NCBI RefSeq assembly: GCF_900111115.1
Contig: NZ_FOGD01000001.1
Span: 614,910-678,909, forward strand
Length of the DNA stretch: 64,000 nt
Direction of reading: 5' to 3'
Source of the DNA: Giesbergeria anulus
GTDB taxonomy: Bacteria > Pseudomonadota > Gammaproteobacteria > Burkholderiales > Burkholderiaceae_C
Shown here: one piece after another, positions 1 to 64,000 of the stretch
How the letters are laid out: each line of letters starts with the position of its first letter
How positions within the stretch are numbered: the stretch's first letter is position 1
The notes under the pieces: generated by a model
The model's input: only the letters and a program-made list of their open reading frames with translations
Told to the model about the DNA's origin: nothing
Databases searched by the model: none
Translations under genes and position numbers: made by a program

Positions 1-1349
1 TTACCGACGTGACCGCACGCAAGCGTGAAGAAATGTCTGCACGCCGCCTTGCCGTGACAGACCCACTGACCGGCTTTGCCAACCGCGAAGGTTTGTTTCA
101 GGCCCATGCCTGCCTCAATGCGGCCAGTGACGCCCCGTTTGCCGTGGTAATGATTGATCTCGAAGGGTTCAGACAAATCAACGATGCACTGGGGTTTAGC
201 GTAGGAGATCAGGTACTGTTGATGGCAGCCAACCGCATTCGTGAAGCGGCCCACCCTGACTCTTTCTTAGCCAGAGTAGGGGGTGACGAGTTCGTCATCA
301 TCCTGCGCAGCCTGGGAGAACATGACACCGTCGAAACCTGGATCAATAACCTGCAAACGCGGTTGAGCAAACCCTACAAAACCGATACCACGCCCATCTC
401 TATGGGCTCCAGTGCTGGTATTGCCCTGTTTCCCCACGATGGCACAGATATACAAAATCTGCTGCATTGTGCCAAACTGGCATTGGGCAGCGCCCATGAC
501 TCCCGCCACGGGGTGCAAACCAACCCATACCTGTTCTTCCATCCAGAATTGCTCAAACAGGCTGAATACCGTCGGCGCCTAGAAGACGATCTGCGTCTGG
601 CTGTCGAGCAGCGGGAGTTGAAACTGGTATTTCAGCCGATTGTCGATCTGCGCACGGGCCTGCTGGCCGGTGCCGAGGCACTGTTGCGCTGGCAGCATCC
701 TGAACGCGGTGCTATTTCGCCAGAAGTATTCATTCCACTGGCCGAACGTATTGGCCTGATTGGAGAAATTGGACGTCAGGTGCTGAACGAGGCTTGTCGC
801 CAAGCGGCCCACTGGCGTCAAGATGGACTCGATATCTATGTTTCTGTCAATGTATCGGCCAGCCAGATTCCCGAAGAATTGCCCCCAGAATCCATCTTAG
901 AAACTCTACGCCGCCACGGTCTGCCCAGTCAGGCCATTGCCCTCGAAATCACCGAAGGCGTTTTGATGGGCAATATCTCCGTGGTTCAAAATTGGATTGC
1001 ACAATTGCGCGCCGCTGGTCTGCGCATTTACTTGGATGATTTTGGTACCGGCTATTCGTCACTGTCGTATCTGAAGCGTTTTCCGATGGACACTGTCAAG
1101 GTCGATAAATCGTTCATCATGGACATGAGCGATGACCACACACTGGTAGACGCCATCATCACCATGACGGGCAGTTTGGGACTCACTGTGGTGGCAGAAG
1201 GGATTGAGGAAATTGAACAACTCGACCTGCTGCGTGCTATGGGCTGTGGTTACGGCCAAGGGTATCTTTTTTCGCGGCCGGTAGCCGCAGCCGACTTTAT
1301 GGCTACGGCCAGACGTATCAATACCGACATGGCCAGAAGCGCGGCATAG
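1..1349 (+). CDS. GGDEF-EAL domain c-di-GMP signalling protein (5' end outside window)
   Basis: C-terminal part of a bifunctional cyclic-di-GMP protein. The frame is open to the left edge and reads into the phrase TDVTARKREE, typical of the end of a PAS domain joined to GGDEF, so the GTG at 9 is probably not the start. The GGDEF domain follows; its signature is intact (RVGGDEF, codons 279-293), so diguanylate cyclase activity is possible, though no clear RxxD inhibitory site lies just upstream. The EAL domain begins near 620 with AEALLRW and keeps DDFGTGYSS and VVAEGIE, the metal-binding and catalytic landmarks of c-di-GMP phosphodiesterases. Which activity dominates cannot be read from sequence. 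The gene converges on carB and ends at a hairpin terminator. Confidence 0.93.
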   Translation, partial: TDVTARKREEMSARRLAVTDPLTGFANREGLFQAHACLNAASDAPFAVVMIDLEGFRQINDALGFSVGDQVLLMAANRIREAAHPDSFLARVGGDEFVIILRSLGEHDTVETWINNLQTRLSKPYKTDTTPISMGSSAGIALFPHDGTDIQNLLHCAKLALGSAHDSRHGVQTNPYLFFHPELLKQAEYRRRLEDDLRLAVEQRELKLVFQPIVDLRTGLLAGAEALLRWQHPERGAISPEVFIPLAERIGLIGEIGRQVLNEACRQAAHWRQDGLDIYVSVNVSASQIPEELPPESILETLRRHGLPSQAIALEITEGVLMGNISVVQNWIAQLRAAGLRIYLDDFGTGYSSLSYLKRFPMDTVKVDKSFIMDMSDDHTLVDAIITMTGSLGLTVVAEGIEEIEQLDLLRAMGCGYGQGYLFSRPVAAADFMATARRINTDMARSAA

Positions 1350-1362
1350 CCATAAGAAAAAA

Positions 1363-1386
1363 GCCCCTGCTTATCAGGGCAGGGGC
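1363..1386 (-). terminator. Intrinsic terminator of carB (minus strand)
   Basis: An 8-bp GC stem (1363-1370 with 1379-1386) and an 8-nt loop. Read on the minus strand it is followed by a run of six T, as expected for the end of carAB. Its 1381-1386 arm is also part of the plus-strand hairpin described next. Confidence 0.8.
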
Positions 1387-1415
1387 CTTGTGGTGGGCAC
1401 ACAGGCCCCTTTTTT
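1381..1415 (+). terminator. Intrinsic terminator of the GGDEF-EAL gene (plus strand)
   Basis: Stem AGGGGCCT (1381-1388) with AGGCCCCT (1403-1410), extendable by TGTG/CACA with a bulge, then a T run 1410-1415. It shares its left arm with the minus-strand carB terminator, so the two hairpins are mutually exclusive structures in opposite transcripts. Confidence 0.75.
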
Positions 1416-1422
1416 CTGGCTA

Positions 1423-4400
1423 TCAGGCAGCGTGCAATTGCGCGTGCATTTCCTGCACCGAAATCACATCGAGTTGATCCATGTGCTTCATGCCCTCGAC
1501 GGCCGCCTCGGCACCAAAGATGGTGGTGAAAGTGGTGACGCGGGCCAACAGCGAACTGGTACGGATAGCACGCGAATCGGCAATGGCGTTGCGGCGCTCT
1601 TCTACCGTGTTAATGACCATAACAATGTCATTGTTCTTGATCATGTCCACGATATGTGGGCGGCCTTCGGCCACCTTGTTCACCACCTGCACCGGCACAC
1701 CGGCTTCGGCAATGGCGGCTGCGGTGCCCTTGGTAGCACACAGGGCAAAGCCCATAGCCACCAGTTCGCGGGCAATAGCCACGGCACGGGGCTTATCGTT
1801 GTTTTTCACGGTCAAGAAGACCTTGCCCGATGTAGGCAACTTGGTGCCTGCGCCCAGCTGACTCTTGACAAAAGCCTCGCCAAAGGTCTTGCCCACGCCC
1901 ATCACTTCGCCGGTAGACTTCATCTCAGGGCCAAGGATGGTATCAACACCAGGGAACTTGACAAACGGGAACACCGCTTCTTTGACGCTGAAATACGGCG
2001 GTGTCACTTCCTTGGTGATGCCTTGGCTAGCCAGCGTTTGCCCGGCCATGCAGCGCGCTGCCACCTTAGCCAATTGGATACCCGTGGCTTTGGAAACGAA
2101 CGGCACGGTGCGCGAGGCACGCGGATTCACTTCGAGCACATAGATGACATCTTGGCCGTCGGCTTCTTGAATCGCAAACTGCACATTCATCAGGCCGACC
2201 ACATTCAAGCCTTGGGCCATGGCTGCCGTTTGGCGCTTGATCTCATCGACCGTGGCCTTAGACAGGTAATACGGTGGCAGCGAACAGGCCGAATCGCCCG
2301 AATGCACGCCCGCTTGCTCAATGTGTTCCATCACGCCGCCAATAAAGACTTGGCCGGTGTGGTCGCGCACGCAGTCCACATCGCACTCAATGGCGTTGCT
2401 CAAGAAGCGGTCGAGCAGCACAGGGCTGTCGTTGCTCACCTTGACCGCTTCGCGCATATAGCGCTCTAGGTCGCGCTGCTCGTGGACGATTTCCATCGCC
2501 CGGCCACCCAACACATAGCTGGGGCGCACCACCAGCGGATAACCCAGCGCGGCGGCTTTTTCTAGCGCATCGGGTTCGGTACGGGCGGTGGCATTGGGCG
2601 GCTGCTTGAGGTTCAGCTCGTGCAGCAGCTTTTGGAAGCGCTCGCGGTCTTCGGCGGCGTCGATCATATCGGGGCTGGTGCCGATGATGGGCACGCCTTC
2701 GGCCTCTAAGCCCAGCGCCAGCTTGAGCGGCGTTTGGCCGCCGTACTGGACAATCACGCCCACCGGCTTTTCTTTATCGACGATTTCCAGCACGTCTTCG
2801 AGCGTCACCGGCTCAAAATACAGGCGGTCAGAAGTGTCGTAGTCCGTCGAGACGGTTTCGGGGTTGCAATTGACCATGATGGTTTCGTAACCATCTTCGC
2901 GCATCGCCAAAGCGGCGTGAACGCAGCAGTAGTCAAACTCGATACCTTGGCCGATACGGTTGGGGCCACCGCCCAGCACCATGATCTTTTTCTTGTCGGT
3001 CGGCTCGGCCTCGCACTCTTCTTCGTAGGTTGAGTACAGGTAGGCAGTGTTGGTAGCAAACTCAGCGGCGCAGGTATCCACGCGCTTGTACACCGGGCGC
3101 ACGTTCAGGGCGCGGCGCTGGTCGCGCACGGCCTTTTCGGTGGTCTTGAGCAGCTTGGCCAAGCGGCGATCTGAGAAACCCTTCTTTTTCAGCGCCAGCA
3201 GGGTGGCGGCATCCAATTGGGCCAGGGCGGCGTCAGGGTGGCTGGCCGTGAGTTGATCCAGTTCCAGCTCAATTTTGACGATTTCTTCGATCTGCACCAA
3301 GAACCACTTGTCGATTTTGGTCAGGTCGTGGACTTCATCCACCGACAGGCCCATCGCAAAGGCATCGCCCACGTACCAGATACGCTCAGGGCCGGGCTCG
3401 CCCAGTTCTTTTTCCAAGATTTCGCGGTCTTGGGTTTTTTCGTTCATGCCATCCACGCCCACTTCCAAACCGCGCAGGGCTTTTTGGAAGGACTCTTGGA
3501 AGGTACGGCCCATCGCCATCACTTCGCCTACCGACTTCATTTGCGTGGTGAGGCGGTTGTCGGCAGCGGGGAATTTTTCAAAAGCAAAACGCGGAATCTT
3601 GGTGACCACGTAGTCAATCGACGGCTCAAACGAGGCCGGAGTCGCGCCGCCGGTGATTTCGTTCTTCAGCTCATCGAGGGTATAGCCCACCGCCAGCTTG
3701 GCCGCCACCTTAGCAATCGGGAAGCCTGTGGCCTTAGAGGCCAGCGCCGAGGAGCGCGACACACGCGGGTTCATCTCAATCACGACCATGCGGCCATCTT
3801 TGGGATTGATGGAGAACTGCACGTTGGAGCCGCCGGTATCGACGCCAATCTCGCGCAGCACAGCCAAACTGGCGTTGCGCAGGATTTGGTACTCTTTGTC
3901 GGTCAGGGTTTGTGCCGGGGCCACGGTGATCGAGTCGCCAGTGTGCACACCCATCGGGTCAAGGTTTTCAATCGAGCAGATGATGATGCAGTTGTCCGCC
4001 TTGTCGCGCACCACTTCCATCTCGTACTCTTTCCAACCCAGCAACGACTCTTCAATCAGCAGCTCGTTGGTGGGCGAAGCTTCCAAACCGCGCTTGCAGA
4101 TGGTTTCAAACTCTTCGGGGTTGTAGGCAATGCCGCCGCCGGTGCCACCCAGCGTAAAGCTGGGGCGAATGACGGTGGGGAAGCCCACGCTCTTTTGCAC
4201 CGCCCACGCTTCTTCCATGCTGTGGGCAATGCCCGAGCGCGCCGAGCCCAGACCAATTTTGGTCATGGCGTCTTTGAACTTGAGGCGGTCTTCGGCCTTG
4301 TCGATGGCCTCGGGGGTCGCGCCAATCAGCTCAACCTTGTATTTTTCTAGCACGCCGTGGTGCCACAAGTCCAAGGCGCAATTGAGCGCCGTTTGGCCGC

Positions 4401-4671
4401 CCATCGTGGGCAAAATGGCGTCGGGGCGTTCTTTGGCAATGATCTTCTCGACCGTTTGCCAAGTAATCGGCTCGATATAGGTAACGTCGGCGGTGGCCGG
4501 GTCAGTCATGATCGTGGCAGGATTGCTGTTGATCAGAATGACCTTGTAGCCTTCTTCGCGCAGGGCCTTGCAGGCTTGCACGCCGGAATAGTCAAACTCG
4601 CAGGCTTGGCCGATGATGATCGGGCCAGCGCCAATGATGAGGATTGATTTGAGGTCGGTGCGCTTTGGCAT
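1423..4671 (-). CDS. carB: Carbamoyl-phosphate synthase large subunit
   Basis: Catalyses carbamoyl phosphate formation from bicarbonate, ATP and the ammonia channelled from CarA, feeding pyrimidine and arginine synthesis in the cytoplasm. At 1082 aa it has the usual full length. The N-terminus carries [20 protein letters not shown], and the second synthetase half repeats this as [20 protein letters not shown] near residue 567, showing the duplicated ATP-grasp architecture. The C-terminal ~140 residues form the MGS-like allosteric domain. The ATG overlaps the carA stop by one base (TAATG), implying translational coupling. No frameshift or missing domain is seen. Confidence 0.98.
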
Positions 4672-5834
4672 TACTTCTTCTCCATCAGCGCGGTGAAGCG
4701 GTCAAACAGGTAGGCGATGTCGTTCGGGCCGGGCGAGGCTTCGGGGTGGCCCTGAAAGCAGAAGGCGGGCTTGTCGGTGCGCTCTAGGCCTTGCAGCGTG
4801 CCATCAAACAAGCTGATGTGCGTGGCACGCAGGTGGGCGGGCAGCGATTGCAGTTCTACCGCAAAACCGTGGTTTTGGCTGGTGATGCTGACGCGGCCAT
4901 TGTCCAAGTCTTTGACCGGGTGGTTGGCACCGTGGTGGCTGTTGTCCATCTTGAAGGTTTTGGCCCCAGAGGCCAGCGCCATGATTTGGTGGCCCAAGCA
5001 GATACCAAACGTGGGCACGCCTGACTCAATGATGGTTTGCGCAGCGGCAATGGCATAATCGCAAGGCTGCGGATCGCCGGGGCCGTTGGACAAAAAGACG
5101 CCATCGGGGTTGAGGGCCAGCACTTCGGCGGCAGGGGTTTTGGCGGGCACCACCGTGAGCTTGCAGCCGCGTTCGGCCAACATGCGTAAGATGTTTTTCT
5201 TGACGCCAAAATCATAGGCCACCACATGGAAACGTGGGGCAGTCTGCTGGCCGTAACCTTGGCCCAGCTTCCACTCGGTCTGATCCCAAGCATAAGGAGC
5301 AGCCGTAGTGACGACTTGGGCCAAATCCAAGCCCTTCATGGGGGGGGCGGCTTTGGCAGCGGCAATGGCCTCGTCAATACGTGCCTGCGTCACCACTTCA
5401 CCCACGGCCAAACCAACGATGGCACCGTTTTGCGCGCCTTGGCTGCGCAACAGGCGGGTCAGCTTGCGGGTGTCGATGTTAGCAATCGCCACTGTGTTCT
5501 CGCGCACTAAGTACTGCGAGAGCGTTTCGGTGGAGCGGAAATTGCTGGCCAGCAAGGGCAGGTCTTTGATGATGAGGCCTGCGGCGTGGACTTTGTCGGC
5601 TTCGATGTCCTCGGCATTGACACCATAGTTGCCAATGTGCGGATACGTGAGGGTCACGATCTGCTGGCAATAGCTGGGGTCGGTGAGGATTTCTTGGTAG
5701 CCGGTGATGGAGGTGTTAAACACCACTTCACCAACGGTGGTGCCAGTGGCACCGATCGAATTGCCGATAAAGACCGTGCCGTCTGCGAGCGCCAGAATGG
5801 CGGGCGGGAAGGTTCCCTGTAGAGACAAAAGCAC
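4671..5834 (-). CDS. carA: Carbamoyl-phosphate synthase small (glutaminase) subunit
   Basis: Class I glutamine amidotransferase subunit that hydrolyses glutamine and passes ammonia to CarB. The catalytic cysteine lies in FGICLGHQI and the partner histidine in [11 protein letters not shown] chose the GTG at 5834 (387 aa, starting [11 protein letters not shown]) because a GGAG ribosome-binding site sits six bases upstream and family members start at this point; an in-frame ATG at 5894 would add 20 residues unlike the family. It is the first gene of carA-carB, and a perfect TATAAT box lies about 125 bases upstream. Confidence 0.96.
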
Positions 5835-5960
5835 TGGGTTCTCCGGTTTGGTTACGGGCACGCCCAGCGGAGCAGGAGACAGGATGGGTCTCATGCAAAA
5901 GCTCTTGTGGGGGTCGGCTATGAAGCTGCGCTAGGCGTAAGGGATGCGTAAAAGCCGCCC

Positions 5961-5966
5961 ATTATA
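5961..5966 (-). promoter_or_regulatory. Candidate -10 box of the carAB promoter
   Basis: Perfect TATAAT on the minus strand between the upstream methyltransferase gene and carA. No good -35 hexamer is visible at 16-18 bases, so it may depend on an activator. It predicts a leader of roughly 120 nt before the GTG start of carA. Confidence 0.5.
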
Positions 5967-6015
5967 GCCAATGGCAATGATTTCCCCATGACAGTTGCAG
6001 GGAAAACCCGCAGCG

Positions 6016-6810
6016 TTAAATGGCTGAAGCGGGGGCAAAGGCCGCTACGGCGCTGGCGTGCAAGCAGATGGCTGCCGCTGCGGCCACATTGAGCGATTCT
6101 TCGCCGCCGGGCTGGGCAATGCGCACCGACAAGGCAGCACGGGCCGCCACAGCATCACCTACGCCTTGACCTTCGTGGCCCAAGGCCCACGCACAGGGCC
6201 AAGGCAAGGCTTGCTGCTGGATGAGCTCGCCTTGGTGCGAGCTGGTAACGATCAAGGGCATTTGCAAGGCATCCAAAGCCTCTGGCTGCAAGCCCTCGAT
6301 CAGGCGCAAACCAAAATGGGCACCCATACCGGCGCGCAGCACCTTGGGTGCCCACAGCGCCGCTGTGCCCTTGAGCGCCAACACCTGCACAAAGCCAAAG
6401 GCAGCAGCACTGCGCAAAATAGAACCTACATTGCCTGCATCTTGCACCCTGTCTAGCACCACCGTGGACACATCAGGCAACACCGCAGGGGCGGCAGCGT
6501 AATCCATCACATAGCCCATCTGCGCGGGGGACTCTAAGCCGCTGATGTCGGCAAACAAAGCATCGGCCAGCACCACCACCCGGCCAGCACCCTGCACCCA
6601 AGCTGGGGGCGCTACCGGCCAGAAAGACTCAGTAAACACCGCTATTGCTGGGCGCAAGCCACGGGCCAAAGCGGCGCGGCAGAGATGATCGCCCTCCAAC
6701 CACACCCGGCCCTGCTTGCGATAAGCGGTGCTGTCTTGGGCCAGACGGCGCAAATCTTTGAGCAGGGCGTTATCGCGCGATTGGATATGGGTGACGGAAG
6801 GAGCGGTCAT
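6016..6810 (-). CDS. TrmH/SpoU-family RNA 2'-O-methyltransferase
   Basis: SPOUT-class S-adenosylmethionine-dependent RNA ribose methyltransferase of 264 aa, probably acting on rRNA or tRNA in the cytoplasm. The N-terminal ~95 residues resemble the substrate-binding domain of RlmB-like enzymes. The catalytic half carries [26 protein letters not shown] and [10 protein letters not shown], the three SpoU motifs that form the knotted cofactor site. The ATG overlaps the rnhB stop (ATGA), so it is the last gene of the long rpsB-to-rnhB cluster. The exact nucleotide target is not decided by sequence, so no symbol is given. Confidence 0.9.
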
Positions 6811-7451
6811 AAAACGTTGGGTAGGCTGGCAGACGCCCGTTGGGCCTTAGCCACCGGGGCAAAAGAGCTGCGGTGCAGTGGGCAAGGGCCATGTTCTTGC
6901 AAAGCTGCCAGATGGGCCGCCGTGCCATAGCCCTTGTGCAGGGCAAAGCCATATTGCGGATACTGGGCATCGGCTTGGACACACCAACGATCCCGAAACA
7001 CCTTAGCCAAAATGGAAGCTGCCGAAATTGCAGGAACCAAGGCATCGCCCTTGACAATGGCCTCGGCGGGCATATCGAGTTGGGGCAGGCGGTTGCCATC
7101 GACCAGCGCCATCGCAGGCTTGAGGCGCAGCCCGAGCACAGCACGGCGCATGGCCAACAAGGTGGCCTGCAAGATATTCAGGCGCTCGATTTCTTCGACG
7201 CTGGCTTGGGCAATGCTGCAACACAGGGCCTTGGCGCGGATTTCATCAAACAGCGCCTCGCGCCGGGTGGCAGTGAGCTTTTTGGAATCGGCCAAACCAG
7301 CAATCGGATACAACTCGTCCAAAATAACGGCAGCAGCCACCACCGGCCCTGCCAAGGGGCCGCGCCCAGCCTCATCCACCCCGGCCACTAAGCCGGGCGG
7401 ATGCCACGGTAAACAGTGCTGCTCAGGCAGCGAGAACTTGTCGGATGGCAT
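6807..7451 (-). CDS. rnhB: Ribonuclease HII
   Basis: Endonuclease that cuts the RNA strand of RNA-DNA hybrids and removes misincorporated ribonucleotides. At 214 aa it has the family length. The motif [15 protein letters not shown] near residue 24 carries the first catalytic Asp and Glu. Conserved DSKKLT follows, and the DGN and KGD segments contribute further metal ligands. The start at 7451 overlaps the end of lpxB by 29 bases, and no better internal start precedes the DEAGRG motif. The downstream methyltransferase overlaps by four bases. Confidence 0.95.
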
Positions 7452-8583
7452 CGGCAGCTAAAACAGAAGTGTTGCGGCGCAAACTGTGGTGCAAGGCGGT
7501 AAAGCGCTGGTGCAGCGCAGCGATACGCTCAGGGGCCTGCTGACGTGCATCGAGCCATTCGAGCGCAGCCTTAGCCAGTGCCTGTGGCGTGGCCGCCTCT
7601 TGCAAAAGCTCAGGCACGACAAACTCGCCACACAGGATATTCGGCAGGCCGACCCACGGCTGCAACTGCTTGCGCTTCATCAATTGCCAGCTCAGAGCCT
7701 GCATGCGGTAGGCAATGACCATAGGGCGTTTGAACAAAGCGGCCTCGAGGGTGGCAGTGCCGCTGGCGATCAGCGTACAGTCACAAGCGGCCAGCACGGT
7801 ATGCGATTGCCCGGTCAGCACCTGCACTGCGCCCTGCAAGCCAGCGGCCTGCACCATGCGCTCAATAGTCGGGCGCTGGGCAGGCGCAGCGGGCAGCACC
7901 AGCTTAATGCCCGGATGGGCCTGCCGCACCAAAACGGCAGCCTGCAAGAAAGTGGGAGTGATGTATTTGACTTCTGCGCCCCGGCTGCCGGGCAACAGGG
8001 CAAGCACGGTATCTTCGGGCTGCAAGCCCAAAGCGGTACGTGCCGCTGCACGGTCAGGCTCTAAGGGAATCACACTGGCCAAAGGATGCCCGACATAGCT
8101 AGCGGCAATACCGTGGCGGGCCAACAACTCAGGCTCAAACGGAAAGACACACAACACATGGTTGGCAGCACGGCGGATTTTTTCTACCCGCTCGGCCCGC
8201 CAAGCCCAAATAGACGGGCAAATGAAATGCACTGTTTTGACACCCGCTGCGCGCAAATCGGTCTCTAAGCCCAAATTGAAATCTGGGGCATCGACACCAA
8301 TGAATACGTCGGGCTTGTTTTGTAACAGACGCGTGCGCAGCTGGCGGCGAATCTGGATGATCTCACCCAAGCGACGCAGCACTTCAAGGCTATAACCATG
8401 CACTGCCAGCTTATCGCTGGGCCACCAAGCCTCAAAACCACGCTGAACCATTTGCGGGCCACCAATACCTTGGCTGGGCAGGCCGGGCCAGTGCTGCTGC
8501 AAGCCATCGAGCAACAGCCCAGCGAGCAAATCGCCAGAGGCTTCGCCCGCCACCATCGCGATGCGCGGTAGATGTTTACTCAT
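7423..8583 (-). CDS. lpxB: Lipid-A-disaccharide synthase
   Basis: Glycosyltransferase (GT19) that condenses UDP-diacylglucosamine with lipid X to form the beta-1,6 disaccharide of lipid A, at the inner face of the cytoplasmic membrane. At 386 aa it is full length. The N-terminus shows [17 protein letters not shown] and IGGPQM. Later signatures include [18 protein letters not shown] with YVGHPL, and [10 protein letters not shown], all hallmarks of LpxB. It starts eight bases after the lpxA stop and overlaps rnhB, consistent with the conserved lpxD-fabZ-lpxA-lpxB operon. Confidence 0.97.
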
Positions 8584-8591
8584 GCCCCAGC

Positions 8592-9386
8592 CTAGCGCGC
8601 AATACCGCGTGTGGAAGCTGCTAAAAAGGCCAGCAGCAAAGCAATATCGTCTGCCGCTTCGGGGTGGCTGGCTGGCATGTCGGCAATGGCGTTGCGCGCT
8701 AACTCCAACGTTAAACCTTGGCGATAGAGTAGCCGGTGCATCTGCTTGATAGCAGCCACGCGCGCCGTTGAGAAGCCCCGGCGGCGCAGCCCTTCTGCAT
8801 TGAAACCGCGCACCGCCAGCGGGTTGCCATCGACCATCATGAACGGCGGCACGTCCTGCGAGATATGGCTGGCAAAACCCGCCATGACGTGGGCCCCCAC
8901 CTTGGTGAATTGGTGCAGCCCCGTGAGGCCACCAATGATGGCGTAATCACCCACCTGCACATGGCCTGCCAGCGTGGCATTGTTGGCTAAGATGGTTTGG
9001 TTGCCCACTACACAGTCGTGGGCAATGTGGACATAGGCCATGATCCAATTGTCATCGCCAATGGTGGTCACGCCTTGGTCTTGCACCGTGCCGGTATTGA
9101 AGGTGCAAAACTCGCGGATGGTGTTGCGATTGCCAATCACTAACCGGGTAGGCTCGCCTGCATACTTTTTGTCTTGCGGGGCAGCTCCCAGCGAGGCAAA
9201 TTGAAAAATGCGGTTGTCTTGCCCAATGGTGGTGTGCCCCTCGATCACACAATGGGCACCCACCGTGGTGCCAGCCCCCACCGTGACATGGGGGCCAATC
9301 ACCGCGTAAGGCCCAATGGTGACGCTGCTGTCTATCTGCGCGCTAGCATCTACCAGCGCCGTAGAGTGAATCGTGCTCACAGCCAA
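8592..9386 (-). CDS. lpxA: UDP-N-acetylglucosamine acyltransferase
   Basis: First enzyme of lipid A synthesis, transferring a 3-hydroxyacyl chain from acyl carrier protein to UDP-GlcNAc. The protein is 264 aa. Residues 1-190 are hexapeptide repeats of a left-handed parallel beta-helix trimer (for example [20 protein letters not shown]), followed by a short alpha-helical C-terminus. The conserved [10 protein letters not shown] segment carries the catalytic histidine region. It lies between fabZ (16-base gap) and lpxB (8-base gap). Confidence 0.97.
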
Positions 9387-9402
9387 AACCTACCACTCCA
9401 GC

Positions 9403-9843
9403 TTAGGCCACGCTGCGCATGGTACACATCAGCTCGGCTTCGCAGGCCACTTCTTCGCCCACACGGCCCACGCCCTTGAACTTCCAGATGCCGCCGCGCA
9501 CCCGGTCAATGGTGATGTCGAGGATAAGCTGGTCGCCCGGCTCTACCGGACGCTTAAAACGTGCGCTGTCAATGCCCACAAAATAATAGATATTGTTCTC
9601 ATCGGGCACCTGCCCCATCGCATCAAAGGCCAACAAGCCAGCAGCTTGGGCCAGTGCCTCTAAGATCAGCACGCCCGGCATGACCGGACGGCCCGGAAAA
9701 TGCCCGGTAAAGTAAGGCTCATTGAACGTGACGTTCTTGATTGCCCGGATGCGCTGGTTGCGCTCCAACTCCAGCACCCGATCCACCAGCAAAAAAGGAT
9801 AGCGGTGGGGCAGTTGCTTAAGAATTGCGTGAATATCCATCAT
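9403..9843 (-). CDS. fabZ: 3-hydroxyacyl-[acyl-carrier-protein] dehydratase
   Basis: Hotdog-fold dehydratase of the elongation cycle of type II fatty acid synthesis. At 146 aa it has the usual length. [13 protein letters not shown] opens the domain, and [20 protein letters not shown] holds the catalytic His and Glu. Placement between lpxD and lpxA is the standard proteobacterial arrangement, where FabZ and LpxA compete for the same 3-hydroxyacyl-ACP pool. Confidence 0.97.
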
Positions 9844-9855
9844 GATCGATTCCGT

Positions 9856-10833
9856 TCAGGCTGCGTCAAGGCCGCGCTCTAGCGCCTTGATGCGTTCACG
9901 CAGCCGGTGTAGTTGTTTGAGGGTGGCGGCGTTTTTTTCCCAATGGGCATTGTCGTCCATCGGAAAAAAGCCGGTGTAATGCCCAGCACGGTTGATAGAG
10001 TGGCTGACCACCGTAGCGGTCGATACATTGACACCATCAGCTAATGTTAAATGCCCTAACACCATGGCGGCACCGCCAATGGTGCAATGCGCGCCAATGT
10101 GGGTACTACCGGCGACACCTGCACAACCCGCCATCGCAGTGTGGCGGCCCACACGCACGTTGTGGCCAATTTGCACCTGATTATCGAGCTTAACGCCGTC
10201 TTCAATCACCGTGTCTTGCAATGCACCCCGGTCGATACAGGTATTGGCGCCAATTTCGACATCATCGCCAATACGCACCGCACCCAGTTGTTCAATTTTG
10301 AGCCACTGTCCACCTTGGGGCGCAAAACCAAAGCCATCGGCACCAATCACCACCCCTGGATGCAAGATGCAGCGCGCACCAATGTGGCAGCCCTCGCTGA
10401 CCGTAACCCGCGACTTGAGCACCGTGCCCGCACCAATCACGGCCCCGCGCTCGACCACACACAACGGGCCAATGCTAGCCGTAGGGTGTACCACGGCGGC
10501 AGCATCGACCACCGCGCTGGGGTGAATACCTACAGGCACTGGGGTACCGTAGCGCTGCTTCCACAGTTGCGTCACACGGGCAAAATAAACATACGGATCG
10601 TCAGCAACGATGCAGGCACCGCGCTGCAACGCCAGCTCGCGCAACGCCGGGGCCACAATGACACAGGCCGCCTGGGAGGCGGCCAGCTGCTGCCGGTAAC
10701 GGGGATTGCTCAGGAAGCTCAGCTCCTGCGGCCCAGCCACCTCCAGCGGGGCCAGACGCTCTATTGGCACTTGGGGGTTGCCCTCTAGGCTGCCTCCCAA
10801 GGCCGCCACAATATCACCCAGCAATAAGCTCAC
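9856..10833 (-). CDS. lpxD: UDP-3-O-(3-hydroxyacyl)glucosamine N-acyltransferase
   Basis: Third acyltransfer step of lipid A synthesis. The 325-aa protein has an N-terminal uridine-binding domain (about residues 1-100, with [13 protein letters not shown]), then a hexapeptide left-handed beta-helix (about 105-290), then a helical tail rich in Leu, Arg and Lys. [15 protein letters not shown] contains the conserved catalytic histidine region. It sits 27 bases after skp and 12 bases before fabZ. Confidence 0.97.
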
Positions 10834-10860
10834 GCGCCACCCACCTGCCAGCGCTGCGAC

Positions 10861-11379
10861 TTACTTGGCTGCGGCTGCATTCAGCGCCTTAATCACTTTG
10901 TCGGTGATGTCGTGCTTAGGGTTGATGTACACCGCCTGATCCAAAATGACGTCGTACTTTTCAGCCTCAGCCACCTGTTTGACCACCTTGTTAGCACGCT
11001 CCAAGACTTGGGCCAGTTCTTCGTTTTTGCGGGCGTTGAGGTCTTCTTGGAACTCACGGCGTTTGCGTTGCAGATCACGGTCTTGATCGACCAATTGGCG
11101 CTGGCGGGCAATGCGTTGGCTTTCGGCCATAGTCGGGGCTTCGCGCTCAAACTTTTCGGTGGCCGTCTTTAGAACGTTGCCTTGGTCAATGATTTCCTTG
11201 TCGCGGCGGGAGAACTCTTGCTCTAAGCGGCCTTGGGCGGCCTTGGCGGTACCTGCTTCACGGAAGATACGGTCGGTATTGACAAAACCGGCCTTGAATT
11301 CTTGGGCCTGCACCGGAGCGGCCACAGCCAAAGAACCGAGCAACAGAGCCAAGGGCAGGGAGCGAGAAAGTGTTTTCAT
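10861..11379 (-). CDS. skp: Periplasmic chaperone Skp/OmpH family
   Basis: Small periplasmic holdase that keeps unfolded outer-membrane proteins soluble on their way to the BAM complex. The 172-aa precursor has a Sec signal peptide (basic start, Leu/Ala-rich core, probable cleavage after AQA near residue 25). The rest is a long charged alpha-helical coiled-coil region (about 60-125) typical of the Skp tentacles. Its ATG overlaps the bamA stop by one base (TAATG), so the chaperone is translationally coupled to the insertase it serves. Confidence 0.93.
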   Translation of the reverse strand: MKTLSRSLPLALLLGSLAVAAPVQAQEFKAGFVNTDRIFREAGTAKAAQGRLEQEFSRRDKEIIDQGNVLKTATEKFEREAPTMAESQRIARQRQLVDQDRDLQRKRREFQEDLNARKNEELAQVLERANKVVKQVAEAEKYDVILDQAVYINPKHDITDKVIKALNAAAAK

Positions 11380-13676
11380 TAGAAGGAAGTTCCAATTTGG
11401 AATTGTAGTTTCTGGATTTTATCCCCGGCAAACTTACGCACCGGATGTGCAAAGGCCAAACGCAGTGGCCCCAGAGGAGAAATCCAGCTCAGGCCCAAGC
11501 CCACCGAGGCGCGCATATCGCCCCAAGCCACCTTCTCACTGTCACCAAACACATTGCCAGCATCAGCAAAGGTGAACAGGCGCAAGGTACGGTCATTGCC
11601 CGCACCTGGGAAGGGCGTAATCATTTCCATGTTCAGGGTGACTTTTTTCGGGCCGCCCAAGGAAGCGCCAGTCACGTCACGCGGCCCCAAGGTGCCTTGG
11701 TCAAAACCACGCACCGAGCCTAAACCACCCGAATAGAAGTTTTTGAACACTGGGAAGGGCCGGTTGTTCATGCCCTTGCCCCAGCCCAACTCGCCGTTGA
11801 AAGCCAGTGTGAACTTTTTGTTCAGGGGCACATACTGTTGGTACTGGTAGTTGGCGCGCAGATAGCGCGCATCACCCGCCACCGACCATTCAGAATTGAG
11901 CCGTTGGTAGCGGCCCACATTGGGTGCCAGCGCACTATCGCGGTCATCACGCGCCCAACCGATGGTCAGGGGCAAGGAGGTGCTAGAAGAACCAAAAGCG
12001 TCGGTATAGGCGAGGTAAGCGGCTGGAATGTTGGTACCGGCCTTGATGCGGTTGTTCTCAATGCCGCCGCCAAAAAACACGGTATCGGTTTCACTGAATG
12101 GCACGCCAAAACGGACACTGCCGCCGGTGCTAATCAGCTCGTAGTTGCCGCCTTGGTCTTGGTACGGCTTATCAGTGCGGTAGTACACATCAAGCGTGCG
12201 CGAGATACCGTCGTTGGTGAAATACGGGTTGGTAGTGCTCAAGACAAAGGTGCGTTTGTACTTGCTGGTATTGACATCCACCCCTAGGTAGTTGCCAGAG
12301 CCAAACACGTTTTCTTGCTTGACCGCAAACGACAGCGACACCTTTTCAGCGCTAGAAAAGCCAGCACCCAATTGCAAAGAGCCGGTGGGCTTTTCTGCCA
12401 CTGTCACCACCAGATCGACCTGATCGGGGGCACCGGGCACCTCTTGGGTTTCAATATCGACGCTGGTAAAGTAGCCCAGCCGGTCAATGCGGTCACGCGA
12501 GAGGCGGATTTTCTCACCGTCGTACCAAGAAGACTCAAACTGGCGAAACTCGCGGCGGATAACTTCGTCGCGGGTGCGGTTGTTGCCCGCCAGTTGGATA
12601 CGGCGCACATAAGCACGGCGCGAGGGCTCGGCCTGCAAGGCCAGCGCCACCCGGTTGTTCTCGCGGTCTACTTCGGGCGCAGGCTCGACGCGGGCAAAGG
12701 CAAAACCAAAATTGCCAAAATGCTCAGAGAAGGCTTTGGTCGTTTCGGCCACTTGGTCGGCGTTGTAAGGCTCGCCGGGGCGGATGGTGACCAGCGATTT
12801 GAACTCGTCTTCCCGCTCTAGGTAGTTACCTTCAAGCTTGACCGCCGACACCACATAAGGCTCCCCCTCCGTGACATTGACAGTGATGGAAATGTCTTGC
12901 TTGTCGGGCGAGATGGCCACTTGGGTCGAATCAATGCGAAACTCCAAATAGCCACGTTGCAGATAGTACGAGCGCAGTGTTTCGAGGTCGGCGTTGAGCT
13001 TAGAGCGGGCATAGCGATCGGACTTGGTGTACCAACTCAACCAGCCGCCGGTATCCTGATTGAACAGGTCTTTGAGCGTGGACTCGCTAAACGCTTTGTT
13101 GCCCACAATGCGGATGTCTTTGATGCGTGCGCTCTCACCTTCAACCACCGTAAAAGTGAGATTGACCCGGTTGCGCTCTACAGGCGTCACGGTGGTGAGC
13201 ACTTCGGCGGCATAAAAGCCTTTGTTGATGTACTGGCGCTTGAGTTCTTGCTCGGCGCGGTCGGTCAGGGCCTTGTCGTAGGGGCGGCCATCGGCCAAGC
13301 CGACGTCGCGCATGCTCTTTTTGAGGGCATCTTTGTCAAACTCGCGCGTGCCCGCAAAATCAACGTCGGCAATGCTCGGGCGCTCTTGCACCACCACAAC
13401 CAACACATTGCCGTTGGCCTCTAGGCGTACATCTTTAAACACGCCCAATGCAAACAGGGCGCGGATGGCAGCAGCACCTGTGTCGTCGTTGTATTGCTCG
13501 CCCACGCGTAGCGGCATGGAAGCAAACACAGTGCCGGGCTCAATGCGCTGCAAGCCCTCAATGCGGATGTCTTGCACCTGGAAGGGCTCTAACGCCCAAG
13601 CTGCTGGGGCAGCAAAAATCAGGGCAGCAACAGCCGATGCCGTACGCATACCAAAGCGGTGATGATGTGTTTTCAT
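11379..13676 (-). CDS. bamA: Outer membrane protein assembly factor BamA
   Basis: Central outer-membrane insertase of the BAM complex. The 765-aa protein has a signal peptide (cleavage likely after AWA, residue 28). Five POTRA domains follow to about residue 420 (the first begins FQVQDIRIEGLQRIEPGTVF). A 16-strand barrel ends in a C-terminal phenylalanine (QIGTSF), the usual beta-signal. GGLGSVRGFDQGTLGPRD near residue 660 is the conserved L6 RGF loop. The order rseP-bamA-skp-lpxD is conserved and places envelope biogenesis functions together. Confidence 0.98.
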   Translation of the reverse strand: MKTHHHRFGMRTASAVAALIFAAPAAWALEPFQVQDIRIEGLQRIEPGTVFASMPLRVGEQYNDDTGAAAIRALFALGVFKDVRLEANGNVLVVVVQERPSIADVDFAGTREFDKDALKKSMRDVGLADGRPYDKALTDRAEQELKRQYINKGFYAAEVLTTVTPVERNRVNLTFTVVEGESARIKDIRIVGNKAFSESTLKDLFNQDTGGWLSWYTKSDRYARSKLNADLETLRSYYLQRGYLEFRIDSTQVAISPDKQDISITVNVTEGEPYVVSAVKLEGNYLEREDEFKSLVTIRPGEPYNADQVAETTKAFSEHFGNFGFAFARVEPAPEVDRENNRVALALQAEPSRRAYVRRIQLAGNNRTRDEVIRREFRQFESSWYDGEKIRLSRDRIDRLGYFTSVDIETQEVPGAPDQVDLVVTVAEKPTGSLQLGAGFSSAEKVSLSFAVKQENVFGSGNYLGVDVNTSKYKRTFVLSTTNPYFTNDGISRTLDVYYRTDKPYQDQGGNYELISTGGSVRFGVPFSETDTVFFGGGIENNRIKAGTNIPAAYLAYTDAFGSSSTSLPLTIGWARDDRDSALAPNVGRYQRLNSEWSVAGDARYLRANYQYQQYVPLNKKFTLAFNGELGWGKGMNNRPFPVFKNFYSGGLGSVRGFDQGTLGPRDVTGASLGGPKKVTLNMEMITPFPGAGNDRTLRLFTFADAGNVFGDSEKVAWGDMRASVGLGLSWISPLGPLRLAFAHPVRKFAGDKIQKLQFQIGTSF

Positions 13677-13721
13677 GAGTCAAGCGGGTGCCACCGCAGC
13701 CTTGCAGCGGTGTGCGTAAGA

Positions 13722-15083
13722 TTAGCCCAAAAGCCGGGTGATATCGTTGAACAAGGCGATGGACATCATGAGCAGCAACAAAGCCACTCCGCCACGCTGT
13801 AGGCGCTCCATCCAGGCGTCAGATACGCCCTTGCCCGTTACGCCTTCCCAAAGATAATACATCAGGTGGCCGCCATCGAGCACTGGCAACGGCAGCAGAT
13901 TGAGTACGCCTAGGCTCACACTGATGAGTGCCAAGAACAACAAATACTGTGTCAGGCCCATACTGGCAGAGCGGCCAGCATAGTCGGCAATGGTCAGGGG
14001 GCCACTCAAGTTTTTGAGCGAGGCCTCGCCAATCACCATGCGCCCCATCATGCGCAGGCTCAGTAGCGATACATCCCAAGTGCGCGTTGCACCATGCCAA
14101 AGGCTCTCGCCTAAACCATACTCTACGGTGATCAATTCGGGGGGCGCACCCACATAAGCCCCAATACGGGCTACAGCACCAGCGGGCTCAGTGACCAGAT
14201 CAGGCCGAACCTCCAGCATTAACACCTGCCCAGCACGCTGCAAACGCCACGTTTGCGCAATGGGCTGACCCGCACGCACAGAATTGCGAATCAAGTCGCG
14301 CAATTGCTGGCCGTCTACTACCTCTACGGCCCCCACCTGCAAAATCAAATCGCCTTCACGCAGACCTGCACGCCACGCGGCACCGTCTGGACTAACACCA
14401 CCAATCACTGGGCGCGTCCACGGCGAGACAATACCCACCTTGCGCAGCAGTTGGGCATCGGCTTCACGCACATCCAACTGCTCTAAGGGCAACAGCACCG
14501 AGCGCAGGCGTGCGCCTTCTGCGGACTGCACTTCGAGGCGGATAGAAGTGGTATCGAGCGCCGCTTGGGTCAACAGCCAACGCAGGTCTTCAAAGGAGCG
14601 CACTGGGCGCAGCTCTTCGGTGCCGATGGCCGCGTTGCGCACCCAATCGCCGCCCTGCAAACCCGCTTGTTGTGCTACCGAGCCGGGCACTGGGCTGGCC
14701 AGTCGGGCCACGGGTTCATCAATGCCCGTCCAGTTGACACCCGCATAGAGAAAAATAGCCAGCAATAGATTCGCCAACGGCCCAGCAGCCACAATGGCCG
14801 CCCGCGCCCGCAGCGATTGGGTGTTGAAGGCCAGATGGCGCTGCTCGGCAGGTACGGGTGCCTCGCGCTCATCAAGCATACGCACATAGCCGCCCAAGGG
14901 AAAAGCCGCCAGCACAAACTCGGTGCCTGACGTTGGCGATTGCCAGCGCAGCAACGGCTTGCCAAAACCGACTGAAAAGCGCAACACCTTAACGCCACAG
15001 GCCACTGCTACCCGGTAGTGGCCATATTCGTGAACGGCAATCAAAATGCCCAAGGCCAACACAAAAGCGAGCAAAGTCAGCAT
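13722..15083 (-). CDS. rseP: RIP metalloprotease RseP (site-2 protease)
   Basis: Intramembrane zinc protease that cleaves anti-sigma factor RseA and remnant signal peptides. I placed the start at the ATG at 15083 (453 aa, MLTLLAFVLA), which has GGAGG ten bases upstream and gives HEYGH at residues 18-22 in the first membrane helix. The frame stays open upstream to 15167, but those residues do not fit the family. Two PDZ-like domains lie near residues 120-290. The late LPVLDGGH segment carries the third zinc ligand, and hydrophobic segments end the protein. Confidence 0.95.
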   Translation of the reverse strand: MLTLLAFVLALGILIAVHEYGHYRVAVACGVKVLRFSVGFGKPLLRWQSPTSGTEFVLAAFPLGGYVRMLDEREAPVPAEQRHLAFNTQSLRARAAIVAAGPLANLLLAIFLYAGVNWTGIDEPVARLASPVPGSVAQQAGLQGGDWVRNAAIGTEELRPVRSFEDLRWLLTQAALDTTSIRLEVQSAEGARLRSVLLPLEQLDVREADAQLLRKVGIVSPWTRPVIGGVSPDGAAWRAGLREGDLILQVGAVEVVDGQQLRDLIRNSVRAGQPIAQTWRLQRAGQVLMLEVRPDLVTEPAGAVARIGAYVGAPPELITVEYGLGESLWHGATRTWDVSLLSLRMMGRMVIGEASLKNLSGPLTIADYAGRSASMGLTQYLLFLALISVSLGVLNLLPLPVLDGGHLMYYLWEGVTGKGVSDAWMERLQRGGVALLLLMMSIALFNDITRLLG

Positions 15084-15114
15084 AGTGCAAATGCCTCCAA
15101 AAGGGCGAATTTTT

Positions 15115-16305
15115 TCACAGTGCCATGCGCGCCGCACAACGTTGGGCGGCGTCACGGGCTTGGGCATCCAAGGCGAGTAAATCTTGCAGGCTATCGGGTT
15201 GGGCGGGCACGATGGCCTCTAGGGTAGCGTGATTGACGGCATGGATTTGGTCAAAGCGGATACGGCGCTCTAAAAAGGCAGCCACCGCTACCTCATTGGC
15301 GGCATTGAGCACTGCGGTGGTGCCTGTGGGAGCCTCTAGGGCCTCCCAAGCCAACCGCAGCCCCGGAAAACGCTCCGGGTGGCCGTGGTCGTCAATGGCC
15401 TCAAAAGTCATGGCCGACAGCGCATGAAAATCCAAGGCCGTCGCGCCAGACGCAATGCGTTCAGGCCAAGACAGGCCGTAGGCAATGGGCACGCGCATAT
15501 CGGGGGTGCCCAACTGTGCCACCACTGAGGTGTCGCGGTACTGCACCATCGAGTGGATGATGCTCTGCGGATGAATCACCACGTCCAGCCGTGCTGGGGC
15601 CAAGCCAAACAGATAGCGGGCCTCAATCACCTCAAGCGCTTTGTTCATCATGGTGGCCGAATCGACCGAAATTTTGCGCCCCATCACCCAGTTGGGATGG
15701 GCGCAGGCTTGCTCTGGCGTCACATCGCGCAAACTGACCGGAGCGCGGCTGCGAAACGGCCCACCTGAGGCCGTGAGGATGATTTTTTCTACCCGCCGCT
15801 CCCATGTGGAGGGGTCTTCAGGTAGGGATTGGAAGATGGCCGAGTGCTCGCTGTCAATTGGTAGCAGGGTGGCTCCACCTTCGCGCACGGCACGCATAAA
15901 CACGTCGCCCCCCACCACCAGCGCCTCTTTGTTGGCCAGCAGCAGGCGCTTGCCAGCCCGTGCTGCGGCCAGACAGGGGGCTAAACCCGCCGCGCCAACA
16001 ATCGCTGCCATGACCGCATCCACGTCTGGATGGGCAGCAATAGTCTCTAGCGCATCGGGTGCGGTCAACACTTCGGTTTTCAGCCCTTCAGCTTGGATTT
16101 TGTCTGCCAACAGCTGTGCATGGGCGGCACTCGCCATCACGGCATAACGGGGCTGGAACTGCGCGCATTGCGCCAGCATCAAATCGACTTGGGTGGCAGC
16201 GCTCAGGGCAAAGACCTCAAAGCGCTCTGGGTGGCGGGCCAACACATCCAAGGTGTTGCTACCGATGGAGCCGGTCGAGCCCAGCACCGTAATCCGTTGT
16301 TTCAT
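15115..16305 (-). CDS. dxr: 1-deoxy-D-xylulose 5-phosphate reductoisomerase
   Basis: NADPH-dependent second step of the MEP isoprenoid pathway. At 396 aa it is full length. The Rossmann motif GSTGSIGSNTLDVL is at the N-terminus, LLANKEALVVGGD near residue 125, and the substrate/metal loop DSEHSAIFQSL near 150. It provides precursors for the undecaprenyl chain made by UppS two genes upstream, which explains the clustering. The stop lies 31 bases before the chosen rseP start. Confidence 0.98.
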   Translation of the reverse strand: MKQRITVLGSTGSIGSNTLDVLARHPERFEVFALSAATQVDLMLAQCAQFQPRYAVMASAAHAQLLADKIQAEGLKTEVLTAPDALETIAAHPDVDAVMAAIVGAAGLAPCLAAARAGKRLLLANKEALVVGGDVFMRAVREGGATLLPIDSEHSAIFQSLPEDPSTWERRVEKIILTASGGPFRSRAPVSLRDVTPEQACAHPNWVMGRKISVDSATMMNKALEVIEARYLFGLAPARLDVVIHPQSIIHSMVQYRDTSVVAQLGTPDMRVPIAYGLSWPERIASGATALDFHALSAMTFEAIDDHGHPERFPGLRLAWEALEAPTGTTAVLNAANEVAVAAFLERRIRFDQIHAVNHATLEAIVPAQPDSLQDLLALDAQARDAAQRCAARMAL

Positions 16306-16321
16306 GGGTTTGTTGCGCTGG

Positions 16322-17170
16322 TTACAGCAAAGAGAAAAACATCATCGCCAAAGGCAGCGTGGGCAGCAGGGCATCAACACGGTCGAGCACACCACCGTGA
16401 CCGGGCAACAGGCGGCTGCTGTCTTTGGCCCCCGCAGCGCGCTTAATCAGCGACTCGACCAAATCACCAGCGACACTCATCGCCACCATAAACAGCACTG
16501 CTGGCAACAGCCACCACCCGCTTTGTTGGGCGAGGCGGCTAAACAAGCTGGCTACCGGAGACTGCCATGCGGCATCTGCCGCCACCCAAACCCAAGCCAG
16601 TAGTAACGCGCCAACCACGGCACCACCCACACCTTCCCACGTTTTGCCGGGGCTGATAGACGGAGCAAGCTTCTGGCGAGTGAAACGCAAACCCAAAGCA
16701 CGGCCAGCGCAGTAAGCAGCAATATCAGCCACCCACACCAAGGCCAGCGCCGACAACAAAAAATTGGTACCCACGATGCGCGCTTGCACCGCCGCCAGCC
16801 AAGCTAGCCACAGAGCGACCACGCCCGCCAGCAAACGCACCACCACAGGAATGCGCGGCCACCCCGCTACCCCAGCGCGCAGCATGAGCACCACGCCTAG
16901 CACCCAGAACAGCCCCGCACCCAGCCACAGCGGCGTCAAGGTCTGTTGCAGCACTCCCAACCCCCAAGTGAGCAGGCACAGCGCCACACAGCCTACACCC
17001 AACGCCAAAGATGGCAGCATGGTACAGCCATTGAGCCGCCCCCACTCCCAAGCCGCAGCCGCCATCAGCACCAGCACGACCAAAGCAAAAGGAACAAACG
17101 AGGGGTACAGCAGAGCTGGCAACAAAATTGCCAGCAAAACCAAGGCAGTGAGAACGCGCTGTTGCAGCAT
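16322..17170 (-). CDS. cdsA: Phosphatidate cytidylyltransferase (CDP-diglyceride synthase)
   Basis: Inner-membrane enzyme making CDP-diacylglycerol, the branch point of phospholipid synthesis. The 282-aa protein is mostly hydrophobic with about seven or eight membrane helices. The family signature near the C-terminus is complete: SVAGDLVESLIKRAAGAKDS followed by LLPGHGGVLDRVD. SPGKTWEG in the middle is also conserved. It follows uppS by nine bases and precedes dxr by 16. Confidence 0.97.
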   Translation of the reverse strand: MLQQRVLTALVLLAILLPALLYPSFVPFALVVLVLMAAAAWEWGRLNGCTMLPSLALGVGCVALCLLTWGLGVLQQTLTPLWLGAGLFWVLGVVLMLRAGVAGWPRIPVVVRLLAGVVALWLAWLAAVQARIVGTNFLLSALALVWVADIAAYCAGRALGLRFTRQKLAPSISPGKTWEGVGGAVVGALLLAWVWVAADAAWQSPVASLFSRLAQQSGWWLLPAVLFMVAMSVAGDLVESLIKRAAGAKDSSRLLPGHGGVLDRVDALLPTLPLAMMFFSLL

Positions 17171-17179
17171 GGTGCCCTT

Positions 17180-17920
17180 TCAGGCGTGCAAAGAAGGGCT
17201 ACCAGGCGCAGCCAGCACTTGCTCGGAGGTTTTGCCAAAACGGCGCTCACGCGAGCGGTAATCGGCAATGGCAGCGTCTAGCGCAGCCTCATCAAAATCG
17301 GGCCAGAGCTTGTCGCTGAACAACAACTCGGCATAGGCTGCCTGCCACAGCAAAAAATTGCTCAGGCGCATTTCTCCGCCAGTGCGAATGAGCAGATCGG
17401 GGTCAGGCACCGCTGACAGGGCCATTGCAGCATTGAGACTGATTTCGGTAATCGGCTCACCGCGTGCTGCCAGAGTGGCTGCCGCTTGGGCAATATCCCA
17501 GCGACCGCCATAATTGAAACAAATATTGAGCACCAAGCGGCTATTGTGCGCGGTAGCCTGCTCGGCTTTCTCTAGCCCCTGACGCACCTTGGGCGATAGG
17601 CTGACCCGGTCGCCAATAAAACGTACCTGCACGCCGTCTTTGCACAACTGCGGCACTTCGCGGGACAAAGCCAAGGCGAGCAAATCGAGCAGGCCGCTAA
17701 CCTCCTCTGCTGGTCGCCCCCAGTTTTCGGAGGAAAAAGCAAACACCGTGAGCACAGCCACACCGCGCTGGGCGCAGGCCTGCACACAACGGCGCAAGGC
17801 GGTGACGCCCTGCTTGTGCCCAGCCAGACGGGGCAAAAAGCGGCGTTGCGCCCAACGACCATTGCCATCCATGACGATGGCAATATGCCGGGGCACCGGC
17901 GCAGAAAAAGTCGTAGACAC
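17180..17920 (-). CDS. uppS: Undecaprenyl diphosphate synthase (cis-prenyltransferase)
   Basis: Condenses isopentenyl diphosphate units into the C55 lipid carrier for peptidoglycan and O-antigen. The 246-aa protein shows IAIVMDGNGRWA with the essential Asp (residue 18), then FAFSSENWGRP and the late RTGGEMRLSNFLLWQ segment, all diagnostic of cis-prenyltransferases. It lies 19 bases after frr. Confidence 0.97.
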   Translation of the reverse strand: MSTTFSAPVPRHIAIVMDGNGRWAQRRFLPRLAGHKQGVTALRRCVQACAQRGVAVLTVFAFSSENWGRPAEEVSGLLDLLALALSREVPQLCKDGVQVRFIGDRVSLSPKVRQGLEKAEQATAHNSRLVLNICFNYGGRWDIAQAAATLAARGEPITEISLNAAMALSAVPDPDLLIRTGGEMRLSNFLLWQAAYAELLFSDKLWPDFDEAALDAAIADYRSRERRFGKTSEQVLAAPGSPSLHA

Positions 17921-17939
17921 AGGACTCTACTGCCTGGCC

Positions 17940-18500
17940 TCAAACTGCCATGATTTCTTGCTCTTTGGCCGCCACCAGCGCGTCAATCTCGGCAATATGC
18001 CGGTCAGTGAGCTTTTGAATCTCTGTTTCGGAGCGTTTTTGCTCATCTTCAGAGGCAAGCTTGTCTTTGACCAGCTTTTTCACCGATTCATTGGCATCGC
18101 GGCGCAGATTGCGGATGGCAATTTTGGCCGACTCGCCCTCGTTGCGCGCCAGCTTGGTCATCTCTTTGCGACGCTCTTCGCTCATTGGGGGCATGGGCAC
18201 GCGGATCAAATCGCCCATCGAGGCCGGGTTCAAGCCCAAATCGCTCTCGCGGATGGCCTTTTCAATCTTGGCGCTCAGGTTCTTTTCCCAAGGCTGCACG
18301 CTGATGGTGCGCGAATCGAGCAGCGACACGTTGGCCACTTGGCTCAGGGGCACCATCGAGCCGTAATAATCGACATGGATTACATCCAGCAAGGCGGGGT
18401 TAGCGCGGCCAGTGCGGATTTTTTGCAGGTTGTGCTTGAAAGCCACAATGGACTGGTCCATTTTGGTTTCCATAGTTTTCTTGGTATCGGCAATCGTCAT
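17940..18500 (-). CDS. frr: Ribosome recycling factor
   Basis: Splits post-termination ribosomes together with EF-G. The 186-aa length is standard. The N-terminal helix is followed by [13 protein letters not shown], and domain II by [13 protein letters not shown]. The C-terminal helices are charged. It sits in the conserved pyrH-frr-uppS order, about 60 bases after pyrH. Confidence 0.98.
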
Positions 18501-18563
18501 GTTGTTTCCTCAAATGCAATATGGGCCAGCCTGCCACACAACGCGGCACCACAGGCCCACACG

Positions 18564-19286
18564 TCAAGCGTAAACCAGCGTGCCTTCATCCTCACCCAGC
18601 ACCACACGCTTGAGGGCACCGGGCTTGATGATGGAAAACACCTTCACGGGCAGTTTCTGGTCGCGGCACAGGGCAAAGGCGGTAGCATCCATGATGCCCA
18701 GATTGCGCACCATCGCCTCATCAAAGCTCAATTGGGTGTAGCGCGTGGCTGTAGGGTCTTTGTGTGGATCAGCAGAATAAACACCATCGACCTTGGTGGC
18801 CTTGAGCACCAGCTCAGCACCAATTTCAGCACCGCGCAGCGCCGCTGCTGTATCGGTGGTAAAGAAGGGGTTGCCGGTACCGGCAGCAAACACCACCACT
18901 TTGCCTTCTTCGAGGTATTGCAAGGCCTTGGGGCGCACATAAGGCTCCACCACCTGCTCAATCGAGATGGCCGACATCACGCGGGCCGTCAGGCCTTGGC
19001 GCTCCATGGCATCGGCCAAAGCCAAAGCATTCATGACCGTGGCCAGCATGCCCATGTAGTCGGCGGTGGCACGGTCCATGCCCGCAGAACCACCAGCCAC
19101 ACCACGGAAGATGTTACCCCCGCCAATCACCACTGCCACCTCTACCCCCATCGCCGTGACTTCGGCCACCTCAGAGACCATGCGATCAATAGTGGCCCGG
19201 TTGATGCCAAAAGCATCATCGCCCATCAGGGCCTCGCCCGACAACTTGAGCAAGATGCGCTTGTAGGCCGGTGTTGCGAGGGTCAT
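18564..19286 (-). CDS. pyrH: UMP kinase
   Basis: Phosphorylates UMP to UDP with ATP; bacterial hexameric enzyme of the amino acid kinase fold. The 240-aa protein shows [27 protein letters not shown] and later [18 protein letters not shown], the phosphate- and nucleotide-binding loops. A GGAG site lies upstream of the ATG. The gap to tsf contains no terminator, so it is probably transcribed with tsf. Confidence 0.98.
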
Positions 19287-19344
19287 GGGAAATTCTCCGT
19301 AAAGGGTAATAATGAAAAGAAAAATGGAGGGGGCAGATCAACAA

Positions 19345-20274
19345 TTAAGCAGCAGCTTTAGCAGCGGCTACTTGAGCGGCCACTTCGGCAGCAAAATCGT
19401 CAACCTTCTTCTCGATGCCTTCGCCCACCACGTACAGGGTAAAGCCCTTGACGGTGGTATTGGCAGCCTTGAGCATCTGGGCCACGGTTTGCTTGCCATC
19501 GGCAGCCTTGACAAACACTTGGTCGGCCAGCGAGACTTCTTTCAGGTACTTTTGCACGCCGCCTTCGATGCGCTTGGCAACGATTTCGTCCGATTGTGCT
19601 GCCTTGCCTTCGGCCAGAGCCTTGGCCTTGTCTTCAGCGGCCTTAGCGGCGGCCACGCTGCGCTCTTTTTCGATCAGGTCAGCGGGCACTTCGGTGCTGG
19701 TCAGGGCCACGGGCTTCATGGCAGCCACGTGCATGGCCACATCCTTGGCGGCTACAGCATCACCTTCAAACTCCACCACCACGCCAATGCGCGAGCCGTG
19801 CAGGTAAGAAGCCAATTGGCTGGCACCAGAGAAATACTTGAAGCGGCGGAAAGACATGTTCTCACCGATCTTGCCGATCAAGCCCTTGCGCACATCTTCC
19901 AAGGTGGGGCCAAAGCTGTCTTGCTCGTAGGGCAGGGCACCCAAAGCAGCCACATCAGCGGGGTTGTGTTGGGCGATCAGCTTGGCAGCGGCATTGGCCA
20001 TGGCCAAGAAGCTGTCGTTCTTGCTCACGAAGTCGGTTTCGCTGTTGACTTCAACCAAGCCACCCACATTGCCTTCAATGTGGATCGCCACCACGCCTTC
20101 GGCGGTGATGCGCGAAGCAGCCTTACCAGCCTTAGTGCCCAGCTTGACGCGCAGCAGCTCTTCAGCCTTGGCCATATCGCCATCGGCTTCGGTCAGGGCT
20201 TTTTTGCATTCCATCATAGGAGCATCGGTTTTAGCGCGCAGTTCAGCGACCATGCTTGCGGTAATTGCAGCCAT
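19345..20274 (-). CDS. tsf: Translation elongation factor Ts
   Basis: Nucleotide exchange factor for EF-Tu. At 309 aa it is slightly longer than the roughly 283 aa of E. coli EF-Ts, as in other betaproteobacteria. The N-terminal UBA-like domain contains [17 protein letters not shown], and the TDFVSKND segment that contacts EF-Tu is present near residue 80. A hairpin with a T run separates it from rpsB, so tsf expression is probably set partly by read-through. Confidence 0.98.
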
Positions 20275-20310
20275 TTGTTTTCTCCGTATTCAGTTCAATT
20301 GATTCGAGAT

Positions 20311-20335
20311 AAAAAAAGGGGGCTAAATGAGCCCC
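20311..20335 (-). terminator. Intrinsic terminator/attenuator between rpsB and tsf
   Basis: On the minus strand a GGGGCT / AGCCCC stem (arms near 20330-20335 and 20319-20324, ATTT-type loop) is followed by a run of seven T (20311-20317). Its position inside the rpsB-tsf pair suggests partial termination that lowers tsf and downstream expression relative to rpsB. Confidence 0.8.
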
Positions 20336-20371
20336 GCTTTTTAGCGCGTTGAGCGCGGCCGGGCTGGCCGA

Positions 20372-21127
20372 TCAGGCAGCGGCGTCTTGGACTTCCACAA
20401 ACTCGTCGGTGCCTTCAGGGGCGGCCACAGCACGAACCACATCTTCGGCGGCGCTGGCGCGGCCTTCGATGATGGCGTCTGCGATCACGCGGGCATACAG
20501 ATCAACGGCCTTGGCCGAGTCATCGTTACCGGGGATCACGTAACCGATGCCATCGGGCGAGTGGTTGGTATCGACCACACCGATCAGCGGGATACCCAGC
20601 TTCTTGGCTTCAGCGATGGCAATCTTGTGGAAACCGACGTCGATGACGAAAATGGCATCGGGCAGCGCGGTCATGTCTTGGATGCCGCCGATGTCTTTTT
20701 CCAGCTTCTCGATCTCGCGAGCAAACATCAGTTGCTCTTTCTTGCTCATGGCTTCCAGACCCGTTTCTTGCTGGGCCTTCATGTCTTTCAGACGCTTGAT
20801 CGAGGTCTTGACGGTCTTGAAGTTGGTCAACATGCCACCCAACCAGCGTTGGTTGACAAAAGGCACGCCAGCGCGGGCGGCTTCAGCGGCGATGGTGTCA
20901 CGGGCTTGGCGCTTGGTGCCGACCATCAAAACGGTGCCGCCATTGGCCGACAGTTGCTTGGCAAACTTGGCTGCGTCCTGCAACAGGGGCAGGGACTTTT
21001 CCAAGTTGATGATGTGAATCTTGTTGCGATGACCGAAGATGAACGGGGCCATCTTGGGGTTCCAGAAGCGGGTTTGGTGACCGAAGTGGACACCGGCTTC
21101 CAGCATTTCGCGCATAGTAACGGACAT
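20372..21127 (-). CDS. rpsB: 30S ribosomal protein S2
   Basis: Small-subunit ribosomal protein. I chose the ATG at 21127 (251 aa, [20 protein letters not shown]), which matches the family N-terminus. The frame is open to 21271 but that portion is the untranslated leader. Conserved features include [20 protein letters not shown] and [17 protein letters not shown]. It is the first gene of the long minus-strand cluster, with its own promoter and a leader of about 150 nt. Confidence 0.98.
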
Positions 21128-21280
21128 GGTATTTTTCCAAAGGTTAGGTCTGAAACCCAGCCCGACATTTGCCGCCTTGTCACGGGCAACAACACCTTGA
21201 ATGGGCTGGTTTGGGATTGGCTTTGCCACTTGGCTGTAGTGCCCAAGGAAACGGCGTCTGACAGTCGGCAAAACCCTAAG

Positions 21281-21289
21281 ATTCTAGCA
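21281..21289 (-). promoter_or_regulatory. Extended -10 promoter element for rpsB
   Basis: TGCTAGAAT on the minus strand is a strong extended -10 (TGn plus TAGAAT). No good -35 is seen at 17 bases (GATGCC), which fits extended -10 promoters. The predicted transcript start near 21274 leaves an untranslated leader of about 147 nt before the rpsB ATG, room for an S2 autoregulatory structure. Confidence 0.55.
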
Positions 21290-21394
21290 TATTTGGCCCT
21301 CTTGGCATCGCCACTGCTGCTTGGGATTTTTCTTGGCATCTCTCTTTTGAGGGTTTGCCCCACTACAATTTTCTTAAAATTTCAGGTAATTTTT

Positions 21395-22081
21395 ATGATG
21401 TATCGCATGATCCGCCGCTCATTTTTGACTACTGCCACCGCCGCCTGTGCCCTGCTGGCATCAGGCGCACATGCCGGTGCCCATGACGACTTTTTCAGGG
21501 CTATCCACCGTGATGACGGCGACACACTGCAAACCTTGTTGCGCCGGGGCATGGACCCCAACACTCGCAACAACAAAGGGCAAACAGGCCTCGTACTGGC
21601 GTTGCAACTGGGTTCTTTGCGCGCTTTCGCTGTGTTGGTGGCTGCACCCCGTGTCAATGTAGAAGTGCGCAACGTCCACGGTGAAAGCCCGCTGATGATG
21701 GCCGCCTTGCAAGGACATCTAGATGCCGCTCGGCTATTGATTGAACGCGGCGCCGATGTCAATAAACCCGGCTGGACGCCGCTGCACTATGCCGCCTCTA
21801 AAGACCAGCCAGCGCAGGAGCAAATAGTGGCGTTGCTGCTGGAGGAGCATGCCTATATTGATGCCGCCTCGCCCAACGACACCACGCCCTTGATGATGGC
21901 AGCGCAATACGGCAGCATGGCCGTACTGCACCTGCTCCTTGATGAGGGGGCCGACCCGTTACTCAAAAACCAACTCGGCCTGCGTGCTGTCGATTTTGCT
22001 GCACGGGGGCAGCGCCCGGACAGCGTGGCACTGCTACAAGCGGCAGTGCGCCAGCACCAGCCCAACCCTGGGCAGTGGTAG
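21395..22081 (+). CDS. Secreted ankyrin-repeat protein
   Basis: A 228-aa exported ankyrin protein of unknown partner. The N-terminus ([23 protein letters not shown]) is a Sec signal peptide with cleavage likely after AHA. The mature part is about five ankyrin repeats, seen as [68 protein letters not shown] and a final degenerate unit. Start codons at 21395, 21398 and 21407 are all possible; an AGGT lies 7-10 bases upstream of the first two. The frame continues antisense through rpsB but that is not coding. It converges with the ImmA/IrrE-like gene 16 bases away. Confidence 0.88.
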
Positions 22082-22097
22082 GCGTACACAGCCGCCT

Positions 22098-22625
22098 TTA
22101 ATCGGCGTCAATCCAGTGCCACGGATCGCGCTGCAAAGCCAGTGGACGGTTAAAGTGCAGGCTTAGATCGGCCATGCGCTGCTTGACCAGAATGGGCGGC
22201 ACTTCAAACAGGCGCGCCAAATCGTCCAAATCGGCCATGCGCAACTCCTGCACACGCTGGCGCAAAGCGTCGCCGGGCATGAGCAGCGCCAAGGCAAATT
22301 GATTGGCTTCGGTTTCGCTGCGCTGGTGGGCGTTAACGCCAAAATTGTCCGATACATCAATCAGGCGCTGGTGCCCTGGCCGCAGATGGTGCAAGGCCAC
22401 ATGGCCCAAAGCATGGGCCACACCATAGCGTTGGCGCACAACGCTTTGCGCTTTACCAAGGGTGATAATGGCCTGATTTTGCAGGCTAATATCTAGCTGC
22501 GCACAGGCTTGCAGCGTATCGCTCAGGCGCACGGCAATACCCATGCTGCGAGCGATGCGCGCTAGATTGACTGGTACCGATTGATCCCAGTGGAGTTTCA
22601 GGATGCCTTCCGCGAACATGGCCAT
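22098..22625 (-). CDS. ImmA/IrrE-family protein with altered zinc motif (HALGH)
   Basis: A 175-aa cytoplasmic protein with the fold of ImmA/IrrE metallopeptidases, which normally cleave XRE-type repressors. The family motif HExxH reads HALGH here (residues 71-75), so the catalytic glutamate is alanine (codon GCT), while both histidines and the downstream ETEANQFALALLMP segment with the third ligand (about Glu106) are kept. It may bind metal but should not cleave. No XRE repressor gene is beside it. It starts 38 bases after the TerB-like gene on the same strand and may be co-transcribed. Confidence 0.8.
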   Translation of the reverse strand: MAMFAEGILKLHWDQSVPVNLARIARSMGIAVRLSDTLQACAQLDISLQNQAIITLGKAQSVVRQRYGVAHALGHVALHHLRPGHQRLIDVSDNFGVNAHQRSETEANQFALALLMPGDALRQRVQELRMADLDDLARLFEVPPILVKQRMADLSLHFNRPLALQRDPWHWIDAD

Positions 22626-22663
22626 AGGGCTGCATTATCCCAGCCCCAGCCATGCACAAAAAC

Positions 22664-23176
22664 TTAGGAGGGCAGCGACAACTTGACTTGGTAGCTAGGG
22701 TCGTTTTTGGGGTGGCTTTGGTTGGTAAACACCGTGCGGTCGTTTTTGAGCACAATGATCTCAAAGAAGGGGCGGAAACGTGCTTCCGAGACCCCAAACG
22801 CTTGCAAGAACTTGCCAAACAGCGCCTGCTCTTCTGGCTCAGGCTGACCATCCGCGAGCGATGAGTCGATCAGGTTAACCAACATGCACATCTTTTGCGC
22901 ATCACTCAGCAGCGGTGCTGCTTCTTGCAAGAAGGTGTCAATCGAGTTTTTGCGACGGTATTTCACTGCGCTATCGAGCAACGCTTGGTTTTGCGCGCCC
23001 ACACCAATGGAACCATTGCCTTGATCGGAGCCGCCCAACACTGACAGTAGATGGCCAATTTCTTCATGATCAATCTCGCCATCGGCAGACATCATGTAGA
23101 TCAGGCTGGTGGCAAAAGCCAAGTGGGGCGTCATTTTGTCGCCCGAATCGCTCTTGAACATGTCAAACAGACCCAT
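22664..23176 (-). CDS. TerB-like domain protein
   Basis: A 170-aa soluble protein starting MGLFDMFKSD at an ATG preceded by a strong AAGGAG eight bases away. The open frame to 23335 is not supported. Residues about 18-150 resemble the TerB/DjlA N-terminal helical domain, with the acidic loop MSADGEIDHEEIG typical of the metal-binding part. The function is not known; TerB-type proteins are linked to tellurite response or envelope stress, but nothing else from a ter operon is present. It is divergent from the histidine phosphatase gene. Confidence 0.8.
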   Translation of the reverse strand: MGLFDMFKSDSGDKMTPHLAFATSLIYMMSADGEIDHEEIGHLLSVLGGSDQGNGSIGVGAQNQALLDSAVKYRRKNSIDTFLQEAAPLLSDAQKMCMLVNLIDSSLADGQPEPEEQALFGKFLQAFGVSEARFRPFFEIIVLKNDRTVFTNQSHPKNDPSYQVKLSLPS

Positions 23177-23247
23177 TGTGCTTACTCCTTGAAAACAAGT
23201 GGACCAAAAAACCGTACCGCTTTCACTACGGTGCCGGGGTGCGTTGC

Positions 23248-23275
23248 AGTGTACCCAAGGAGACCACGTAAACAA
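23248..23275 (-). promoter_or_regulatory. Candidate sigma-70 promoter of the TerB-like gene
   Basis: TTGTTT (-35, plus-strand 23270-23275) and TACACT (-10, 23248-23253) with a 16-base spacer on the minus strand, about 75 bases upstream of the ATG. A nested inverted repeat lies immediately upstream. Confidence 0.4.
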
Positions 23276-23276
23276 C

Positions 23277-23310
23277 CTGAATCCCTGTAAGTTGCAGGAG
23301 ATTGATTCAG
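23277..23310. repeat. Nested inverted repeat in the divergent intergenic region
   Basis: CTGAATC (23277-23283) pairs with GATTCAG (23304-23310), and inside them CCTG (23284-23287) pairs with CAGG (23295-23298). It lies between the divergent TerB-like and histidine phosphatase genes, so it could be a shared operator or a cruciform. No known regulator site is recognised. Confidence 0.45.
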
Positions 23311-23375
23311 TACACTTTGCGTTGTTACAAATCACACTAGCTAGAGCTGGCCGGCCCTAAGCACAAGGAATATTT

Positions 23376-24074
23376 ATGCACAACACAACTACAAGACATT
23401 GCTCCAGCGCCTTGGGACGGCTCTGTCTTGGGGTGTTGACGGCCCTGCTGACCACAGGCGGCGTTTGGGCCGCCGATGTGCAGGCCCCTACCGCCACGCG
23501 CTTTCAGGTAGTAAAAGCAGACAAAGAACACATTGAACTCTTGCGCCGGGGTGGTTTGGTGGTTTACATGCGCCACGGTGCCACCGATGCGCGCTTTCCA
23601 GACCAAATTCCGGTCAAGCTTGACCATTGCGCCAACCAGCGCCCTCTGACGGATGCTGGCCGCGCCCAGCTCGATCAAATTGGGAGCTTTGTACGCAGCA
23701 TTCGCGTTCCGTATACCACCGTCATCAGCAGCCCCTTTTGCCGGGCGCAAGAAAGCGCAGAACGCGTTTTTGGCAAACCAATAGAGGTAGACCTGATGCT
23801 GCGCTATACCGCCACTATGCCTGCATCTGAGAAAAAACCCGCTGTGGCCCGCACCCGGCATTGGCTGTCTGAGAAGGTAGCCGAAGCTGGCACCAACCGC
23901 GTGGTGGTAGCCCACGGCCCCAACATTGCCGAGCTGATGGACTACCTGCCGCCCGAAGCGACGCTGGTTATTTTTCGCCCACTGGGCAGTGCTGCCGAAC
24001 CCAGTTTTGAATACATTGCCAGCATAGAGGCTAAACACTGGCCTGAGCTATTGATGCAACTGGGGGCACCATGA
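23376..24074 (+). CDS. Periplasmic histidine phosphatase superfamily protein
   Basis: A 232-aa exported member of the phosphoglycerate mutase-like (branch 1) superfamily. A Sec signal peptide ends near residue 32 (VWA/AD). The phosphate-accepting motif is VVYMRHGATD (Arg66, His67, Gly68), and the second histidine lies in VVVAHGPNIAEL. SSPFCRAQESAE supplies the conserved Arg. AAGGAA sits five bases before the ATG. Its stop overlaps the start of the next gene (ATGA), so the phosphatase is translationally coupled to a membrane c-di-GMP protein. The substrate is unknown. Confidence 0.88.
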   Translation: MHNTTTRHCSSALGRLCLGVLTALLTTGGVWAADVQAPTATRFQVVKADKEHIELLRRGGLVVYMRHGATDARFPDQIPVKLDHCANQRPLTDAGRAQLDQIGSFVRSIRVPYTTVISSPFCRAQESAERVFGKPIEVDLMLRYTATMPASEKKPAVARTRHWLSEKVAEAGTNRVVVAHGPNIAELMDYLPPEATLVIFRPLGSAAEPSFEYIASIEAKHWPELLMQLGAP

Positions 24075-26218
24075 ACACGGGACGCCGATTACAGTTGTTC
24101 CTGCTACTGCCAATGGCACTGGTGGTGCTGGTGGCTTTGTTGGTGTTTTATGGTGCCTTGGCCAGTATGCGCCAGCAATTTGAGCTGGCCCACAGCGCGC
24201 AGCATAAGGATTTGGAGGGGATGGCCAGTGCCGCTAGCTTCTCGCGTGACATCGGCTTGATAGAAGAACGCACCTCTGCGGCGTTAGAAGGTGCGATCAA
24301 CGGCTCGCTCAATGAGTTGCAGCTCTACCGTATGCACACTGCAATTGTCAATGACTTGGACGTTTTGGGCAAGCAGGTAGAGCAACTTACCCAATCGGCA
24401 GCGCTCGTGCTTGACGCCAACCAAGGCAGTACCAACAGCTTACAACAAGAATTTGAACTGTATCGGCGTTTTGTCGTCATGTCTACCGATGTGCTAGCCG
24501 TCGATCCCAGCGTAGCACGTGATTTCTTGAACCAAGCACGGCAACATTTTCGGGATTTTTCTATATTCTCCAGCCGCCTTAGCATCTTGCTAGCCCAGCG
24601 TGCGCAAGAGCGCAATCTGGCCCAATTCCATGCCTTTACCCACATGGCCCAGCAGCTGTGGTGGCTGGGTTTGGCTGCCGTGTGTGTACTGCTGCTGGTC
24701 AGTTACCTGTTAGCTCGACGTGCCAGCCACGCACTTATCGACATTGCAGACGCGTTGCACACCTTGGCGGGCAGCCAGCACAAAGAGATTCCGTTGCCAC
24801 GCCTAGAAGCCATGCACGACAAAGACTCCGGTGAACTAGGGCGCTTGGCTGGGGCCGTGCTGGTGTTTCGCAACGCCATTGAGCGCCAACGCCAAGCTGA
24901 GGAACAAGCACACCAGCTTGCTTTTTATGATGTGCTCACCCAACTGCCCAACCGCCGTATGCTGATGGAGCGGCTCAAGCTAGCCTTGGATGGCTGTGCA
25001 CGCAGCGACCATCATGGGGCTGTGGTGTTGCTCGATCTGGATAGCTTTAAGCGCATCAACGATGCACGCGGCCACAGTGTGGGAGATCAATTACTACAAC
25101 AGGTAGCCCAGCGCTTGGCCCAAACAGTGCGTGCCAACGACACCGTCGCCAGACTCGATGGCGACAAATTCGGCTTTGTGCTGGCCGCCCTGAGCCACCA
25201 ATCTCAACAGGCAGCCAATGAAGCCGAGCAGGTAGTGCTGGAATGCACGCAAATTTTGGCCCAGCCAGTGCAATTGGAAGGGCAAACCTACTTTATCAGT
25301 GCCAGCATCGGCATCACCCTGTTTGATGCACAACGCCAAAGCCTTGATGAGCTGCTCAAACAGGCAGAGGCAGCTATGTACCGAGCCAAAAATGAAGGGC
25401 GTAACACCTACCGTTTTTATGACCCACAAATCCAAGCCCACCTAGACGCCAAGGTCAGCCTCGAAGCAGACTTGCGCTTAGCGGTAGAGCAAGAACAGTT
25501 GTGCCTGTTCTACCAATTGCAGGTCGATGAGCAAGACCATATGCAGGGCGTCGAAGCCTTGGTGCGCTGGATTCATCCCAACAAGGGCATGGTCTCGCCC
25601 GCGCAATTTATTCCGCTGGCCGAAGAATCCGACCTGATTTTGCCGATTGGCCATTGGGTGCTAGAGACCGCCTGCCGCCAACTGAGCCAATGGGCGCGCC
25701 AGCCAGAGCGCGCCCACTTAAGCATTGCCGTCAATGTGAGCGCACGGCAATTTCGCCAGCACGACTTTGTGCAACGTGTACAGGCCGTGCTCGCCGCCAC
25801 CGGCGCGCCACCCCAAACCCTCAAGCTCGAACTGACGGAGAGTTTGGTGCTAGAAAACGTTGAGGCCACCATTGCCAAAATGCTGGCGCTGCGTGCAGTG
25901 GGGGTACGCTTTTCGATGGATGACTTTGGCACCGGCTACTCATCTTTGCAATACCTCAAGCGCCTACCACTCGACCAACTCAAGATCGAGCAATCATTTG
26001 TGCGTGACATCACCACCGACCCTGACGATGCCGTGATTGTGCAAACCATCATTGCAATGGGCCGAGCCTTGCGTCTCGAAGTGATTGCCGAAGGGGTAGA
26101 AACCCGCGAGCAGCAGGCATTTTTGCGCACCCAAGGCTGCTTGGCCTACCAAGGCTATCTGTTTGGCAAGCCTATCCCCATCGAACAACTAGAGCCGCAA
26201 CTGCCCAGCCCGACATAA
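24071..26218 (+). CDS. Membrane GGDEF-EAL protein, probable c-di-GMP phosphodiesterase
   Basis: A 715-aa inner-membrane protein. A membrane helix (about 8-30), a periplasmic helical sensory region (about 31-195), a second helix (about 197-217) and a HAMP-like linker lead to GGDEF (about 280-445) and EAL (about 460-710). The GGDEF signature has decayed to DGDKF (25157-25171), with the key Glu replaced by Lys, so cyclase activity is unlikely. The EAL domain is intact (VEALVRW, ELTES, DDFGTGYSS, VIAEGVE), so it should degrade c-di-GMP, perhaps with the GGDEF part as a GTP sensor. It overlaps the upstream phosphatase gene by four bases, which suggests the phosphatase acts on its input. Confidence 0.93.
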   Translation: MNTGRRLQLFLLLPMALVVLVALLVFYGALASMRQQFELAHSAQHKDLEGMASAASFSRDIGLIEERTSAALEGAINGSLNELQLYRMHTAIVNDLDVLGKQVEQLTQSAALVLDANQGSTNSLQQEFELYRRFVVMSTDVLAVDPSVARDFLNQARQHFRDFSIFSSRLSILLAQRAQERNLAQFHAFTHMAQQLWWLGLAAVCVLLLVSYLLARRASHALIDIADALHTLAGSQHKEIPLPRLEAMHDKDSGELGRLAGAVLVFRNAIERQRQAEEQAHQLAFYDVLTQLPNRRMLMERLKLALDGCARSDHHGAVVLLDLDSFKRINDARGHSVGDQLLQQVAQRLAQTVRANDTVARLDGDKFGFVLAALSHQSQQAANEAEQVVLECTQILAQPVQLEGQTYFISASIGITLFDAQRQSLDELLKQAEAAMYRAKNEGRNTYRFYDPQIQAHLDAKVSLEADLRLAVEQEQLCLFYQLQVDEQDHMQGVEALVRWIHPNKGMVSPAQFIPLAEESDLILPIGHWVLETACRQLSQWARQPERAHLSIAVNVSARQFRQHDFVQRVQAVLAATGAPPQTLKLELTESLVLENVEATIAKMLALRAVGVRFSMDDFGTGYSSLQYLKRLPLDQLKIEQSFVRDITTDPDDAVIVQTIIAMGRALRLEVIAEGVETREQQAFLRTQGCLAYQGYLFGKPIPIEQLEPQLPSPT

Positions 26219-26238
26219 ATTCCTCTGCACCATCCCCG

Positions 26239-27303
26239 TCAAGGGGGCGGTGAACGGCTGTTGTTTTCGGCGGCAAAAATATCCCAAGTAGCCATAAACA
26301 GGGCTGCAATCACCGGGCCAATGACAAAGCCATTGAGGCCCAGCAACGCCATGCCGCCCAAGGTCGAGATCAGCACCACGTAGTCGGGCATTTTGGTATC
26401 TTTACCCACCAAAATCGGGCGCAGCACGTTGTCCACCAACCCAATCACACCCACGCCAAAGGCGGCCAAGATCAGCGCCTTGCTGGTAGCGCCCACGGCC
26501 AAAAAATACAGTGCCACAGGCCCCCAAATCAGCCCAGCTCCCACCGCAGGCAGCAGGGATAAGAAGGCCATCAGCACGCCCCAAAGCACTGCGCCTTGGA
26601 TGCCCAGCACGCCAAAAATAAAGCCACCCAGCATCCCTTGCGATGCCGCCACCATCACGTTGCCTTTGACCGTCGCCCGGATCACGGTAGTAAATTTGCT
26701 CACCAGATGGCGCTTGTGCGCCTCATTGAGGGGCACTGCATCGCGCACCCGTGCCACCAAAACAGCGCCGTCGCGTAGCAGAAAAAACAGCAGATACAGC
26801 ATGATGCCCACGCTGATTAAAAACTGAAACGTATTTTGGCCAATATTGAACGCACGGGTAGCAATCAACTGACTGGCCTGCACGGCCACCGCCGACAGTT
26901 TGCGCTGCACAGCGTCCATGCTGGTCAACTCTAAGCGTGCCAACAAGTCTACCGCCCAAGCGGGTAAGGCCCCAATGATTTGCTTGAAATAAGCACCCAG
27001 ATCAAGCTCTCCCGAACGCAGCAGATCGTAAATATGGGTAGCTTGTTGAATCAAGGACAGACTGAGCAGCGTCATGGGCAAAATGACCACCAACAAACAC
27101 AGGCCCAGCATGAGCAGCGCTACCAAATTGGGGTACTGCGGTAGCCGCTGCAACAGACGCCGATGCAGAGGTGCAAACAAAATAGCCAACACTACGCCCC
27201 AGAACACCGCATCGTAAAACGGCCACAGCACCGCTGCAAAGGCCAGTGAGGCACAGACCAGCAGAAATAAAAAAGTTTTGTGCTGTAGTGAGGAGGAATT
27301 CAT
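26239..27303 (-). CDS. AI-2E family transporter
   Basis: Inner-membrane protein of 354 aa with about eight hydrophobic helices, of the family that includes YdiK, PerM and TqsA. The substrate cannot be told from sequence; members export small molecules or exchange ions. I chose the ATG at 27303 (MNSSSLQHKTFLFLLV) by family fit. A TTG at 27342 with AGGAG six bases upstream is an alternative adding 13 residues. The conserved late segment GPVALYFLAVG then LVDNVLRPILVGKDTKMPD is typical. It diverges from sucA. Confidence 0.87.
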   Translation of the reverse strand: MNSSSLQHKTFLFLLVCASLAFAAVLWPFYDAVFWGVVLAILFAPLHRRLLQRLPQYPNLVALLMLGLCLLVVILPMTLLSLSLIQQATHIYDLLRSGELDLGAYFKQIIGALPAWAVDLLARLELTSMDAVQRKLSAVAVQASQLIATRAFNIGQNTFQFLISVGIMLYLLFFLLRDGAVLVARVRDAVPLNEAHKRHLVSKFTTVIRATVKGNVMVAASQGMLGGFIFGVLGIQGAVLWGVLMAFLSLLPAVGAGLIWGPVALYFLAVGATSKALILAAFGVGVIGLVDNVLRPILVGKDTKMPDYVVLISTLGGMALLGLNGFVIGPVIAALFMATWDIFAAENNSRSPPP

Positions 27304-27504
27304 GCGCAGTAGTCCGATCAAGTGGCCCAATGTACGCCACAAGGGAAACTCCTAGCAGGCGAGCAGGGGTTTTCAGTGGCACAATCTGGGGTGAACAGGC
27401 CCTTCCCAGCCACAGTCGCATCCGCCAATCGGTTCAGCCGTGTCGCGGAAGGTTTCTTAAACCAGCTAATGCTTTCTTCAGGAAAGCTGAGGTCAGCGGA
27501 AAAT

Positions 27505-30384
27505 ATGAGCGATAAGACATCCGTCTACCAAGCCTACCAAGGCAACACCTACCTCTTCGGCGGCAATGCGCCTTATGTCGAAGAGATGTACGAGAACTAC
27601 CTCGCCAACCCCGGTAGCGTGCCTGATACATGGCGCGACTACTTCGACGCGCTGCAACATGTGCCCGCCGTCGATGGCTCCAACGCCAAAGACGTTCCAC
27701 ACCTGCCGGTGGTCAATGCCTTTGCCGAGCGCGCCAAACAAGGCGGCACCAAGGTCGTGCTGGCCAGTGGTGCTGATTCCGACTTGGGCCGCAAGCGCAC
27801 CGCCGCGCAGCAATTGATTGCCGCTTACCGCAATGTCGGTCAACGTTGGGCCGATCTTGATCCGCTCAAGCGCACCGAGCGCCCCGCCATTCCTGAGCTA
27901 GAACCATCGTTCTACGGCTTCAGCGACGCTGACCAAGAAACCGTGTTCAACACCAGCAACACGTTCTTCGGCAAAGACAGCATGCCGCTGCGCGAGCTGA
28001 TCAACGCACTGCGCGAAACCTACTGCGGCACCATCGGTGCCGAGTTCATGCACACCACCGACCAGAACCAAAAGCGCTGGTGGCAACAGAAACTCGAAAC
28101 CATCCGTAGCAAGCCCCAATTCAATGCGGACAAGAAAAAGCACATCCTCGACCGCCTGACCGCTGCCGAAGGCCTAGAGCGCTACCTGCACACCAAGTAC
28201 GTCGGCCAAAAGCGCTTCTCGCTCGAAGGTGGCGAAAGCTTCATCGCCGCGATGGACGAGCTGATCCAGCAAGCCGGTGCCAAGGGCGTGCAAGAAATCG
28301 TTATCGGCATGGCCCACCGTGGCCGCCTGAACGTGCTGGTCAACACCTTGGGCAAGCTGCCCAAGGATTTGTTTGCCGAGTTTGACCACACCGCCCCCGA
28401 AGACCTGCCCGCCGGTGACGTTAAATACCACCAAGGTTTTAGCTCCGACGTCTCTACCGCAGGCGGCCCAGTGCATTTGTCGCTGGCCTTTAATCCTTCG
28501 CACTTGGAGATCGTCAACCCCGTGGTTGAAGGCTCGGTGCGCGCTCGTATGGATCGCCGTGGCGATCCCAAGGGTAGCCAAGTGCTGCCCGTGTTGGTAC
28601 ACGGTGATGCCGCCTTTGGCGGTCAAGGCGTGAACCAAGAAACGCTGGCCTTGTCTGAAACCCGTGGCTACAGCACCGGCGGCACCGTCCATCTGATTAT
28701 CAACAACCAGATTGGCTTTACCACCTCTGACCCCCGCGACATGCGCTCGACGCTGTACTGCACCGACATCGTCAAGATGATCGAGTCGCCCGTGCTGCAC
28801 GTCAATGGTGATGACCCAGAAGCCGTGGTTTTGGCCATGCAATTGGCGCTCGAATTCCGCATGGAGTTCCGCAAAGACATCGTTTTGGACATCATTTGCT
28901 TCCGCAAGCTGGGCCACAACGAGCAAGATACCCCCGCGCTGACCCAGCCGCTGATGTACAAAAAGATCAGCCAGCATCCCGGCACCCGCAAGCTGTACGC
29001 TGACAAGCTGGCCGCACAAGGCTTGGGCGAAACGCTGGGCGACGACATGGTCAAGGCTTACCGTGCTGCAATGGACGCCGGCCAACACACCTCCGATCCA
29101 GTCCTGACCAACTTCAAGAGCAAGTACGCCATTGACTGGTCGCCCTTTGTGGGCAAAAAGTGGACGGACGCTGGCGAAACGGGCATCCCACTGACCGAGT
29201 GGAAGCGCCTGTCCGAAAAGCTCACCACCCTACCTGCCACCCTGACACCACACCAATTGGTGAAAAAGGTCTATGACGACCGCGCCGCAATGGGCCGGGG
29301 CGAGATCAATGTGGACTGGGGCATGGGCGAGCACATGGCGTTTGCCTCGTTGGTAGCCAGCGGCTACCCCGTGCGCCTGTCGGGCGAAGACTGTGGCCGT
29401 GGCACCTTCACGCACCGCCACGCCGTCATTCACGACCAAAACCGCGAAAAGTGGGATACCGGCACCTATGTGCCCCTGCAAAACGTGGCCGAAAACCAAG
29501 CCCCGTTTGTCGTCATTGACTCCATCCTGTCTGAAGAGGCAGTGATGGGCTTTGAATACGGCTACGCCGGTTCTGACCCCAGCTCGCTGGTGATCTGGGA
29601 AGGCCAGTTTGGCGACTTCGCCAACGGCGCCCAAGTGGTGATTGACCAGTTCATCGCCTCTGGTGAAGTCAAGTGGGGCCGTGCCAATGGCCTGACCTTG
29701 ATGCTGCCCCACGGCTACGAAGGCCAAGGCCCAGAGCACAGCTCGGCCCGCGTCGAGCGTTTCTTGCAATTGGCCGCTGATACCAATATGCAGCTGGTGC
29801 AACCCACCACCGCCAGCCAGATTTTCCATGTGCTGCGCCGCCAAATGGTGCGCGATCTGCGCAAGCCCTTGGTCATCTTCACACCCAAATCGCTGCTGCG
29901 TAACAAGGATGCGACCTCGCCGCTGTCTGAGTTCACCTCGGGCATCTTCCAAACTGTGATTGCCGAGCAAGACGAAGCCATCACCAAAAAGGCCGACAAG
30001 GTCAAGCGCGTAGTGGCTTGCTCAGGCAAGGTGTACTACGACTTGGTGAAAAAGCGCGCCGAGAAGGAAATCACCGATGTGGCCATCATCCGCGTTGAAC
30101 AACTCTATCCGTTCCCACACAAAGCCTTTGCTGCGGAACTGAAAAAGTACCCCAACGCCACCGACATCGTCTGGTGCCAAGATGAACCACAAAACCAAGG
30201 CGCTTGGTTCTTCATCCAGCACAACATCCACGAAAACATGCTCGATGGGCAAAAGCTGGGCTACTCGGGTCGCGCTGCCTCGGCATCGCCTGCCGTGGGT
30301 TACTCGCACCTGCACCAAGAACAGCAAAAGGCGCTGGTCGAAGGCGCATTTGCCAAGCTCAAGGGTTTTGTCCTGCCCAAGTAA
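27505..30384 (+). CDS. sucA: 2-oxoglutarate dehydrogenase E1 component
   Basis: Thiamine-diphosphate-dependent E1 subunit that decarboxylates 2-oxoglutarate and passes the succinyl group to the E2 lipoyl arm. The ATG at 27505 (MSDKTSVYQAYQGNTYLFGG) gives 959 aa, the family length; the open frame from 27322 has no family similarity. GMAHRGRLNVLVN, GDAAFGGQGV, INNQIGFTTS and the C-terminal WCQDEPQNQGAW segment are diagnostic. It is followed by odhB 48 bases later, giving the usual TCA-cycle operon. Confidence 0.98.
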   Translation: MSDKTSVYQAYQGNTYLFGGNAPYVEEMYENYLANPGSVPDTWRDYFDALQHVPAVDGSNAKDVPHLPVVNAFAERAKQGGTKVVLASGADSDLGRKRTAAQQLIAAYRNVGQRWADLDPLKRTERPAIPELEPSFYGFSDADQETVFNTSNTFFGKDSMPLRELINALRETYCGTIGAEFMHTTDQNQKRWWQQKLETIRSKPQFNADKKKHILDRLTAAEGLERYLHTKYVGQKRFSLEGGESFIAAMDELIQQAGAKGVQEIVIGMAHRGRLNVLVNTLGKLPKDLFAEFDHTAPEDLPAGDVKYHQGFSSDVSTAGGPVHLSLAFNPSHLEIVNPVVEGSVRARMDRRGDPKGSQVLPVLVHGDAAFGGQGVNQETLALSETRGYSTGGTVHLIINNQIGFTTSDPRDMRSTLYCTDIVKMIESPVLHVNGDDPEAVVLAMQLALEFRMEFRKDIVLDIICFRKLGHNEQDTPALTQPLMYKKISQHPGTRKLYADKLAAQGLGETLGDDMVKAYRAAMDAGQHTSDPVLTNFKSKYAIDWSPFVGKKWTDAGETGIPLTEWKRLSEKLTTLPATLTPHQLVKKVYDDRAAMGRGEINVDWGMGEHMAFASLVASGYPVRLSGEDCGRGTFTHRHAVIHDQNREKWDTGTYVPLQNVAENQAPFVVIDSILSEEAVMGFEYGYAGSDPSSLVIWEGQFGDFANGAQVVIDQFIASGEVKWGRANGLTLMLPHGYEGQGPEHSSARVERFLQLAADTNMQLVQPTTASQIFHVLRRQMVRDLRKPLVIFTPKSLLRNKDATSPLSEFTSGIFQTVIAEQDEAITKKADKVKRVVACSGKVYYDLVKKRAEKEITDVAIIRVEQLYPFPHKAFAAELKKYPNATDIVWCQDEPQNQGAWFFIQHNIHENMLDGQKLGYSGRAASASPAVGYSHLHQEQQKALVEGAFAKLKGFVLPK

Positions 30385-30432
30385 GGTCAGCAACCCGAAT
30401 TCAGAACAAAACCCTTTACCGAAAGAATTGAA

Positions 30433-31677
30433 ATGGCAATCGTAGAAGTTAAAGTTCCGCAACTGTCCGAATCCGTGGCCGAAGCCACCATGCTGACGTG
30501 GAAGAAAAAGGCCGGTGAGGCCGTGGCTATCGATGAAATCCTGATTGAAATCGAAACCGACAAGGTGGTGCTGGAAGTGCCCGCTCCCGCCGCTGGCGTG
30601 CTGGCCGAAATCATCCAAGGCGACGGTGCCACCGTGACTGCCGAGCAACTCATCGCCAAAATCGACACCGAAGGCAAGGCCGGTGCGGCAGCTCCTGCCG
30701 CCGCCCCCGCTGCTGCGGCTCCCGTGGCTGCTCCTGCTGCTGCCGCTGCCAACAAGGGCGACGTGGCAATGCCTGCCGCCGCCAAGCTGCTGGCCGACAA
30801 CAACCTGTCGGTCTCTGCCGTGACCGGCACCGGCAAAGATGGCCGCGTGACCAAGGGCGACGTGCTGGCTGCTGTAGCCGGTGGCGTGCAATCCACTGCT
30901 GCCGTCATCCCAACCGGCGTGCCCACCAAGGCCCTGCCCCAGGTGGCAGCACCTTCATCCAAACTAGAACTGGGTGACCGCCCTGAACAGCGCGTGCCCA
31001 TGAGCCGCCTGCGCGCCCGTGTAGCCGAGCGTCTGTTGCAATCGCAATCGACCAACGCCATCCTGACCACGTTCAATGAAGTGAACATGGCCCCAGTGAT
31101 GGAAATGCGCAAGAAGTTCCAAGACGCCTTCAGCAAAGAGCACGGCGTCAAGATCGGCTTCATGAGCTTCTTTGTCAAGGCCGCAGTGCACGCACTGAAG
31201 AAGTTCCCGGTGCTCAACGCCTCAGTGGATGGCAACGACATCGTTTACCACGGTTACTTTGATATCGGTATCGCTGTGGGTTCGCCCCGTGGCTTGGTGG
31301 TGCCTATTTTGCGCAACGCCGACCAAATGAGCTTTGCCGACATCGAAAAGAAAATCGCTGAATTTGGCAAGAAGGCCCAAGAAGGCAAGCTGGGCATGGA
31401 AGAAATGACCGGCGGCACCTTCTCCATCTCCAATGGCGGCACCTTCGGCTCCATGCTGTCTACCCCCATCATCAACCCCCCACAATCGGCCATCTTGGGG
31501 GTTCACGCCACCAAAGATCGCGCTGTGGTGGAAAACGGCCAGATCGTCATCCGTCCGATGAACTACTTGGCCATGTCTTACGACCACCGCATCATTGACG
31601 GTCGTGAGGCTGTGCTGGGCTTGGTAGCGATGAAGGAAGCGCTGGAAGATCCTTCGCGCCTGCTGTTTGACATCTAA
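30433..31677 (+). CDS. odhB: 2-oxoglutarate dehydrogenase E2 (dihydrolipoyllysine succinyltransferase)
   Basis: The 414-aa core of the 2-oxoglutarate dehydrogenase complex. One lipoyl domain (1-75, with the lipoylated Lys in [12 protein letters not shown]) is followed by a flexible Ala/Pro-rich linker (about 80-105), a peripheral subunit-binding domain (about 110-150) and the catalytic domain (about 185-414). The active-site motif [13 protein letters not shown] is complete. An intrinsic terminator lies directly after the stop, before lpdA. The sucB name is equivalent. Confidence 0.97.
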
Positions 31678-31692
31678 ACCCTGACCGATTAG

Positions 31693-31741
31693 CCCACCCA
31701 TGTGGCCCAGCTTGCGCTGGTGCCCATCGGTGGGTTTTTTT
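31693..31741 (+). terminator. Intrinsic terminator between odhB and lpdA
   Basis: Outer stem CCCACC (31693-31698) with GGTGGG (31729-31734), an inner stem GGCCCAGC with GCTGGTGCC, and a run of seven T (31735-31741). It lies inside the sucA-odhB-lpdA cluster, so lpdA (E3, shared by several complexes) is probably fed by read-through or its own promoter. Confidence 0.8.
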
Positions 31742-31763
31742 GAACCGATTAAGAAAGATTTTT

Positions 31764-33191
31764 ATGAGCAAAGCATTTGATGTCGTGGTGATTGGCGCTG
31801 GCCCCGGTGGTTATATTGCCGCCATCCGTGCCGCCCAACTGGGTTTTAACGTCGCTTGTATCGACGAATGGAAGAACGACAAGGGCGGCCCCGCACCCGG
31901 CGGCACCTGCACCAACGTCGGTTGCATCCCCTCCAAGGCGCTGCTGCAATCGTCTGAGCACTTTGACCACGCCAACCACCATTTTGCCGAGCACGGCATC
32001 AGCGCTAAAGACGTGAAGATGGATGTGGCCAAGATGATTGCCCGCAAGGACAACGTCGTCAAGCAAAACAACGACGGCATCTTGTACCTGTTCAAAAAGA
32101 ACAAGGTCAGCTTCTTCCACGGTCGTGGCTCTTTTGCCAAGGCGGTCGAAGGCGGCTACGAAGTCCAAGTGGCTGGCGACAAACCCGAAACCTTGGTAGC
32201 CAAGCAAGTCATCATCGCGACTGGCTCCAACGCCCGTGCCTTGCCCGGCACACCGTTTGACGAAGAAAACGTGCTGTCCAACGATGGCGCATTGCGCATT
32301 GGCGCTGTGCCCAAAAAGCTCGCCCTGATTGGCTCTGGCGTGATTGGTCTGGAAATGGGTTCGGTCTGGCGTCGTCTGGGTGCCGACGTGACCATTTTGG
32401 AAGGTCTGCCCACCTTCTTGGGTGCTGTGGACGAACAAATCGCCAAGGAAGCCAAAAAAGCCTTTGACAAGCAAGGCCTGAAGATTGAGCTGGGCGTGAA
32501 GGTTGGCGACATCAAGAATGGCAAAAAGGGCGTCTCCATCGCCTACACCAATGCCAAGGGCGAAGCCCAAACGCTGGACGCCGACAAGCTCATTGTATCG
32601 GTTGGTCGCGTGCCCAACACCAACGGCCTCAATGCCGAAGCTGTGGGTCTGCAACTGGACGAGCGCGGCGCGATTGTGGTCGATGGCGACTGCAAGACCA
32701 ATCTGCCCGGCGTCTGGGCGGTGGGTGACGTGGTGCGTGGCCCCATGCTGGCACACAAGGCCGAAGAAGAAGGCGTGGCCGTGGCCGAGCGCATTGCTGG
32801 CCAACACGGCCATGTGAATTTCAACACCATTCCTTGGGTGATTTACACCAGCCCCGAAATTGCATGGGTGGGCCGCACTGAGCAACAACTCAAGGCCGAC
32901 GGCGTGAAATACAAGGCCGGTACCTTCCCGTTCTTGGCCAATGGCCGCGCCCGTGCCTTGGGTGACACCACTGGCATGGTCAAGTTCTTGGCTGATGCCA
33001 CCACCGACGAGATTTTGGGCGTCCACATTGTTGGCCCCATGGCATCCGAGCTGATCTCTGAAGCCGTGGTAGCGATGGAATTTAAGGCCAGCGCCGAAGA
33101 CATCGCCCGCATCTGCCATGCCCACCCCTCTTTGAGTGAAGCCACCAAAGAAGCAGCTTTGGCCGTGGACAAGCGCACGCTAAACTTCTAA
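31764..33191 (+). CDS. lpdA: Dihydrolipoamide dehydrogenase (E3)
   Basis: FAD flavoprotein that reoxidises the lipoyl arm of E2 and reduces NAD+. The ATG at 31764 gives 475 aa ([17 protein letters not shown]); a TTG at 31740 lies in the terminator and is rejected. The FAD motif [10 protein letters not shown], the redox disulfide [13 protein letters not shown], the NAD motif [15 protein letters not shown] and the C-terminal catalytic dyad [10 protein letters not shown] are all present. A strong terminator follows. Confidence 0.97.
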
Positions 33192-33235
33192 ACCTTTTCA
33201 ACGGTTTTCACCCACAGTATTGCGGTGATTTATAA

Positions 33236-33275
33236 CTCTGGTGTCCGCACGTCGGGCACCAGAGATTTTCTTTTT
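33236..33275 (+). terminator. Intrinsic terminator of lpdA
   Basis: A 12-bp stem, CTCTGGTGTCCG (33236-33247) with CGGGCACCAGAG (33253-33264) and one G-U pair, a 5-nt loop, then ATTTTCTTTTT. It ends 20 bases before the zapE start codon. Confidence 0.88.
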
Positions 33276-33295
33276 GTAGAGCAAGGGGGCTGATT

Positions 33296-34399
33296 TTGTC
33301 CGTTTCCGTTCTTCAGGCCTATGAGGCCGAACTGGTAGCCAAGGGCTTTCAGAGTGACCCAGCCCAACTGCGCGCCGTGCAGGCCTTAGAGCGCTGCGCC
33401 CAAGAGTGGGCGGTATACAAGTCACGCCGCTCCAATGCGCTCAAAAAATTGATTAACCGCCCCGATATCCCTAAGGGGGTATATATGTTTGGCGGCGTTG
33501 GGCGTGGCAAAAGCTTTCTGATGGACTGCTTTTTTAATGCCGTGCCGCTTAAGCGCAAAGTGCGGCTGCATTTTCATGAATTTATGCGCGAGGTACACCG
33601 CGAGCTGGCGGTGTTGCAAGGCACACAAAACCCATTGGATGTGCTAGGTGCGCGCATCTCCAAACGCTACAAACTCATTTGTTTTGATGAGTTCCATGTG
33701 GCCGATATTACTGACGCCATGATTTTGCACCGCCTGCTGGTGGCGCTGTTTGAGAATGGTGTGGGTTTTGTCACCACCTCCAATTTTGAGCCGGATGGTC
33801 TTTATCCTAATGGCCTGCACCGCGACCGCATTTTGCCTGCTATTGCGCTATTGAACCAGCGCATGCAAGTGATTAATGTGGACAACGGCACCGACTACCG
33901 CCGCCGCACGCTAGAGAATGCCAAGCTCTACCACTGCCCCTTGGGGGAGCAGGCCGATGCCGAGATGGGCAAAACTTTTGACCAACTGGCTGAAATCCAC
34001 GACGAAGACCCAATATTGCACATTGAAGCGCGAGAAATTCGTGCCCGGCGCAAAGCTGGTGGTGTGGTGTGGTTGGATTTTCGGGAGCTGTGCGGTGGCC
34101 CACGCTCACAAAACGACTATTTAGAAATTGCCAACCAATTTCATACCGTGTTGCTGTCGAATGTGCCGCATATGCCTGTGAGTATGGCGTCACCAGCGCG
34201 GCGCTTTACGTGGCTGGTGGATGTGCTTTATGACCGGCGCGTGAAGCTGGTGATTTCTGCCGCCGTGCCGCCCGAAGAGCTTTATACCGACGGGCCACTG
34301 GCGCACGAGTTTCCGCGCACGGTGTCGCGACTCAATGAGATGCAATCGAAAGAATTTCTGGCATTGGAGCGCCGGGTAGTGGATACCGGATTGACCTGA
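33296..34399 (+). CDS. zapE: Cell division ATPase ZapE (AFG1-like)
   Basis: A 367-aa AAA-type P-loop ATPase of the AFG1/ZapE family, associated with the Z-ring late in constriction. The Walker A region is GGVGRGKSF (about residues 66-74) and Walker B is LICFDEFHVADI. The start is a TTG at 33296, with AAGGGGG about 8 bases upstream and no ATG before conserved sequence; MSVSVLQAYEAEL matches the family N-terminus. Proximity to the 2-oxoglutarate dehydrogenase genes is common in this group. Its stop overlaps the next start (TGATG). Confidence 0.93.
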   Translation: MSVSVLQAYEAELVAKGFQSDPAQLRAVQALERCAQEWAVYKSRRSNALKKLINRPDIPKGVYMFGGVGRGKSFLMDCFFNAVPLKRKVRLHFHEFMREVHRELAVLQGTQNPLDVLGARISKRYKLICFDEFHVADITDAMILHRLLVALFENGVGFVTTSNFEPDGLYPNGLHRDRILPAIALLNQRMQVINVDNGTDYRRRTLENAKLYHCPLGEQADAEMGKTFDQLAEIHDEDPILHIEAREIRARRKAGGVVWLDFRELCGGPRSQNDYLEIANQFHTVLLSNVPHMPVSMASPARRFTWLVDVLYDRRVKLVISAAVPPEELYTDGPLAHEFPRTVSRLNEMQSKEFLALERRVVDTGLT

Positions 34400-34998
34400 T
34401 GCAGATACGCCCATTTTTGCAAGGCTGGCCCCAAATCGGGCTGGCGTGCGCGCTGGTGCTGCTCCACGGCCACAGCGTGGCCCAAACCGATGAACGTGCC
34501 ACCCTGCGCCAAGAACGCGCCCAGTTGGATGCGGCCTTGAGGTTGGCCGAGACTGCGTGCCAGCAGCGCTTTGCCGTAGAAGACTGCTTGCGCGCCGAAC
34601 GGCGCAAAGTACGCCAAGCCAAAGACGTTTTGCGCGCCCGCGAAAACCAACTCAATTTGCAAGAACGGCGCGAGCGTGCGGCGCAGCGCCTGCAAAGCAT
34701 TGAAGCACGCCAACGCGAGCATCTACCCACTGGCGAGGCTAAAGCGCCCAAAAAACCTACGCCAAGGAGTGGGGCAGGTCTGGAAAAACGCCGCACAGAC
34801 CCTCGGCTGGCGGTGATTCGGGCTGAGCAGCGCCAAGCACGCCAGCAAGAGGCGGCGCAGCAGGCCACGCAAGCGCAACAACAGCAACGGGAAAGACTCG
34901 CCGCTGCGCAAGCGCACAAACAGCAGGTGCTACGCGAACAGGCCGAGCGTGCGCAAAAGGGCCAGCCTACTGCGGCACCTTTGCCGGTGCCGCAGTAG
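34399..34998 (+). CDS. Exported coiled-coil protein, function unknown
   Basis: A 199-aa protein with a probable signal peptide (hydrophobic segment about 12-27, cleavage after SVA or AQT). The rest is highly charged Arg/Gln/Glu/Ala-rich sequence predicted to be helical coiled coil (about 32-110 and 135-190), with a Pro-rich end. A CAVEDC-like pair (Cys54 and Cys62) is the only cysteine feature. It begins within the zapE stop, so it is translationally coupled to it, but I recognise no family. The stop codon lies in the right arm of a 13-bp perfect hairpin. Confidence 0.75.
   Translation: MQIRPFLQGWPQIGLACALVLLHGHSVAQTDERATLRQERAQLDAALRLAETACQQRFAVEDCLRAERRKVRQAKDVLRARENQLNLQERRERAAQRLQSIEARQREHLPTGEAKAPKKPTPRSGAGLEKRRTDPRLAVIRAEQRQARQQEAAQQATQAQQQQRERLAAAQAHKQQVLREQAERAQKGQPTAAPLPVPQ
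34967..34998. terminator. Perfect 13-bp hairpin over the stop codon
   Basis: CTACTGCGGCACC (34967-34979) pairs exactly with 34986-34998 across a 6-nt loop, and the gene's TAG stop lies in the right arm. No T run follows on either strand, so it may act as an RNA-stabilising 3' structure or a weak convergent terminator between this gene and ppc. Confidence 0.5.
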
Positions 34999-35067
34999 CT
35001 TTAGCCACCGTCTTCACTTGGTCGATGTACCAAATCCAACGGCTGGTTGCTCATGCATGAAAGCCAG

Positions 35068-37914
35068 TTAGCCGGTATTGCGCAACCCTGCCGCAATACC
35101 ATTGATGGAGATGTGGATACCCGTCTGCACCCGCTCATCGCCTTGACCACCGCGCCAGCGGCGTACCAGCTCCACCTGCAAGTGGTGTAGGGGATCAATG
35201 TACGGGAAACGGTGGCGGATAGAACGCGCCAACGCCGTGTTGTTGACCAGCCGCTGCTTCTCGCCCGTGATACGGGACAAGGCATCGGCGGTGCGGTGCC
35301 ATTCGGCCTCAATAGTGCTGAAGATCTTTTTGCGCAGACGGGCGTTGTCTACCAGCTCGCTGTAGCGCGAGGCCAACGCCAAATCGCTCTTGGCCAGCAC
35401 CATGTCCATGTTAGAGAGCAGCGTGCTAAAGAACGGCCACTGGCGGTACATCTTGCGTAGCAGCGCCAGCTGGGCCTTGGGGTCGGTGCCCTCAGCGTGC
35501 AAAAAGGCTTCTACCGCCGCACCAAAACCGTACCAGCCCGGCAGCGTCAGGCGGCACTGGCCCCAGCTAAAGCCCCACGGGATGGCGCGCAAGTCTTCAA
35601 TTTTCTGCGACGGCTTGCGCGAGGCTGGACGTGAACCGATATTGAGTTCGGCAATCTCGCGAATGGGCGTGGAATTGAAGAAGTAATCTGTAAAACCGGG
35701 GGTTTCATAAACCAGCGCCCGGTAGGCATCCATGCTCGCTTGGGATAACTGGGCGGCGGCGTCCAAAAAGTCGGGTGTGGCTGATTTGGTCGGCTGCAAC
35801 AAAGTGGCCTCTAGCGTGGCAGCGACCAAGGTTTCGAGGTTGCGGCGGCCAATTTCGGGGTTGGCATATTTGGAGGCAATCACTTCGCCTTGCTCGGTCA
35901 GGCGAATCTGGCCGCGCACCGTGCCCGGAGGCTGCGCCAAAATGGCTTGGTAGCTGGGGCCACCGCCCCGGCCTACGGTGCCGCCGCGCCCGTGGAACAT
36001 GCGCAAACGGATCGGCGTGTTGCCCGCAGACAACTCGTCAAACAACTCGACCAGCGCAATCTCGGCGCGGTATAGCTCCCAATTGCTGGTAAAAATGCCG
36101 CCGTCTTTGTTGCTATCAGAGTAGCCGAGCATCACGTCTTGCTCGCCACCGCTGCGACGCACCAAGGCAGCAATGTCGGGCAACTGGTAGAACTCGCGCA
36201 TGATGGTCGGAGCGTTGCGCAAGTCTTCGATGGTCTCAAACAGCGGCACGACGATCAAATCGGCATGGGCTTGGCCTAGCGCCGCCGATTCGTGGCCGAG
36301 GGTGCCACGCAACAGGCCGACTTCTTTTTGCAGCAACAGCACTTCGAGCAAATCGCTCACCGTTTCGGTGTGGCTGATGATGTAGTGACGGATGGCCTCA
36401 GCGCCGTAGCGCTGGCGCATGCGCAGCGCGGCCTCAAAAATAGCCAGTTCGCTTTGGGTGTGCTCGGAGTAAGGCACACCATGCACACGCAACGGACGCG
36501 CATCTTGCAACAAGCGCATCAACACCGAGCGCTTGGCGGCCTCGCTCAAATCGGCATAGTGCGGCTCTACTTGGGCCACGGCCAGCAGTTCGGCAATCAC
36601 CAGCTCGTGCTGATCGGAGCTTTGGCGCAAATCCACCGTAGCCAGATGGAAGCCAAACACCTCTACCGCGCGCATCAAGGGGCGCAAACGTTCAGGCACC
36701 ATCGCAGCGCCGTGGTGGGCTTGCAGAGAGGTGGCGATGGTGCGCAGTTCGGCCAAAAACTCGGCAGCGTCGCCATAGGCGTTTTGCGGTGCTACGGCGT
36801 GCAAGGCCGCTTCGGTGCCAGTCAACTGCTGCAAGGTAGCGGCCAAGCGGGCATAGGTGCCTATCAGGGCGCGGCGGTAGGGTTCATCTTGGCGATGAGC
36901 GTTGCTGTCGGGCGAGGTTTCAGCCAAAGCTTGCATCTCGGGGCTGAGGCCCACCAGCCGTGCCGAAATGGACAACTCACTGCCCAGCAAATGCACTTCG
37001 GTCAGGTAGTGGCGCAGGGCCACTTCGCTTTGGCGGCGCAGTGCTTGTTGCAAGGTGGCGGCACTGACGTTGGGGTTGCCATCGCGGTCGCCGCCAATCC
37101 ATTGGCCCATGCGCAAAAAGCTGTGGACGTGCAAATCGCCCAGTTCGCTTTCCAATTCAGCATACAGGCGTGGGATTTCACGCAGAAAGGTAGCCTCGTA
37201 GTAAGACAGGGCGTTTTCGATCTCATCGGCCACCGTCAGCTTGCTGTAGCGCAGCAGGCGGGTTTGCCACAACTGGGCCACACGGGCGCGCAAATGGGCC
37301 TCATTCGCAGCCAAGGCACGGGGCGTGAGGGCGTCTTTGGCACTGTTGTAGAGCTGGGCGCGCTCGACGATGTCGTCGCGGGTGCTCAAGAGCTGGGCAA
37401 TATCGCGCTCGGCGTCCAAAATGCTCTTGCGCTGCACCTCGGTAGGGTGGGCGGTGAGCACCGGAGCGACATAACTGCTAGCCAGCGCCTCGGCAATGGT
37501 ACTGGGGGCAATGCCCTCCCAGCGCAAGCGCGACAAGGCCACAGCAATGCTGCCCTCTTGCGTATCGCCCGCCCGCTCACGGATGGTGCGGCGGCGGATG
37601 TGGTGGCGGTCTTCGGCCAGATTGGCCAAATGGCTAAAGTAAGTGAAGGCGCGAATCACGCTCACCGTCTGGTCGCCAGTCAGGCCCTTGAGCAGCTTTT
37701 TGAGCGCCTTGTCGGCATCGTGGTCGGCATCTCGGCGGAAGGCCACTGAGAGCTTGCGCACCTGCTCAATCAGCTCAAAGGCTTCTACGCCTTCTTGCTC
37801 GCGGATTACATCACCCAAAATACGCCCCAATAGGCGGATATCTTGGATCAGGGGTGCATCTTTGTCAGATTTGCGCACCGAGGGGGCTTCAGTCTTGCGA
37901 TGGGACGAAGTCAT
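35068..37914 (-). CDS. ppc: Phosphoenolpyruvate carboxylase
   Basis: Replenishes oxaloacetate from phosphoenolpyruvate and bicarbonate. At 948 aa it has the family length. The catalytic [12 protein letters not shown] histidine region is near residue 155, [16 protein letters not shown] near 600, [14 protein letters not shown] near 645, and the C-terminus ends in [10 protein letters not shown] as in all PEPCs. AGGAG precedes the ATG. It is transcribed divergently from hemC across about 140 bases. Confidence 0.98.
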
Positions 37915-38054
37915 TTTGGTTGAGTCTCCTGCTCAATGGTTTTAAAACTGGGGCCATGCTAGCATCCGAAACTGACGCCCTTTCAGCCCACCCGGTTGCA
38001 GTAGGGCTGGTTTTGTTCCTTGAATCTGCCCTTTCTTTTGCCCTGCCCGTTTCG

Positions 38055-38978
38055 ATGACTTTCCAAGCCCCTTCCCTCCCCCCCATCGTTATTGCTACGC
38101 GCGAAAGCCGCTTGGCACTGTGGCAGGCCGAACACGTACAAGCCCTACTGCAAGCGCGCGGCCACGCCGTATCTTTGCTGGGCATGACCACGCTGGGCGA
38201 CCAAATTTTGGATCGCAGCCTGAGCAAGGTCGGTGGCAAGGGACTGTTTGTCAAAGAATTAGAAACAGCGCTGCACGATGGCCGCGCTGACATTGCCGTG
38301 CATTCACTCAAGGATGTGCCGATGGAGCTGCCCGAAGGCTTTGCCTTGGCCTGCGTCATGGAGCGCGAAGACCCGCACGATGCGTTTGTCTCGCCCCGCT
38401 ATGCCAGCTTGCAAGATTTGCCCACGGGAGCAGTGGTGGGCACCTCCAGCCTGCGCCGTCAGGTGCTGCTGCAAGCCCTGCGCCCCGACTTGAACATCCA
38501 GCCCCTGCGTGGCAACTTGGATACCCGGCTGCGCAAATTGGACGAGGGCCAATACGACGCCATCGTGCTGGCTGCCGCCGGGCTGAAACGCTTGAACTTG
38601 CACGAACGCATCCGCATGATTTTTGCCCCCACGGAGATGCTGCCCGCCGCAGGCCAAGGGGCCTTGGGCATTGAAGTGCGCAGTGATCGCCAAGATTTGA
38701 TCGCCGCCTTGGCCCCGTTAGCGCACCAGCCCACTTGGCTGCGCGTGACGGCAGAGCGCACCGTAAGCCGCTGCTTGGGTGGCAGTTGCTCGATGCCGCT
38801 GGCGGCCCATGCGGTGCTAGAGGGCCAACAGCTACGGCTAGATGCCGCTTGGGGCGATCCAGAACAGCACACGGCTTTGGTGCGTACCAGCGCCAGCGCC
38901 AATGTGAGCACCTTGGCCGAGGCCGATGCACTGGGCCAAGCCGTAGCAGCACAATTGCGTGCCGGTGGCGCTGGCTAA
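38055..38978 (+). CDS. hemC: Porphobilinogen deaminase (hydroxymethylbilane synthase)
   Basis: Polymerises four porphobilinogens into hydroxymethylbilane. The ATG at 38055 ([10 protein letters not shown]) gives 307 aa, as expected; the frame is open upstream to 37854 across the ppc start and is not coding there. [16 protein letters not shown] opens the protein. The dipyrromethane cofactor cysteine lies in [12 protein letters not shown]. Four bases separate its stop from hemD. Confidence 0.97.
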
Positions 38979-38982
38979 GGCC

Positions 38983-39786
38983 ATGCCCCCGCGTATCCTG
39001 ATTACCCGCCCCCAACCCGAAGCGCTGCAATGGGTAAGCGCCTTGCAGGCGCGTGGCCTGCACGCGCTGGCTTTGCCGCTGCTGGCTACCCATGCGCCCC
39101 GCGACGCGGCCACCTTGACGCGATTGCACAGCGCACAGGCACAACTAAGCCACTACCAAGCCATTATGGTGGTGAGTGGGCAGGCGGCGCGGCATTTCTT
39201 TACCCCAGCAGTGGTGCAGGCGCTAGCCGTACAAGCGGGCAGTGGGCCATCGCCCAGAATCTGGGCACCGGGCCCTGGCACCGCCCGTGTCTTGGCTGCT
39301 TTGGGCTTAGCGCACGGTTTGATCGACCAGCCTGCCGCCGATGCGCCCCAATTTGATTCTGAAGCACTCTGGAGCCAAGTGCGCCCGCAAGTCCAGTCCG
39401 GCCACCGGGTGCTGATTGTGCGTGGCAGCGATCAAGAAGGCACCCACGAAGGCTCAGGCCGCGATTGGCTGGCGCAGCAATTGCAGCAACAGGGTGCCGT
39501 GGTGGACAAGGTGGTGGCCTACCAGCGCAGCGCACCCATTTGGACTGCCGCCGAACAAGCACTGGCCGTGCAGGCCGCCAGTGATGGCTCGCTATGGCTA
39601 TTCAGCAGCTCGCAAGCCATCGCCCATCTGCCCACACTGCTGCCTGCACAGCTTTGGCAGCAAGCCCACGCCTTGGCCACGCACCCGCGCATTGCAGCAG
39701 CGGCACAGGGACTGGGCTTTGGTACCGTGGCGCAATGCCGCCCGGCCCTCAAGGATGTGGCTGCCTCGATAGAATCCATGCCATGA
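38983..39786 (+). CDS. hemD: Uroporphyrinogen-III synthase
   Basis: Cyclises hydroxymethylbilane with inversion of ring D. The protein is 267 aa from the ATG at 38983 (MPPRILITRPQPEA). The family is poorly conserved, but the two-domain pattern, the LITRP start, the VVSGQAARHF segment and position between hemC and hemX support the call. The stop overlaps the hemX start (ATGA). Confidence 0.93.
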   Translation: MPPRILITRPQPEALQWVSALQARGLHALALPLLATHAPRDAATLTRLHSAQAQLSHYQAIMVVSGQAARHFFTPAVVQALAVQAGSGPSPRIWAPGPGTARVLAALGLAHGLIDQPAADAPQFDSEALWSQVRPQVQSGHRVLIVRGSDQEGTHEGSGRDWLAQQLQQQGAVVDKVVAYQRSAPIWTAAEQALAVQAASDGSLWLFSSSQAIAHLPTLLPAQLWQQAHALATHPRIAAAAQGLGFGTVAQCRPALKDVAASIESMP

Positions 39787-40895
39787 GTCCCGCGCCTTCT
39801 TCCGCCCCGTCTGCCGCAGCCCCAGTGCCACCCACGGGGGCTGCGGTGGCACCAGAGGCTGCCGTGCCCGGCGGCACAGGCAAACTGTGGGCCTACAGCT
39901 TGACTGCCGTAGCCGTTTTGGCCGCCGCTGGTTTGACCAGTAGTGTTTTGCTCTGGCAAAAGCTCAGTACCATCCAAGAACAACTGGCCCGGCAGAGTGC
40001 CGATGCGGGCGCCCAAGCGGTAGAGGCCCGCACCTTGGCCCGCGAAGCCCAAGAGCAAACCAGCGACACCGCCACCCGCCTGACCGTAGCCGAAACTCGC
40101 CTCAACGAGGTGGCTTTGCAGCGCGGTCAATTAGAAGAGCTGATGCGCAGTGTTTCGCGCTCACGCGATGAAACCTTGGTGGTGGATATTGAGGCCGCAC
40201 TGCGCCTAGCCCAGCAACAAGCACAATTTACCGGCCATCTGGAGCCACTGGTGGCATCGCTCAAGAGCGCGCAGCAGCGCATTGAGCGCGCAGCCCAGCC
40301 GCGCTTGCTGCCCCTACAGCGTGCGATGGGCCACGATCTAGAGCGCCTGAGAACCGCCACGGTGGCCGATACTGCTGGCTTATTGGCCCAGCTTGATGAA
40401 CTGGTGCGCCAAGTCGATGAGCTGCCGCTGCACAATGCCGTAGCGCAAGGGGCCGCCACCCGCCGCCTGCAAGCACGAGCCAATACGCACTCAGATGGCG
40501 CAGCCCCCGTGCCCGATCAGCCGTGGTGGCAAAGCGCACTGCTGCGCGGTGGCGAGGTGGTGTGGGATGAGGTGCGCAGTTTGGTACGTGTCAGCCGCAT
40601 TGACCAGCCCGAAGCCATTTTGCTGGCCCCAGAACAAGCCTTTTTTCTGCGCGAGAACCTCAAGCTCAAGCTGCTCAATGCCCGCTTGGGCGTGCTGGCG
40701 CGCCAGTTTGAATCGGCCCGGGCCGATCTATCTGCCGCCAGCGCGGCCATCCACAAATATTTCGATCCGGCCTCGCGGCGCACGCAAAATGCCGCCACTA
40801 CCCTGCAACAGGTACAGACGCACATGAAGCAGACCGAGCTGCCGCGTCTGGATGAAACCTTTGCCGCCCTCGGTAGCGCGGCAGCGGGCCGCTAA
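39783..40895 (+). CDS. hemX: HemX-type membrane protein (uroporphyrinogen-III C-methyltransferase-like)
   Basis: A 370-aa inner-membrane protein of the HemX family. A Pro/Ala-rich cytoplasmic start (about 1-34) is followed by a single membrane helix (about 36-58) and a long coiled-coil periplasmic region (LSTIQEQLARQSADAGAQA and onward). Despite the old annotation as a methyltransferase, no SAM-binding motif is visible. It probably has a structural or regulatory role with HemY in tetrapyrrole synthesis. The start overlaps hemD by four bases. Confidence 0.88.
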   Translation: MSPAPSSAPSAAAPVPPTGAAVAPEAAVPGGTGKLWAYSLTAVAVLAAAGLTSSVLLWQKLSTIQEQLARQSADAGAQAVEARTLAREAQEQTSDTATRLTVAETRLNEVALQRGQLEELMRSVSRSRDETLVVDIEAALRLAQQQAQFTGHLEPLVASLKSAQQRIERAAQPRLLPLQRAMGHDLERLRTATVADTAGLLAQLDELVRQVDELPLHNAVAQGAATRRLQARANTHSDGAAPVPDQPWWQSALLRGGEVVWDEVRSLVRVSRIDQPEAILLAPEQAFFLRENLKLKLLNARLGVLARQFESARADLSAASAAIHKYFDPASRRTQNAATTLQQVQTHMKQTELPRLDETFAALGSAAAGR

Positions 40896-40921
40896 CACCG
40901 GTCAGAAAGCAGCTACAGCCC

Positions 40922-42199
40922 ATGCGTGCCGCCCTCTGGCTTTTGGCCCTTTTTGCCGTTGCTGTGGCGTCGGCCTTGTTTGCTGGCAACAACCAAGGCA
41001 CCGTCACCTTGTTCTGGCCGCCCTATCGGCTCGATTTATCGCTCAATCTGGTGCTGCTGCTGTTGGCGCTGGGTTTTGCCACGCTGTATGCCGCCCTGCG
41101 CGGTTTGGCAGCGCTGCTGGCCCTGCCGCGCCAAGCCCAGCGCTGGCGCTTGCAACAAAAAGAGCGGGCCATGCACGCGGCCTTGCTAGAGGCACTGGCT
41201 GAGTGGATGGCAGGGCGCTTTTTGCGCTCGCGCAAGGCCGCCCTGCTGGCACTGGCCCAAGAAGCGGCCCTCACTCAGGCGGGCGAGGTGTTGCCCCATG
41301 CCCATGTACTGCGCGCCTTGGCCCACCTGATCGCCGCCGAAGACTCCCAAGCCCTGCAAGACCACCGGCAGCGTGAGCAACATTTGCAGCGGGCCCTAGA
41401 ACACGCACCAGCCTACGGCAGCAGCCACGATTTAGTACTGCGCGAAGGCATACAACTGCGCGCCGCCCGTTGGGCGCTAGAAGACCATGATGCCCGCAGC
41501 GCCCTCGAATGGCTGGCCGCACTGCCCCAAGGTGCTGCTCGGCGCACCTTGGCACTGCGTACCCGACTACAAGCAACGCGCCACGCCGAGCAAACGCAAG
41601 AGGCCCTAGAAACCGCCCGGTTGCTGGCAAAACACCGGGCGTTCTCGCCCGCCGCCGGGCAAAGCCTCGTGCGCGGGCTAGCCACCGAACTGATCGATGG
41701 CGCCCACGACCCAATACAACTGCAACAAGTCTGGCAAACGCTAGAACCTACCGAGCGGGCCATGCCAGAATTGGCCATCCACGCCGCCCAGCGCCTGAGC
41801 ACCCTAGGGGGCGATGCGGCCCAAGTGCGCCACTGGCTGCTGCCAGTGTGGCCGCTGTTGCAGCAACCCCCCGGTACCTTAAGCGATACACTGGCCCTCA
41901 AATTGGTAGGCACCCTAGAGGCCAGCCTGCACGGCATGGATGACCCTTGGCTGGCCCGCATGGAGGCCGCCGCCCAAGCGCAGCCACAGCAGGTTCACTT
42001 GCAATACTTGGCTGGTGTAGCCTGCCTACAGCGCCAACTATGGGGCAAAGCGCAGCAATTGTTGGCGCCATGTAGCCAACAATTGCCAGATGCCAGTCTG
42101 CGCCGACGTGCATGGCGGCATTTAGCCGCGTTGGCCGAACGGCGCGGTGATGTCGCAGCAGCCACCCAAGCATGGAAACAAGCAGCCCAAGCCGAATAA
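40922..42199 (+). CDS. hemY: HemY family membrane protein with TPR-like region
   Basis: A 425-aa inner-membrane protein with two N-terminal membrane helices (about 3-22 and 38-62) and a long helical, tetratricopeptide-like cytoplasmic part. It matches proteobacterial HemY, which is unrelated to Gram-positive protoporphyrinogen oxidase of the same name. It is the fourth gene of hemC-hemD-hemX-hemY. The reading frame is rich in Leu CTA codons before G-starting codons (8 of 8 CTAG sites in 41161-42199). Confidence 0.88.
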   Translation: MRAALWLLALFAVAVASALFAGNNQGTVTLFWPPYRLDLSLNLVLLLLALGFATLYAALRGLAALLALPRQAQRWRLQQKERAMHAALLEALAEWMAGRFLRSRKAALLALAQEAALTQAGEVLPHAHVLRALAHLIAAEDSQALQDHRQREQHLQRALEHAPAYGSSHDLVLREGIQLRAARWALEDHDARSALEWLAALPQGAARRTLALRTRLQATRHAEQTQEALETARLLAKHRAFSPAAGQSLVRGLATELIDGAHDPIQLQQVWQTLEPTERAMPELAIHAAQRLSTLGGDAAQVRHWLLPVWPLLQQPPGTLSDTLALKLVGTLEASLHGMDDPWLARMEAAAQAQPQQVHLQYLAGVACLQRQLWGKAQQLLAPCSQQLPDASLRRRAWRHLAALAERRGDVAAATQAWKQAAQAE

Positions 42200-42248
42200 C
42201 ACCAAACGCTACCAAGCGTGGCATAGCGCAGGCCAGAGTGAGATCGCT

Positions 42249-42276
42249 TTGCTATGGGCAAGAAAAAAACAATAAT
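42249..42276 (+). promoter_or_regulatory. Candidate sigma-70 promoter of the sensory operon
   Basis: TTGCTA (42249-42254) and AATAAT (42271-42276), spacer 16, in the AT-rich gap after hemY, about 40 bases upstream of the lipoprotein ATG. It would drive the binding protein, kinase and cyclase genes. Confidence 0.5.
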
Positions 42277-42317
42277 GCAGCGTAGTTCGATAGCCACTGC
42301 TGCCATGGAGTGTTTTC

Positions 42318-43325
42318 ATGTTGTCCCGCTTTTGTAAAATGTTCTTGGCCACTGCGCTACTGCTGGGTTTGCTGGCCTGTAAAGATGCCAACGATCTGCA
42401 ACTGAGCAGCGTCACCACAGCACCAGTGCCCGTTGCACCCACCAAACCCGCGCCAGACGACAAGAAAAAAACCATCGCCTTGGTGATGAAAACCCTGACC
42501 AACCCCTTTTTCATTGCAATGGAACAAGGCGCACGCCGGGCTGAACGCCAACTGGGCGTGCAATTGCAAGTCAAAGTAGCAGCACAAGAGACTTCTATCG
42601 AGCAGCAAATCCAAATTGTCGATGACCTGATCAGCGCCAAGGTAGATGCCCTCGTCATTGCACCGGGCGACTCGCAACGTTTGGTGCCGGTGCTCAAAAG
42701 GGCCGCTGATGCTGGTATCAAGCTGGTCAATCTAGACAACCGCCTAGACCCCCAAACAGTAGCGCAAGCGGGGCTAGCTCCCATCCCATTTTTGAGTGTA
42801 GACAACGAAAAGGCTGCCTATGCAGCGGCGCAGTGGCTGGCCAAAGAGGCCCGCCCCGGCACCCAAGCCATCGTGCTAGAAGGCATTCGCAGCGCCGACA
42901 ACGCCCGCCAGCGCCAGCAAGGGGCCAAACGTGCTTTAGCCGACAACCCCGCAGTCCAACTGGTAGCCAGTGAGAGCGCACACTGGAAAATCGACGAGGG
43001 CTACAGCGTGACACGCGAGCTGCTCACCCGCCACCCCCGCGTACAACTGATTTATGCGGCCAACGACATGATGGCACTGGGCGCAATCCAATACCTGCAA
43101 GAAAAAGGGCTCGGCGATGTCAAGGTAGGCGGCTACGATGCCATTGACGATGCCGTGGCCGAGGTGCGCAAAGGCCGCCTGAGTGTCACCGTCGATCAGC
43201 AGGCCGCCGAGCAAGGCTTTCAGGGGATGATGCTGGCGCATCGCTTGCTGGCCGGAGACAAGGTGCCTTTGGTCACGCTGGTCGATGTGCAACTGGTCAC
43301 GGCCTCTACCTCTAGCCTACCTTAA
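42318..43325 (+). CDS. Periplasmic sugar-binding-type lipoprotein (PBP family I)
   Basis: A 335-aa lipoprotein with the lipobox LLAC, Cys21 as the lipidation site. After a Pro/Thr-rich linker, residues about 50-330 form a type I periplasmic binding fold like ribose/xylose receptors (KTLTNPFFIAMEQGARRAE, DALVIAPGDSQRLVP, LIYAANDMMALGAIQYL, GGYDAIDDAVAEVRKG). GGAG lies seven bases before the ATG. No ABC permease or ATPase gene is adjacent; only three bases separate its stop from the GTG of a histidine kinase gene. A receptor role presenting ligand to the kinase is more likely than transport. The ligand is unknown. Confidence 0.9.
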   Translation: MLSRFCKMFLATALLLGLLACKDANDLQLSSVTTAPVPVAPTKPAPDDKKKTIALVMKTLTNPFFIAMEQGARRAERQLGVQLQVKVAAQETSIEQQIQIVDDLISAKVDALVIAPGDSQRLVPVLKRAADAGIKLVNLDNRLDPQTVAQAGLAPIPFLSVDNEKAAYAAAQWLAKEARPGTQAIVLEGIRSADNARQRQQGAKRALADNPAVQLVASESAHWKIDEGYSVTRELLTRHPRVQLIYAANDMMALGAIQYLQEKGLGDVKVGGYDAIDDAVAEVRKGRLSVTVDQQAAEQGFQGMMLAHRLLAGDKVPLVTLVDVQLVTASTSSLP

Positions 43326-43328
43326 GCC

Positions 43329-45911
43329 GTGCGCTGGAACAACACCATCACCACCCGGTTGGTGGCGTATTTGCTGCTCACCGGCATTGTGCCCTTGCTG
43401 CTGTTTGGTGTGGGTGCCTTTTATGTAGCGCGTGGCATGGTGCTAGAGCAAACTACGGCCAACAACCAGCGCACCCTGCAAGAGGCGCAGCAGCTGCTCA
43501 CGCTCTACAGTGAGCAGCTAGAGGACTTGGCTAGCAACATCGCTGGCAATGAGGCCATCGCCCGTGCCCTCTACGAGCTAGACCGCGCCACTGAAGACAG
43601 CTATAGCCGCCTAAACACCCGCGCCCAAATTGGCTACATCCTGAACCATTTTTTGCGCACCAGAGGGCTGGTATCGCTGGATGTATTGTCCTTGCAAGGG
43701 CGGCATTTTCATGTGGGTGCAACGCTAGACGCCCAAGACGTACCCACAAACACCGTACGCCAGCTGGTGCAAGAGGCCCAAGCCTCAGGCCGGGGCACCT
43801 TCTGGCGCAGCATCGATGATGGTGCCAACCTTGGACTGGCCCCCAACAAGGTCTACACCCTGACCCACCCCATCAGCCATTACGATGAAAAAGCCGGGGT
43901 ACATTCTGTAGTCGGTGTGCTGGTCATCAGCATCAACGATGCAATTTTTCAAAAACACCACGAACTAGACGCCTCTGGTTATGGGCTGGCACGGCTGATG
44001 GTGACGGATCGCAGCGGCCATTTTGTCCATCACCCCGACCAACGCTATTTTGGCCAGCCCGTGGCCCCCGCCTTGGTGCGCTTGCTGCAACAAGGCAAAC
44101 CCGACCGAAGCTTGATGCTCGATGGGCAGCAAGTCTGGTTCTCTGCCGTACCCTTGGCCAAAATGGGGGGTTATTTGGTGCTCACCTCGCCCTTAGCGCA
44201 GCAAACAACGCAAGTGTTACGCTTGGCCTTGCTGGCGCTGGCCTTGCTGCTGGTTTGCTTGGCCGTGATGGCAGTTTTGGTACACCGCCACGCCCGGCAG
44301 GTGGTAGCACCGCTGCGCGCCGTGGCCCAACGCTTTCAGCGCCTGAGCCAAGCACCGCAAGCAGCCCATGCGCCCTTACCCATCCCCGCCGAACGCGATG
44401 AGATTACCGACTTGGTGACAGGCTTTAATGCCTACTTGCACACTGTGCAGCAGCAGCAACATGCCACCGAAGTCTTGCGCTGTACCCAGCAAGAACTGCT
44501 AGAGCAGGCCCAGACCCTACGCACCGCTATTGAGGCCATCGACGAGGCTTTTGTGCTGTTCGATGAAAACGACCGCCTGGTGTTTTGCAATGAGAAGTAC
44601 CGCACCCTCATTCCGGCCCATGATCTGCTGGACTTGCACGGCAAAACGTTTGAAGAACTGCTGCGCATCCGTATCCGGGCGGGCAACTATGCCAACCTCA
44701 CTCAGGCCTCGCTGCCAGAGCAAGATGCTTGGGTACAGCAGCGCATGCTCATCCACCGCGACGGCCAACAGACGACAGAGCAAAAACTGCACGATGGGCG
44801 CTGGCTGCGCATTGTCGATCGTAAAACGCCTACGGGTTACACGGTGGGCTTTCGGGTAGACATCACACGCCTCAAGCAGATGCAAGAGGCTGCCGAAGCC
44901 GCCAACCGCGCCAAGAGCGATTTTTTGGCCAACATGAGCCACGAAATCCGCACCCCCATGAACGCCATCATCGGCATGACCGCTTTGGTGCTTGACTCCC
45001 CCCTGACACCACGCCAGCGCGACTACCTAGGCAAGGCCCACACCTCGGCCAAGGCGCTGTTGCAATTGCTCAATGACATTCTGGACTACTCCAAAATTGA
45101 GGCGGGCCGCATGGAGCTGGAACAAGAACCTTTTGAGCTGGCAGCCCTAGTGCAACAGGTACACGACCTGTTTGCGCACCAACTAGAGGCCAAGCAACTG
45201 CAATGGCAGCAGGATATTGATCCGCATTTGCCCCGCTATCTGGTGGGCGATGCCCTGCGCTTGGGCCAGATTTTGAGCAATCTGGTCAGCAACGCTATCA
45301 AGTTTACCCCGCACGGAGGGGTGCAGTTGTCCTTTTCATGGCAGGCAGAAACAGCCCATACCATCACCCTGCAAGGCAAGGTATCCGATACCGGCATCGG
45401 CATGACACCTGAGCAGGTGCAGCGGCTGTTTGCGGCCTTTACCCAAGCCGATAGCTCCATCACACGCAAATATGGCGGCACGGGGCTAGGGCTCTCTATC
45501 GTGCGGCAACTGACCCACCTCATGGGTGGCAGCGTACAAGTGCAAAGCACAGCAGGCCAAGGCAGCATGTTCTGTTTTCAGGTCACGCTGGCGCGCGCCA
45601 GCGAAGAGCTGGCACCCGCCAAAGCAACTACGCCTGAAGAGACAACCCCGTTGGAATTTTGCCCAGCTACGGCGACCTGTATCAACTACCTCCAACTGCA
45701 CCAACTGCTGGCCGAGCTCGAACCCCTGCTACAAGCCAACCGATTGGCAGCCAAACGCACCAGCGAAGAGATCGAGCTATTGCTGCAAGGCAGTGCGCTG
45801 GCTAGCGCTTTTGCGCCAGTGAGCATCGCTGTGCGCCGCCTGCAATTTAAGCCAGCGCTCGAAGCACTGCTCACCTTTGCCTCCACCCTGCCCGCCAGCA
45901 CGGCACAATAA
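43329..45911 (+). CDS. dCache-HAMP-PAS histidine kinase
   Basis: An 860-aa inner-membrane sensor kinase, GTG start. TM1 about 12-34, a periplasmic double-Cache-like domain about 40-290, TM2 about 296-318, HAMP about 319-375, PAS about 395-515, HisKA with the phosphorylated His538 ([19 protein letters not shown]), and HATPase with Asn655, DTGIGM (Asp687) and GTGLGLS. The last ~100 residues resemble the segment that follows a receiver in hybrid kinases, but no receiver is present; one is supplied by the next gene. It starts three bases after the lipoprotein stop. Confidence 0.93.
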
Positions 45912-45934
45912 ACACAAAAGAAAGAGACTGTTTC

Positions 45935-47275
45935 ATGCTGCCCCCACGCCCCCAAGTCTTGATCGTGGACGACCAACCAGAAAACATCGAAGTTCTGGGT
46001 GAAACGCTGGCCGACATCTGCGACATCGGTTTTGCCCTGTCTGGGCAAGAAGGGCTGGCCCAAGTAGATGAGGACTTGCCTGACCTGATTTTGCTCGATG
46101 TGATGATGCCCGACATGAACGGCTACGAAGTGCTAGCGCACTTGCGCAGCAACCCGCGCACACGCGATGTACCGGTGATTTTTGTAACTGCCCGCATCGA
46201 TCCAGACAGCGAAACACAGGGCATCGAGGCGGGGGCCGTAGACTTTATCCACAAGCCCATCAACCCACAGGTGGTCAAAACACGGGTATCGGCACACCTA
46301 GAAAGAGCACAACAACGCGCCGCGCTGGCCCAGCTCAACCGCCAGCTAGAGCAATCGCTGGCCGATATCAAAGCCGCACAAAACAAGCTGCAAGTACTCT
46401 CTACCGCCATTGAGCAATCGCCCTTGACAGTGATGGTCACTGACACCCAAGGCCGCATTGAATACGTTAATCCTTACTTTACCCAACTGACCGGCTACTC
46501 TTTTGATGAGGTGTGCGGACAACGGCCATCCATGCTCAAATCAGGCCTGACCGACCAATTGGTGTTTAGCGAGTTGTGGACGGAGCTCAACCACGGGAAC
46601 CGCTGGATGGGGGAAATTATCAACTGCACCAAGCATGGCCAAACCTATGTCGAAGAGACACACATTGCCCCAGTCATTGATGCCGAAGGCCGACACAGCC
46701 ACTATGTCGCCATCAAGCTCGACATCACAGAGCGCAAGCACTCACAAGAAAAACTCGACCATCTCGCCCATTACGACATCCTGACCAATTTGCCCAACCG
46801 CAGCCTGTTTATGGATCGCGTTGAGCGCGGGCTGGCGCTGGCTAAACGCCACGCCTCGCTGCTGGCGCTGCTGTTTATTGACCTAGACAAGTTCAAGCCC
46901 ATCAACGACATCTGGGGCCACGCCATTGGCGACTTGGTATTGCAAGAGGTAGCGCAGCGTATGCAATCTTGCGTGCGCGAGTCCGACACTGTGAGCAGGG
47001 TCGGGGGTGACGAGTTTGTGGTGCTGCTGCTCAACCTCAGCAGCCCCACCGACGCCTTGCAGGTGGCCGAAAAAATACGCTTGGCCCTCAATGAACCGAT
47101 GCAGCTCGATGGCAAAGTGCTGTCGGTGTCTTCCTGCATTGGCGTGGCACTGTACCCAGAACACGGCCAAACGCAAACCGAGCTGTCGCGCCATGCCGAT
47201 GCCGCCATGTACCAAGCCAAAGAGCGGGGCCGCAACCAAGTGGTGCTGTTTGAACCCATGATGGCCGGGGCCTAA
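45935..47275 (+). CDS. Response regulator diguanylate cyclase (REC-PAS-GGDEF)
   Basis: A 446-aa cytoplasmic protein. The receiver (1-120) has the acidic pair DD (12-13), phospho-acceptor Asp55 (LILLDVMMPDMNG) and Lys107. A coiled coil leads to a PAS domain (about 155-265) and GGDEF (about 275-440). The active site is intact (GGDEF 357-361), and the product-inhibition site RESD (348-351) is correctly placed (RESDTVSRVGGDEF). It should make c-di-GMP when phosphorylated by the upstream kinase. It lies 23 bases after the kinase gene. Confidence 0.95.
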   Translation: MLPPRPQVLIVDDQPENIEVLGETLADICDIGFALSGQEGLAQVDEDLPDLILLDVMMPDMNGYEVLAHLRSNPRTRDVPVIFVTARIDPDSETQGIEAGAVDFIHKPINPQVVKTRVSAHLERAQQRAALAQLNRQLEQSLADIKAAQNKLQVLSTAIEQSPLTVMVTDTQGRIEYVNPYFTQLTGYSFDEVCGQRPSMLKSGLTDQLVFSELWTELNHGNRWMGEIINCTKHGQTYVEETHIAPVIDAEGRHSHYVAIKLDITERKHSQEKLDHLAHYDILTNLPNRSLFMDRVERGLALAKRHASLLALLFIDLDKFKPINDIWGHAIGDLVLQEVAQRMQSCVRESDTVSRVGGDEFVVLLLNLSSPTDALQVAEKIRLALNEPMQLDGKVLSVSSCIGVALYPEHGQTQTELSRHADAAMYQAKERGRNQVVLFEPMMAGA

Positions 47276-47301
47276 ACTTGCTGCCATATTCAAATATTTT
47301 T

Positions 47302-47327
47302 AATTGAAACATCAATTCAATTGAAAC
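47302..47327. repeat. AATTGAAAC direct repeat with a palindrome upstream of cytochrome b561
   Basis: AATTGAAAC occurs at 47302-47310 and 47319-47327 (17-base period), with TCAATTcAATTGA (47312-47324) between them. The 107-base gap 47276-47382 is unusually AT-rich and also must hold the promoter of the b561-yceI genes. This looks like an operator, but the spacing does not fit FNR/ANR. Confidence 0.5.
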
Positions 47328-47382
47328 TAAAAGAATGGAATGGTTCTTACACTGACATTGTTTCTGATGCCAGTTGCCATCC

Positions 47383-47970
47383 ATGCCCACACACCACACA
47401 CTTCCTACTGCTGCCCCTAGCCTACCTGCCAGCCGCTACAGCACCACCGCCATCGCATTGCACTGGCTGCTCGGCGCTGCACTGATCGCCGTGTTTGCGG
47501 TGGGCATATACATGGCCGATTTGCCGTTTTCGCCCCGGCGCTTGCAGCTTTATAACTGGCACAAATGGGCCGGTGTGACCATCTTGCTGCTATCGCTGCT
47601 GCGCTTGGTTTGGCGCATCACGCACCGCCCACCAGCCTTGCCCGCTGCGATGGAGGCAGCCATGCCGCAGTGGCAAAAAGTAGCGCACCACGGCACGCAC
47701 CATGCGCTGTACCTGCTGTTTTTTGCCGTGCCCTTGTTGGGCTGGGCCTACAGCTCAGCGGCTGGCTTTCCTATTGTATTTTTGGGCCTCGTGCCTTTGC
47801 CTGATTTTGTGCCAGCTAGCCCAGCACTGGCCGAGTTGCTCAAGCCGCTGCACAAGCTCTCAGCTTTGGGCATGGCTGCCTTGGTGCTGCTGCACGTGGC
47901 AGCAGCGCTCAAACACCAACTGATTGACCGCGACAACCTGTTGGCCCGCATGTGGCCCGGCCAGCGTTGA
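47383..47970 (+). CDS. Cytochrome b561
   Basis: Di-heme inner-membrane cytochrome of 195 aa with four membrane helices. Histidine-bearing helices include ALHWLLGAALIAVF, YNWHKWAGVTILLL, GTHHALYLLFF and KLSALGMAALVLLHVAAAL, as in the b561/Ni-hydrogenase-type cytochrome b family. The ATG at 47383 is used; an in-frame TTG at 47374 would add three residues, and no clear ribosome-binding site decides between them. It precedes two yceI genes, an arrangement like E. coli yceJ-yceI, so a role in periplasmic electron or quinone chemistry with YceI is likely. Confidence 0.9.
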   Translation: MPTHHTLPTAAPSLPASRYSTTAIALHWLLGAALIAVFAVGIYMADLPFSPRRLQLYNWHKWAGVTILLLSLLRLVWRITHRPPALPAAMEAAMPQWQKVAHHGTHHALYLLFFAVPLLGWAYSSAAGFPIVFLGLVPLPDFVPASPALAELLKPLHKLSALGMAALVLLHVAAALKHQLIDRDNLLARMWPGQR

Positions 47971-48020
47971 ACTTTGTTCAAGCACCTGCGCTCTGATCTC
48001 TTTTTAGTCTGGATCTTGTA

Positions 48021-48596
48021 ATGAAAATCATTTCTTTATTCTCTACTTTGGTGCTTGGCAGTGCCAGCCTGCTCATGGCCGCCCCAGCCAGCGCACAGCA
48101 AGCCTTGGTGCCAGCACAAAGCAACATCAGTTTTACTGCCAAGCAAATGGGCGTGCCGCTGCAAGGGCATTTCAAGAAATTCACTGCCCAAGTAGCTTTT
48201 GATGCCACCAAGTTGGCTACGAGCAAAATCAGCTTTAGCGTCGATACCGGCAGCGCCACGCTGGGCTCGAAAGAAACCGATGCCGAGCTGCCAAAAGCGG
48301 TGTGGTTTAACGTGCCCCAGTTTCCGCAAGCCACGTTTGAATCCAGCAGCATCAAGGCACTGGGTGGTGGCAAATTTGATGTGGCAGGCAAGCTGACCAT
48401 CAAAGGCCAAGCCCGTGATGTGACCGTGCCTGTGGCCCTGAGCCAAAACGGTGGCACCACCACCGCCACCGGCACACTGGCCCTCAAGCGTTTAGCCTAC
48501 AAGATTGGTGAGAACGAATGGGCCGACACCTCGATGGTGGCCGACGATGTGCAAGTGCAATTCAAGCTCGCACTGACCGGCGTGGGCAAGCTGTAA
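48021..48596 (+). CDS. YceI family periplasmic protein (first copy)
   Basis: A 191-aa exported lipocalin-like barrel that probably binds an isoprenoid or amphiphilic ligand. The signal peptide ends after ASA near residue 25 (cleavage before QQALVP). The domain shows SNISFTAKQMGVPLQGHF and later KLTIKGQARDVTVPV, the YceI core. It lies about 50 bases after cytochrome b561 and 47 before a second copy. The two proteins are clearly divergent, so this is not a recent duplication. Confidence 0.9.
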   Translation: MKIISLFSTLVLGSASLLMAAPASAQQALVPAQSNISFTAKQMGVPLQGHFKKFTAQVAFDATKLATSKISFSVDTGSATLGSKETDAELPKAVWFNVPQFPQATFESSSIKALGGGKFDVAGKLTIKGQARDVTVPVALSQNGGTTTATGTLALKRLAYKIGENEWADTSMVADDVQVQFKLALTGVGKL

Positions 48597-48643
48597 TTTT
48601 TCTTTTCCCCCGATTTTTTCAACGTTTTTTCAGGAGTTTTTTC

Positions 48644-49219
48644 ATGCGTAAATCCCTCTTCTCCTTGGCCGCTATCGCTACTTTGGCCGCCAGCGCCGTG
48701 CAAGCTGCCCCCGCTGCCTACGCCATTGACCCCACGCACACCTTTGCCACCTTCGAGATCAGCCACTTTGGTGCTACCGTGAACCGGGGCCGCTTTGACA
48801 AAAAAGAAGGCACTGTGCAATTTGACAAAGCCGGTAAGAGCGGCAAGGTAGATATCAGCTTTGATATTGCCTCGGTCAACACCGGCACCGCCGCTTTTGA
48901 CAAGCACCTGCAAAGCGCCGACATTTTTGACGCAGCCAAGCACCCCACGGCCCAATTTGTCTCTGACAAGTTCCACTTTAACGGCGACAAGGTCACTTCC
49001 GTGGATGGCAAACTAACCCTGCTGGGCAAAACCCAGCCCATCACCCTCAAGGCCAACCAGTTTGCCTGCTATGACAGCCCGATGCTCAAGCGCGAAGTGT
49101 GCGGCGGCGACTTTGAAGCCACCATCGACCGCACGGCTTTTGGCCTGAACTACGGCGTTGATTGGGGCTTCCCGAAGAACGTGCGCTTGGTCGTGCAGAT
49201 TGAAGCGGTCAAGCAATAA
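48644..49219 (+). CDS. YceI family periplasmic protein (second copy)
   Basis: A 191-aa YceI protein starting at the ATG at 48644, with CAGGAG eight bases upstream; the open frame from 48518 overlaps the first copy and is rejected. The signal peptide ends near residue 21 (VQA/AP). The mature part begins YAIDPTHTFATFEISHFG, then GTVQFDKAGKSGKV and KLTLLGKTQPITLKA, and ends in the conserved Asp-Arg-Thr-Ala-Phe-Gly-Leu region. A GCGCC-stem terminator follows. Confidence 0.92.
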   Translation: MRKSLFSLAAIATLAASAVQAAPAAYAIDPTHTFATFEISHFGATVNRGRFDKKEGTVQFDKAGKSGKVDISFDIASVNTGTAAFDKHLQSADIFDAAKHPTAQFVSDKFHFNGDKVTSVDGKLTLLGKTQPITLKANQFACYDSPMLKREVCGGDFEATIDRTAFGLNYGVDWGFPKNVRLVVQIEAVKQ

Positions 49220-49246
49220 GCCCTGTAATCTCCCCCAATAATGAAC

Positions 49247-49277
49247 GCGCCAAGCCCCACAAGGCTGGCGCTTTTTT
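49247..49277 (+). terminator. Intrinsic terminator of the b561-yceI operon
   Basis: GCGCCAAGCC (49247-49256) pairs with GGCTGGCGC (49263-49271) with one bulged A, followed by six T (49272-49277). Confidence 0.85.
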
Positions 49278-49301
49278 CTGTCTTTTTTCAGCAATTTTGT
49301 T

Positions 49302-50090
49302 ATGCACATTGATCTTTCCGGAAAAACCGCCCTCATCACCGGGGCCAGCGCGGGTATCGGTTTGGCTATTGCCCGTGGGCTGGCCCAAGCCGGGGCCAGC
49401 GTCACCCTGAGCGCCCGCGATGCCCAGCGCCTCAACGCTGCCGTGGCCGCCTTGCAGGCTGAAGGCTTGCAAGCCCAAGGCATTGCCGCTGATTTGGCTA
49501 CCGCCAATGGCTGCCAAGCGCTGATTGCTGCCGTGCCCGCCACCGACATCCTCATCAACAATTTGGGCATTTACGGCACGCAAGACTTTTTTGCCCTGAC
49601 CGATGAAGACTGGGAAACCTTCTTCCAAACCAACGTGATGAGCGGCCTGCGCCTGTCGCGCCACTACGCCCAAGGCATGAAAGCGCGTGGCTGGGGTCGC
49701 ATCCAATTTATCTCTAGCGAGTCAGCCATCAATATCCCCGCCGATATGGTGCATTACGGCGTGAGCAAATCGGCCTTGCAGGGCCTGTCGCGTGGGCTGG
49801 CCAAGGTGCTGGCGGGCAGCGGCGTGACCGTCAACACCATTTTGCCCGGCCCAACGCGCACCGAAGGGGTGCAAACTTTCTTTGCCAACTTGGCGCGTGA
49901 ACAAGGTATCTCGGTGCCAGAGATGGAAGTGCGCTTCTTCCGCGAAAACCGCCCCTCTAGCCTGATTGGCCGCTTTGCCACCCCCGAAGAAGTAGCCAAT
50001 CTGTGCGTTTATGCCGCCTCGCCCCAAGCCAGCGCCACCACCGGCGCAGCGCTGCGCGTGGAAGGCGGGATTGTCGAGAGCATTATTTGA
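49302..50090 (+). CDS. Short-chain dehydrogenase/reductase
   Basis: A 262-aa classical SDR, NAD(P)-dependent. GASAGIGLAIA is the cofactor glycine motif near residue 15; NNLGIYG, the Ser in QFISSESAI, and YGVSKSA (Tyr/Lys pair) complete the catalytic tetrad. Arg at position 38 region (LSARDAQRL) suggests NADP(H). The substrate cannot be assigned. It is flanked by terminators on both sides, so it is monocistronic. Confidence 0.92.
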   Translation: MHIDLSGKTALITGASAGIGLAIARGLAQAGASVTLSARDAQRLNAAVAALQAEGLQAQGIAADLATANGCQALIAAVPATDILINNLGIYGTQDFFALTDEDWETFFQTNVMSGLRLSRHYAQGMKARGWGRIQFISSESAINIPADMVHYGVSKSALQGLSRGLAKVLAGSGVTVNTILPGPTRTEGVQTFFANLAREQGISVPEMEVRFFRENRPSSLIGRFATPEEVANLCVYAASPQASATTGAALRVEGGIVESII

Positions 50091-50119
50091 GACTTTCTGA
50101 TTTCTGCATCCGTGCATCA

Positions 50120-50146
50120 GCCAGCCCAGATCGGGCTGGCTTTTTT
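50120..50146 (+). terminator. Intrinsic terminator of the SDR gene
   Basis: GCCAGCCC (50120-50127) with GGGCTGGC (50133-50140), a 5-nt loop and six T (50141-50146). Confidence 0.9.
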
Positions 50147-50169
50147 GTGCCCCAAGCAAGCACATTAAA

Positions 50170-50183
50170 TTACTTTAAGGTAA
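50170..50183. promoter_or_regulatory. Near-palindromic operator candidate upstream of the VOC gene
   Basis: TTACTTTAAGGTAA is a 14-base palindrome with one mismatched pair, about 40 bases upstream of the start codon in an AT-rich promoter region. No regulator is recognised. Confidence 0.4.
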
Positions 50184-50222
50184 ACTCATTACGCTTAGTA
50201 AAACAACCACCCGGAGACTTTG

Positions 50223-50849
50223 ATGAACGCCCCCTTACAACCCGATCTGGCCAGCCTGCCGCCCGCAGCCCCTATCCAGCAACTGCACCACTACGCCTAC
50301 AAATCGCGGGATGCCGAAGAAACGCGCCATTTCTACGAAGACATCCTCGGGTTGCCGCTGTACCACATCATCCAGAGTGACTATGTGCCGTCCACGGGCG
50401 AATACTGCCCCTACACGCACTTCTTTTTCCGCTTGCAAGATGGCTCGTTCATCGCCTTTTTTGACATTGGCGACGATGTCAAACCCGAACCTTCGCCCAA
50501 CACGCCACTGTGGATCAACCACATTGCCTTCCGCGTCAACAGCGTGCAAGAGCTAGAAAACACCAAGGCCCGCCTAGAGGCACATGGCATTGAGGTGCTG
50601 GGCGTCACCGACCACCACATCTTCAAGAGCATCTACTTCTTTGATCCCAACGGCATCCGTTTGGAACTGGCCGCCCAAGTGGCCGATGCCGACCAGATGG
50701 AAAAAGATAGCCAAGTGGCCCACGAGCGCCTGAACGCTTGGACGGCACGCAAAGAACAATGGCGCAAAGAACGCGCCGAAGGCAAGGTAAACACCCTGCT
50801 CAAGCCTGAGACCAACGACCGCCCCGAATTCGTGCCCCAGCAGGCTTAA
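50223..50849 (+). CDS. VOC (glyoxalase/dioxygenase) superfamily protein
   Basis: A 208-aa protein with a vicinal-oxygen-chelate fold. The first half begins [23 protein letters not shown], with a candidate metal-ligand His; the second half contains [15 protein letters not shown] and [12 protein letters not shown], the matching His and Glu. The C-terminal ~40 residues are a charged helix ([17 protein letters not shown]) not usual in glyoxalase I. GGAG lies seven bases before the ATG. Members include extradiol dioxygenases, so the substrate is open. Its own promoter region holds a palindrome. Confidence 0.85.
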
Positions 50850-50915
50850 AACCTCAGCGGCAAGTAAGCAAGGCAGGCCGGTAGAATTAGCTCCCATTCC
50901 GTCACCTGCCAACCC

Positions 50916-50940
50916 GACGGCATCCCCAGTGGATGCCGTT
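50916..50940 (+). other. Hairpin in the valS leader
   Basis: ACGGCATCC (50917-50925) pairs with GGATGCCGT (50931-50939), extended by a G-U pair, 5-nt loop. It lies 22-45 bases upstream of the chosen valS ATG; no T run follows. It overlaps a possible GTG at 50929, which argues against that start. Confidence 0.4.
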
Positions 50941-50961
50941 GTCATTTCTGAGATGCCCCCG

Positions 50962-53900
50962 ATGAGCGACACCCTCTCCCAACCCGGCCTTGCCAGTCTG
51001 TCCAAATCGTTTGAACCCGCCGCGCTGGAAGCCCAGTGGGGCCCTGAGTGGGAAACTCGCGGCTACGGTGCTGCCGGTGTACGCGGCACGGGCCAAGCAG
51101 ATGCCAGCCAGCCCGCCTTTGCCATCCAGTTGCCCCCGCCCAATGTGACCGGCACGCTGCACATGGGCCATGCGTTCAACCAGACCATCATGGACAGTTT
51201 GACACGCTACCACCGCATGAAGGGCCACAACACAGCTTGGATTCCGGGCACCGACCACGCCGGTATTGCCACACAAATCGTCGTGGAGCGCCAACTGCAA
51301 GAGCAGGGCATCAGCCGCCACGATATGGGCGCGACACCCTTTGAAGCGCGCAAGAACTTTGTCTCCAAAGTCTGGGAGTGGAAAGAAAAGAGCGGCAACA
51401 CCATCACCACGCAAATGCGCCGTATGGGCGATAGCGTGGACTGGAGCCGTGAATACTTCACGATGGACGACAAGCTGTCCAAGGTGGTCAGCGAGACTTT
51501 TGTGCGCCTGTACCAACAGGGCTTGATCTACCGGGGCAAGCGGCTGGTCAATTGGGACCCGAAGTTGCAATCGGCAGTGTCGGATCTCGAAGTAGAAAAC
51601 GAAGAAAAAGACGGCTCGCTCTGGTACATCGTTTACCCGCTCACCGATGGCTCTGGCAGCCTGACGGTAGCCACCACCCGCCCCGAAACCATGCTGGGCG
51701 ACGTGGCGGTGATGGTGCATCCCGACGATGAACGCTACAAAGACTTTATCGGTAAAACCGTGACGCTGCCGCTGGTGGGCCGCGAGATTCCAGTCATTGC
51801 CGACGACTATGTGGACAAAGACTTTGGTACCGGCGTGGTCAAGGTCACGCCCGCCCACGACGAAAACGACTACGCCGTGGGCCGCCGCCACCGCCTGAGT
51901 GCGCTGATTATTTTTGACTTGCAGGCGCGCACCCTGTCGGCGGATCGCATTGCAGACATCCATGCGCAAATCTGGAGCTATGGCCTGAGCGATGAGGAAG
52001 AAGAGCGTGCCGCCCCCGCTGCCCATGCCGCCTTCTTGCACGAATTGTCCCAACTGCCCACTGCCGAGGCCGTGGCCCGTTTGGTGCCCGTGGCCTACCA
52101 AGGGCTAGACCGCTATGTGGCACGCAAAAAGATCGTGGCTGATTTGCAAGAATCGGGGGCCTTGGTCGATTCCAAAAAGCACAAGCTGATGGCCCCGATT
52201 TGCACCCGCACCGGCGAGATGATCGAAAAGATGCTCACCGACCAGTGGTTTGTAGCCATGAACAAGGTGGGCGAAGGCGATGCCACCGGCCAAAGCATTG
52301 CGCAAAAAGCCATCGAAGCCGTCGATTCGGGTGCCGTGAAGTTTGTGCCCGAAAACTGGATCAACACCTACCACCAGTGGATGAACAACATCCAAGACTG
52401 GTGCATCTCGCGCCAACTGTGGTGGGGCCATCAGATTCCGGCGTGGTACGACGAAGAGGGCAACGTTTATGTCGCCCGCAACGAGGCCGAAGCACAAGCC
52501 CAAGCGCCGGGCAAAACACTGCGCCGCGACGAAGATGTGCTCGACACTTGGTATTCCTCCGCGCTGGTGCCGTTTAGCACCATGGGCTGGCCGGAACAGT
52601 CGGAAGCCGCCAACGACGACTTCAACCTCTACCTACCCAGCAGCGTACTCGTCACAGGTTATGACATCATTTTCTTCTGGGTGGCCCGGATGATTATGAT
52701 GACCACGCACTTTACCGGCAAAGTGCCGTTTAAGCACGTTTACATCCACGGCTTGGTGCGTGATGCCCAAGGCAAGAAGATGAGCAAGTCGGAAGGCAAT
52801 GTGCTCGACCCGGTCGATCTGATCGACGGCATTGCCTTGGAACCCCTGCTGGACAAGCGCACCACTGGCCTGCGCAAGCCCGAAACCGCGCCCCGCGTGC
52901 GCAAAGACACGCAAAAGGAATTCCCAGACGGCATTCCGGCCTACGGGGCCGATGCGTTGCGCTTTACTTTTGCCGCATTGGCTAGCTTGGGCCGCAGCAT
53001 CAACTTTGACAGCAAGCGCTGCGAAGGCTATCGCAACTTCTGCAACAAGCTCTGGAACGCCAGCCGCTTTGTGCTGATGAACTGCGAAGGCTACGATTGC
53101 GGCGTCACCTCCGAGGCGGTGCTTGAGCGCAGCGATGCCGACCGCTGGATTATTTCGCAACTGCAAAAAGTCGAGGCCGAAGTGGCCAAAGGCTTTGCCG
53201 AGTACCGCCTGGATAATGTCGCTAATACGGTTTACGACTTTGTCTGGAACGAGTTCTGCGACTGGTATCTGGAAATCGCCAAGGTGCAAATCCAGACTGG
53301 CAACGAAGCCCAACAGCGCGCCACGCGCCGCACGCTGATTCGCACATTGGAAGCGATTTTGCGTCTGGCCCACCCCATCATCCCGTTCATCACCGAAGCC
53401 CTGTGGCAAACCGTGGCCCCAGTGGCCGGATTGGCTGGTGCTTCGGTCAGCATTGCCCACTACCCCGAAGCACAAGCCGACAAAATCGACGCTGCCGCCG
53501 TGGCCCAAATGGCGCGCCTGAAGGCGCTGGTCGATACCTGCCGCACTCTGCGCGGCGAGATGAATGTCTCGCCCGCCAGCCGCCTACCCTTACTGGTGGT
53601 GGGAGATGCCAGCTTTGTGCGTGAGGTGGCCCCCGTGTTGCAAGCGCTGGCTAAGCTCAGTGAAGTCAAGGTGTTTGACGATGAAGCCGCTTGGCAGGCT
53701 GCTGCCCAAACTGCCCCAGTGGCAGTGGTCGGTGAAGCACGCTTGGCGCTGTTTGTTGAGATTGATGTCGCGGCTGAAAAAGCCCGCTTGGGCAAAGAAG
53801 CCGCCCGCCTGCAAGGCGAGATTGCCAAGGCCCAAGGCAAACTCGGCAACGAAGCGTTTGTGGCCAAAGCCCCACCGGCAGTGCTCGCCCAAGAGCAAAA

Positions 53901-53964
53901 ACGTGTTGCCGATTTCACGGCCACGCTGGCCCGCATTCAGGAGCAACTAGCCCGCTTGGGTTAA
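50962..53964 (+). CDS. valS: Valyl-tRNA synthetase
   Basis: Class I synthetase that charges tRNA-Val, 1000 aa from the ATG at 50962 (50953 and a GTG at 50929 are alternatives). The HIGH equivalent is TGTLHMGH near residue 65 and the KMSKS motif is [10 protein letters not shown] near 612. Zinc/editing and anticodon domains and the C-terminal coiled coil (residues about 930-1000) are present. The CP1 editing region after [12 protein letters not shown] carries an unusual ~65-residue segment (51898-52090), where related enzymes have a short LTLD-INDNAP stretch. Six bases separate it from galU. Confidence 0.97.
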
Positions 53965-53970
53965 AAAACG

Positions 53971-54870
53971 ATGAGCCTGCACCTTCCGGCCCCGATCCGC
54001 AAAGCTGTGTTCCCGGTGGCCGGGTTGGGCACGCGGTTTTTGCCTGCCACCAAAGCCTCACCCAAGGAGATGCTGCCGGTGGTAGACAAACCGCTGATCC
54101 AGTATGCGGTAGAAGAAGCCTACGCCGCTGGCGTGCGGCACATGATCTTCGTCACTGGGCGCGGTAAGCGTGCGATTGAAGACCATTTTGATACCGCCTA
54201 CGAGTTAGAAAACGAACTGGAACAGGCGGACAAACAGGAACTGCTGGCACTGGTGCGCTCCATCCAGCCCCCAGATATGGACTGCGCCTTTGTGCGCCAG
54301 CCCCGTGCCTTGGGGCTAGGCCACGCCGTGCTTTGTGCCGAGCCGCTGGTGGGGCAAGAACCCTTTGCAGTGCTGCTGGCCGACGATTTGATGGTCGGCC
54401 CCGCCGATGGCTTGCCAGTGTTGGCTCAAATGGTGCGCAGCTTTGCCGAGCAAGGCCGCTCCTTGCTGGCGGTGCAAGAAGTGCCGTTGGAGCAGGTGAA
54501 CCGCTATGGGATCGTGGCCGGGCAGCCTGCGGGTGGCCCGTCGCCGCTGCTGCGCATTGAGCGCATCGTCGAAAAGCCCAGTCCGGAAACCGCCCCCTCA
54601 CGCATGGGTGTGGCCGGACGCTATATCCTGACGCCCGCCATCTTTGGCCATATCCGCCAGCAAACGCAAGGGGCCGGGGGTGAAATCCAACTCACCGATG
54701 CTATTGCCCGCCTGATGGCGCACGAGGCCGTCTATGCCTACCAGTACACCGGCAAGCGCTACGACTGCGGCAGCAAGGAGGGCTTTTTGCAAGCCACGGT
54801 AGAACTGGCCTTGCAGCACCCACAGGTGGGAGAGGCATTCCGGGCCTACCTGAAGGGCTTGGCGCTGTAA
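53971..54870 (+). CDS. galU: UTP-glucose-1-phosphate uridylyltransferase
   Basis: Makes UDP-glucose for envelope polysaccharides. The protein is 299 aa, with the nucleotide-binding signature [19 protein letters not shown] near residue 17, [12 protein letters not shown] next, and later [16 protein letters not shown]. It follows valS by six bases, and a hairpin with a T run ends the gene. Confidence 0.97.
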
Positions 54871-54884
54871 TTTACTGCTCCCCC

Positions 54885-54928
54885 AAAGCGGGTGGTGGTG
54901 GTGTCATGCCACAATCGCCCGCTTTTTT
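54885..54928 (+). terminator. Intrinsic terminator of galU
   Basis: Stem AAAGCGGG (54885-54892) with CCCGC plus the first T residues (54918-54925), a long loop carrying a small GTGG/CCAC hairpin, then T to 54928. The next ATG is 12 bases on. Confidence 0.7.
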
Positions 54929-54940
54929 GCTCTGCTGCGC

Positions 54941-56224
54941 ATGACTTCTTTTCTTCCCGGTACGCTGGGCATCGACTTTGGCACTTCCAACTCTGCGGTG
55001 GCTTGGGCCGACGGCCAAGGCAACGCCCGACTGCTCCCCTTAGAGGGCCAAGCCACTACCCTGCCCACCGCCCTATTTTTCAACAGCGAAACCCACAGCA
55101 CGCATTTTGGCCGCGACGCTATGACGCACTATCTGGCGCACACCGAGGGGCGCTTGATGCGCTCGCTCAAAAGCCTGCTGGGTAGCCCACTGCTACAGGA
55201 AAAAACCGCCATCCATAACGAAATGGTGAGTTTTCAGGACATCATCGAGCGCTTTTTGCTCGAACTGGTGCAGCGCGCACGTCTGCAACTGGGTGGCCTG
55301 CCAGCGCGGCTGGTGTTGGGGCGTCCGGTGCATTTTGTCGATGACAACCCCGAACGCGACCAGCTAGCGCAAGCCTCGCTGTTGCAAGCGGCGGCCCGCT
55401 GTGGTTTTGCCGAAGTGGGCTTTCAATTAGAGCCGATTGCTGCCGCGCTAGACTATGAACGCCGCCTGACGCAAGAAAGCACCGTGCTGGTGGTCGATAT
55501 TGGCGGCGGCACCTCCGACTTTACCGTGGTGCGCTTGGGGCCGCAGCGTATCGCCCAAACCGATCGCAGCGCCGACATTCTGGCTACCACCGGCGTACAC
55601 ATCGGCGGCACCGACTACGACCACAAACTGCACCTCGAACAGGTCATGCCGCTGTTGGGCTACCGCCATACCGGCCCTAAGGGCCGCGAAGTGCCCAGCC
55701 GGGTTTTCTTTGATTTGGCGACTTGGCACATGATCCATTGGCTGTCGTCGCCCAAAGCGGTACGCGAGGCCCAAGCCCTGCGCGAAGACTACCGCGATGA
55801 GCGCCTGCACCAGCGCCTGATGGTGGTACTGCGCGAGCAACTGGGGCACCGCCTGATGAACGCGATGGAACAGGCCAAGATTGCCTGCTCTGTCACTGAA
55901 CAGCCGCAAGCGCTGGATTTGTCCGAGGTAGAAGCCGAACTCATCGCTACGCTGGCCCCAGAGCAGGTGGCAAGCCACCTGTCCACCCTGCTAGAGCGTG
56001 TGGTGCAATGTGCGCAAGAATGCGTGCGCCAAGCCGGGCTACAGCCTGCCCAATTGGGCGCGATCTACCTCACGGGCGGCTCCTCGGCCTTGCGCGCCTT
56101 CCAGCAGGTGCTGGCACAAGGGTTTCCGGGAGTGCCTTTGGTCGAGGGTGATCTGTTTGGTGGTGTGGCCTCTGGGCTGGCTTACGGGCCATTAGAACGT
56201 GCTGTCACAGAGGCATCCGCATAA
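54941..56224 (+). CDS. yegD: Hsp70-family chaperone, YegD-like
   Basis: A 427-aa protein consisting of the actin-like ATPase half of Hsp70 with no full substrate-binding domain, like E. coli YegD. The phosphate-binding loop LGIDFGTSNSAVA opens it; VVDIGGGTSDFTVV (about 185) and YLTGGSSALRAF (about 370) are the other ATPase loops. Its client is unknown. It lies 12 bases after the galU terminator and ends 12 bases before the esterase. Confidence 0.9.
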   Translation: MTSFLPGTLGIDFGTSNSAVAWADGQGNARLLPLEGQATTLPTALFFNSETHSTHFGRDAMTHYLAHTEGRLMRSLKSLLGSPLLQEKTAIHNEMVSFQDIIERFLLELVQRARLQLGGLPARLVLGRPVHFVDDNPERDQLAQASLLQAAARCGFAEVGFQLEPIAAALDYERRLTQESTVLVVDIGGGTSDFTVVRLGPQRIAQTDRSADILATTGVHIGGTDYDHKLHLEQVMPLLGYRHTGPKGREVPSRVFFDLATWHMIHWLSSPKAVREAQALREDYRDERLHQRLMVVLREQLGHRLMNAMEQAKIACSVTEQPQALDLSEVEAELIATLAPEQVASHLSTLLERVVQCAQECVRQAGLQPAQLGAIYLTGGSSALRAFQQVLAQGFPGVPLVEGDLFGGVASGLAYGPLERAVTEASA

Positions 56225-56236
56225 TGGTGGCTTCGA

Positions 56237-57229
56237 TTGCCCTTGTGCCCCACTGTGACTGCCCATCCTGAACTGCATCTCCACCACACCCGCCTGACTG
56301 CGCCCATGCGCAGCGTTTTGCAGCGTATGCACCGCGCAGGCGGTGCCCCCTTGCACACCCTGACGCCCCTAGAGGCCCGCGCAGCCTACGAGGTCGGTGC
56401 CGGGGTGTTGGAAGTGCCCAAGGCCGCGCTGGCGCGGGTAGAAGACTTCACCATCCCGGCCCGCGATGGTTATGCCCTGCCCGCCCGCCTGTATGCCCCC
56501 AACGCAGCGGGCCCAGCCCCCGGCTTGCTGCTGTATTTGCATGGTGGCGGCTTTACCATTGGTAGCCTTGCCACCCACGACACCCTGTGCCGCGAGTTAG
56601 CACGGCTGGCCGATTGCATGGTGGTGGCGCTGGACTACCGCTTGGCACCCGAATACCGCTTTCCTACCGCCTGCCATGATGCTTGGGATGCCCTGCAATG
56701 GCTGGCACTGCACGCCACCACGCTGGGTGCTGATGCCTCCCGATTGGCAGTGGGCGGCGACAGCGCGGGCGGCACGCTGGCTGCCGTCAATGCTATTTTG
56801 GCGCGCGATGCTGGTTTGCCGCTGGCACTGCAATTGCTGTTTTACCCCGGCTGCGCCGCGCACCAAGATACCCCCTCGCACGCCACCTATGCGCGTGGGC
56901 TGGTGCTGGAGGAACCTGCCATCAGTTGGTTCTTTGGCAACTATGTGCAAACTCGGCAAGAGCGCGAAGACTGGCGCTTTGCGCCGCTGCTGGCCCCAGA
57001 TATCGAAGGCGTGGCCCCTGCTTGGATGGGGCTGGCCGAATGCGACCCGCTGGTGGATGAGGGCGTGGATTATGCCGACAAATTACGGCTGGCCGGGGTG
57101 CAGGTGGATTTAGAAATCTACAGGGGCGTGACCCATGAATTTATCAAAATGGGCCGTGCTATCCCGGAGGCGCGTACCGCCCACGCCGATGCCGCCCGCG
57201 CCCTGCGCCAAGCCTTTACCCCGGAATAA
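56237..57229 (+). CDS. Alpha/beta hydrolase (hormone-sensitive-lipase-like esterase)
   Basis: A 330-aa carboxylesterase of family IV. The oxyanion loop is LYLHGGGFTIGS near residue 100, the nucleophile GDSAGGTLAA near 175, and the acid and histidine LVDEG and VTHEF near 275 and 300. The start is uncertain: TTG at 56237 (weak GGTGG upstream) or GTG at 56255. It is two bases from the following thioesterase gene, so the two are probably co-transcribed. Confidence 0.88.
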   Translation: MPLCPTVTAHPELHLHHTRLTAPMRSVLQRMHRAGGAPLHTLTPLEARAAYEVGAGVLEVPKAALARVEDFTIPARDGYALPARLYAPNAAGPAPGLLLYLHGGGFTIGSLATHDTLCRELARLADCMVVALDYRLAPEYRFPTACHDAWDALQWLALHATTLGADASRLAVGGDSAGGTLAAVNAILARDAGLPLALQLLFYPGCAAHQDTPSHATYARGLVLEEPAISWFFGNYVQTRQEREDWRFAPLLAPDIEGVAPAWMGLAECDPLVDEGVDYADKLRLAGVQVDLEIYRGVTHEFIKMGRAIPEARTAHADAARALRQAFTPE

Positions 57230-57231
57230 AA

Positions 57232-58134
57232 ATGATGCAACGTACTGATTTTCGCTGTCTACACCGTATGCGCGTGCGCTGGATTGAAGTCGATAGCCAA
57301 AAAATCGTCTCTAGCCCACACTACCTGATGTATGTTCAGAGTGCCATCTTAGATTACTGGCGTGCTTTGGCCCTGCCCTATGAATCGGGTGTAGCCTTGC
57401 TGGGGGGCGAGCTGGTGATGAGAAAATGCACCCTCGAATACCACGCCTCAGCCCGGCTAGACGATGTGCTCGAAGTGGGCCTGCGCTGTGTGCGGGTGGG
57501 CAACTCTTCGGTGCAACTGGAGGCCGGTATTTTCCGGGGCGAGCAGTTGCTGGTGTCGGCAGAAATCATCGCCGTGTTTATCGATTTAGCCGCGCACAGT
57601 AGCCGCCCGGTGCCCGTCGGCCTGCGCACGTTATTAGAGAGCTTTGAGGCCGGCCACAGCATGGCCGAAGTGCGCACCGGCGATTGGCAGCAACTGGGTG
57701 ACGACGCACTGGCCCTGCGCACTGCCGTTTTTGTCCAAGAGCAAGGCATTGCGCCAGAACTCGAACTCGATAGCCAAGACCTGCACTGCGTCCACGCCGT
57801 GGTCTACAACCGCCTAGGCCAAGCCATTGCCACCGGGCGGCTGTTGCCCGCCCAAGGCGGCATAGGTCGCATAGGCCGCATGGCCGTACACCAAGCGCTG
57901 CGCGGTGCCCATTGGGGCCAAGAACTGCTCCAGACCCTGCTAGAGGCGGCACGCAGCCGGGGCGATGTTTGTGTCGAACTGCATGCCCAATGCACTGCGG
58001 TGCCGTTCTACCTCCGCGCTGGTTTTATCCCCCATGGCGAGCCATACGAAGAAGCGGGCATCACCCACATCACTATGGAGCGCCCACTGCGCGGCACAGC
58101 CTTGAGCGCTGATGACCTGACCGCCATCGTTTGA
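57232..58134 (+). CDS. Fusion of a hotdog thioesterase and a GNAT acetyltransferase
   Basis: A 300-aa protein of two domains. Residues about 1-135 are a YbgC/FadM-like 4HBT hotdog with the catalytic-position Asp21 in VRWIEVDSQKIVSSPHY and a typical acyl-CoA thioesterase layout. Residues about 150-285 are a GNAT fold with RMAVHQALRGAHWGQELL (acetyl-CoA loop) and FYLRAGFIPHGEPYEEAG at the end. A thioesterase joined to an N-acyltransferase-like domain suggests use of the same acyl group in sequence. The two ATGs at 57232 and 57235 both fit. Its end is near the clpA terminator, which is on the other strand. Confidence 0.88.
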   Translation: MMQRTDFRCLHRMRVRWIEVDSQKIVSSPHYLMYVQSAILDYWRALALPYESGVALLGGELVMRKCTLEYHASARLDDVLEVGLRCVRVGNSSVQLEAGIFRGEQLLVSAEIIAVFIDLAAHSSRPVPVGLRTLLESFEAGHSMAEVRTGDWQQLGDDALALRTAVFVQEQGIAPELELDSQDLHCVHAVVYNRLGQAIATGRLLPAQGGIGRIGRMAVHQALRGAHWGQELLQTLLEAARSRGDVCVELHAQCTAVPFYLRAGFIPHGEPYEEAGITHITMERPLRGTALSADDLTAIV

Positions 58135-58140
58135 GCATCC

Positions 58141-58180
58141 AAAAAAACAAAGGCCAGCCGCCCCACCGGGCGCTGGCCTT
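58141..58180 (-). terminator. Intrinsic terminator of clpA (minus strand)
   Basis: AAGGCCAGC/GCCC region (58150-58163) pairs with GGGCGCTGGCCTT (58168-58180), with one bulged C. On the minus strand the hairpin is followed by TTTGTTTTTTT. It lies between the ends of the convergent thioesterase and clpA genes; on the plus strand no T run follows. Confidence 0.8.
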
Positions 58181-58206
58181 GTGCCAACAGCTTGTGCTGC
58201 TAGGGT

Positions 58207-60561
58207 TTAACGGGCAGCCGCTTCTTCTGGTTCCGCCGGTTCGGCCTTGGCGGCGCGCTCCTTCTTCGTCAGGGGCTGGATGTCGAGTTTCACTTCCGAA
58301 GTCTCGACGCCCTTGTCGTCCTTCTTCAGCTCCACATCGACCGTCAGGCGGCCACCATCGACTAGGCGGCCAAACAGCAGCTCATCGGCCAAAGCACGGC
58401 GGATAGTGTCTTGGATCAGGCGTTGCATGGGGCGTGCGCCCATCAGCGGATCAAAGCCCTTCTTAGCTAAGTGCTTGCGCAGCGCATCGGTAAAGGTGAC
58501 TTCCACCTTTTTCTCGGCCAGTTGGGTTTCGAGCTGCAACAAGAACTTATCGACCACGCGCAAAATGACCTGCTCATCGAGCGCCTTGAAACCGACGATA
58601 GCATCAAGCCGGTTGCGAAACTCCGGCGTGAACAGGCGCTTGATGTCGGCCATCTCGTCACCAGCCTCACGCTGGGTGGTAAAGCCGATGGTGGCTTTGT
58701 TCATGGTTTCGGCCCCCGCATTGGTCGTCATGACGATGATGACATTGCGGAAGTCGGCCTTGCGCCCATTGTTGTCGGTCAGGGTGCCGTGGTCCATCAC
58801 CTGCAATAGCACGTTGAAGATGTCGGGGTGTGCCTTTTCGATTTCATCAAGCAGCAGCACAGAGTGCGGCTTTTTGGTGATGGCTTCGGTCAGCAAGCCA
58901 CCTTGGTCAAAACCGACATAGCCGGGGGGCGCGCCAATCAGGCGGCTAACGGCGTGGCGCTCCATGTATTCAGACATATCAAAGCGGATCAGCTCAATGC
59001 CCAAAATGTAGGCCAATTGCCGTGCCGCTTCGGTTTTACCCACACCCGTGGGGCCACTGAACAAGAAAGCACCAATCGGCTTGTCGGGCTTACCCAAACC
59101 CGAACGCGCCATTTTGACGCTAGAGGCCAGCACTTCCAGCGCCTTGTCTTGGCCGAAAACCACGCTTTTCAGGTCGCGCTCTAGCACTTGCAGTTTGCCC
59201 CGGTCGTCATTGGAGACATTGGCCGGGGGAATGCGCGCAATTTTGGCAACGATCTCTTCGATCTCGGTTTTGCCAATGGTTTTCTTGCGCTTGCTGGCTA
59301 CCAAAATACGCTGGGCGGCACCAGCCTCGTCAATCACATCAATCGCCTTGTCGGGCAAGTGGCGGTCATTGATGTATTTGGCGCTGAGTTCAGCCGCTGC
59401 TTGCAGGGCTGCCGCTGCGTATTTGACGCTGTGGTGCTCTTCAAAGCGCGATTTCAGGCCCTTGAGGATGTCGATGGTTTCGGCCACGCTGGGCTCGACC
59501 ACATCCACCTTTTGGAAGCGCCGAGACAACGCTGCATCTTTTTCAAAAATGCCCCGGTATTCGGTAAAGGTGGTGGCCCCAATGCACTTGAGTACGCCTG
59601 AACTGAGTGCCGGCTTGAGCAGGTTGGAAGCATCCATTGTGCCGCCGGAGGCCGCACCAGCGCCAATCAGGGTGTGGATTTCGTCAATGAACAGCACGGC
59701 GTGCGGCTTGTCTTTGAGGGCTTTGAGCACCGCCTTGAGACGCTGCTCAAAATCGCCCCGGTACTTGGTACCGGCCAGCAGCGCGCCCATGTCCAGCGAG
59801 TAAACCGTGGCCTCGGCCAAGATTTCGGGCACATCTTTTTGCGTGATGCGCCAAGCCAAGCCCTCGGCGATGGCAGTTTTGCCCACACCCGCCTCACCCA
59901 CCAGCAGCGGGTTGTTTTTGCGGCGGCGGCACAAAATTTGAATGGTGCGCTCGACCTCAAAATGGCGACCAATCAGCGGGTCGATTTTGCCGTCTTTGGC
60001 CAACTGGTTGAGGTTTTGCGTGTACAGCTCCAGCGGCGAGGCTTTTTCGCTCTTTTCGCTGTGTACAGCCTCTTCGCCTTCGGGGCCAGCGCCTTCGGGG
60101 CCTTTGGCCGGTTCAGGTGGCTCGCTCTTTTTGATACCGTGGGCAATAAAGTTGACCACATCCAACCGGGTGACGCCCTGCTGGTGCAGGTAGTACACAG
60201 CGTGCGAGTCTTTCTCGCCAAAAATAGCCACCAGCACGTTGGCACCGTTGACCTCTTTTTTACCACTGCCCGTAGACTGTACGTGCATGATGGCGCGCTG
60301 GATGACGCGCTGAAAGCCCAGCGTGGGCTGGGTATCGACTTCATCGATACCGGCCACTTGGGGGGTGTTGTCTTTAATAAAGTGGGCCAGCGCGGTGCGC
60401 AGATCGTCCATATTGGCCGAACAGGCACGCAACACCTCGGCGGCGCTGGGGTTATCGAGCAGTGCGAGCAACAGGTGCTCCACGGTAATAAATTCGTGGC
60501 GTTGCTGGCGGGCCTCAACAAAGGCCATGTGCAAGCTGACTTCCAGTTCTTGGGCAATCAT
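58207..60561 (-). CDS. clpA: ATP-dependent Clp protease ATP-binding subunit ClpA
   Basis: AAA+ unfoldase that feeds ClpP. The 784-aa protein has the ClpA N-domain (about 1-145, [20 protein letters not shown]), a charged linker, and two AAA modules with GEAGVGKTA (first Walker A) and [12 protein letters not shown] (second). The [15 protein letters not shown] segment is typical. It lies 54 bases after clpS and ends at a terminator. The final Lys/Glu/Ala-rich tail is slightly unusual but short. Confidence 0.97.
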
Positions 60562-60615
60562 GTGAACTCCTTTGTGCTTGCGGGAAAGTGGACTGTATTT
60601 GGGGACGGTAGCGGT

Positions 60616-60975
60616 TTATTCAACCGGCTCGCTCAAGCATTGCAAGGGATGGCCTGCCTGATGGGCTGCCTCCATCACCTGATCGACCTTGGTGGCAGCA
60701 ATGTCGCGGGAGTAAACGCCGCACACCCCTTTGCCGTCGAGATGGATTTTGAGCATGATCTGGGTGGCCGCTTCGCGGTCTTTGCCAAAAAATTCTTGCA
60801 ACACCACAATGACAAACTCCATCGGTGTGTAGTCGTCGTTGAGCATGACGACCCGGTACATCTGTGGCGGCTGGGTTTTTTGCGGCAAACGCTCCAGCAC
60901 GACGGCATCGCCGTCATCCGACGCAGGCCGATGCACCGCAGGCGCACGGACAGGGGTGGGGGGTTGTGTTGCCAT
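60616..60975 (-). CDS. clpS: ClpS adaptor protein
   Basis: Adaptor that delivers N-end-rule substrates to ClpA. The ATG at 60975 gives 119 aa; a second ATG at 60984 would add three. After a flexible Pro-rich start, [16 protein letters not shown] holds the substrate-binding pocket residues, followed by the conserved [16 protein letters not shown]. Directly upstream of clpA on the same strand, as usual. Confidence 0.96.
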
Positions 60976-61069
60976 AAAAATCATTCTAACGATGCGCGCA
61001 CCTTGGCGCTGAACAAAGGCATTTGTGCCTGTGGGCTGAATTTTTCAAGTACTGTAGCCATAACCATGT

Positions 61070-64000
61070 TTATATTTCGTAAACGATGGTAACGCGCCCT
61101 TGATCGGCCTGTTGCGCCCAAGCGGCCAAGGCTTCATCGCTGGGATAAGTCTGGTAGGCATCGCCCAACTGCACTTGTGCGTTGGTAGCGCCCTCAGGCC
61201 CCGCACAAACGATGGACAAGCGCACCGGCAATCCATACCTCTGCACGTCCCCTTGGGCAGGTTTCTCCTCGCGGCAGGGGTAATCGCGCAGCAAACGGGC
61301 CAAGTCGGGGGTGCCCCCGCCCACTGCCACTTGGAGGTACTTGCCAAAGCGGCTGCGCGCCGTAGCCAAATCATGCACCTGCTGCACGATAAACCGGGCC
61401 TCAAAGCCGTTGCGCCCCGGTTGCAGGCGGCCCGACACAATCACCAGTTCATCGTCTTGCAGCAGCTCGCGGTAGGTGTTGAGCACCGCTTCGCTGGCAG
61501 AGGCTTCCACTTGCGCTGAAGTATCGTCCAGCACCAAGATGCCTTGCTTGCCGCGCATACCGTTGACGACCCGAAAGCCGCCCACAATACCGGCAATGGT
61601 TTGCGTATCGCGGGTGTCGCGCAAATCGGCAATGCGGGTACGCACAAAACGGCGCACCTCGGCAGCCACTTCGTCAAACAAATGGCCCGATAGATAAAAG
61701 CCCAGCGCGGGTTTTTCGTAGGTCAGGCGCTCTTTCACGCCCCAAGGGGCCACATCGACCAGCTGCGGCTCTTGGGTGCTGGAGCCATGGGCATCAGCGT
61801 CCATGTCAAACAGGCCGCCTTGGTTGGCGTTGGCTAGTGTGGTGGTGGCAAAGTCAAATGCCCGGTCAATCGAGGCTGACAACGCGGCGCGATTAGGCTC
61901 AATGGTGTCAAACGCCCCGGCCTTAATCAAGGCATCGACGCTGCGTTTGTTGAGCTTGCTGCGCTCAACGCGCAAACAAAAATCAAACAAACTGCTAAAC
62001 GGGCCGCTGCGGTCGCCTTGCGGGCCTTCCCCCCGGCCTTCGCGGGCGGCAATAATAGCCTCAATGGCGGCCTTGCCGGTGCCTTTGACAGCCCCTAAAC
62101 CGTAGCGGATGGCGGTGTCAGAAATCGGCTCAAAGCGGTAAGCACCCCGGTTCACATCGGGCGGCTCAAAAGAGATGCCAAAGTTCTTTTGCGCATCGTC
62201 GAGCAACACCTTGAGCTTGTCGGTGTCGTCCATTTCGATGGTCATGTTGGCGCAGAAAAACTCCGCCTTGAAATGCACCTTGAGCCAGCCGGTGTGGTAA
62301 GCCAACAAAGAGTAAGCAGCGGCGTGGGACTTGTTAAAGCCGTAACCGGCAAACTTCTCCATCAAGTCAAAAATTTCATCGGCCTTTTCTTCGCTGATGT
62401 CATTTTTGGCCGCCCCGGTGCGGAAGATGGCCCGGTGCTCGGCCATTTCTTCGGCCTTCTTTTTGCCCATCGCCCGGCGCAGCAAGTCGGCACCACCGAG
62501 TGAGTAGCCGCCCAAAATCTGCGCCGTCTGCATCACCTGCTCTTGATAGACCATGATGCCGTAGGTCTCGGACAGCATCTCTGCCACCAGCGGGTGCGGG
62601 TACTCGACCGGCTCTTTGCCATGCTTGCGATTGACAAAGCTCGGGATCAAGTCCATCGGGCCGGGGCGGTACAGCGCATTGAGGGCGATCAAGTCTTCCA
62701 AGCGTGTGGGCCGCGCTTCCTTGAGCATCCCCTGCATGCCCCGGCTTTCAAACTGGAACACCGCTTCAGTCAACCCATCAGAGAACAGCTCGTAGGTGGC
62801 TTTGTCGTTAAGCGCAATATCTTCAAAGGCAAAACCGGCTTGGTCGGGGTGGCGCTGCACAATAAACTCGCGCGCCAACTCCAAGATGGTCAACGTAGCC
62901 AGCCCCAAAAAGTCAAACTTCACCAGCCCAATGGCCTCGACATCGTCTTTGTCGTACTGGCTCACCGCCGATTCACTGCCCGGCTGCTGGTAGAGCGGGC
63001 AAAAATCGGTGAGTTTGCCCGGTGCAATCAGCACGCCCCCGGCGTGCATCCCGATGTTGCGCGTCAGGCCCTCTAGCTTTTGGGCCAGCGCCAGCAGGGT
63101 TTTAACCTCATCTTCTTTGGCTAACCGCTCGGCCAGCACGGGTTCGGCCTCAATGGCCCCGGCAATGGTGATGTGCTGGCCCGGCTTGTTCGGAATGAGC
63201 TTGCTGATGCCATCGCAGAAGGTGTAGCTCATGTCCAACACCCGACCCACATCGCGGATGGCGGCGCGGGCGGCCATGGTGCCAAAGGTGGCAATCTGGC
63301 TCACGGCATCCTTGCCGTATTTTTCTTTGACGTAGTCGATCACCCGGTCGCGGTTGGACTGGCAAAAGTCAATATCAAAGTCGGGCATGGATACCCGGTC
63401 GGGGTTCAAGAAACGCTCGAACAGCAGCTTGTATTCCAGCGGATCAAGGTCGGTGATTTTGAGAACATAGGCCACCAAAGAACCGGCCCCTGACCCCCGG
63501 CCCGGCCCCACCGGGCAGCCGTGGGTTTTGGCCCACTGGATAAAGTCGCCCACAATCAGAAAGTAGCCCGGAAACCCCATCTTCAGGATGGTGTTGAGTT
63601 CAAACTCCAAGCGCTCCAAATAGCGTGGGCGTTGTGCCTCACGCAATGTCGGGTTAGGGTAGAGATGTTGCAGGCGCTGCTCCAACCCCTCGTGCGAAAC
63701 GTAGCGGAAATAGTCATCCACCGACAGCACCTTGCCATCGACCGGCGGAATCGGAAAATTAGGCAATTGCGGCTTGCCCAGCACCAGCGTCAGGTTGCAG
63801 CGCTGGGCAATTTGCACCGTATTGGCCAGCGCCGATGGCACATCGGCAAACAGCGCCTGCATTTGCGCTGACGATTTGAAATACTGCTCGCGCGTAAAGC
63901 GGCGCACGCGGCGCTGGTTGCCCAAAATCTCGCCTTCGGCAATACAAACGCGGGCCTCATGGGCATCGTAATCATCTTCGGTAGCAAACTGCACCGGATG
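61070..64000 (-). CDS. dnaE: DNA polymerase III alpha subunit (N-terminus outside window)
   Basis: Replicative polymerase, C-terminal ~976 residues present. The frame is open to the right edge and reads HPVQF before the first in-frame GTG at 63994, so that GTG is not the start; about 200 N-terminal residues (PHP domain) are missing from the window. SMPDFDIDFCQSNRDRV carries the catalytic aspartates, PGRGSGAGSLVAYVL precedes it, and the OB-fold and C-terminal domain end at QGRVTIVYEI. The stop is about 95 bases from clpS. Confidence 0.97.
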   Translation of the reverse strand, partial: HPVQFATEDDYDAHEARVCIAEGEILGNQRRVRRFTREQYFKSSAQMQALFADVPSALANTVQIAQRCNLTLVLGKPQLPNFPIPPVDGKVLSVDDYFRYVSHEGLEQRLQHLYPNPTLREAQRPRYLERLEFELNTILKMGFPGYFLIVGDFIQWAKTHGCPVGPGRGSGAGSLVAYVLKITDLDPLEYKLLFERFLNPDRVSMPDFDIDFCQSNRDRVIDYVKEKYGKDAVSQIATFGTMAARAAIRDVGRVLDMSYTFCDGISKLIPNKPGQHITIAGAIEAEPVLAERLAKEDEVKTLLALAQKLEGLTRNIGMHAGGVLIAPGKLTDFCPLYQQPGSESAVSQYDKDDVEAIGLVKFDFLGLATLTILELAREFIVQRHPDQAGFAFEDIALNDKATYELFSDGLTEAVFQFESRGMQGMLKEARPTRLEDLIALNALYRPGPMDLIPSFVNRKHGKEPVEYPHPLVAEMLSETYGIMVYQEQVMQTAQILGGYSLGGADLLRRAMGKKKAEEMAEHRAIFRTGAAKNDISEEKADEIFDLMEKFAGYGFNKSHAAAYSLLAYHTGWLKVHFKAEFFCANMTIEMDDTDKLKVLLDDAQKNFGISFEPPDVNRGAYRFEPISDTAIRYGLGAVKGTGKAAIEAIIAAREGRGEGPQGDRSGPFSSLFDFCLRVERSKLNKRSVDALIKAGAFDTIEPNRAALSASIDRAFDFATTTLANANQGGLFDMDADAHGSSTQEPQLVDVAPWGVKERLTYEKPALGFYLSGHLFDEVAAEVRRFVRTRIADLRDTRDTQTIAGIVGGFRVVNGMRGKQGILVLDDTSAQVEASASEAVLNTYRELLQDDELVIVSGRLQPGRNGFEARFIVQQVHDLATARSRFGKYLQVAVGGGTPDLARLLRDYPCREEKPAQGDVQRYGLPVRLSIVCAGPEGATNAQVQLGDAYQTYPSDEALAAWAQQADQGRVTIVYEI

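Follow-up and report, generated by a model that had tools for sequence, protein, structure and literature searches.

A binding lipoprotein, dCache kinase and diguanylate cyclase operon of Giesbergeria anulus as a candidate co-receptor signalling unit

A three-gene operon of Giesbergeria anulus encodes a substrate-binding lipoprotein (SBP), a histidine kinase and a response regulator with a GGDEF domain. We propose from sequence comparisons, with a probability of about 0.72, that this operon is a dedicated signalling unit in which an SBP that has left transport would serve as co-receptor, in the manner of LuxP-LuxQ and NspS-MbaA, and would control c-di-GMP. The window analysed here is the whole stretch of 64,000 nucleotides (contig NZ_FOGD01000001.1, positions 614,910 to 678,909), and the operon has the following features.

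42318..43325, + strand: Peripla_BP_4 substrate-binding lipoprotein, proposed co-receptor (335 aa, Cys21)
43329..45911, + strand: sensor histidine kinase with a GTG start, TM-dCache-TM-HAMP-like-PAS_7-HisKA (His538)-HATPase-tail, without a receiver
43425..44228, + strand: periplasmic dCache sensor domain of the kinase (modelled region)
45624..45911, + strand: C-terminal tail of the kinase, with tail matches in relatives
45935..47275, + strand: response regulator diguanylate cyclase, REC (Asp55)-PAS-GGDEF, with an RxxD inhibitory-site motif

The operon and its surroundings

All three open reading frames of the sequence-only reading were found at the positions it had given, and its spacings of 3 bases between the SBP stop and the kinase GTG and of 23 bases between kinase and cyclase were correct. 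The SBP belongs to PF13407 (Peripla_BP_4; 5.1e-59, 200 bits against a Pfam cut-off of 35) and is the only Peripla_BP_4 match above the cut-off in its own genome (one of three matches). Its lipobox (LLAC, Cys21) was present as described, as were the intact GGDEF site (residues 357-361) and the RxxD motif (RESD, 348-351) of the cyclase, in which REC with Asp55 and PAS were also recognized. The GGDEF domain is plain from these motifs, and the protein is predicted to synthesize c-di-GMP. Pfam assigned PAS_7, HisKA (with His538) and HATPase_c to the kinase, with a HAMP-like stretch under the cut-off, and the GTG start agreed with the N-termini of its relatives.

In the proposed mechanism, the ribose/allose-type lipoprotein, anchored in the membrane, would close on a small sugar-like ligand, and the ligand-closed SBP would bind to the kinase encoded next to it, at the periplasmic dCache domain. 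Docking would alter kinase activity and the flow of phosphate from His538 to Asp55 of the REC-PAS-GGDEF protein, and this flow would set the rate of c-di-GMP synthesis, an activity presumed from the domain. The operon would then point to a sugar-like signal that controls c-di-GMP.

The operon is flanked by hemY upstream and cytochrome b561 downstream, and no ABC genes lie beside it, as the sequence-only reading had held. Downstream of cytochrome b561 there are two adjoining ORFs (window 48021-49219), which we take to be YceI-like. The GC content of the three operon genes was 0.565-0.582 against 0.593-0.640 for four flanking genes, and GC3 was 0.649-0.689 against 0.674-0.732; with GC only slightly lower and overlapping GC3 ranges, the differences are too small to support a foreign origin. 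Promoter-like (3 against 2.2) and terminator-like (7 against 6.9) sites were near chance, and the SBP had weak matches to two PHROGs families that were uninformative. An Rfam search of the window found one RNA, which lies outside the operon, and none within it; this is a SucA RNA motif (RF01070) at 27416-27498 (83.8 bits).

A clade of binding proteins paired with sensors

Close relatives of the SBP were drawn from plasmids, genome contigs, and family, class and close-relative genomes. The clade was defined as 25 SBPs, including that of the window, with at least 422 bits against the clade profile, and 39 further SBPs with at most 282 bits served as the comparison set; the gap in score is partly built in, because 19 of the 25 members made the profile, of which the neighbourhood labels are independent. 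A full-length sensor gene directly adjoined the SBP in 24 of the 25 clade members, and no ABC-like gene lay within 700 bases on the same strand in any of them (0/25). Among the lower-scoring SBPs, an ATPase motif or permease-like ORF adjoined in 35 of 39 (labels that stand for a Walker motif or hydrophobicity, not for family models), neither was seen in 4, and none had a window-type sensor beside it (0/39). Judged by these neighbourhoods, the more distant relatives feed transporters, and the close relatives lie beside a dCache sensor, not beside ABC genes, and are paired with this membrane sensor. The refuting case named by the sequence-only reading, that homologous lipoproteins always accompany ABC permeases, was therefore not what the clade contained, and its suggestion of a kinase co-receptor in place of a transport protein gained support.

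Not every one of the 25 SBPs is an independent case: the L004 protein shares 96% identity with that of the window, L008 and L010 come from the same genus, and L001 represents four Aeromonas records, two of them read. Left outside the counts were L014 (SBP frame split, sensor following), L132 and L133 (duplicates of L004 and L005) and L002 (same arrangement as L001), and L016, L017 and L104 were too short for the tree. In the SBP tree of 61 rows, which drew a program warning for several long branches among outgroup rows, the 25 clade SBPs formed one group (support 100/99), and a separate group of 25 rows, 24 of them ABC-linked, had the same support. The main groups were common to the SBP and sensor trees, an agreement also expected from linkage alone. 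The one SBP without an adjoining sensor (L036) lies near genes for two TonB receptors and for a FecCD permease that is accompanied by an ABC ATPase; a full-length sensor was found on another contig of its genome (E 1.5e-129). That sensor is nearest to the one of L035, and the L035 and L036 SBPs are sisters in the tree.

The sequence-only reading knew of no system with this exact layout. The layout is as it described but not a one-off, since the neighbourhood survey places it in the 25-SBP family with exchangeable outputs. A separate kinase and a REC-PAS-GGDEF gene lie beside the SBP in the window, L005 and L004 (where the third gene is truncated at the contig end), and a hybrid kinase is followed by a REC...GGDEF-EAL gene in L033 and L034. 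Hybrid kinases are the output in L006 (over two frames), L011, L012, L013, L035 and the unlinked L036, and a plain kinase in L009. GGDEF-EAL lies in the sensor chain itself, according to Pfam, in L001, L007, L008, L037, L038, L039, L077 and L079, and a sensor-chain output was assigned by the GGDEF match alone in L010, L078, L134 and L135; L080 was kept out of this count as its output gene is truncated at the contig end. On either tree (24 labelled rows), the output must have switched between kinase and GGDEF(-EAL) three times or more. As read from gene content, the SBP-sensor pair stays together while the cytoplasmic output changes. Two of the GGDEF-EAL proteins (L001:8923-12141 and L034:12578-16450) carry a chemoreceptor zinc-binding (CZB) domain at the C-terminus.

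Pocket, sensor and kinase tail

The pocket positions of the Escherichia coli ribose-binding protein, mapped by alignment, were nearly invariant in a 19-row alignment of the clade: two Phe, Asp, Arg, the second Asn, Asp and Gln were retained throughout, and the first Asn in 17 of 19. Three positions of the ribose protein were replaced, Ser9 by Lys (19/19), Arg90 by Asn (18/19) and Phe164 by Trp (19/19), and the Lys and Trp presumably resemble those of the allose-binding protein. Because the pocket is nearly invariant and its Lys and Trp are allose-like, the clade SBPs likely share a sugar-like ligand. The window SBP did not pass the curated transporter models AlsB (167 of 335 bits) and RbsB (157 of 337 bits).

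The lipoprotein Cys was found in 24 of the 25 clade SBPs against 1 of 26 relatives with 200-282 bits (5 of the 26 are gapped there), and in the 18 lipoproteins listed it is followed by a linker of 19-32 residues; such membrane tethering fits a resident co-receptor. The +2 residue of the window SBP is Lys, and under the E. coli +2 rule a Lys at this position would send a lipoprotein to the outer membrane, which counts against the co-receptor reading. Ten of 19 clade-specific SBP positions fall at 59-96, a stretch that is a possible contact face.

A periplasmic Cache domain in the kinase, as claimed earlier, is supported by the model of the sensor, which was dCache-like in structure comparison. 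Pfam gave no match for the window sensor itself; the sensors of relatives matched dCache_1, one of them above the cut-off, and a search of the window sensor sequence against PDB chains gave nothing better than E 0.14. LuxQ was absent among the best 50 structural matches listed, which is no evidence either way. When SBP and sensor were folded as a single chain from a thin unpaired alignment (3 SBP and 8 sensor relatives), the pTM was 0.49, and we therefore make no claim of a docked complex. Structure 5ere from Desulfohalobium, titled as an extracellular ligand binding receptor, aligned to the sensor over its own residues 353-593; this protein may combine a binding protein with a dCache domain, in which case it is a natural fusion of both partners.

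Among 299 family genomes, eight, the window's own included, hold matches to the C-terminal tail of the kinase (about 75 aa; window 45624-45911, L166-L172) at E <=0.001, some of them weak. The gene next after the tail protein encodes a REC domain in all eight; in six of the others, Pfam identified it as REC-PAS-GGDEF (truncated at the locus end), REC-PAS-GGDEF-EAL (two cases), REC-SpoIIE, REC-kinase and REC-HD. The tail had been described as a post-receiver segment lacking its receiver. This holds in part: a receiver precedes the tail in four of the seven other matches (L166, L170, L171 and L172), but L167 has an Hpt domain there and L169 no receiver, and L168 is incomplete. In the nearest relative of the tail (genome G038, L166), the ATPase and the tail are separated by a receiver, and the beginning of a REC-PAS-GGDEF gene is seen downstream. 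Because the tail follows a receiver in four of the seven others and a REC gene is next in all cases, we suggest that an internal receiver may have been lost from the window kinase and that the tail may characterize kinases whose signalling partner is an adjacent REC protein; a docking segment for that regulator is one possible role.

Alternative readings, known systems and distribution

That the SBP is an orphan transport protein for another ABC permease of the genome, its proximity to the kinase merely co-regulating uptake, is very improbable in our judgement. Its pocket is of the ribose/allose type, there are 16 PF02653 permease matches in the genome, and in L033 an ABC ATPase with two PF02653 permeases lies about 3 kb upstream of the SBP, a GGDEF gene and an amidohydrolase intervening. 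However, adjoining ABC-like genes are absent throughout the clade, and the SBPs beside CUT2-like genes form a separate tree group. In seven permease regions listed from the genome, the ATPase ORF, where visible, had 237-303 aa or was part of a 621-aa ORF with a permease match as well, and the regions appeared Liv-like by eye, not by family scans, with the pair at C7:98926-100652 seen without its flanks. It is unlikely, too, that the dCache domain is itself the direct receptor of a small ligand and that the SBP is an accessory (a buffer, a scavenger or a second input). The top structural matches of the modelled sensor do include dCache domains solved with bound ligands, and 16 of 20 invariant sensor columns lie within the first 130 of 268 positions, which a pocket would also give; yet SBP and sensor co-occur in all 25 records or genomes, the unlinked case included, and conservation is higher in the SBP than in the sensor (median pairwise identity over 300 pairs 51% and 31%, respectively).

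The reading in which the kinase phosphorylates another regulator, the REC-PAS-GGDEF protein answering to other kinases, draws on five relatives (L006, L009, L012, L013 and L035) with a kinase output but no adjoining REC-cyclase gene. Nevertheless, a REC-cyclase gene adjoins the kinase gene in the window and in L004, L005, L033 and L034, the kinase of the last two being a hybrid; together with the REC gene behind every tail match, this makes such cross-wiring quite unlikely. Under the preferred reading of a dedicated co-receptor unit, the 25 SBP-sensor pairs, which combine a single type of input with varied outputs, would be a natural series for the study of dCache switching by a binding protein, and some apparent SBPs of sugar ABC transporters may be signalling proteins.

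The principle is already known; the family with exchangeable outputs is a new variant of SBP co-receptor signalling. LuxP of Vibrio is a periplasmic type-I binding protein for AI-2 without a transport role and is co-receptor of LuxQ, a kinase with a tandem-PAS/dCache-type domain whose output runs through LuxU-LuxO. The clade resembles this pair in that the SBP gene is linked to a receptor with a periplasmic dCache/tandem-PAS-type domain (24 of 25 members), but the window SBP is a ribose/allose-like lipoprotein, its kinase has no receiver and the output is the adjoining REC-cyclase; the window kinase reached 242 bits for LuxQ_Vibrio against a cut-off of 1200, in the kinase core only. TorT-TorS (TMAO) is, as in the window, a pair of SBP and kinase, and the corresponding equivalogs were likewise not reached (SBP 43 bits against 200 for TorT, kinase 285 against 676 for TorS). 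NspS belongs to another family, the spermidine-type SBPs; for the window SBP, Pfam gave only Peripla_BP_4, _1 and _3. In the NspS-MbaA system (Vibrio, Sinorhizobium; polyamines), a periplasmic SBP is reported to control a c-di-GMP enzyme, a plan that those clade members with GGDEF-EAL share by gene content (eight relatives by Pfam), whereas the window has a Peripla_BP_4 protein and an output via a kinase. In XylFII-LytS, a LytS-type kinase regulates transport genes, and the system is not known to have a c-di-GMP output. ArtI, for its part, belongs to a transporter.

Passages of two articles describe SBP activation of kinases, chemoreceptors and c-di-GMP enzymes as widespread (PMC9602780, PMC11113362); the latter cites work on LuxPQ, and a title cited in the former presents XylFII-LytS (D-xylose) as a sugar-type SBP co-receptor of a histidine kinase. 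In a census of c-di-GMP inputs, the passage on PBP-clan domains in GGDEF, EAL or HD-GYP proteins names only SBP_bac_3 as studied, and the putative arginine-binding ArtI is given as needed for signalling of L-arginine via the dCache diguanylate cyclase STM1987 of Salmonella (PMC8846402); there, unlike in the window, the cyclase itself is the receptor. No description of the SBP-dCache family was found among the open-access papers searched, which is weak evidence of absence.

Close SBP relatives occurred in 8 of 399 family genomes and 5 of 369 class genomes, each including the window's own. An even phylum sample had an SBP match in 23 of 398 genomes, and the clade is rare, because the window's own genome alone reached clade scores there. 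The sensor profile matched in 109 of these 398 genomes; among the matches listed, only the window's own sensor was full length, and the others covered mainly the membrane-proximal half. Within the genus, 5 of 26 genomes carry a clade SBP. The cassette lies 3' of hemY in three (its own genome, G1135 and G1138), and G1147 and G1139 have an SBP-sensor-GGDEF version on a contig other than that of hemY. At the 22 other hemY loci, no SBP was found in the roughly 1.5 kb downstream, or as far as the contig extends; cytochrome b561 comes next at 16 of them and a YceI-like gene at 4, and neither is seen at 2 (L112 and L115).

A broader proposal, which we hold only tentatively and rate below even odds, is that these sugar-type binding lipoproteins are a hitherto undescribed family that departed from transport a single time and has since served one dCache sensor lineage as a portable co-receptor; it would bind the same ligand in Pseudomonadota and Chloroflexota, feed varied c-di-GMP and phosphorelay outputs, and spread as a cassette, including on transposon-bearing plasmids. 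If so, the ligand would be a shared extracellular signal, not a nutrient. On two Aeromonas plasmids, the SBP is followed by a sensor-GGDEF-EAL gene amid tni and recombinase genes, and the pair may be transposon cargo. On these plasmids, L001 (NZ_AP026376.1, 476-13292) and L002, the SBP and a sensor-PAS-GGDEF-EAL-CZB gene lie downstream of a tni transposition module.
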